Shown here one piece after another: positions 1-32,224 of a stretch of 32,224 bases of DNA (the stretch's first letter is position 1; each line of letters begins with the position of its first letter). The DNA lies in assembly GCA_013373595.1 (NCBI GenBank), contig JABXHO010000009.1:1-32224 (forward strand). Reading direction: 5' to 3'. Source of the stretch: Flavobacteriales bacterium (GTDB lineage: Bacteria > Bacteroidota > Bacteroidia > Flavobacteriales_D > Crocinitomicaceae). A program made the position numbers and the translations under genes. The notes under the pieces were generated by a model, which was not told the DNA's origin, ran no database searches, and saw only the letters and a list, made by a program, of their open reading frames with translations.

Positions 1-1731
1 CAATCGTATAATGACTTCCTGAAAACACACCCGAATTCGGTATATGCAGAAAGAGCCGTGGCCATCCGAGATTCCATTGCATTTTTTGATGCTGTGATGG
101 AAAATACGACGAAGAGCTATCAATCGTTCATGGACAATTATCCAGAGAGCGCCTATTTCGAGATCGCGAAAGATAATTTCTATCAGGTACAGTTCAGTGA
201 AATAACGGGAGATGGCACTTTGGCATCGTACCTCGAATTTTTGGAATTGAACCCAACGAGCCCACTTCGTCCAGCTGCGGAAAAGAGAATATATGAAATC
301 GTTACGGAGGAAAAAACGCCAGAGGCTTTCGCGATTTTCATTCGAACCTATCCAAAAAACGTAATGGTTGAAACGGCATGGGAACAACTGTATCAGTCAT
401 CATTGGATACGTACGATAAATCTGCTTTGGTGCAATTCAGAGAGAAATATCCCGATTATCCGTTTCAAGAGGAATTAAACCAAGAAATTGCCTTCATCGA
501 TTCTGTGTTTCTTCCCATTATGGTGGATCAAAAATTCGGTTTCATGAACACTGCAGGGATTACACTTATTCCTGCAGAATACGATCAGGTTTCGAAATTC
601 AGTGAAGGACTTTCGGTTGTAGCAAAAGATGGGAAATACGGCGTTATTGATAAATTCAACACCGTACGAATTCCCTTTGAGTTTGATGCGATTACAGAGT
701 TTGTGAGAGGACGAGCAATTGTGGAAAAAGATGGTTTGGTTGGAATGATTCATCGAAATGGAAGTTTCGTTTTTGAATGTAAGTTCGATGACATGGGAAC
801 CTTATCGGATGGATTGATCTACGCAAGTGACGGTGAAAAATTCGGTTATTTTGATGCAACTGGATTTCAGCGAATCCCTATGAAATTTACGGATGCCTAC
901 GATTTCTCCAATGGCATTGCACAAGTAGAAGTAGATGGACTGATGGCGTACATTGACATCTATGGCGTTTACGTTGTTCCTCCAGCTTTCGAGGAGATCC
1001 GACCGTTTTCTGATTCATTGTATGTTTACGAGAATGACGGAATGTACGGTTTCATGAATCGTCTAGGGAAACCGGTAACGGAAGCTGATTATGATAATAT
1101 CGGTGAACTCCGTGATGGTTTTGCTGTTGCTGCGATTGATGGCGAGCTCGTTTACCTCAACGAGAATGGGCAAGTGGTTATTCAAAATGACTTGGAAGAG
1201 TTTCCCAATTTTCTTTCGAGAGCAGAATTTGTCAATGGCGAAGCAGTCGCGATGAAGGAAGGACTGTATGGTAAAATTGACCAGAAGGGACGAAAGGTCA
1301 TCGATTTTAAATACGAAAACCTTGGGGAAGGTGCTTTTGTTTTTCCATTCAAGAAGAAAGGACAATGGGGAATCATGAATGCAGCGCAAAAAGTGATTAT
1401 TCCTGCGAAATATGCTTCGCTGATCGTGTATGATGACAAGTATGTAGTCGTCGATTCTGAATTTGGAGAGGGAGTACTCGACTTAAATGGTGAAGAAATC
1501 ATTCCAATGAACTTTGCGAGTATCGAATACTTGTCCAATGATTTATTCCTTGTTGAAAGTGAAACGGGATATGGTGTTTTGCGTAAAAGTGAATTAATCG
1601 TGCCATTGGAGTTCGATTCAATACAATGGTTCGGTAAAGATTATCTACTTTTAGTAAAGTCGGATCGTTGGTCCTATTTAGAACTGGAATCGGGCAAGCT
1701 AATAGAAATGCAAACAGAAACGGGTGAGTGA
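1..1731 (+). CDS. WG-repeat protein with TPR-like N-terminal helical repeats (5' partial)
   Basis: The reading frame is open from base 1, so the gene starts upstream of the window; the GTG at 58 is only an internal codon. About five helical repeats of roughly 35 residues come first, each with a pattern like SYxxFxxxxPxSxxxxxA, resembling tetratricopeptide units. They are followed by about eleven WG/KWG-type beta repeats of the form DGKYGVID...IP.EFDxIxxF, for example GKYGVID, KFGYFD, GMYGFM and QWGIMN. WG repeats are common in Bacteroidota and probably mediate binding; no catalytic motif is visible. The stop codon overlaps the start of the next gene by 8 nt, so the two are probably translationally coupled. 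The cellular location cannot be judged because the N-terminus is missing. The repeat-family call is firm; the biological role is unknown. Confidence 0.85.
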   Translation, partial: QSYNDFLKTHPNSVYAERAVAIRDSIAFFDAVMENTTKSYQSFMDNYPESAYFEIAKDNFYQVQFSEITGDGTLASYLEFLELNPTSPLRPAAEKRIYEIVTEEKTPEAFAIFIRTYPKNVMVETAWEQLYQSSLDTYDKSALVQFREKYPDYPFQEELNQEIAFIDSVFLPIMVDQKFGFMNTAGITLIPAEYDQVSKFSEGLSVVAKDGKYGVIDKFNTVRIPFEFDAITEFVRGRAIVEKDGLVGMIHRNGSFVFECKFDDMGTLSDGLIYASDGEKFGYFDATGFQRIPMKFTDAYDFSNGIAQVEVDGLMAYIDIYGVYVVPPAFEEIRPFSDSLYVYENDGMYGFMNRLGKPVTEADYDNIGELRDGFAVAAIDGELVYLNENGQVVIQNDLEEFPNFLSRAEFVNGEAVAMKEGLYGKIDQKGRKVIDFKYENLGEGAFVFPFKKKGQWGIMNAAQKVIIPAKYASLIVYDDKYVVVDSEFGEGVLDLNGEEIIPMNFASIEYLSNDLFLVESETGYGVLRKSELIVPLEFDSIQWFGKDYLLLVKSDRWSYLELESGKLIEMQTETGE

Positions 1732-2509
1732 ATTTTTCGACATGCTGGAAAAGTACAAGTTCGGCTTGATAGCTGCTCTTGCTGCCTATGTTGTGATTTT
1801 TGCTTATTTCCAACTCGGAACATATACAGAGCTTGCGACGCCGTATGAACCTTTTCCAGAAGGTCCAAGATTGGAGATTCCCGAAGATGAAATCGAATTG
1901 AAAGCCGAGAACATCAAAGTGCCTGCGAATTTTAACCCAAGTGACGTCAAGAATACGGCACGTGATGCAAACGATAAGCGTTCTCGCTCGGAAGATGATT
2001 ACTCGGTAAGTGAATCGAGTGGAGAGCTAAGTGCCGAAGAGTATGAGAAAAAGCTGTTCGAAGAGGCGGGAGGAACGAAGACAAGAGCGGAGATCCGAAA
2101 GCAGATGGAGGATTGGAAAAAGCAGCAGGAAAAGCAAAAATCAGATTCGAAATCATCTACGACTAATAAACAATCAACAAGCGGGACGAATAATGCCGCA
2201 GTTGGCAATGTGATGGTTGAATTTAGTGTTCCCAATCACACAGCACACCAAGGAAATGATTACTACGTGCGAAATCCTGGGTACAAATGCGGAGAAGGAT
2301 CGTCGGGAACGGTGGTTGTGCTCGTTAAAGTGGATCAAGCAGGAAACGTACTTTCAGCTCAATACGATGCTTCACAAAGTCGCGGAAATATTACGCCATG
2401 TATGATTTCTGAAGCGGAAAAATACGCGTTGATTTCTCGTTTTAATTATTCGTCAAAAGCTGCGAAATCACAATCTGGTTGGATTTCGTATACGTTCATA
2501 TCTCAATAA
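1724..2509 (+). CDS. TonB-like energy transducer, single membrane helix with TonB-C-type end
   Basis: A protein of 261 residues from a GTG start. One hydrophobic helix lies at about residues 13-32 (FGLIAALAAYVVIFAYFQLG). A charged, partly coiled-coil periplasmic region of about 150 residues follows, rich in Glu, Lys, Ser and Asn. The C-terminal region contains GTVVVLVKVDQAGNVLSA, the usual beta-strand signature of TonB C-terminal domains in Bacteroidota. TonB proteins couple the inner-membrane proton gradient to outer-membrane transport, but no exbB/exbD or receptor gene is visible here, so the partner is unknown. The GTG lies inside the end of the WG-repeat gene; an ATG at 1742, six codons later, is an equally credible start. 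The gene is followed after 9 nt by another small TonB-C-like gene, so all three are probably one transcript. Confidence 0.75.
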   Translation: MSEFFDMLEKYKFGLIAALAAYVVIFAYFQLGTYTELATPYEPFPEGPRLEIPEDEIELKAENIKVPANFNPSDVKNTARDANDKRSRSEDDYSVSESSGELSAEEYEKKLFEEAGGTKTRAEIRKQMEDWKKQQEKQKSDSKSSTTNKQSTSGTNNAAVGNVMVEFSVPNHTAHQGNDYYVRNPGYKCGEGSSGTVVVLVKVDQAGNVLSAQYDASQSRGNITPCMISEAEKYALISRFNYSSKAAKSQSGWISYTFISQ

Positions 2510-2518
2510 ACCAATCCT

Positions 2519-2878
2519 ATGAAAAAGTTCATTTTCTTCTGCCTTTTATTCGTTTCAAGTGTGAACTACGCTCAAGTAATTAGTGGCCCAGTGAAGGACG
2601 TAGGGAGAAAAATGACGGGAGAACCAAGCTTTATCATTGAAGGAATGAAGGATGGATGGGCAAAGTATGATCTGTCTGTTGATATCAATGGGAAAGTGAC
2701 AAGCGTGGCGATGGTCGAAACAAACCTGAAAAGTACACCCGCCAAAACAATGTTGCGTAACCACGTAAAGAAATACACATTCGAGCCAGGGACATACTAT
2801 CCGAAATACCATCACGTAGTGGTAAAAGTAACCATGTTGAAGGGCGATATGGGAGATCCTCAAATTGAACTGGATTAA
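2519..2878 (+). CDS. Small secreted TonB-C-domain-like protein
   Basis: A 119-residue protein with an N-terminal signal peptide (MKKFIFFCLLFVSSVNYAQ, cleavage probably after AQ). The rest resembles a lone TonB C-terminal domain: YDLSVDINGKVTSVAMVETN, then a basic helix and the strand YTFEPGTYY. Unlike the gene upstream it lacks a membrane anchor and a linker, so it is predicted to be a soluble periplasmic or exported protein rather than an energy transducer. It starts 9 nt after the TonB-like gene and is probably co-transcribed with it. No clear terminator hairpin follows. The family assignment rests on pattern similarity only and its function is unknown. Confidence 0.6.
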   Translation: MKKFIFFCLLFVSSVNYAQVISGPVKDVGRKMTGEPSFIIEGMKDGWAKYDLSVDINGKVTSVAMVETNLKSTPAKTMLRNHVKKYTFEPGTYYPKYHHVVVKVTMLKGDMGDPQIELD

Positions 2879-2992
2879 GATTGATGGGTTGCCTTGTTGA
2901 AGGTAAGTGTTTTATCTATTCTTGTAATCGTACCTAGAATTCTTAACGTCGTTTCGAAATCCGCTAAAACGGTTTAACCCTCTTTTTATTCG

Positions 2993-3000
2993 TAACTTTG
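2993..3000 (+). promoter_or_regulatory. Bacteroidota -7 promoter element TAACTTTG
   Basis: TAACTTTG matches the Bacteroidota sigma-ABfr -7 consensus TAnnTTTG exactly and ends 24 nt before the ATG of the type-B cargo gene. The upstream -33 region is weak: a TTTA lies about 18 nt before the element. The implied 5' leader is short, about 18-20 nt, as at valS further on. Confidence 0.6.
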
Positions 3001-3024
3001 CAGTACTCCTAAAAAGTTAGATTA

Positions 3025-5973
3025 ATGAGGTATTTCTTGTTTGTGACATTTCTTTTTATCCTTCATCTGAAGGCTGATGCGCAATGTGCGAACCCAACGG
3101 TGATGCTAGATGAACCGTTCAATTCTGATCCAATTACAGGTGCAGTTACAGCGAATATTTATGGAAGCGGCTTTTGGAACAATGCATCCTATACGCTTAG
3201 TGGACAGGGACATGGATGGTTCAATGTTGTGAATGGGGTGAGCAATGTGGATGTGTACGATCGTCAGGTGAACGGTTTCTGTATCGATTCCGCCGTTACG
3301 GTTACATTTTGGACACGTCACTCTTTTGGGAATACCAATGTGACATACAGTGTCATCGATGATGCGAACTCTGTTTTGGCTACAACTACATTGAATCTAA
3401 CAACGGTTTATCAGCAAGTCACATTCAACTTTACTGCAACAACACCAGGACTAAGATTTGTGATTCATTGCAATTCTACGGGAGGAAATGGTGTCGATAT
3501 TTGTGTTGAAGATTTATTAATCACGCACTGTGCAAACCCTCCATCTGAAGATCATGTATATGGCATTTGCTCACCGAGTGGAACCGTCGATTTATTCTCC
3601 TTTTTCTCGAATAATATTGATCCTGGAGGAACGTGGTCGGGACCTTCAGCGCTGTCAAATGGACACCTAGGAACCTTCGATCCTTCAACGAATACACAAG
3701 GCGTTTACCAGTATTCTGTACCGAGTAATTGTGGAGTAGGGGTGTCATCTGTAGAAATTGAAATAATGCCTGATGTCGACTTAGGAAACGACACAACGCT
3801 TTGCGCGGGAAGTTCGATTGTATTGGACGCAGGAGCAGGATTCGACGAGTATTTGTGGTCGAACATGGCAACTACACAAACAATTAACGTGGCGACGGCA
3901 GGAACGTATTCCGTTCAAGTGTCTTCTTCATTAGGGAATTTGATTTCAGATCCTGGCTTCGAAAGCAATTCACCGTTTTACACAGATTACGCGGTGGGTA
4001 CAGGTGGATCATGGGGACTCGTATCGAACCCCGGAACGTACGCTGTAGCAACATCACCAAATTTAGCACACAATAATTTCGCTTCATTTCCTGACCACAC
4101 AACTTCGGGACCTGGAAATATGTTGGTTGTGAATGGTTCTTCTGTTCCAGGGACAAACGTGTGGTGCCAAGATGTCTTGGTGACGCCCAATACAGACTAT
4201 ATGTTTTCTGCATGGGTCGCAACCCCTGTGAATCCATCCAATGTGGCAAATCTTCAATTTTATGTGGACGGCCTACCGATTGGATCTGTTTTCAATGCAC
4301 CGACGGTTATAGGGCAGTGGCAACAGTATTCGGACACATGGAATTCGGGCGGAAATACGAGCATTACCATTTGTATAGTCAATCAAAATACGACAGGTGG
4401 AGGAAATGATTTCTGTTTAGATGACTTGATGTTTGCCCCAGTTTGTACAAAATCAGATGATATTCAAATCAGTATCGAAACGCCTTCTCAAGTGGTATCT
4501 ACCGTAAATCCTACGTGTAACGGAGATGCGGATGGAGAAATCCATGTAGACAATAATTTAGCGGTTGAATATAGTTTTGATGGGGGAACTACTTGGCAGG
4601 CAGATTCATTTCTGCTGAATGTTTCGGCAGGATCATATTCTGCTTGTTCACGAACGGCCTTGGGGTGTGTCTTGTGCGAAACGGTCACTATTGTCGATCC
4701 AGCCCAAGTACTATTGACTGTTTCCAGTGATACGACTATCTGTGAAAATGGAACTGCTCAACTTTCAGCTTCAGCAACGGGTGGAACAACATGGGATTTT
4801 TATTGGTCGCACACCACCGATTTAAACGGAAATCAATCTGTTTCTCCTCTGGTGAACACAACTTACACGGTATATGCGCAAAATGAAAATGGATGTGAAT
4901 CCTTACCTCTCGATATCGATGTTTCCTTACATCCTCCGTTATCTGGTACCATTTCCATTTTTGACTCCATTTGCCCTGGATTCTCAAGTGATTTATCCGC
5001 AACAGCGAGTGGAGGAATTGGAGCACCATATACGTTTACATGGAGCACAGGTGATGTCTTTACGGGGAATGGAGTAGATCAAATAACTGTATCGCCAGGC
5101 GCGAGTTCCGATTACACGGTAACTATCTCGGATGGCTGCGAGTCAACACCAGTCGATTTATTGACCAATGTGTACGTGGCGCCCTTGCCCGTTCCGTCAG
5201 TTAATGTACTCAATCCAAATCAGTGCGAGCCTGCTCAGTTCCAAATTGTCAATACCACGCCGAATACCTTGTATAGTTATTGGTTGGTGGACGGAAATCA
5301 GCAGTTCGTGAATCAGAATACGATTGTTACGTGGGATATGTATGCAGGAAGCTACGATCTTCAACTGGTGATCACTTCTACGGATGGCTGTGTCGATTCT
5401 GCAACTTTTACGGATCTATTGGTAGTTGACCCATTGCCCGAAGCGAATTTCGGTTATTCGCCGAACCCAGTGTTGATGTTCAATACAGAAGTAAACTTCA
5501 CGAACCTTTCGTACAATGGATCGACCTACGAATGGTTTTTTGAAGAGGGAAATCCATCTTTTTCTACAGACGAAAATCCAACAGTGATGTTCCCTGACGG
5601 AGTGGATGGAGAATACGATGTTACGTTGATCACTACGTCCGACCTTGGATGCACGGATACAATCACAATTCCACTGGTAGTACTCCCCGAGGTACTCATG
5701 TACGCGCCAAATGCATTTACCCCCGATGGCGATGAACACAACCAGAACTGGCGCATTCATATCGTTGGAATCGATGTGTACGATTTTCAATTACAGCTGT
5801 ACGATCGTTGGGGTGAGCTCATTTGGGAAAGTCGCGATCCTGAAGAAGGATGGGACGGAACATTCAAAGGACAACCCTGTCAGGTGGGAACGTATACTTG
5901 GGTTGTACGCGCGAAAGATTTGCTCAACGACGGTCAGTATGTTTATAATGGACATGTGACTTTGTTGAGGTAG
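3025..5973 (+). CDS. Secreted multidomain adhesin-like protein with type-B T9SS sorting domain (CHU_C)
   Basis: A 982-residue protein. The signal peptide is MRYFLFVTFLFILHLKADAQ. Two jelly-roll or carbohydrate-binding-like modules follow (about 20-170 and 305-475; the second begins LISDPGFESNSPF). Between them is an Ig-like unit of the type DLGNDTTLCAGSSIVLDAG, common in Bacteroidota surface proteins. More Ig-like modules and a PKD-type domain (about 805-893) follow. The last about 88 residues form the gliding-motility C-terminal domain: YAPNAFTPDGDEHNQNW, LYDRWGELIWE and GTYTWVVRAKD. This domain directs secretion by the T9SS and attachment to the surface. Type-B cargos such as SprB depend on a PorP/SprF-like partner; none is adjacent here, the nearest being at 15242. 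The gene is monocistronic with its own promoter. Confidence 0.9.
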   Translation: MRYFLFVTFLFILHLKADAQCANPTVMLDEPFNSDPITGAVTANIYGSGFWNNASYTLSGQGHGWFNVVNGVSNVDVYDRQVNGFCIDSAVTVTFWTRHSFGNTNVTYSVIDDANSVLATTTLNLTTVYQQVTFNFTATTPGLRFVIHCNSTGGNGVDICVEDLLITHCANPPSEDHVYGICSPSGTVDLFSFFSNNIDPGGTWSGPSALSNGHLGTFDPSTNTQGVYQYSVPSNCGVGVSSVEIEIMPDVDLGNDTTLCAGSSIVLDAGAGFDEYLWSNMATTQTINVATAGTYSVQVSSSLGNLISDPGFESNSPFYTDYAVGTGGSWGLVSNPGTYAVATSPNLAHNNFASFPDHTTSGPGNMLVVNGSSVPGTNVWCQDVLVTPNTDYMFSAWVATPVNPSNVANLQFYVDGLPIGSVFNAPTVIGQWQQYSDTWNSGGNTSITICIVNQNTTGGGNDFCLDDLMFAPVCTKSDDIQISIETPSQVVSTVNPTCNGDADGEIHVDNNLAVEYSFDGGTTWQADSFLLNVSAGSYSACSRTALGCVLCETVTIVDPAQVLLTVSSDTTICENGTAQLSASATGGTTWDFYWSHTTDLNGNQSVSPLVNTTYTVYAQNENGCESLPLDIDVSLHPPLSGTISIFDSICPGFSSDLSATASGGIGAPYTFTWSTGDVFTGNGVDQITVSPGASSDYTVTISDGCESTPVDLLTNVYVAPLPVPSVNVLNPNQCEPAQFQIVNTTPNTLYSYWLVDGNQQFVNQNTIVTWDMYAGSYDLQLVITSTDGCVDSATFTDLLVVDPLPEANFGYSPNPVLMFNTEVNFTNLSYNGSTYEWFFEEGNPSFSTDENPTVMFPDGVDGEYDVTLITTSDLGCTDTITIPLVVLPEVLMYAPNAFTPDGDEHNQNWRIHIVGIDVYDFQLQLYDRWGELIWESRDPEEGWDGTFKGQPCQVGTYTWVVRAKDLLNDGQYVYNGHVTLLR

Positions 5974-6172
5974 AAGATACAGATACAATCAAATATATTG
6001 CAGGAAGAGTGACAATTGTAAGGAACCTTTTTTTGACATCAGTGTAATGTTGAAGGGAGTATACCTGTAAAGAATGTTCGTCAACAATCGATTAATTTCT
6101 GCGTTCAAGCTGAGTTTTGCAGCTTTGAGAGGTTTTGTGGTGTTATCACTAATGGTAATGAAGTAAACGAAA

Positions 6173-6210
6173 AAGAGGCTGTCCTGATTTGGACAGCCTC
6201 TTGTTTTTAT
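6173..6210. terminator. Strong bidirectional intrinsic terminator
   Basis: A perfect 12-bp stem, AAGAGGCTGTCC with GGACAGCCTCTT, has a 6-nt loop. It is followed by GTTTTTATT on the plus strand and by a T-run (CTTTTTCG) on the minus strand. It lies between the convergent genes at 3025 and 6234 and begins about 24 nt after the stop of the minus-strand gene. Confidence 0.9.
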
Positions 6211-6233
6211 TAGACGGGAATTGTTCCTTAAAA

Positions 6234-9188
6234 CTATCTCGATACTACGATACGCTTGACACTTTTCGTTCCATCTTTGAAATGAACGGAAAGAATATAA
6301 ACGCCCGTTTTTGGATCATTTAAAGCTATATGAATATTGCCGGCATGATCACTCTGTTCAAAAGAAACGTACTCTCCAACCATGTTTGTCATGATGAGCT
6401 GTTCTACTTCCTGCCCATTCGATATTTTGATGTCGAAGCTACCCTGACTTGGGTTTGGGAAGAGTTCAACAAAGTCCATAGATTGGGGAGCGATATCTTC
6501 AATACTCGGTATATACGAATCAATATCGGCATTTTTCCAGCCTTCACTTGTTCCCGCGGTGTTACACCCATGAATAAAAGCCAATGCATATCTATCCACA
6601 GTGGAAGAGCCAGACGCAATAAATCCTGGCTCCCAAGTTACCGATTCCGTCCCACGAAAAATGGTTGGTTCACCTGACTGAATTGCATTACTGTTTGCTA
6701 CGACTTCTGATCCGAAGTAAAAGTCAGCTGGAATTGGTGATCCCAAAGTAACAGGGTTGGTAACCGTTGGGCACATCAATGGAGATTTCCAAATACCTCT
6801 TCCGTATAACCCGACACGTATGGTATTCTCCATATAATTGATCTCTAGTTGACGTGTAGTTAAGCGAGGTAAATCTTGGTCCAAATATTCGACCCATTGT
6901 GAGTCATCTTTCGTACGATAGTAGATTTTTCCAGTTTTTGTTCCGACATACAATCCGTCATTACTAGCATTATCCATTATCATCGTACTCATAACTTCAT
7001 TGGTAGGAATACCTTCACTATAGTTAGACCAATTCGTCCCATCGTATTTCATCACTTTAACAGCTTCATTACCCGAGCCTGGAAGTTCTACAAGTACGTA
7101 TACAACATTTCTGTCCCAGGGACTGGTCTCTATTAAGTGAAGCTTGACTTCAAAAATATTCGACGTTGGATCATATAGGTCTGTCTGCAAATCAGTGCAC
7201 GTAGAACAGTTATTCAATCCAGAAAGGTTATCCCAGACATTTAGAGTTAAATTCGCCCATTGTGGATCGCCACCAGAAGTAGTATGCTCGTAATGCCCTT
7301 CCCAACAATTATCAAGATTATCACCAATATACTTAATGACTAGGGGAGCATTCCCTTTACTACCTTGATTTCCTCTAGCTCCTTCTGTTGTGAAATACAT
7401 AGCATTTGCAGTTTGTTGAGAGAAAGACATAGCCATAATTGCCGACCAGTTACTAGTCCATTCACCAGTAGTAGGAGTTAACTTTCCTAAATCAACTTTA
7501 CGCACAAAGTAATATTTATCAGGATCGGTTTGATCATCAGATTTGGCCATTTGCATTACTCCCCAACGGTGCTTTGCATGAAAAATGCGACCTGGACGAA
7601 AAGGGTCCTGAAAATACAACCGTGGTGTAAAACCGAGCAGGTTAGTTCCTAGGTCATCACTATAATCCCCTTTAAAGGGAGAGGTGGTAAGTGGTCTAAG
7701 AAATTTACTAGAGTTGGTTAAGTCAGTTGCACCACCATCTTCGGAAATATGGTAATTCGGACTGCTTCCATATGATGAATGATCAAAGATGACAAAATCA
7801 TCATTGAATCGGTCAAACCACCCACCATCATTCTCCCAAGTACTTCGTGTGTATCGATTTCTTCCTTCAGTTGCATCAAAGAAGTCTGTGTAAGTGATAT
7901 CCTGACCTCCAATCACATAATAGTTTGGGTTTGTTGCAGCGCCTGAAAAACCATTAACTAAGTTCACATGCAAACCATTATTTATTGTCTCAAAGTTGAA
8001 TGAACCGGAAGAAGGAACTTCACATCTCCAAAGTCCTCCATCATTCGCAGCATAAAAATATTCAGTACCGCTTATCTCATAAATTTGATAATCGTGATGA
8101 TCTGGGTGCATGTATGCCATAGAGGGACCATTCGTACCATCATTATTTTTCGAGAACATAGATAGAGAGCCAAATACGACAGTAGGGTACCCTGGTAATG
8201 CGACCATAGCAGTTCTTACAGGATGATATGAGTCGAAACAAGAATAATTCAAGGTTGCAATGTTTGTGTAAATTGAATAGACTCCTGCATTTTCTTCAAT
8301 TCCATAAACGCTTAGGTCAGATGCATAACCACTAGCTGTGCTACACGTTACGTAATGACGTCTATACATTTTGAGGTACACTTGATTATCTGCGTGTCCC
8401 TTTGCTACAAATCCATGTTCAGCTGTATATGTATGGTTACCAGCTGGAATTGTAATAGCGACATTTGTATAATTGATTCCATCTGTAGAATTCTTAAAAA
8501 TCAATGTGGAATTTATGTCGCTAATTGAGAAATCTCTCTCTTGTGATGAACCCGCTATCGTATAAACAGCTGTAGTTGGAGTGTCTTTAACTATTATCAT
8601 GTTTTCTATCCAACCTGACTCTATTTTTGTCCAAGTAACTGAGGAAACATTTAATACTCCGCGATACAAACCACGCGTGGTACAGACATAGAATACATTC
8701 TGATTAAAAGGATCTACTTCAACGTCTGTAATAATAGCAGAAGTTCCTGCGGGGTGAGGGATTGCCGAAAATAAAGTCCATGAATCACTCGAAAAATTAT
8801 ACCGAGCAACTCTACCTGAAGTTCGCTTTTCATTGTAAAATGTACCAACGAGAATTTCATTGGTATTAATAAAAGCAATATCAGCAATACCTCCTGATAA
8901 GGCATCCGTTGAATTGATAGCAGTCCAATTATCTCCTCCATCGAATGATTCCCAAATACCTGCGAATTTTCCTCCAGTAAACATGTGTGTTTCAACGTTT
9001 GGATTTTGTCGAATCCAGTTAATTTGAGATGTGTGAAATAAATTCGGTTGTCCATTTACATCTTCCAAATTAGATGACATAGGGCCTACATGCTGCCAGT
9101 CCTGACTGAAAAGCGTGCAGGAAATCAACAACATCAGAAAGGTGACGAGCTGATTTGTGCTTAGCTTGTTATAGATCTTACTTCTCAT
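6234..9188 (-). CDS. Secreted BNR/sortilin-like beta-propeller protein with type-A T9SS sorting domain
   Basis: A 984-residue protein with a signal peptide ending at about residue 29 (LMLLISCTLFSQ). The body has repeated propeller motifs of the BNR/VPS10 type, such as GIWESFDGGDNWTAINS, GLYRGVLNVSSVTWTKIESG and GLYVGTKTGKIYYRTKDDSQ. Proteins with these repeats are often exported glycosidases or adhesins; I see no catalytic signature and call no enzyme. The C-terminus is a type-A T9SS sorting domain: LFPNPSQGSFDIKISNG, then TGVYILSVHFKDGTKSVKRI. Its ATG lies inside the end of the upstream tail-fibre-like gene (11-nt overlap), so the pair is translationally coupled. A strong terminator follows the stop codon. 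Confidence 0.88.
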   Translation of the reverse strand: MRSKIYNKLSTNQLVTFLMLLISCTLFSQDWQHVGPMSSNLEDVNGQPNLFHTSQINWIRQNPNVETHMFTGGKFAGIWESFDGGDNWTAINSTDALSGGIADIAFINTNEILVGTFYNEKRTSGRVARYNFSSDSWTLFSAIPHPAGTSAIITDVEVDPFNQNVFYVCTTRGLYRGVLNVSSVTWTKIESGWIENMIIVKDTPTTAVYTIAGSSQERDFSISDINSTLIFKNSTDGINYTNVAITIPAGNHTYTAEHGFVAKGHADNQVYLKMYRRHYVTCSTASGYASDLSVYGIEENAGVYSIYTNIATLNYSCFDSYHPVRTAMVALPGYPTVVFGSLSMFSKNNDGTNGPSMAYMHPDHHDYQIYEISGTEYFYAANDGGLWRCEVPSSGSFNFETINNGLHVNLVNGFSGAATNPNYYVIGGQDITYTDFFDATEGRNRYTRSTWENDGGWFDRFNDDFVIFDHSSYGSSPNYHISEDGGATDLTNSSKFLRPLTTSPFKGDYSDDLGTNLLGFTPRLYFQDPFRPGRIFHAKHRWGVMQMAKSDDQTDPDKYYFVRKVDLGKLTPTTGEWTSNWSAIMAMSFSQQTANAMYFTTEGARGNQGSKGNAPLVIKYIGDNLDNCWEGHYEHTTSGGDPQWANLTLNVWDNLSGLNNCSTCTDLQTDLYDPTSNIFEVKLHLIETSPWDRNVVYVLVELPGSGNEAVKVMKYDGTNWSNYSEGIPTNEVMSTMIMDNASNDGLYVGTKTGKIYYRTKDDSQWVEYLDQDLPRLTTRQLEINYMENTIRVGLYGRGIWKSPLMCPTVTNPVTLGSPIPADFYFGSEVVANSNAIQSGEPTIFRGTESVTWEPGFIASGSSTVDRYALAFIHGCNTAGTSEGWKNADIDSYIPSIEDIAPQSMDFVELFPNPSQGSFDIKISNGQEVEQLIMTNMVGEYVSFEQSDHAGNIHIALNDPKTGVYILSVHFKDGTKSVKRIVVSR

Positions 9189-10410
9189 CTTCTAGTTGTT
9201 TAATGCGTTCTTGAAGATTCTTGTTTTGTTCCGCCAATTCAATTGTGTAGAGAGTCAATTCTTCTATTTTCTCTAAAAGAGTAGCATCCATTTTTGATAG
9301 GTCGTAACCTTCATTATCAACCAATTCCTGTGCAGATGGTACTCCTGGAAGATGCTTATTTACTTCGACGAAGCGCTTCACTTCAGTAAGTGAGCGTAGC
9401 TCATAATCCGTTTCAAAAACATAATCGGCCCAATCGGTTGTGTTATACAATGCAACCTTCACCTTCTCCGTGAGAATTCCTTCCTGAACAAACAATTTAT
9501 AACCATTTGGAGTTGAAACTAAGGAAGGGTCTCCAATGAGTGTTTTGCCATTTACAGTTAATGGAGCCGTTGGGTTATCAGTATTGACTCCGACATTTCC
9601 TGAGAGGTTTTCTATAAAGAGACAATAATTTTTTAACCCTCCAGTTGCCCCGTAAGGTTTCCAAAAATTTAAGCCATCTGTATGTGCTTCGATACCCCAT
9701 TCACCATAGGCTGCACCACTTCCATTTCCAAATAAAAGAGATGAGCCAGCTCCGTTAATGAGTGTGAATCCATTGAGTTTGGTGTCAATATCCGAACCAT
9801 TAACATCGGCAACTTCAAAACTCGATGATGGTGTAGTAGTGGCAATTCCTACCTTTCCATAGGTTCCAACTCCACTTCCGGCTCCAACGAATAGAGTAGG
9901 TAAGTTACTATTAAAGCCGACCATTAAGGAATTGGAAATATTGTTCTCAAGAGGATAGGTTGTGTTGTAGCCTACTCCAATGGCGAATGCCTTGGTAACG
10001 GTTGCTTTAGCATCTGTTCCAATTGCCAAAGTATTTGATCCTGTAGCTTTAGTTCTGGTTCCAATCGACGTGGAGAAACTTGCTGTTGCATCCGAATTGT
10101 ATCCAAGTCCGATTGAATAACTTCCTGTAACATCTGTATCTCGGCCAAATCCGAACGAGTAGGTTCCTCCAACATTTGCATTGTATCCAAGCCCGACAGA
10201 ATAGCTTCCTGAAACGTCTGAATTATAGCCTCCGCCAAAACTGCGAACTCCTGTTACATCACAGTTTGTACCGTAATAACTACCGTAGGTTCCGGCGTTG
10301 TTTCCTCCACCATTATACATGGTAGCAGAGTTTGTTTGAGAAAATGCAGATGGTAAAATGCATAGACTAGATAACACAACAAGGGTGTTTTTTTTGAAAA
10401 TAGTTTTCAT
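9178..10410 (-). CDS. Secreted tail-fibre/YadA-head-like repeat protein with C-terminal coiled coil
   Basis: A 410-residue protein with signal peptide MKTIFKKNTLVVLSSLCILP...AFSQ. Residues about 30-150 are near-regular repeats of about 14 residues, such as SYSVGLGYNANVGGT and SYSIGLGYNSDATAS, resembling the left-handed beta-roll head of YadA-type trimeric adhesins. A central part follows, with NVGVNTDNPTAPLTVNGKTL as found in phage tail-fibre-like proteins. The C-terminus holds a conserved Bacteroidota module, VKRFVEVNKHLPGVPSAQEL and LLEKIEELTLYTIEL, ending in a coiled coil (about 380-410) that would support trimerisation. There is no S74 peptidase, no T9SS domain and no barrel, so how it is held at the surface is unclear. 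It overlaps the propeller gene by 11 nt and is the first gene of that operon. Confidence 0.8.
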   Translation of the reverse strand: MKTIFKKNTLVVLSSLCILPSAFSQTNSATMYNGGGNNAGTYGSYYGTNCDVTGVRSFGGGYNSDVSGSYSVGLGYNANVGGTYSFGFGRDTDVTGSYSIGLGYNSDATASFSTSIGTRTKATGSNTLAIGTDAKATVTKAFAIGVGYNTTYPLENNISNSLMVGFNSNLPTLFVGAGSGVGTYGKVGIATTTPSSSFEVADVNGSDIDTKLNGFTLINGAGSSLLFGNGSGAAYGEWGIEAHTDGLNFWKPYGATGGLKNYCLFIENLSGNVGVNTDNPTAPLTVNGKTLIGDPSLVSTPNGYKLFVQEGILTEKVKVALYNTTDWADYVFETDYELRSLTEVKRFVEVNKHLPGVPSAQELVDNEGYDLSKMDATLLEKIEELTLYTIELAEQNKNLQERIKQLEDEK

Positions 10411-10484
10411 CGTGAATAATGATTATAGGGTTAAATTATTTGTCTTCACCTTTAAATGAAGTCAACCTAAGTTAAACAATGAGT

Positions 10485-10509
10485 GACGTTTTACGTCGAA
10501 TAGATTCGA
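10485..10509. promoter_or_regulatory. Two overlapping inverted repeats, possible operator
   Basis: GACGT(TTT)ACGTC and TCGAAT(AG)ATTCGA are perfect inverted repeats that share two bases. They lie 75-100 bp upstream of the start of the minus-strand tail-fibre-like gene, a plausible position for an activator or repressor site. No protein is known to bind them. Confidence 0.3.
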
Positions 10510-10830
10510 ATAATGTTTTGTTATTGTTTAAATCCTACTTTCAGAAGGAGCCGTGCTATTTGAGCGTTCCTTACTTCAACTAATTCCGCTTTGAGAGACG
10601 CTCCAATTTGGTTGAATGTTGAGTTTTGTTTGTGGAGTTAAATGGTGATTTAACACGTGTCGACATGTTTCGGGGTAGGTTTTGGCTTGAATAGCTAAAA
10701 ATCACTTAAAGTTGTTTTTTAAAGATTTAATTAACTTAAGATCATATCTCAGACATACTGTTTAAAGACAATAGCTATTGTTAACTCCAACTATTTTCAG
10801 TGAGCTTCAAATCATGGAGTTAATAACAAG

Positions 10831-10861
10831 AAAAAAGCCACTCAAACCTCGTTCAAGTGAC
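10831..10861 (-). terminator. Intrinsic terminator of the acyl-CoA ligase gene
   Basis: On the minus strand, GTCACTTGAAC-GAG-GTTTGAGTGGC forms an 11-bp stem with three G-U pairs and a 3-nt loop, followed directly by TTTTTTC. It begins about 30 nt beyond the stop codon of the ligase gene. Confidence 0.8.
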
Positions 10862-10890
10862 CTCTCAATTTCAAATAATTCAAAAATCGA

Positions 10891-12660
10891 TTAACTCTTT
10901 GGATAGATCTTCGCGATCGTATCGGCATGAATTTCCATGATCTTTTTACGTTTCAACTTAAGTGTTGGTGTCAATTCTCCACCTTCTACAGACATTTCTT
11001 GTGGAAGAAGCTCTACGCACTTCAATTGCTCCCACTTTCCAAATCCTTTATTGAAGAGATCAACTTCTTTGTTGAGACGTTCTCTTACTTTTTCAGAAGC
11101 AATAATCGCCTTGTTTGAGCCATCGCCCAAATCTACTTTTTTACGGCTTGCCCATTCTTTCACGAAATCAAAGCTTGGAACAATCAATGCTGATGGGAAT
11201 TTCTCTCCCTCACCAATTACAATAATTTGCTCGATGAAACGTGACTCTTTGAATTTGTTCTCCATCGCTTGAGGGACAACATATTTTCCACCAGATGTCT
11301 TAAAAATTTCTTTCTTTCTATCAGTGATTTTTAAGAATTTACCCTCTTGGAATTCACCGATGTCTCCTGTGTGGAACCAACCATCTTTGAGTACTTCTTC
11401 CGTTTTTTCTGGAAGTTTGTAGTAGCCCATCATTACGTTAGGACCTTTCACTAAAATTTCTCCATCTTCCGCAATTTTCACCTGTACACCGTCAATTAAC
11501 GGACCAACAGTTCCAACGCGAATTCCTTTTTGAAAGGAGTTTACCGAACAAACAGGGGAGGTTTCTGTCAATCCATATCCTTCCAAAATTGGAATGTCGG
11601 CTGCTAAGAAAATACGCGCCAAACGAGGTTGCAACGCGGCACTTCCAGATGCAATCGCACGTACATTTCCTCCTAAGGCTTCTTGCCATTTTGAGAAGAT
11701 TAATTTTCGAGCAATTTTCAATTTTACGTTATACATGAAGCTTCGACCCTCCACTTTGTAATCTTCCGCTAGCGCTACCGCCCAGAAGAATAATTTGCGT
11801 TTTATTCCAGATAATTCATCTCCTTTCGCCATGATTTTGTCGAACACCTTTTCGATCAAGCGTGGAACAGCTGTAAATACATCTGGTTTTACCTCACGAA
11901 TGTTGTCTCCAATTGTATCCAACGACTCCGCAAAATGGATTGAAGCACCGATGTACATGTACAAATAATGTAACATGCGCTCGTAGATGTGACAAACAGG
12001 TAAAAAGCTCAATACATCCGAGTTCTGATCTGCTGGAATAGGCTCGATACACGACTCAACATTCGAAAGAATATTTTTGTGCGAAAGCATTACGCCTTTC
12101 GGATTTCCAGTTGTTCCTGAAGTATAAATGATTGTTGCTAAATCTTCATGTTTCACCTGATCCATTCGCTGTTGAACCGTTTCTACAGGAATCGACTCGC
12201 TATCTTTTTTAATTTCAGACCAATGAACAGCTCCTGGCACATTATCTTCCATCGTGAAGATGTTTTGTAGAGTTGGGATTGAAGATCGAATATTATCGAT
12301 TTTGCCAAATAGTTCCTCATCTGCAACTACACACAATTTGATTCCTGCATCGTTAAAGATGAACTTGTAATCATTTTCAGAGATGTTCGGGTAAAATGGT
12401 ACGACAATGGCGCCCGTTTGCTGAATCGCAATATCCATTACATTCCATTCGTAGCGCGTTCCTGAAACCAATCCGATCATGTCGCCAGCTTCAACTCCCA
12501 AGGCAATCAAACCGCGAGAAATGGCCATTGCTTCATCGAGAAAATCCTTGGTCGAAACACCTATCCATTTACCATCGGTTTTTGTCACGAACATTTTTTC
12601 GTTCGGGTATGCTTTGAGTTGATGTTGTGGCACATCAAATAATCTTTTCGCTTCAATCAT
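10891..12660 (-). CDS. Long-chain fatty acid-CoA ligase (AMP-forming)
   Basis: A 589-residue member of the ANL adenylate-forming family. It activates a fatty acid with ATP to an acyl-adenylate and transfers it to coenzyme A, supplying beta-oxidation or lipid synthesis. The phosphate-binding motif IIYTSGTTGNPKGVMLSHKN lies at about residues 178-197. The A5-type motif GYGLTETSPV is near 358, GWFHTGDIGE near 430, and the hinge region with KEIFKTSGGKYV near 450. Length and motifs fit the Bacteroidota long-chain ligase group, with no signal peptide, so it is cytosolic or membrane-associated. It is transcribed alone, with a terminator just downstream. A weak promoter-like TAAATTCG lies 22 nt upstream. 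Chain-length preference cannot be read from the sequence. Confidence 0.92.
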   Translation of the reverse strand: MIEAKRLFDVPQHQLKAYPNEKMFVTKTDGKWIGVSTKDFLDEAMAISRGLIALGVEAGDMIGLVSGTRYEWNVMDIAIQQTGAIVVPFYPNISENDYKFIFNDAGIKLCVVADEELFGKIDNIRSSIPTLQNIFTMEDNVPGAVHWSEIKKDSESIPVETVQQRMDQVKHEDLATIIYTSGTTGNPKGVMLSHKNILSNVESCIEPIPADQNSDVLSFLPVCHIYERMLHYLYMYIGASIHFAESLDTIGDNIREVKPDVFTAVPRLIEKVFDKIMAKGDELSGIKRKLFFWAVALAEDYKVEGRSFMYNVKLKIARKLIFSKWQEALGGNVRAIASGSAALQPRLARIFLAADIPILEGYGLTETSPVCSVNSFQKGIRVGTVGPLIDGVQVKIAEDGEILVKGPNVMMGYYKLPEKTEEVLKDGWFHTGDIGEFQEGKFLKITDRKKEIFKTSGGKYVVPQAMENKFKESRFIEQIIVIGEGEKFPSALIVPSFDFVKEWASRKKVDLGDGSNKAIIASEKVRERLNKEVDLFNKGFGKWEQLKCVELLPQEMSVEGGELTPTLKLKRKKIMEIHADTIAKIYPKS

Positions 12661-12682
12661 ATTGTGAGGTTTCTGTGTGAGA

Positions 12683-12690
12683 CGAATTTA
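12683..12690 (-). promoter_or_regulatory. Weak -7-like element for the acyl-CoA ligase gene
   Basis: On the minus strand the sequence is TAAATTCG, one mismatch from TAnnTTTG, 22 nt before the ATG. The spacing matches the better promoters in this window. No clear -33 box was seen. Confidence 0.3.
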
Positions 12691-12767
12691 ACAAAAAAAG
12701 CACGAAAAAATGTTCGATGGAATGCTTTATATGTTAACTGGGAAGTGTCTTTGGGTAATGCGAGAGT

Positions 12768-12775
12768 TAAATTTG
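12768..12775 (+). promoter_or_regulatory. -7 promoter element TAAATTTG of the sigma/anti-sigma/PorP operon
   Basis: TAAATTTG fits the Bacteroidota consensus TAnnTTTG. A TTTG occurs at 12750-12753, but the spacing of 14 nt is short for a -33 box. The leader to the TTG start would be about 80 nt and contains AAAGGAG (12781-12787), which precedes only a 3-codon reading frame. ECF operons are often autoregulated, so the true promoter could instead be sigma-specific. Confidence 0.4.
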
Positions 12776-12857
12776 TATTAAAAGGAGTGAAATAAAGTTA
12801 TGTTGGTGTAACATTATTAGGTCTTCAATTGTTTTAACTGCTGAGATCTGAACAGAT

Positions 12858-13349
12858 TTGAAAAGAAAAGAGTACAATATCGTTGTAAAAGAGCAAGCTG
12901 GAAATCTATACGGCTACGCAATTCGCTTCCTTAGAAATGAAGACGACGCAAAGGATATTGTGCAAGATGTCTTTGAAAAACTTTGGTTGAACAGGAGTAA
13001 AGTAGAATTCGCGAAAGCCAAGTCTTGGATGTTCACAACGGCCCACAATGCAATGATCAACTTTGCAACTCGAAAGGGGCGTGTGAAATTAACGGATGAA
13101 ATGGCAGAATTTGATTCTTCTGGTAAATCGCAAACGAGCTTGTTCGAATCACAACAAGTGGTGGACAGAGCGGTGAGCATTTTACCTCCGATTCAAAAAA
13201 GTGTGATTTTGTTGCGTGACCTTGAAGGGTATTCGTATAAAGAAATTGCAGATATTTTGAATCTTTCTGATTCACAAGTAAAAGTTTATCTATTCAGAGC
13301 TCGAAAGAAAATTAAAAAGCAGTTAAAAGGATTGTTTGAACTAGTATGA
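12858..13349 (+). CDS. ECF-type RNA polymerase sigma factor
   Basis: A 163-residue sigma-70 family protein with only regions 2 and 4. Region 2 is at about residues 10-80, with LYGYAIRFLRNEDDAKDIVQ then DVFEKLWLNR and the -10-reading helix KSWMFTTAHNAMINF. Region 4 is at about 105-160: ILPPIQKSVILLRDLEGYSY and KEIADILNLSDSQVKVYLFR, a helix-turn-helix that reads the -35/-33 element. The TTG at 12858 is the first possible start after an in-frame stop at 12849, and the next in-frame ATG would remove region 2. The stop overlaps the ATG of the anti-sigma-like gene by 4 nt (ATGA), typical of sigma/anti-sigma pairs. It presumably directs RNA polymerase to a regulon controlled by the downstream membrane protein. 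Confidence 0.9.
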   Translation: MKRKEYNIVVKEQAGNLYGYAIRFLRNEDDAKDIVQDVFEKLWLNRSKVEFAKAKSWMFTTAHNAMINFATRKGRVKLTDEMAEFDSSGKSQTSLFESQQVVDRAVSILPPIQKSVILLRDLEGYSYKEIADILNLSDSQVKVYLFRARKKIKKQLKGLFELV

Positions 13350-15238
13350 GTAAGCCTTCATTTTCAAATATCGACCTATGGTTGTTCGAGCTTGCCGAGG
13401 GAAATCTTTCGCCTCAGCAAATTGAGCAATTGGAGCTTTTCTTGCTCAACCATCCTGAGTTGGATGTGGAACGCGATGTTTGGGAAATGGCCAAAGTCGA
13501 CAAGCAGGAAATAGTATATCCACACACAGCAGATTTACAAAAGAAACGTCGTCCAGTTGGCGCAATTGTCCTTTTTGGAGCGTTGGCGGTGTTACTGAGC
13601 ACAGGTCTGTACGTAACATTAGATACGGATACCAAAGCGTTTACAGCGGAAGATAGTTCGCAGCAAGATGCTCAAGTAAAGGCGGAGGTAATGAATCAGT
13701 TGCACGCGCTTCAGGAAAACTCTGGTGATCACGAGCTATATAAAGCATTAATGAATCAGTTTGCGTTGACGTATGCAGACAAAAATCAATCTTCTTCTTC
13801 GAACGAAATGTTGTACTCTCAGTTGATGCCAACTGCAGTTCAACCAAATGGATACAGTTCATTTACAAACTATTTATCAAATAGCACTCAATCTCGTATC
13901 AACCGATCAGCTAATAACGCATCGAATGGTGTAAGCCAAGGTCGAGGGAACTTGGAAGCAGGACTGGATAACGCGCAAGTGTACAATGGTCAGCAAACGA
14001 ATGATGTCGCGCTGCAGACTTCTGTTGCTTCCACGATGGTGGAATCAGGAGTTTCTAATGAAAATGGAACAGAAAGTGTGACGAATCCAATGGATTTGAG
14101 TTATGCTGATGGAGTGAACGAGGAGAGAGGAAATAACGAACAGACAGAAGTGGGCTTGGATCCAATTGCACGTCCATCTGATTTGAAAGATTTTGAGAAC
14201 CGTGCATGGAGAGATCGAAAAACGATTTCATTCAACAATGCCGTAGCTTCATCTAGAGAAAGTAATATATCATTTAAAGAACGTTTCAAGAAGTTCTCAA
14301 GATCGTTGGAACGAATGATGAACTCACCAATTGCCCTGAAGAATTCACGTGATCCGCATTACCATGTTCCTGGAATGACAGCAAATGACATCAATTTTAG
14401 TTCTGCCGGCACATTAATTTCAACACGCGTTCAAACATTGTCGAGGTTGCAGTGGCCGAATAAAGCGAACGAGCAGCTTCGAAATCAAGTTTCAATCGAT
14501 GGTTATGCGTATGGTATTCGCGGAGGTTGGGGAATGCAATTGAACCACAATTATTATAAAGATGGTGGAATTCAGTCGGAGCAAGCGGCATTCACGTACT
14601 CTCCGAAAATATCTGTTTCGAATTGGTTCTCCATTGAGCCTTCAGTTCGAGTGAAAATTGGTCATAAACAGTTGAAATATGAGCAAATGGGTGATGATCA
14701 AGCTGTAGAGATAGATCGAGGAAATGCCTACGATTTCTACGCGAATGGTGCATCTCCAATTGGGCGCAACTTGTGGTACAAAGATCTTGGATTAGGCGTG
14801 TTGGTAAACACAAAATGGTTCTTCGCGGGAGTTCAGGCTGATAACCTTTTCAAGCACAAGGATAATATCTACGATGCAAACTGGAATGATCCGCATAGAG
14901 CAAGCAATCACCTAGTAGCAACTATCGGAACGGATTGGGTTTCTCGAAATAAGAAAACGAGTTTCTCACCTTACTTGGTTTACCAAAATAACGATGAACT
15001 TTCTGAGATGTGGGCAGGAGCGAACTTCTCCTACAACTGGTTCAATATTGGTGTAGCAGCATCAAACAACATGGAGCCAGCGGCATCCATCGGAATGACA
15101 TTTGACAATTTTAGTTTGCATTACAATGCAGATTACTCACAGAGCACGATGCTTGGAGAAAAGGCGCTTTCGCATCAATTGACCATTCGATTCTTAGCGA
15201 AGCAAAACAATTATAGCAATCAATTATTTAAACGATAA
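13346..15238 (+). CDS. Predicted dual-membrane anti-sigma factor fused to a PorP/SprF-like beta-barrel
   Basis: A 630-residue protein. Residues 1-60 are a short acidic helical domain (LWLFELAEGNLSPQQIEQLE, FLLNHPELD) of the kind encoded beside ECF sigma genes in Bacteroidota; it has no zinc-binding HxxxCxxC. A basic KKRR precedes one membrane helix at 71-90 (VGAIVLFGALAVLLSTGLYV). Residues 95-340 form a Gln/Asn/Ser-rich, probably extended linker with a basic helical patch at 308-325. Residues about 345-618 look like a PorP/SprF barrel and match the next gene in order: RLQWPN/RNQWPS, GGWGMQ/GGFGVL, DLGLGVLVNTKWFFAGVQ/DATAGTVLFNKVFNIGFT, and closing strands of alternating polarity. N-in topology would place the sigma-binding domain in the cytoplasm and the barrel in the outer membrane. 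Start: ATG overlapping the sigma stop. Binding to the sigma factor is inferred from gene order. Confidence 0.75.
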   Translation: MSKPSFSNIDLWLFELAEGNLSPQQIEQLELFLLNHPELDVERDVWEMAKVDKQEIVYPHTADLQKKRRPVGAIVLFGALAVLLSTGLYVTLDTDTKAFTAEDSSQQDAQVKAEVMNQLHALQENSGDHELYKALMNQFALTYADKNQSSSSNEMLYSQLMPTAVQPNGYSSFTNYLSNSTQSRINRSANNASNGVSQGRGNLEAGLDNAQVYNGQQTNDVALQTSVASTMVESGVSNENGTESVTNPMDLSYADGVNEERGNNEQTEVGLDPIARPSDLKDFENRAWRDRKTISFNNAVASSRESNISFKERFKKFSRSLERMMNSPIALKNSRDPHYHVPGMTANDINFSSAGTLISTRVQTLSRLQWPNKANEQLRNQVSIDGYAYGIRGGWGMQLNHNYYKDGGIQSEQAAFTYSPKISVSNWFSIEPSVRVKIGHKQLKYEQMGDDQAVEIDRGNAYDFYANGASPIGRNLWYKDLGLGVLVNTKWFFAGVQADNLFKHKDNIYDANWNDPHRASNHLVATIGTDWVSRNKKTSFSPYLVYQNNDELSEMWAGANFSYNWFNIGVAASNNMEPAASIGMTFDNFSLHYNADYSQSTMLGEKALSHQLTIRFLAKQNNYSNQLFKR

Positions 15239-15241
15239 AGC

Positions 15242-16198
15242 ATGAAGTATTTTTTGAGTTTAGTGGTAATTGGATTTATGGGAACGGGCGCATTTGCACA
15301 GGACCTTGAGTTTACTCAGTTCTATTCAAACCCAATCTATCTAAATCCAGCCCTTGCCGGTTCTGACGGCTGTCCAAGGTTCGCTATGAATTATCGGAAT
15401 CAATGGCCATCATTGTCTGGTTCCTATGTTTCATATGCGGCAGCATACGATCAGTACTTTAAGAACATTAATGGGGGATTTGGCGTATTGGCAGTGCATG
15501 ATGTGCAAGCACAAACAATTAGTTCGTCGCAGCTCGGAGTTATGTACTCGTATCACTTGAAGTTGAATCGAAAATGGTCCATGAACTTTGGTGCGAAGGC
15601 AAATTACTGGGTAAAAACACTGGATTGGGATAAGCTTACTTTCGGAGATATGATTGATCCGCGTCGTGGTTTTATTTACGCAACAGGTGATGTACCACGT
15701 GGAGGAACTAAAGGATTTTTCGATGCGACTGCAGGAACCGTTTTGTTTAACAAAGTATTCAATATTGGATTTACTGCTCACCATCTGAATCGTCCAAACG
15801 AATCGATGATTATTGGAGATTCGCGCTTACCGATGCGATTCACAGCGCATACTTCAGCGTATATTGCATTGGGACAGAAATCACAGTACAGCAATCAAAC
15901 GGCGATTATGCCTTCGGTAATTTACTCGTATCAAAATGGATTCCAGCAATTGAACATTGGTACCTACGTGAAGTACGGTGCGTTTACGGCAGGAGCGTGG
16001 TTCAGAAATCGAGATGCCTTCATCTTAACAATGGGAATCAGAACAGAGAAATTCAAAATTGGATATAGCTACGATGTAACGGTTTCGAAATTGAATAATG
16101 GTGTGTCAGGAGGTTCGCATGAAATCTCGTTAGGATTGAACTTGAACTGTAAAGATAAGCCACCTTCTTTCCGAACTATTTCTTGTCCATCGTTCTAA
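15242..16198 (+). CDS. PorP/SprF family type IX secretion outer-membrane protein
   Basis: A 318-residue protein with signal peptide MKYFLSLVVIGFMGTGAFAQ. The canonical PorP/SprF opening QFYSNPIYLNPALAGS (about 26-41) is present, followed by RNQWP, GGFGVL and MYSYHLKLNRKWSMNFGAKA, then a run of amphipathic beta strands to the C-terminus. Family members are outer-membrane beta-barrels. PorP is needed for T9SS function in Porphyromonas, and SprF for secretion and attachment of the type-B cargo SprB in Flavobacterium. It begins 3 nt after the anti-sigma fusion and ends the operon, with a terminator 57 nt later. Its barrel is a paralogue of the domain fused to the anti-sigma factor. The genome may contain other copies, so this need not be the core PorP. 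Confidence 0.9.
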   Translation: MKYFLSLVVIGFMGTGAFAQDLEFTQFYSNPIYLNPALAGSDGCPRFAMNYRNQWPSLSGSYVSYAAAYDQYFKNINGGFGVLAVHDVQAQTISSSQLGVMYSYHLKLNRKWSMNFGAKANYWVKTLDWDKLTFGDMIDPRRGFIYATGDVPRGGTKGFFDATAGTVLFNKVFNIGFTAHHLNRPNESMIIGDSRLPMRFTAHTSAYIALGQKSQYSNQTAIMPSVIYSYQNGFQQLNIGTYVKYGAFTAGAWFRNRDAFILTMGIRTEKFKIGYSYDVTVSKLNNGVSGGSHEISLGLNLNCKDKPPSFRTISCPSF

Positions 16199-16255
16199 AA
16201 AATAATTGATTGTTTCAACTTCCTTTTCTGGTTTGGTAAGTTGAACTAGTTTGAT

Positions 16256-16290
16256 AAAAGGTTCGCCGAGGGGTGAGCCTTTTGTTTTTT
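16256..16290 (+). terminator. Intrinsic terminator of the sigma/anti-sigma/PorP operon
   Basis: AAAAGGTTCGCC pairs with GGTGAGCCTTTT (12 bp, two G-U pairs) across a GAGG loop, followed by GTTTTTT. It starts 57 nt after the porP-like stop codon. Confidence 0.85.
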
Positions 16291-16328
16291 AGGTGCTTTT
16301 CACCCAAGAGCGAGCGAAGTAAAAGCCT

Positions 16329-16350
16329 GGACTGAGCGGAGTCGAAGTCC
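16329..16350. repeat. 22-bp palindromic repeat, copy A
   Basis: A 22-bp unit beginning GGACTGAGCGGAGTC and ending in AAGTCC, whose ends GGACT/AGTCC can pair. Its reverse complement occurs at 20274-20295 with one mismatch. Similar short palindromes are common between genes in Flavobacteriia. Confidence 0.7.
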
Positions 16351-16446
16351 CAGTCCCAGTCTTTGAATAGTTGATAAGAGCTTATCCCTGAAACAAGAGC
16401 ACTTCAGAAAATCGGAACATCTAAAAATCGAACTGTCGCCTATAAT

Positions 16447-18099
16447 CTACTCCACCGTATACACTTTCTCTCCAGCGATAAAAACGGTATTGGCAAAATT
16501 GTTTTTGAATGTTGGACGTTGCACAATCGCCTCGTTGAAAATCACGATAGTGGCATCTTTCCCTTCTTCAATTGTACCCAATTTATTCTCTTGAAATGCT
16601 CCCAAGGCAGCCCAAATTGTCATGCCTTTTAAACAATCGTCCAAAGAAATTGCTTCTTCCGGTAAGAAACCTTCAATGGGATAGTTTTCCGTTGTTTTTC
16701 TGTTCGTTGCAGAATGAATGGTTCGGAAAGGATCGGTATACTCAACTGGAAAGTCAGTTCCGATGATTAATGCACCGCAGCGTTCCAAAATGGTTTTGTA
16801 TGCGTATGATCCATGCATGCGCTCTTCTCCCAACCGCTTCACAGCCCAACGTTGATCTGTTGTGGCATGCGTAGGCTGAACACTCGCCATGGCACCACAG
16901 CTTTCGAGTAGATCGAAGTCATTTGGATCGATATGTTGAGCATGCTCGATGCGCCACCTGAAATCAGGATTTCGTTTGTAGGCATCGCCATAAATTTCAA
17001 AGAGAATCCGATTGGTAGAGTCGCCTATGGCATGCGTGTTCATTTGATAACCGATACGCTCACAGAAATCTGCAATGCGTTTGATTTCATTGACAGGTGT
17101 TGTGAGGTGACCAAAATGTCCGTGTCGGTCCGAATATTCTTCCTTCATGAATGCACCGCGACTTCCAACGGCTCCATCACCATAAACTTTAAAGCTTCGG
17201 ATGTACAAGTTTTTGTTCTCGTAAATTCCATTCTTTTCAGCAAAAGCCATGTTTTCCTCATCAGGAAGAAGCATTCCGTAGATGTTCAGCTTAAGTGTTC
17301 CATCATCCACCCATTTTTCAATGATTTTTCGATCACGAGAAGATAATCCAGCATCATGAACGCCTGTAATTCCGTAACTGAACAATTCGTTTTGAATGCC
17401 TTTCATGGTTTTGGTCAATTCCTTTTTCGGATACGCTGGCATCATATCGTAAATGGGCTTCATGGCATTATCGATAATCATTCCCGTAGGCGTCCCATCG
17501 TCATGATACAAAAAGTGTCCTCCCAAGTACTTTTCAGGAGCTGCATTCACTGTTTCAATTACATTTGATAGCTTTAGCAAGGTGTCGTTCACCAACATTG
17601 AGTGACCATCAATTCGAACCAAAGCAACTGGAACATCTGGAAAAACAGAATCCAATATCGCATTTGTTGGCAACTCATTTCCTTCGTCCCACAGTGATTG
17701 ATCCCATCCTGCACCGATGATGAATTTACGTTTGTGCTTCGCTTGGTATTTTTTGATGCGCATGATCATTTCCTGATACGATTCACAACCGAAGAGATTT
17801 ACACCAAGTTGCATCCGTGCGTACGACAACAAATGTCCGTGTCCATCCGTCAATCCTGGATAAACTTCTTTCAATCCTGCATCGATGTATTCATCAGCGC
17901 TGTATTTATTCAAAATTTGACGTTCGGCACCTAATTCAACAATTTTTCCATCCTTGATCGCCACTGCTTCAAACATATCGTCACTTTCATTCATGGTGTG
18001 AATGCGCGCGTTGTGGATCACTAAATCAACCGATTCGCCTTTCATGCAAGATTGGAGAAGGAGTGTGAGTAGGAGCAAAGAAGAAAATAGGTATTTCAT
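16447..18099 (-). CDS. Lipoprotein amidohydrolase of the YtcJ/deformylase-like group
   Basis: A 550-residue member of the metal-dependent amidohydrolase superfamily (TIM barrel). It has a lipoprotein signal with lipobox LQSC (Cys at about residue 18), so it should be anchored on the periplasmic side or at the outer membrane. The composite beta domain begins VDLVIHNARIHTMNESDD. The metal-binding HxH is in LTDGHGHLLSYARM. A likely carboxylated-lysine region is FKVYGDGAVGSRG. Further metal ligands are His in NTHAIGDS, His in RIEHAQH and Asp in IIGTDFPVEYTDP. Family members hydrolyse amide or formamide bonds of varied substrates, which cannot be predicted here. It is transcribed alone, convergent with the PorP operon. 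The ATG after the intergenic repeats fits the signal peptide well. Confidence 0.88.
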   Translation of the reverse strand: MKYLFSSLLLLTLLLQSCMKGESVDLVIHNARIHTMNESDDMFEAVAIKDGKIVELGAERQILNKYSADEYIDAGLKEVYPGLTDGHGHLLSYARMQLGVNLFGCESYQEMIMRIKKYQAKHKRKFIIGAGWDQSLWDEGNELPTNAILDSVFPDVPVALVRIDGHSMLVNDTLLKLSNVIETVNAAPEKYLGGHFLYHDDGTPTGMIIDNAMKPIYDMMPAYPKKELTKTMKGIQNELFSYGITGVHDAGLSSRDRKIIEKWVDDGTLKLNIYGMLLPDEENMAFAEKNGIYENKNLYIRSFKVYGDGAVGSRGAFMKEEYSDRHGHFGHLTTPVNEIKRIADFCERIGYQMNTHAIGDSTNRILFEIYGDAYKRNPDFRWRIEHAQHIDPNDFDLLESCGAMASVQPTHATTDQRWAVKRLGEERMHGSYAYKTILERCGALIIGTDFPVEYTDPFRTIHSATNRKTTENYPIEGFLPEEAISLDDCLKGMTIWAALGAFQENKLGTIEEGKDATIVIFNEAIVQRPTFKNNFANTVFIAGEKVYTVE

Positions 18100-18130
18100 T
18101 GAGTTGAATTTGAGGTAAAAATAGTTCTTT

Positions 18131-18191
18131 TCGATTTTCTGACCGTTCGATTTTCCGATTCGCTGTGCTTTCCGATTTTCTGATGGTTCGT
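18131..18191. repeat. Degenerate repeats around CGATTTTC
   Basis: Two units, CGATTTTCTGACCGTTCG at about 18133-18150 and CGATTTTCTGATGGTTCG at about 18174-18191, are separated by CGATTCGCTGTGC. They fill the gap between the amidohydrolase and the OLD-like gene. Related CGATTNTCTGA words recur at 20172 and, inverted, at 20355-20414. Confidence 0.45.
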
Positions 18192-18213
18192 GGTGTAGGA
18201 TTCGAGGCGTGTT

Positions 18214-19914
18214 TTATTTATTCCATTCGGCAATGGTTTCGTAGAGTACTTTGATTTCTTCGCTTAGCGAGAATTTGAAGTCTGCAAGAGTTCTGTTATC
18301 CCAACTTTGTGTGACTTTCTGAGCGTATATTTTTTTTGTTAATCCACTTTTACTTTGGAGTCTAAAATCTTCAATTGTTTTGTCATCTAAATAGTTTTCG
18401 AGAGTTCGGATTTCGGTATTGTCTTTTTTGTACCAAAGTCCAAGGTTATAATTGTTTTTGGAAAGTTTTTCAAATTCGTTTGCAACGAACTCCTTGGCTT
18501 TTTTAAAATTTGATTGATCTACTATGGTTCCATCATCTTTGCGAATGGCATCGCTATCAGTAATTAAATAAGCGTTTCTGCTGAAGCTAAACATGCTCAC
18601 GAGTTTCTTCAGTTCATCTTCTTCAGAATGGTCATTTTTCATCAAACATAGACTGTCGAGAAGGGTTCCACCGTACATTTGGAATTCATAGTGGGTTCCT
18701 TGGATTAGTTTTGGTAATTCGTTTTCGGCGATGTACATATCGAGCCATTTTTTTATGTAGACAACGTCACTTGGACCTTCAACCCAAATAATTCCATTTG
18801 CCTGAAGTATGTCTGAGCCCTTTGCTCCAAGATTGTCTAAAATTGAATGAGGATATTTTACTATTTGTCTAACATGGCTTACTATAGATTTTCGTTGGAT
18901 ACGTGCTCGTTTTTTATCGTGACTTATTAAAAATGTAGTGTCATTTAAGGATCTGTCAAATTCGTAAATTGAACACAATTCCGGATATTTAAGGAACTCG
19001 TCAATTAGAACTGTTGAATGCGAGCTTAGGAATATTTGTCTTGCTTTTGATTTTTTCGTTCCTTCTATTTTCCATTCATTAATTTCTTTCCAGGAACTTT
19101 TTTTGAACCAATCGACCCATTTTTTCTCAATTTTGTCAAAAAGTTCAGATGATTTTCCAATTAGAGGGATTTTTCCTCTATTCGAAATCCAAATCATTAT
19201 TTCAAAAACTCTTCTAAGAATCCTGGGCTCTAGATGTACTTCGGGTTCGTCAATACAGACAGCGCCACCGCGCGTTTGAAAGTAATCCATAAGAAGGTTT
19301 GAAACCGAAAAGAAACCAGAGGACCAATCTTCAAAATTACCAACTGGTATTCCATCTGTTCCTCTATCGGCATTGTCTTGAATTGTAAACCATTCTGTAA
19401 TACTTCCCTCTCTAAACGAAAAATCTAGTTGAAATATATACGTTACACAAAAGCTTAATATGGCTGGCAGAGAGTTACTCCTTCCAATATTATTTAGCTT
19501 ATCCTTAAAAGAAAGAATTGAAGGATCATGAGAAATATACCCCGCACTGTAATGCTTAAAGTTTCCCTTAACATGAAGTCGATTTCGAAATGTAATGTTA
19601 TGATACTCAAGTTCAATAACAATGTCGTTATTAGAATTTGGTTGAGAGGACTGTGAATCACGCGGTTCACGAACGATTAAATCAGGTAAAACGTTTCGAC
19701 TAATGGATTTATTACCGAGTTGATAGCAGAAGGTGTTAGTCGGACGATCATATATTGAAATGACGTCGAGATCACACATAGCTCGAAATACATTACTCTT
19801 TCCGCTTCCATTTTTTCCAATAAACAGATTGAATTGCTTGAAGTCTTTTAATTCGCTGGTGCCTAATGGACCAAAGCTGTAAACATTTCTAAGATCGATG
19901 CTTTTAAACCACAT
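18214..19914 (-). CDS. OLD-family ATPase with TOPRIM nuclease domain
   Basis: A 566-residue protein with an SMC/ABC-type ATPase half. The P-loop GKNGSGKSN is at 33-41, a signature-like WSSGFFSVSNLL at 197-208, Walker B CIDEPEVHLEP at 220-230, and an H-loop His in FLSSHST at about 299. The second half is a TOPRIM domain: IIWVEGPSDVVYIKKWL (catalytic Glu379), ITDSDA (Asp453 and Asp455) and EIRTLENYL (501-509). OLD proteins couple ATP hydrolysis to DNA nicking or cleavage, and several act against phages (P2 Old, and GajA in Gabija). No UvrD/GajB helicase gene is adjacent, so this looks like a solitary class-1-type OLD. It is flanked by repeat-rich junk and by inverted copies of a 22-bp palindrome, suggesting an acquired gene. 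A defence role is inferred. Confidence 0.85.
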   Translation of the reverse strand: MWFKSIDLRNVYSFGPLGTSELKDFKQFNLFIGKNGSGKSNVFRAMCDLDVISIYDRPTNTFCYQLGNKSISRNVLPDLIVREPRDSQSSQPNSNNDIVIELEYHNITFRNRLHVKGNFKHYSAGYISHDPSILSFKDKLNNIGRSNSLPAILSFCVTYIFQLDFSFREGSITEWFTIQDNADRGTDGIPVGNFEDWSSGFFSVSNLLMDYFQTRGGAVCIDEPEVHLEPRILRRVFEIMIWISNRGKIPLIGKSSELFDKIEKKWVDWFKKSSWKEINEWKIEGTKKSKARQIFLSSHSTVLIDEFLKYPELCSIYEFDRSLNDTTFLISHDKKRARIQRKSIVSHVRQIVKYPHSILDNLGAKGSDILQANGIIWVEGPSDVVYIKKWLDMYIAENELPKLIQGTHYEFQMYGGTLLDSLCLMKNDHSEEDELKKLVSMFSFSRNAYLITDSDAIRKDDGTIVDQSNFKKAKEFVANEFEKLSKNNYNLGLWYKKDNTEIRTLENYLDDKTIEDFRLQSKSGLTKKIYAQKVTQSWDNRTLADFKFSLSEEIKVLYETIAEWNK

Positions 19915-20273
19915 TGTTTTGTTTTAAGTAATCAAAGCTTTTTCTTAAAAGTACCTTTTATTTTTTCAGTGCCAAGTTTCAGAATGACTTTCCTCTCCGC
20001 TGATAAATAGGTTTTTGGAAACGACTGTCGCGCCCAGACGGAGAGCGGCAGCTTTTGGCGATGCAGTGCGTTATGGAACAGGTTATTGTGAGTAAGTTTA
20101 CCAGCAAGAGCCTCGTGGAATAGGGCTGCATGACAAAACTAGAGCTTGTAGGCTGAGATGGCGCCCATTTCGATTATCTGATTCGCTTCGCGGCTGCCTT
20201 CAACGGTGTCCGACCGTTTCACTTTATGACTTTCCGACTATCTGAGGGGTGAGGCTCTCGAACCCCAGAATTC

Positions 20274-20303
20274 GGACTTCGACTGCGCTCAGTCCTCGGT
20301 TTT
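20274..20303. repeat. 22-bp palindromic repeat, copy B, with T-run
   Basis: GGACTTCGACTGCGCTCAGT followed by CC is the reverse complement of copy A at 16329 except for one base. The ends GGACT/AGTCC pair, and TCGGTTTTTTG follows, so it could act as a plus-strand terminator although no plus-strand gene precedes it. Confidence 0.65.
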
Positions 20304-20354
20304 TTGTTTACGAGGTTACACTTTTAACCAATTCTAGATCGTGTACCACCAAAC

Positions 20355-20414
20355 GTCGAACAATCGGACAATCGAACAATCGAACAATCGGATCATCCAA
20401 TCATCCAACAATCT
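20355..20414. repeat. Degenerate 9-nt tandem repeat tract
   Basis: Units of the form ACAATCGAA / ACAATCGGA / ATCATCCAA follow one another about six to seven times immediately upstream of valS. The units are too short and too variable, and lack spacers, so this is not a CRISPR array. Confidence 0.7.
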
Positions 20415-20460
20415 CAAAAAAACAATCAACCAACGCTATGCCTACCTGATATGGAATTAC

Positions 20461-20468
20461 TAACTTTG
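20461..20468 (+). promoter_or_regulatory. valS promoter -7 element TAACTTTG
   Basis: TAACTTTG is identical to the element before the type-B cargo gene and ends 20 nt before the valS ATG. No clear -33 box was found. Confidence 0.6.
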
Positions 20469-20488
20469 AACCTCAATAAATTTTACAA

Positions 20489-23113
20489 ATGGAAACACCA
20501 AAAACGTATGAGCCGCAACAGGCGGAAGAGAAGTGGTATGAGCATTGGATGGAAAAAGGTTATTTTCATTCAGAACCAGATGAGCGCGAAGCTTATACGG
20601 TCGTCATTCCTCCTCCTAACGTAACAGGTGTTTTGCACATGGGACACATGTTGAACAATACGATTCAGGATGTGTTGGTGCGACGTGCGCGTATGCAGGG
20701 AAAAAATGCATGTTGGGTTCCGGGAACGGATCACGCATCGATTGCTACGGAAGCGAAAGTAGTGCATAAACTGCGTGCTGAAGGAATCAAGAAATCAGAT
20801 TTGACACGTGATGAATTCTTGGCGCATGCATTCGAATGGAAAGACAAGCACGGAGGAATCATTTTGGAGCAATTGAAAAAGCTCGGAGCTTCTTGTGATT
20901 GGGAACGCACGAGCTTCACGATGGACCCGCAGTACTCGGAATCGGTATTGGATGTATTCATCGATTTATACAAGAAAGGAAAGATTTACCGTGGATTGCG
21001 CATGGTGAACTGGGACCCTGAGGCGTTGACAGCGCTTTCGGATGAAGAGGTAATGCACAAAGAAGTGAACTCGAAGTTGTTCTACGTTCGCTATAAAATT
21101 GCAGGATCGGAAGACGATTGGTTAACGATTGCCACGACGCGTCCAGAGACAATTTTGGGAGATTCAGCGATCTGTATTCACCCAGAAGACGAGCGTTTCA
21201 AGCACTTGCATGGAAAACAAGCGATTGTGCCGATTGCTAACCGTACCATTCCCATTGTATTGGATGAATACGTAGAAATGGAATTCGGAACGGGATGTTT
21301 GAAAGTAACGCCTGCACACGATACCAACGATTACGAGCTTGGTAAAAAGCACAATTTGGAAACGATTGACATTTTGAATGCCAACGGAACCATCAACGAA
21401 AAAGGACTTCACTACGAAGGACAAGATCGTTTTGAAGCACGTAAGTCGATTGAGAAAGAGTTGTACGACAAAGGATATTTGGTGAAAACCGAAGATCACA
21501 TCAATAAAGTTGGATTCTCGGAGCGAACGAATGCGGCAATTGAGCCTCGTTTGTCATTGCAGTGGTTTGTAGACATGAAAGAGTTGTCTGCACCAGCTTT
21601 GGAGAACGTAATGAATGGAAACATTCAGTTCCACCCAGAGAAATTCAAGAATACGTACCGTCACTGGATGGAAAACATCAAAGATTGGTGTATTTCTCGC
21701 CAATTGTGGTGGGGACATCAAATTCCAGCGTGGTATTACGGCGAAGGAATGGAAGATTTCGTTGTTGCTAAAACGGAAGAAGAAGCATTGGCTTTGGCCA
21801 ACGAAAAAGCGGGACGTGCAATTTCAAAAGATGAATTGAAACGCGACGAAGATGTACTGGATACGTGGTTCTCGAGCTGGTTGTGGCCCATTTCGGTTTT
21901 CGATGGTTTGACTAATCCTGAAAACGAAGAAATCAAGTATTACTACCCAACGAATGATTTGGTGACAGCACCAGAAATCATGTTCTTCTGGGTAGCGCGA
22001 ATGATTATCGCAGGATACGAATACATGGATGAGATTCCATTCAAGAATGTGTACTACACAGGAATTGTACGCGATAAGCTCGGACGTAAAATGTCGAAAT
22101 CGCTCGGAAACTCACCTGATCCAATTGAATTGATCAACAAATACGGAGCAGACGGTGTTCGTATGGGTGTATTGATTTCGTCTCCAGCAGGAAATGACTT
22201 GCCGTTCGATAGTTCGCAATGTGAGCAAGGACGTAACTTCTCGAATAAACTGTGGAATGCTTTCCGCTTGGTGGATTCATGGGAAGTAAACAACGATTTG
22301 GAGCAACCAGAATCATCGATTCGTGCCATTGAGTGGTTCGAAGCGCGATTCAATCAAGAGTTGGCGAACATCAACGAATTGTTCGATAAATTTAAGATTT
22401 CGGAAGCCCTCATGTCGATTTACAAATTGGCATGGACGGATTTCTGCTCGTGGTATTTGGAAATGGTGAAGCCTGGTTATCAGCACCCAATTGATGCGAA
22501 AACTTTGGAAGCAACGAAAGATTTCTTCGAGAACATCTTGAAAGTATTGCAACCATACATGCCATTTATCGCGGAAGAATTGTGGCATTTGTTGCGCGAA
22601 CGCGATGGACAAGACATCATCGTGGCTAGTTGGCCAGAGGTGAAGGAAGTGAATATGGATTCGTTGTCGCAATTTGCGCTGGTAGAGGAAGTGATCACAA
22701 ACATCCGTAACATCCGCAAGAAAAACAACATTGCCAATAAGGTGAAATTGGAACTCTTCGTGAAGAAGAACAAGGACTTGAATACGCGTTTCGATTCAGT
22801 AATCGTGAAAATGGGGAACTTGTCGCACTTGGATTACACGGAAGAGAAAATCGCGAACTCGAATACGTTTGTAGTAGATCAAAATGAGTACTTCGTGCCA
22901 TTCGGAGATTCCATCGATGTGGAAGCTGAAAAGGAAAAATTGACGAAAGAACTCGACTACACAAAAGGTTTCTTGCAATCGGTTCAACGAAAGCTTCAAA
23001 ACGAAAAATTTGTGAGTGGAGCACCTGAGCAAGTGGTTGCCATGGAACGCAAGAAAGAAGCAGATGCTTTGGGAACAATTGCTGTTCTTGAGGAGAAGTT
23101 GGCAAGTTTATAA
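20489..23113 (+). CDS. valS: Valine-tRNA ligase
   Basis: An 874-residue class I aminoacyl-tRNA synthetase that charges tRNA-Val with valine in the cytosol. The HIGH motif appears in [18 protein letters not shown] (about 48-60). The editing (CP1) domain covers about 180-400, including [19 protein letters not shown] and [19 protein letters not shown]. The KMSKS motif is at about 534 ([17 protein letters not shown]). The anticodon-binding domain follows, and the C-terminal coiled coil typical of ValRS runs from about residue 810 ([18 protein letters not shown]). Length and motif order are normal and no key residue is missing. It has its own promoter, and a LURP-one-like gene starts 15 nt after its stop. 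Confidence 0.98.
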
Positions 23114-23128
23114 TTTTTAAATAGAAAG

Positions 23129-23776
23129 ATGTCAAACGACCAACTACTTGATACCGAAGTAAGAAACGTGGAGAATACAATGGAGACTTTTACGTTTCCT
23201 TTGCAGTTTGAGTTTAAGATTACTTCAATAGCAAACGATTTCAGAGCAACTGATGCGACGGGTAAAAACTTGGGTTACGTCCGTCAGAAGATGTTTAAGT
23301 TCAAGGAAGCGATTTCTGTTTTTTCAGACGAGTCGAAGCGTGATGTTTTGTATAAAATTGATGCCGATCGTGTGATCGATTTCAACGCTAACTATGCATT
23401 TACCGATGCAGGAGGTAAGCATCTCGGTCGTGTAGGAAGAAGAGGGGCGAAGTCGATTCTGAAGGCGCATTACGAAGTATTCGACACGAACGAGGAAAAG
23501 GAATTTCTCATTCAAGAAGAGAATCCATGGTCAAAATTCTTTGATGCATTGCTCGGAGAAGTACCGGTTCTTGGAGTGTTTACAGGCTATTTTTTCAATC
23601 CAAAGTACATTGTTACACGAGGAGATGGAACGCAAGTAGCACGTTTATCGAAGGAAAAATCATTTTTTGGACGCCGATTCAAATTGGATCAGTTGTCAGA
23701 AATGCAAAAAGGTGAAGATGAGCGTTTATTGCTAGGGTTGATGATGATGTCCTTGTTGGAACGTCGACGCGGCTAA
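23129..23776 (+). CDS. LURP-one/scramblase-like protein
   Basis: A 215-residue protein resembling the tubby-like beta-barrel of the LURP-one-related/phospholipid scramblase superfamily. Repeated strands include FRATDATGKNLGYVRQKMFK, YAFTDAGGKHLGRVGRR and YIVTRGDGTQVARLSKEKSF. The hydrophobic stretch FFDALLGEVPVLGVFTGYFF (about 137-156) and an Met/Leu-rich end may contact membrane. No signal peptide is seen. Function in bacteria is not established. It follows valS by 15 nt and is followed by a good terminator, so it is probably co-transcribed with valS. Confidence 0.7.
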   Translation: MSNDQLLDTEVRNVENTMETFTFPLQFEFKITSIANDFRATDATGKNLGYVRQKMFKFKEAISVFSDESKRDVLYKIDADRVIDFNANYAFTDAGGKHLGRVGRRGAKSILKAHYEVFDTNEEKEFLIQEENPWSKFFDALLGEVPVLGVFTGYFFNPKYIVTRGDGTQVARLSKEKSFFGRRFKLDQLSEMQKGEDERLLLGLMMMSLLERRRG

Positions 23777-23801
23777 TAGGTTGGCAAGAGATAGAAACTA
23801 G

Positions 23802-23833
23802 AGGATCTTTCGGTTACGGAAGGTCCTTTTTTT
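23802..23833 (+). terminator. Intrinsic terminator of the valS operon
   Basis: AGGATCTTTC pairs with GGAAGGTCCT (10 bp, two G-U pairs) over the loop GGTTAC, followed by a run of T to position 23833. It lies 26 nt after the LURP-one-like stop. Confidence 0.85.
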
Positions 23834-23917
23834 GTGCGGGTTAGGTTCAGCAATTTCTTTGATTTTTTTCTTTTAATCGATGTGAAACTCTACTTTGTTG
23901 GAAATAAATTGAGTTAT

Positions 23918-23956
23918 GCTAGCGAAGCATGGCAACTACTTCGCAGCGGAGATGAT
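23918..23956. repeat. Hairpin repeat, copy 1 (upstream of LRR gene)
   Basis: GCTAGCGAAG and CTTCGCAGC pair around an 11-nt loop with one bulged base. The same unit recurs at 24957 and, more diverged, at 25056. Confidence 0.7.
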
Positions 23957-23968
23957 ACGAATTTTATG

Positions 23969-23976
23969 TAACTTCG
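23969..23976 (+). promoter_or_regulatory. -7-like element TAACTTCG for the LRR gene
   Basis: It has one mismatch from TAnnTTTG and lies 21 nt before the ATG, the same spacing as the valS promoter. Confidence 0.4.
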
Positions 23977-23997
23977 AATGGAAGTAAAATTGTTAAC

Positions 23998-24924
23998 ATG
24001 AAAGGTACAATTCTCATTGCGCTGGTGCTAGTGTTCTCTGGTGTAAATGCACAAAATGTCAATATCCCTGATACAAATTTCAAAGCTTATTTGGTTGGCA
24101 ACTCTCAGATCAATACTAACGGTGATTCTGAAATTCAGGTAAGCGAAGCCAACGCTTGTACAGAAACTATTTTGTGTTCTGGGATGGGGATCTCAGATCT
24201 TACGGGAATCGAAGCCTTTACATCGATATATTATTTACAGTGCAGTAATAACAATCTTACGTCTTTAGATGTTAGCAATAATAGTAATTTGACCTATTTG
24301 TTATGTTGGTCGAATCAACTAACATCATTGGATGTTTCCAGTAATGTGAATTTGGTAAACCTATCGGTCGCGTTTAATTTGATTACCAGTCTCGATTTGA
24401 GTCATAATACAGCATTGACAACACTGAATGTTAAAGAGAATCAGATATCAAATCTTGATATTAGTGAGAATGTCAATTTGAATAACATAAACGTCAGGAA
24501 TAACGAGTTAATGAGTTTGAATCTTGCGAATGGAAACAACGAGAATTTCATCCTATTGAGTACGCTGAATAACCCTGAATTGTCATGTATTCAGGTGGAT
24601 GATGCTAATTACAGTGCTGCTAATTGGAATTCTGGAAACTTTTATTTCGACGCGAATCATTCATTTGATGAGAGTTGTTTTTTAGATGTAAATGAAGATT
24701 ACTTTAACGCTGAAATCATCATTTATCCGAACCCTGCCTCCAGTCAAATTACTGTAATTACGGATGCAGAGTTTGATGGAATTACCATTGTGAATGCGCA
24801 AGGAGCCGTTGTATTGACGACAACATCGAAAACAGTTGCGATTGACCGGTTAACGCAAGGTGTTTACTTCATGGAAATGCGTTCGGGCAGCAATCGTCAT
24901 TTTCGACGATTTGTTAAGGAGTGA
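23998..24924 (+). CDS. Secreted leucine-rich-repeat protein with type-A T9SS sorting domain
   Basis: A 308-residue protein with signal peptide MKGTILIALVLVFSGVNAQ. After a short N-terminal cap (VNIPDTNFKAYLVGNSQINT, typical of Bacteroidota LRR proteins) come about five 21-residue leucine-rich repeats at about 78-185, such as LTYLLCWSNQLTSLDVSSN and LTTLNVKENQISNLDISEN. A Cys-containing cap follows (LSCIQVDDANYSAANW). The C-terminal type-A T9SS domain has IIIYPNPASSQITVITDA and TQGVYFMEMRSG. It is probably exported and attached to the surface, where LRRs would bind a protein or glycan; no enzyme domain is seen. It stands alone between copies of a hairpin repeat. Confidence 0.88.
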   Translation: MKGTILIALVLVFSGVNAQNVNIPDTNFKAYLVGNSQINTNGDSEIQVSEANACTETILCSGMGISDLTGIEAFTSIYYLQCSNNNLTSLDVSNNSNLTYLLCWSNQLTSLDVSSNVNLVNLSVAFNLITSLDLSHNTALTTLNVKENQISNLDISENVNLNNINVRNNELMSLNLANGNNENFILLSTLNNPELSCIQVDDANYSAANWNSGNFYFDANHSFDESCFLDVNEDYFNAEIIIYPNPASSQITVITDAEFDGITIVNAQGAVVLTTTSKTVAIDRLTQGVYFMEMRSGSNRHFRRFVKE

Positions 24925-24956
24925 TGGTTGATTTGAAGGTTAGCAAGGGGAGTTGT

Positions 24957-24990
24957 GCTAGCGAAGCATTGCAACTACTTCGCAGCAGAT
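24957..24990. repeat. Hairpin repeat, copy 2 (downstream of LRR gene)
   Basis: It shares GCTAGCGAAGCAT, GCAACTACTTCGCAGC and the hairpin arms with copy 1, with one change in the loop (CATTGC for CATGGC). It begins 32 nt after the LRR stop codon. Confidence 0.7.
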
Positions 24991-25055
24991 CTTATTTGTC
25001 ATTGTTTCTAGTATTGTCTTCGAACGTTAAGTGGTAAGAAACTATACTTTCCGTT

Positions 25056-25092
25056 TGGGGAAGCATTGAAACTACTTTTTAGCGGAGACGAT
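25056..25092. repeat. Hairpin repeat, copy 3, diverged
   Basis: GGGGAAGCATTGAAACTACT, then TTTTAGCGGAGACGAT, follows the pattern of copies 1 and 2, including the AGCGGAGA-GAT tail of copy 1, but the stem-forming arms have decayed. Confidence 0.5.
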
Positions 25093-25100
25093 TTACAGTA

Positions 25101-25739
25101 TTAGCTGTAGATTTTTAATCCTTTGTAGTCAAAGCGATCAATTTTATCGTCTGCTAATTCATGGTTTATTTCTTCATTTCCATTCGTAAAGGCAACAACC
25201 GTCATTCCTGCATTTTTTGCCGCTAACATTCCTGTGTAAGAGTCTTCAATCACAATACAGTCTTTTGGATTGATATTTAATTTTTTTGCTGTTTTTAAAT
25301 ATATCGCGGGATCTGGCTTGCCCTTTTCTTCAAACTCAGCGGATGAAATAGTGTCGAACAAATGCGCAATGTCTAATTTGCGTAGAACAGTTGGTATTAT
25401 TCTGCTAGGGGAATTCGTCGCTAATCCAATTTTGTAATTGTCAGCTTTCAATTTTTCAATAAAGTCCTTTACTCCACTTATTTGACACTCTTCCGATTCA
25501 ATTAGTTCAATAACTTTTGATATAACGGATTGTTCTACCGTATCTAAGTCTTTATCTTTCCATGGGCTTTTATCGTACCAAAACTTAGTCACATCGGAAG
25601 TTGTCATAGATTTTGTTATTTCGGAGTGCTCTTCAGTGACTTCAACACCTAAAGAAGTGAAAACTTCGTATTCCGCTTGCTTCCACAGATTCTCAGAATC
25701 AACTATAACCCCATCCATGTCAAAAATGACAGCTTTCAT
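25101..25739 (-). CDS. HAD-superfamily sugar-phosphate phosphatase, HxpB/beta-phosphoglucomutase-like
   Basis: A 212-residue cytosolic HAD hydrolase with a helical subclass-I cap. Motif I is FDMDGVIVDSE, with the nucleophile Asp at about 8 and the acid/base Asp at about 10. Motif II is ATNSPSR, motif III is the Lys in GKPDPAIYL, and motif IV is VIEDSYTGMLAAKNAG. The cap contains KFWYDKSPW, which resembles the WYxxxPW of E. coli HxpB/YniC, a hexitol and 2-deoxyglucose-6-phosphate phosphatase. The exact substrate cannot be fixed from sequence. It lies 159 nt downstream of the lipoprotein gene and may be transcribed separately. A small hairpin TACAG-TATTAG-CTGTA overlaps its stop. Confidence 0.88.
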   Translation of the reverse strand: MKAVIFDMDGVIVDSENLWKQAEYEVFTSLGVEVTEEHSEITKSMTTSDVTKFWYDKSPWKDKDLDTVEQSVISKVIELIESEECQISGVKDFIEKLKADNYKIGLATNSPSRIIPTVLRKLDIAHLFDTISSAEFEEKGKPDPAIYLKTAKKLNINPKDCIVIEDSYTGMLAAKNAGMTVVAFTNGNEEINHELADDKIDRFDYKGLKIYS

Positions 25740-25898
25740 GTTTATTGTCTGTTTTTATTACTATGCATTTACACCTAAAAGGCGACCTCTTTTTTACATT
25801 CCGCAGGTTATAGAACGATTGGAAGGTAGACTTTCGTGCGGTCTCTCGAATATAGGGAATAATAGGCATGAAGCAAGAGGCGATGTAATACGCATTTT

Positions 25899-26630
25899 TT
25901 ACCAGTCCTTAGTTTCAACGATCTTTGAGAAGGTTTTTGTTTGGATCGAGCCATCAACCTTATTAGTAATAATTTGATAGAGCCCAAGGTTTCGTTTGTC
26001 ATAGATCACGGATTCTTCGGTAAATTCAAGTTGATTGGTCGTTTCCATTGATTTCAGAAAAACGTTCATCTTGGAGGTGAATTTGACACAATCCTTTTTC
26101 CCCACTGTACCATTCGGTGATTCGGTAGTTCCTTGAAAAGAGAGTGAGGTAGACACTTTTCCTTTAGCCTTTTCATTCATGACAGGTGTAATATAATTCA
26201 TTATGAAAGTGCTATTATCATCTAGCTTTCGGGAAAAAGGAAAAGCCACACCAGATACAGTTTGGGCTATGGTTCGCCCTCCATTTTCATCAAGAAAACT
26301 ATAGCTTTCTATGTGAAATCCATCTGATTTTTTTACCAATGTAACACTATCAGTGAGAAGTTTCCTGTTGTCATAAGATGACAGAAAGTACTTTTTCGAT
26401 TCTCCGTTGATTAACCCAAATCTAATGTAGCTTTTTTCGGTCTTTGTAGAGCCATAACGTCCTTCGGTCACATTAACGTATTCGTATATAGTTGGGGTTT
26501 CTTTGAAGGGGAAGTAGAAGATTTCTACGTCGGCTGAAAGAGTCGGTTTATTGTTTTTCTTCGACGAAGGTTCGGAATTGACACAGGCTGATAAAATTCC
26601 CAATAATATGATTCCGAGTGTTCTTTTCAT
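25899..26630 (-). CDS. Hypothetical lipoprotein
   Basis: A 243-residue protein with a clear lipoprotein signal (MKRTLGIILLGILSAC, Cys at 16). The mature part is mostly beta-strand-like with no motif I recognise. Visible features include EIFYFPFKETPTIYEYVN near the start, and ESVIYDKRNLGLYQIITNKV and KTFSKIVETKDW near the end, compatible with a beta-sandwich lipoprotein facing the periplasm. It starts 27 nt after the ParE-like toxin stop on the same strand and could be read from the same transcript, though the functions look unrelated. Confidence 0.75.
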   Translation of the reverse strand: MKRTLGIILLGILSACVNSEPSSKKNNKPTLSADVEIFYFPFKETPTIYEYVNVTEGRYGSTKTEKSYIRFGLINGESKKYFLSSYDNRKLLTDSVTLVKKSDGFHIESYSFLDENGGRTIAQTVSGVAFPFSRKLDDNSTFIMNYITPVMNEKAKGKVSTSLSFQGTTESPNGTVGKKDCVKFTSKMNVFLKSMETTNQLEFTEESVIYDKRNLGLYQIITNKVDGSIQTKTFSKIVETKDW

Positions 26631-26657
26631 TGTGTAGACTATGTTAGGTGTATCATT

Positions 26658-26957
26658 TTATTCGAAAACTCCATTCTCGAAGTCCATACTTTCATGTAGG
26701 ATTCTAATGATATCAATTTCTTCCGTAGAGATCAAATAGTAAAATATTATGTGCTTTCCAGATTTTAGACCGAACAAATTTTCACTTATTTGTTTGTACA
26801 CTTTTCCGACTTCTGGATTCTTACCGATTTGTTCACAGGAAAATTTGAGCATCGAGTAATATTTGTCAGCTTGATTCTCTGACCATTTTTCGAGGGTGTA
26901 GATCCATATTTTATTTATATCATCAATGGCCTTTTGTCTGAGGGTAACTTTAGCCAT
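26658..26957 (-). CDS. ParE/RelE-family toxin
   Basis: A 99-residue protein with the full ParE pattern: AIDDINKIWIYTLEKWSENQ, ADKYYSMLKFSCEQIGKNPEVGK across 40-58, then GKHIIFYYLISTEEIDIIRI and the ending LHESMDF. ParE-type toxins usually poison DNA gyrase, although the RelE/ParE superfamily also includes mRNA nucleases, so the target is inferred. The start overlaps the end of the antitoxin gene by 8 nt, the usual antitoxin-first order. All conserved positions appear intact, so it is likely functional. Confidence 0.92.
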   Translation of the reverse strand: MAKVTLRQKAIDDINKIWIYTLEKWSENQADKYYSMLKFSCEQIGKNPEVGKVYKQISENLFGLKSGKHIIFYYLISTEEIDIIRILHESMDFENGVFE

Positions 26958-27198
26958 TTTTTGATCTTTCAGCTTTTAATTTTTTAAGATGTGCATCGAA
27001 ATCAAAATTTTCCACTCGTGGGCTATTCATCCCTTCTTCAATTGCATTTCGCAGTGCAATAGCCTTACTTTCTTCGTTTTCTAGAAGCCGCAAACCTGCC
27101 CTTACGACTTCACTGACATTTTTATAACGACCAGTAGATATTTGTGATCTCACAAATTGGTCAAAATAATTGCCAAGAGAAATTGAGGTGTTCTTCAT
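26950..27198 (-). CDS. ParD-family antitoxin
   Basis: An 82-residue protein. The N-terminal ribbon-helix-helix DNA-binding domain is SISLGNYFDQFVRSQISTGR then YKNVSEVVRAGLRLLENEE. The C-terminal tail ALRNAIEEGMNSPRVENFDF is expected to wrap and neutralise the ParE-like toxin. ParD proteins repress their own operon. A promoter with a 15-bp palindrome lies directly upstream and is a good candidate operator. The ATG at 27198 is 15 nt from the -7 element. Confidence 0.93.
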   Translation of the reverse strand: MKNTSISLGNYFDQFVRSQISTGRYKNVSEVVRAGLRLLENEESKAIALRNAIEEGMNSPRVENFDFDAHLKKLKAERSKNG

Positions 27199-27213
27199 TA
27201 TTCATTTTTTAGT

Positions 27214-27244
27214 CAAGATACCAAAAATTGGTAAATAGTCCAAA
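27214..27244 (-). promoter_or_regulatory. parDE promoter with palindromic operator
   Basis: On the minus strand, TTTG (27241-27244) and TATCTTG (27214-27220) are 20 nt apart, matching Bacteroidota -33/-7 spacing. The perfect inverted repeat TACCAA-AAA-TTGGTA (27219-27233) overlaps the -7 element, where a ribbon-helix-helix repressor would block RNA polymerase. Confidence 0.6.
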
Positions 27245-27324
27245 TATCTGAAAAAGGTTCTGACATTCAATGCAGCAATTCGAAGAACTCGAGAAGCTAT
27301 CTTTCGAGCGTTGGTTTCATTACC

Positions 27325-27468
27325 CATAACGCTCAGCAGCTACGGAACGTGCGGATTTCTACCGAAGGTTTAATTTTAAAGTTAGGAATAGTTTTTCAAC
27401 TAATATTGGGTTTGTGAAACATAAACCCGCATGGTGTGTGAGGTGCTGTTATGCACTTCCTTAAATAG
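27325..27468. repeat. attC-like imperfect palindrome (element E1)
   Basis: The outer arms are CATAAC (27325-27330) and GTTATG (27448-27453). The inner arms are CGTGCGGATTT (27348-27358) and AAACCCGCATG (27423-27433), which pair at 10 of 11 positions. This two-box paired layout resembles integron attC sites. The left end ACCCATAACGCT recurs at 32037, ACCGAAGGT recurs in the repeats at 28.1 and 32.1 kb, and the right end GTTATGCACTTCCTTAAATA recurs at 28853 with two changes. No integrase gene is in the window, so this is resemblance only. Confidence 0.5.
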
Positions 27469-27554
27469 CGCTTACCGTAGAGGCTTCTTCCGCCTGCGGT
27501 TGATTCGTAAAATATCCCTAGATTTAACTTGATATAAAATTGATTTTTTGCAAA

Positions 27555-27989
27555 ATGGGAATGACCACTTTTATCTATGGCGTTATTGAGGAATATGGCT
27601 TAAATCATCACAGAAAATACGAGGTTTATGATCATAATGAAAAGATTATATCAGAACTTCCAACTTCTGATAGCTGGCCTCCTCTTTCTAAGGAAATGTT
27701 TTCAATTACTAAAGGTGAGATTCTGGAATATTCCGGACGGATTATTCACTTTGGAGCTTGTCTGAAATCCGTTGAATATGAATGGCTTGAATGGAAGGGT
27801 AAATTTGAAAGTCTTCTTAAGGAAATGTATTGGCTTCAAGCCCATGTTCACTTCAAAACAGAATATACGGGGGTAGTATCTTTTGAATGGCGAATGGATT
27901 TAAATAAGTGGTCGATTGGAAGTGGTCAAATAGATCCTATTAAGGAAGAGTACTGGGAATTTGAAGATTCTGACAACTGGGAGAGATAA
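27555..27989 (+). CDS. Hypothetical protein in cassette-like setting
   Basis: A protein of about 144 residues that I do not recognise. It has no signal peptide or membrane helix and is acidic and rich in aromatic residues. Motifs include MTTFIYGVIEEYGLNHHRKY, SDSWPPLSKEMFSITKGEI and LKEMYWLQAHVHFKTEYTG; it ends in an acidic WEFEDSDNW tail. The single-domain, acidic, Trp-rich make-up recalls immunity proteins, but no toxin gene is next to it. Starts at ATG 27555 or 27561 are both plausible; a TTG at 27540 is less likely. It lies between two members of the palindromic repeat family, a layout like that of a single-gene cassette. Confidence 0.6.
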   Translation: MGMTTFIYGVIEEYGLNHHRKYEVYDHNEKIISELPTSDSWPPLSKEMFSITKGEILEYSGRIIHFGACLKSVEYEWLEWKGKFESLLKEMYWLQAHVHFKTEYTGVVSFEWRMDLNKWSIGSGQIDPIKEEYWEFEDSDNWER

Positions 27990-28084
27990 AAGCACTATTT
28001 AACCATGTTTGGGTTGTTATCCATCATGGGCGTCTCTCGGATATGGCGTACCCAAACCTTCTATTGCGTATAACGGTTCGCAAG

Positions 28085-28252
28085 TAGGCACAGGCGCATA
28101 ACACCGCGTAAGCAGCACCGAAGGTAAATATAGCACTTTTGGCGCTTGGTCTTACTTGCCCTAAGTTAGAATCCATTAACTTAATTAACAAACAAGAAAG
28201 AACGAAAGAGTGGAATAAGACTCAATGAGGCGGAGTGTCTTAGAACACGTCA
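28085..28252 (+). repeat. 168-bp direct repeat, copy 1
   Basis: Aligned without gaps to 32057-32224 (offset 3972). Five mismatches occur, all in the first 60 bases; the last about 108 bases are identical. The second copy is cut by the window end, so the repeat is probably longer. The variable left part looks like the palindromic repeat and the invariant part like an IS end. Confidence 0.9.
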
Positions 28253-28278
28253 ACATAGCAAGTCCCCACTCTTTTTTG
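28147..28278 (+). ncRNA. Candidate IS110 left-end structured RNA (bridge-RNA-like)
   Basis: This non-coding segment has a perfect 7-bp hairpin TAAGTTA-GAATCCAT-TAACTTA (28162-28183). An 8-bp stem AAGAGTGG (28206-28213) / CCACTCTT (28266-28273) encloses a second hairpin AAGAC/GTCTT (28217-28241), and a T-run follows (28272-28277). It lies upstream of an IS110-type transposase remnant and is conserved in a second copy. IS110-group elements encode a bridge RNA in the left end, before the transposase. The RNA itself and its loop pairing with target and donor are inferred. Confidence 0.35.
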
Positions 28279-28362
28279 TACTCAAATACGATCAGTTCTC
28301 AAGGTGTGTAAGCCTGATTTGAGGTAGCAGTATCCCGTACATTCGTTCTCTCTCTAACTTAA

Positions 28363-28815
28363 AGAAAACTGGAAACAAGCTTAGAGGAGTTGCTAAAAAC
28401 GTATTCACCAGATGTGCTAACGAACATTCGAAGCATTCCTGGTATTGGAAAGAAAACAGCGATGTTGATGATGGTAACAACGAATAATTTCCGGGATTTT
28501 GATAACGCAAAACAAGTAACTGATTATGTAGGTTTAGCGCCAACGGAGCGAACATCTGGGAGCAGTATTCGAGGTCGTAGTTATATCAGTAAAAAAGGAG
28601 ATCCAATGCTAAGACATCATCTGTTTATGTGCAGCTTTACAGCTTGTCAAAACAATCCTCAATGTAGAGCTTTATACGAACGAATTGTGGCCAAAGGAAA
28701 ATCGAAAAAGTTAGCCTTGATAGCGGTATGCAACAAGTTGATCAAACAGTCTTTTGGAGTCGTGAAGAATGATCTGGTTTATGACCAGAATTACAGAAGA
28801 AGACAATTAGTATAA
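28363..28815 (+). pseudogene. IS110-family transposase remnant (C-terminal Transposase_20 part)
   Basis: The frame is open from 28363 after a stop at 28360. The reading KLETSLEELLKTYSPDVLTN then IRSIPGIGKKTAMLMMV is the helix-hairpin-helix start of the Transposase_20 domain. VGLAPTERTSGSSIRGRSYI holds the serine region and ISKKGDPMLRHHLFMCSFTA follows, down to a normal C-terminus. The N-terminal DEDD/RuvC-like catalytic half (about 180-200 residues) is missing and the upstream sequence does not encode it, so the gene is internally deleted and inactive. The left end of the element is still present at 28147-28278. A TTG at 28390 could begin a 141-residue product, but this is unlikely to be meaningful. 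Confidence 0.85.
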
Positions 28816-28852
28816 AAATGAAGAAAATGTTTGGATTTTAGCTCAGTTCTAT

Positions 28853-28873
28853 GTTATGCACATTCTTAAATAG
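28853..28873. repeat. Right end of a palindromic repeat next to the IS remnant
   Basis: GTTATGCACATTCTTAAATA plus G matches 27448-27468 at 19 of 21 positions. It follows the IS110 remnant by 37 nt, as expected if the IS had inserted inside a repeat of the E1 type whose left part (TATAACG) is at 28069. Confidence 0.5.
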
Positions 28874-28997
28874 AAGTATACCTTTCGAGTTTACCCAAAT
28901 GTAAAAGTGTTCCTTCTTAAAGGAATTATTTGCTGAACTTTCCTTTCCCTTTTGCCAATTTATGAAAGAGTTTTAAATGAAGATATAAAATTCAGTA

Positions 28998-29013
28998 CTC
29001 TCGAGTTCGAGAG
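28998..29013 (-). terminator. Short hairpin right after the SBBP-like gene
   Basis: CTCTCG-AACT-CGAGAG (minus strand) begins one nucleotide after the stop codon and is followed by TACTGAATTTTAT. The stem is perfect but short and the T-run poor, so termination here is uncertain. Confidence 0.35.
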
Positions 29014-29014
29014 G

Positions 29015-31777
29015 TTAATTGCATTTAATGATTTTAATGACTTCCTTGATATTATCCATTTGAATTTGAAGAAAGTAAACGCCACGATTAAAACTGGAAA
29101 TATCTATTGTTGATGTTTGGTTATTCGTTTTGACAGTTGGGGATTCGAATTTTCTTCCGTTAGCATCTAAAATTATAATGTTATAGTCCAAATTGCCGAC
29201 TTTAGAGTTAATATGAATCATATCTCTTGTTGGGTTTGGGAACACTGAGAAATTCGCCTTCTCAACAACTTCTTCAATATCCATCCAACATTCCCAATTG
29301 GTAAGATCACCTATAAATATGGTGTTCTTAGTTTCATTCGTCAGAATCGGTGGATTGAAGTCAAAGTAAATTCTTGCATCATTCAATATCTCGTCTCCAT
29401 AACTTAAATTAGGAAGTGGCAGTATTTCAAAAATTACATAACCTTGACTTTCTTCCAGACTAACACTACTATCTGGCAAGTTTATGTTATTGAAAACAAA
29501 TTTTAATGAATTTCCGGGTACAACCTCGGTATACATTGGGTCGCTACTAGCCAGGATTCTAGTCGTATTTAGATCGAGATAATCAGACAATGAGTCGATT
29601 AAATAGATATTGATTGCTTCTGAATTACCTGTGTTTTGAAAACGAACGGTATAAGTCAGTTTTTGTGAGTTCACAATATAGCCTGGTTCACAAACACCTG
29701 TTGGATATACCTTTTTATCGTTTGGATCATAACCATTAAGAACAGGGAAACAGTATTGTTTAGTATTGTTTGTACTATCAAAATCTCCCTGTATAGGAGT
29801 AATTCTGAGGTCAAAACGAACCGTATCACCAATGATAGCTGATTGTGATGTCTCTAAAATTAGGTTTGGAACAATATGCGCAGAATCATAATTAAGGTCA
29901 GTAAAAGACCAAATGAGAGTATCTCCAATTGTTTGAGAGGGCGTAGGTGAGGACGAGATCAATGAAACTTGCGGATCAAGTGTAAATTTAAGTTGTCCTG
30001 AAACAAGATCACAACCATCTGAAAAAGCATCAAGTGAAACTACTGATGTGAACCCCGGACGATACGAATCAGTTATCATATGAGCATCTAAGTCGAACCC
30101 ATTTGGAACTGTTGGTGCTGTCAAAAATACTTGAGTCGAATTTTGACAACCGACGGAGTCTTGAATAATTAAACCGTTTATTCCAGAGAGAGATGAATAG
30201 TAAGTGTTATTGACATCGAAAGGAAGATTATTAAAGGAATATTTATATGGAACGACTCCTCCCGTACCACTAATGTTAAAATATGCTGAATCTACGCAGT
30301 TAAGCGATGTTATTGTATCAAGATTTATTACAAGATTGGAACAGATATCCTGAGAAATGGTTGAAATAAGAAAGTCTCCACTCCCACTTGAACTTGTCAT
30401 TTCTTGCCCTCCGAGGTTCGTTAAATCAAACCCGGTACTAATCGCCCCATTTATCGTTAACGTACCATCTTTGTAACAATCGAGATCGTTAATTCGACTC
30501 CCACAATTTTTGATCGTTTTTGCCCAGACAAAATTTCCTGAAGGATTAATTTTTTGAAGAACAATACCCACGTTCGTGGCACTAACCCCACAATTTCCGT
30601 AAGAAAACTTCATGTTTATACCAGTTCCGGGGTTGACATCAGTACTGTCTAAAAAACGATAAGTACTATACACGTTTCCAACACTATCAACAGCCATACC
30701 GTAGATATGATTAGAGTAATTGTTATTATCGTTAAAGATACTCCATTTAACAGCACCATTCGAGGCTAACTTAAATACGTTGTGTCCCTCAATATTGCTT
30801 AGCCCTATGATATCACCATTCGGTAAACATTGAGTTTCGAAGATTTTATTAGACCAACTTGCAGGGGAGATGGAGTCAGCAACTCGTATCATCCAATCAA
30901 ACTCTCCAAACTCGTTAAGTTTCATGCAGAAATCAGACATGTAGGGAGCATTTTTAAAATATGTGCCTATGTTTGGATCAAAATCCATGTTTCCTCGATA
31001 CTCACCTCCGATGATGATGTTATTGAGATTGTCGGTATCCACAGACCAAACTCTTCCTGTATCAGTTCCCGCTAATTGTTGACACCATTCAATGGTACCA
31101 GTAGGTGAAATTTTCATTACAAATAGATCTTGGTAATAACTTTGGGAAGTGAAGGTCGAGTCATTTCCATTAATGTTTGCAGTAAAAAAACCATCGCAAT
31201 GAAAGCCCCAAATAACATTTTCATTTTCATCAATATCGACATCACCTCCCCAATTATCTGATGTAGTTACAAAGTATTTTTGCCAAATTAAATTTCCTGA
31301 GGGATCGAATTTTTGGATAAAGGGATATTCATTTGTGAACCCACTTGCCATTGTAAATGTATCAATAACTCCGGGGTCCATATCGACATTTCCATTTAAA
31401 TACCCGCAAACGATAACATTTCCTTGACTATCGACTGCAACAGAAGTAGCCTCGTCATCATTAGTTCCTCCCGTTCCATGCGCCCAAAGAAAACTCCCTG
31501 TTGAATCGTACTTAGCAATGAAAGCATCTGTCCAAGACGTTCCACCCGCGTCTAATATGTAGTCGTTTGCACTTGGGTCAAAATCACAGTTTCCTCTAAA
31601 TTTGCCAGCTACTATGATGTTCTTATCTTGATCAAAACATGTTGACAAGACTTCTTCGCCACTACTACCACCTACCAAAGTCGCAAAATTTAAAGTCTGT
31701 GCATGAAGTTTGCTTCCAATCATAAGTATTGAGAAAGCTAAAAGAGTTTTGATAGTACAAAGATTGAATTGTTGCAT
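29015..31777 (-). CDS. Secreted SBBP-like beta-propeller protein with DUF7619-type module and type-A T9SS domain
   Basis: A 920-residue protein with signal peptide ending HAQ at about residue 27. Residues about 30-480 contain beta-propeller repeats of the SBBP type, for example FIAKYDSTGSFLWAHGTGG, SVAVDSQGNVIVCGYLNG and DFDPNIGTYF. An Ig-like cysteine-containing part follows. At about 660-830 comes a module ubiquitous in Bacteroidota exported proteins: NGYDPNDKKVYPTGVCEPGY, LTYTVRFQNTGNSEAINIYL and ARIYFDFNPPILTNETKNT. The T9SS type-A sorting domain ends the protein: FSVFPNPTRDMIHINSKVGN and NRGVYFLQIQMDN. It is expected to be surface-attached or released; ligand unknown. It lies between the two IS110 left-end copies. 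Confidence 0.88.
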   Translation of the reverse strand: MQQFNLCTIKTLLAFSILMIGSKLHAQTLNFATLVGGSSGEEVLSTCFDQDKNIIVAGKFRGNCDFDPSANDYILDAGGTSWTDAFIAKYDSTGSFLWAHGTGGTNDDEATSVAVDSQGNVIVCGYLNGNVDMDPGVIDTFTMASGFTNEYPFIQKFDPSGNLIWQKYFVTTSDNWGGDVDIDENENVIWGFHCDGFFTANINGNDSTFTSQSYYQDLFVMKISPTGTIEWCQQLAGTDTGRVWSVDTDNLNNIIIGGEYRGNMDFDPNIGTYFKNAPYMSDFCMKLNEFGEFDWMIRVADSISPASWSNKIFETQCLPNGDIIGLSNIEGHNVFKLASNGAVKWSIFNDNNNYSNHIYGMAVDSVGNVYSTYRFLDSTDVNPGTGINMKFSYGNCGVSATNVGIVLQKINPSGNFVWAKTIKNCGSRINDLDCYKDGTLTINGAISTGFDLTNLGGQEMTSSSGSGDFLISTISQDICSNLVINLDTITSLNCVDSAYFNISGTGGVVPYKYSFNNLPFDVNNTYYSSLSGINGLIIQDSVGCQNSTQVFLTAPTVPNGFDLDAHMITDSYRPGFTSVVSLDAFSDGCDLVSGQLKFTLDPQVSLISSSPTPSQTIGDTLIWSFTDLNYDSAHIVPNLILETSQSAIIGDTVRFDLRITPIQGDFDSTNNTKQYCFPVLNGYDPNDKKVYPTGVCEPGYIVNSQKLTYTVRFQNTGNSEAINIYLIDSLSDYLDLNTTRILASSDPMYTEVVPGNSLKFVFNNINLPDSSVSLEESQGYVIFEILPLPNLSYGDEILNDARIYFDFNPPILTNETKNTIFIGDLTNWECWMDIEEVVEKANFSVFPNPTRDMIHINSKVGNLDYNIIILDANGRKFESPTVKTNNQTSTIDISSFNRGVYFLQIQMDNIKEVIKIIKCN

Positions 31778-32036
31778 AAAACAATGAATTGAAGTAATCT
31801 TGTAGATAAGTCAATAAAGATAATGAACGTATTTTGCTTCTTAACATTATTTCAAATTTCTCTAACCAATCTTCCAATAATTTCAAATCAAAAAGCACAT
31901 CGTTAAATTGCATATCAATTTCTTGATTAGAAACATAGGCGATAGAATCGTGTGCCAAGTACAGAGATTCTATCAGAGTATTTGCACTTGATTCCAAAAT
32001 ATTGATGGCGAGCGGACTACCTTCTTAGGGTGCTAT

Positions 32037-32118
32037 TACCCATAACGCTTCTCAAATAGGCACAGCCGCCTAACACCGCGTAAGCAGCACCGAAGGTAAA
32101 TATAGTGCTTTTGGTGCT
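32037..32118. repeat. Palindromic repeat left half (element E4)
   Basis: It begins ACCCATAACGCTTCTCAAAT, matching E1 at 27322 for the first 12 bases, and carries ACCGAAGGT at about 32089. It corresponds to 28069-28146 but with several differences, unlike the invariant IS-like sequence that follows. Confidence 0.55.
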
Positions 32119-32224
32119 TGGTCTTACTTGCCCTAAGTTAGAATCCATTAACTTAATTAACAAACAAGAAAGAACGAAAGAGTGGAATAAGACTCAATGA
32201 GGCGGAGTGTCTTAGAACACGTCA
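32057..32224 (+). repeat. 168-bp direct repeat, copy 2 (cut by window end)
   Basis: Near-identical to 28085-28252. It keeps the hairpin TAAGTTA/TAACTTA (32134-32155) and the start of the second structured stem. The sequence continues past the window, where a complete IS110-family transposase on the plus strand would be expected. Confidence 0.9.

Follow-up and report, generated by a model that had tools for sequence, protein, structure and literature searches.

We describe a three-gene operon, carried by some aquatic bacteria, in which an ECF sigma factor gene is followed by a gene for one long protein, joining a predicted anti-sigma domain, a single inner-membrane helix, a tether and a PorP/SprF-type barrel, and then by a PorP/SprF gene. 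The reading we favour, and consider probable, is that the sigma factor is held at the inner membrane, that the PorP-derived outer-membrane barrel senses a PorP partner, and that release of the sigma factor leads to expression of the operon and of envelope genes. The window, by which we mean the whole stretch of 32,224 nt that was analysed, belongs to a genome whose closest named relatives, among the matches listed, are Crocinitomicaceae and Fluviicola. The three genes lie head-to-tail on the forward strand: the sigma factor ORF with a TTG start (12858-13349), the fused gene encoding 630 aa (13346-15238) and the PorP/SprF ORF (15242-16198). The 4-nt overlap of the sigma and fused genes, to which a sequence-only reading had drawn attention, is borne out by the ORF coordinates, and a 3-nt gap separates the fused gene from the PorP gene. 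The architecture proposed in that reading is upheld by profile matches, by the predicted structure, by the topology bias and by conservation; its interpretation as a whole is partly supported. Two outcomes that would have refuted it, a C-terminal fold other than a barrel and the lack of a PorP/SprF profile match, were looked for and did not occur. Rfam had no match in the window.

The N-terminal part of the fused protein (residues 1-70, 13346..13555, forward strand) is modelled as three helices (9-18, 23-35 and 37-49). With a net charge of -8 over residues 1-60, it agrees with the acidic helical N-terminus noted earlier. Anti-sigma factors make up 11 of the 19 Foldseek matches to this fold and 7 of the 8 VIA-align rows, each match being weak, and an EGNL motif occurs in all 77 aligned orthologues. 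An anti-sigma domain, predicted to be cytoplasmic, is thus supported. It is followed by one inner-membrane helix, placed at 71-90 by the sequence-only reading, at 71-91 in the structure model (13556..13618, forward strand) and at 74-92 by the hydropathy peak. A hydrophobic 19-mer is present here in 76/77 orthologues, and the charge before the helix is more positive than that after it in 73 of these 76, so that the N-terminus is predicted to lie inside.

From the helix to the start of the barrel there are about 235 residues, close to the roughly 250 first estimated. This predicted periplasmic tether (residues 92-325, 13619..14320, forward strand) is disordered at residues 140-302, where the model has pLDDT <50, and the span equivalent to residues 96-325 ranges in length from 137 to 256 across the 77 rows. 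In the 42 loci that have all parts, median identity between orthologues is 9.4% for the tether, as against 64.0% for the sigma factor, 54.4% for the N-terminus, 42.4% for the barrel and 67.6% for the adjacent PorP. Since the tether is unconserved while both of its ends are kept, it appears to be a spacer joining two working ends, and its predicted length is sufficient for crossing the periplasm.

The remainder of the protein (residues 326-630 plus the stop codon, 14321..15238, forward strand) had been read as a barrel akin to the neighbouring PorP/SprF protein and as a paralogue of a type IX secretion system (T9SS) component, and the sequence supports both statements. The predicted structure is a barrel of 14 strands within residues 361-617, with a short hairpin at 453-463 (manual count on the model). 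The isolated C-terminus (318-630) matches PF11751 with an E-value of 6e-18 and 65.8 bits, above the Pfam gathering cut-off of 22.3, and profile-profile comparison with the neighbouring PorP family gives a probability of 99.8 and an E-value of 6.8e-28 over 293/313 columns at 20% identity. The full-length protein scores 66.8 bits against TIGR03519, under the curated cut-off of 90.55, and for this reason we term the barrel of the window PorP/SprF-like. A Pfam scan with the full-length protein listed nothing; we take this to be a filter effect, as the same PF11751 model scored 65.6 bits in the genome search. Among the 77 aligned orthologues, PF11751 and TIGR03519 are each matched in 66 at an E-value of 0.001, and scans of four distant orthologues gave a TIGR03519 match for three, two of which pass its cut-off (104.6 and 112 bits). 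In structure comparison, FadL matches are level with PorV. Sequence searches of solved structures returned four chance-like matches, all outside the barrel, with the alignment of the fused protein, and none with P0002.

The fused barrels also differ from their neighbours. The NPAxxG motif that all 43 complete adjacent PorPs have near the start of the barrel is matched by NPA at the aligned place in none of the 77 fused barrels, 44 of which have NFG or NFS; NPA is still present in L116 and L120, which are distant orthologues of the fused protein. The fused barrel evolves faster than PorP. In a 62-row tree built by a quick method, the 25 fused barrels form one clade (SH-aLRT 100), which makes a single origin likely.

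A pattern scan of one genome per species, over 84,980 species, found 124 such stretches, all from relatives; this number is a lower bound, and the best 80 were kept. Among these 80 of 124 loci the overlap of the sigma and fused genes is 4 nt long in 73 and 1 nt long in six, one contig being too short, and a PorP-like ORF stands behind the fused gene in all 65 loci whose remaining sequence is at least 190 nt, the call in one of them (L184) being a fragment match only, at a locus where the fused gene is split. We rejected a fusion artefact: the fused gene is one ORF in 76/80 loci, with three others at contig ends and one (L184) split, and in a smaller set of 30 loci, our own included, it is one ORF of more than 540 aa in 28. 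In one genome, that of L030 and L184, the fused gene lies in several open frames and the sigma and PorP neighbours remain. The operon also occurs in other families of the order. In nine such loci the sigma gene always adjoins the fused gene, and PorP comes next in seven; in L123 its place is beyond the contig, and in L117, which also has the weakest barrel of the nine, it is absent. Among 296 genomes sampled across the phylum there was no full-length match besides the window's own genome. Cultured carriers are Brumimicrobium aurantiacum, B. oceani, B. salinarum, Lishizhenia tianjinensis and Crocinitomix catalasitica.

The sigma protein matches TIGR02937 (93 bits) and, in family scans, Sigma70_r2 and r4_2. 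Its assignment to NF058625, the family of the GFO_1088/PG0214 sigma factors with a curated cut-off of 130 bits, is borderline, at 131.1 bits and at 130.2 in the genome search. In 76/80 sequences the first start codon encountered for the sigma gene is TTG (12858-12860 in the window); this conserved weak start perhaps keeps the sigma factor scarce. At nine NF058625 sigma loci inspected outside the order, an ORF of 223-264 aa lies directly behind the sigma gene in five, with a membrane helix near residues 60-109 in four and at 186-204 in one, and the other four loci have no ORF of more than 200 aa in this place. None of the nine loci matched our N-terminal, barrel or PorP profiles. The N-terminal profile was matched in 38 of 198 genomes of the phylum, the own genome included; apart from the window's fused gene, all matches scored below 45 bits and the part inspected lay in open frames of 148-509 aa. 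The own genome has one other such locus (L115:3420-4933, contig C83), where a second sigma gene precedes the gene of a 344-aa protein; this protein has a membrane helix and, in tandem, two anti-sigma repeats of the EGNL/EGQL type, and no barrel.

Upstream of the sigma gene is an ECF-type promoter, TGTAAC-N16-TTGTTTTAACTG (12807..12840, forward strand, exact match), which we predict to be recognised by the sigma factor of the same operon. The elements TGTAAC and TTGT, spaced 15-18 apart, precede the sigma gene in 75/80 sequences (the window and 79 loci), the usual form being TGTAAC[AT]TT...TTGTTTTAaCTG, and are missing in L133, L138, L164, L175 and L179. The best dyad was found in 71/79 sequences, whereas none of five shuffled sets gave more than 11, and the rest of the window contains no site better than three mismatches. 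The own-genome sigma gene most similar to that of the operon has TGTAACTTTT upstream without TTGTTTTA, and the second promoter half may therefore give specificity.

Allowing one mismatch, TGTAAC-N16-TTGTTTTA occurs 88 times in 12 genomes against 69 for the control, near background; in the same genomes the operon promoter is exact in 12/12, and there are nine more exact sites. Envelope genes lie downstream of exact and similar sites. With a stricter pattern, chosen after viewing the hits and controlled by its reversal, 50 sites were found against 14 reversed in 14 operon-bearing genomes, and three against five in four genomes without the operon; exact matches were 21 against none. A small lipoprotein gene that follows such sites is present in 37/60 relatives. 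When 30 loci of this lipoprotein were scored, 24 had the motif at a distance of 136-182 nt upstream, with scores that reach or exceed the 99th percentile of shuffles. Operon and lipoprotein motif occur together in 23 of the 30, the operon only in two (G016, G006), the motif only in one (G003, 79% complete) and neither in four (Fisher p 0.0026, uncorrected for relatedness); a quick, partly weak lipoprotein tree suggests two separate positions for the last four. In G014 and G023 (loci L283 and L286), both of which lack the operon, the lipoprotein promoter keeps TGTAAC but the TTGTTTTA half is replaced by GCGTAC, as would fit a takeover by another sigma factor.

Among the predicted targets inspected is the lipoprotein cluster, which carries two copies of the motif in the own genome, G022, G012 and G028. 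PorP genes are predicted targets in G012, G028 and G027, as are the gene of a type A CTD protein in G028 and that of a type B CTD protein in G429 (35.9 bits against a cut-off of 35). In the own genome the targets also include a 225-aa protein that matches no family and a small protein which by eye is a lipoprotein. The own-genome cluster (L298:452-1221 and 3252-3686, contig C164) comprises three related small lipoproteins behind the two motif copies; the second lipoprotein weakly matches Big_1 and TIGR04134. Counting against such a regulon, the motif is missing in the own genome before the core PorP and 16/17 other PorPs, the PorP at C91:1759 being the sole one above the shuffle threshold (2.9). 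Two candidate sites of the own genome were dropped as targets, C20:6672 for want of a gene close behind and C91:19509 likewise on its strand, where an opposite-strand frame of 551 aa runs across; a protein that is PorP-like by eye (L265) matched no family and was not counted.

The operon's third gene (15242..16198, forward strand; TIGR03519 219.1 bits) encodes a paralogue of the PorP located between porU and gldJ. That core PorP is its nearest relative in the own genome, at 73.7% identity, among 20 PorP_SprF matches that include the fused barrel. Twelve of the 20 come <100 bp after a type B CTD gene, the operon PorP not being one of them; the genome has 46 type B CTD matches, 42 above cut-off. 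The order porU-PorP-gldJ was found in 17/17 other genomes whose stretch covered the place (three of 20 stretches did not), a place occupied by porV in F. johnsoniae. Within the window, a 982-aa protein with a SprB repeat and a type B CTD (3025-5973), about 7 kb upstream of the operon, is likely a T9SS cargo, and a 410-aa protein with YadA-head-like repeats (9178-10410) overlaps the end of a type A CTD gene (6234-9188). Downstream, a 566-aa ATPase-like protein (18214-19914), by eye possibly an OLD-type nuclease, has a faint match to the retron Eco8 effector (23.3 bits, cut-off 250).

An unexpected result in its own right is that core and operon PorPs (L314:3525-4493 and, in the window, 15242-16198) interleave. 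In a carefully built tree of 18 core and 12 operon PorPs the two kinds alternate by genome, with seven changes between them, at least six of which are forced by the starred branches, and no bootstrap tree parts the two kinds by one split; the joining of the core/operon pair of G038, on long branches, is unsure. DNA identity between the two copies is 90.1% within G055, against 62.6 and 62.9% for the nearest orthologue of either copy, and 83.2% within G004, against 76.6 and 76.3%; in G015 the excess is marginal (77.2% against 76.6 and 76.3%), and in the remaining nine of 12 genomes it is absent. The G055 copies are 42-44% identical over the first 40 alignment codons and 88-100%, by window, from codon 61 onward. 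The mature parts are nearly identical and the signal-peptide ends are not. Recurrent gene conversion between core and operon PorP is possible and explains these data well; repeated duplication is the alternative. By either route, the operon PorP looks exchangeable with the core PorP of the T9SS.

With this in mind, we infer that the fused barrel reports outer-membrane or T9SS status, as was first proposed, and the second copy of the core PorP and the predicted regulon strengthen this reading. The N-terminus would hold the sigma factor at the inner membrane, with the barrel in the outer membrane. As the barrel kept the PorP fold and lost NPA in its clade, it may serve not as a working PorP but as a sensor for a PorP partner, whether cargo with a type B CTD, the SprA/Sov translocon or the supply of PorP. 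In FadL-type barrels, ligand binding is coupled to an N-terminal hatch; here the corresponding segment is joined to the tether, which offers a possible signal route. A change in occupancy or insertion of the barrel would be passed through this segment to the tether, and the sigma factor would be released, perhaps after cleavage of the tether. Once free, it would transcribe its own operon, which supplies further sensor and the duplicate of the core T9SS PorP, and with it the lipoprotein cluster and genes for a few envelope proteins, PorP paralogues among them. Type B CTD proteins are reported to be bound by PorP-like barrels (PMC9143113), which makes cargo, translocon and PorP supply natural signals. 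One may speculate further, as a possibility that we hold tentatively, that the barrel is a decoy PorP competing with the real one for cargo CTDs or SprA. A shortage of PorP or a block of the T9SS would then free the sigma factor, supplying a spare core PorP, other PorPs and lipoproteins, and conversion would keep the spare interchangeable.

The main rival to the sensing of a PorP partner is outer-membrane assembly. The barrel would probe BAM or lipoprotein/outer-membrane homeostasis, failure to insert would free the sigma factor, and the PorP ancestry would be incidental. Lipoproteins are indeed the most constant predicted targets, the loss of NPA (0/77 against 43/43 adjacent PorPs) and the faster evolution of the barrel would fit, and Dma1 and Dma2 of Bacteroides influence vesiculation (PMC13088901). 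However, the gene that strictly accompanies the fused one encodes a copy of the core T9SS PorP, and PorP and cargo genes are among the predicted targets, so that we regard this explanation as rather unlikely. It is improbable that the chain is cut after synthesis into a separate PorP-like protein and an anti-sigma part under ordinary regulated proteolysis. A tether this long and unconserved could be cut anywhere, and proteolysis does control many anti-sigma factors, but family scans revealed no FecR-type or other known self-cleaving domain, and separate genes would be expected to arise where one ORF is found in 76/80 loci. More improbable still is a sensor of small hydrophobic ligands, comparable to the FadL-fold channels for fatty acids, with the divergent acyl-CoA synthetase gene (10891-12660, reverse strand, AMP-binding) as part of the response. 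The tie of FadL with PorV in structure matches would agree with it, as would the AMP-binding neighbour, found at 58% identity or more in 53/79 loci; yet that neighbour is absent or different in the other 26 (two with too little upstream sequence), PorP is always kept, unlike the synthetase, and the sequence indicates PorP and not FadL.

Sensing of a PorP partner by a single chain may be compared with several known systems. In FecR/FecI signalling an outer-membrane barrel, an inner-membrane anti-sigma factor and an ECF sigma factor act together. The same row of parts recurs here, with the difference that barrel and anti-sigma factor form one chain; family scans of the sigma, fused and PorP proteins found neither a FecR domain nor a TonB-dependent receptor. 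With PorP/SprF proteins (PF11751, TIGR03519) the fused protein shares the profile over the whole barrel, a 14-strand FadL-type fold and, in the alignments, a last strand of the SHxxxxR/SHE type. Unlike them, its barrel lies behind an anti-sigma domain and a tether, without a signal peptide of its own, and has lost NPA in 77/77 orthologues. In Porphyromonas gingivalis, an ECF sigma factor and a two-component system, PorXY-SigP, control the T9SS, and the link from a surface protein to the inner membrane is reported to be unknown (PMC7712824). Both cases tie an ECF sigma factor to the T9SS and need a surface signal to reach the cytoplasm; here, unlike in PorXY-SigP, a single chain is the predicted link. 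The fused family is thus a single-chain candidate for the passage of a surface or T9SS signal to transcription, carried by cultured strains and with a predicted promoter usable as a reporter.

The closest likeness is to the Dma proteins of Bacteroides, which have an N-terminal sigma-binding domain, one membrane helix, a disordered tether and a C-terminal beta-barrel (PMC13088901). The likeness is one of layout, by description: the anti-sigma-like domain, single helix, disordered tether and C-terminal beta-barrel are all predicted in the fused protein, and the cognate ECF sigma gene is next door in both. The Dma layout itself is already known; its PorP/SprF version is new as far as the open-access literature searched goes, where we found no description, including in the passages inspected of PMC9723704, PMC9143113, PMC7712824 and PMC12045153. 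The Dma sigma factors are ECF21, and the present one is assigned to NF058625 only, and narrowly. Dma2 is also encoded in a three-gene operon, in which the third gene is of unknown function and not, as here, a PorP, and the fused barrel differs from the Dma barrels in belonging to the PorP/SprF family. The fused family would extend the Dma layout from vesiculation in Bacteroides to a T9SS-type barrel.
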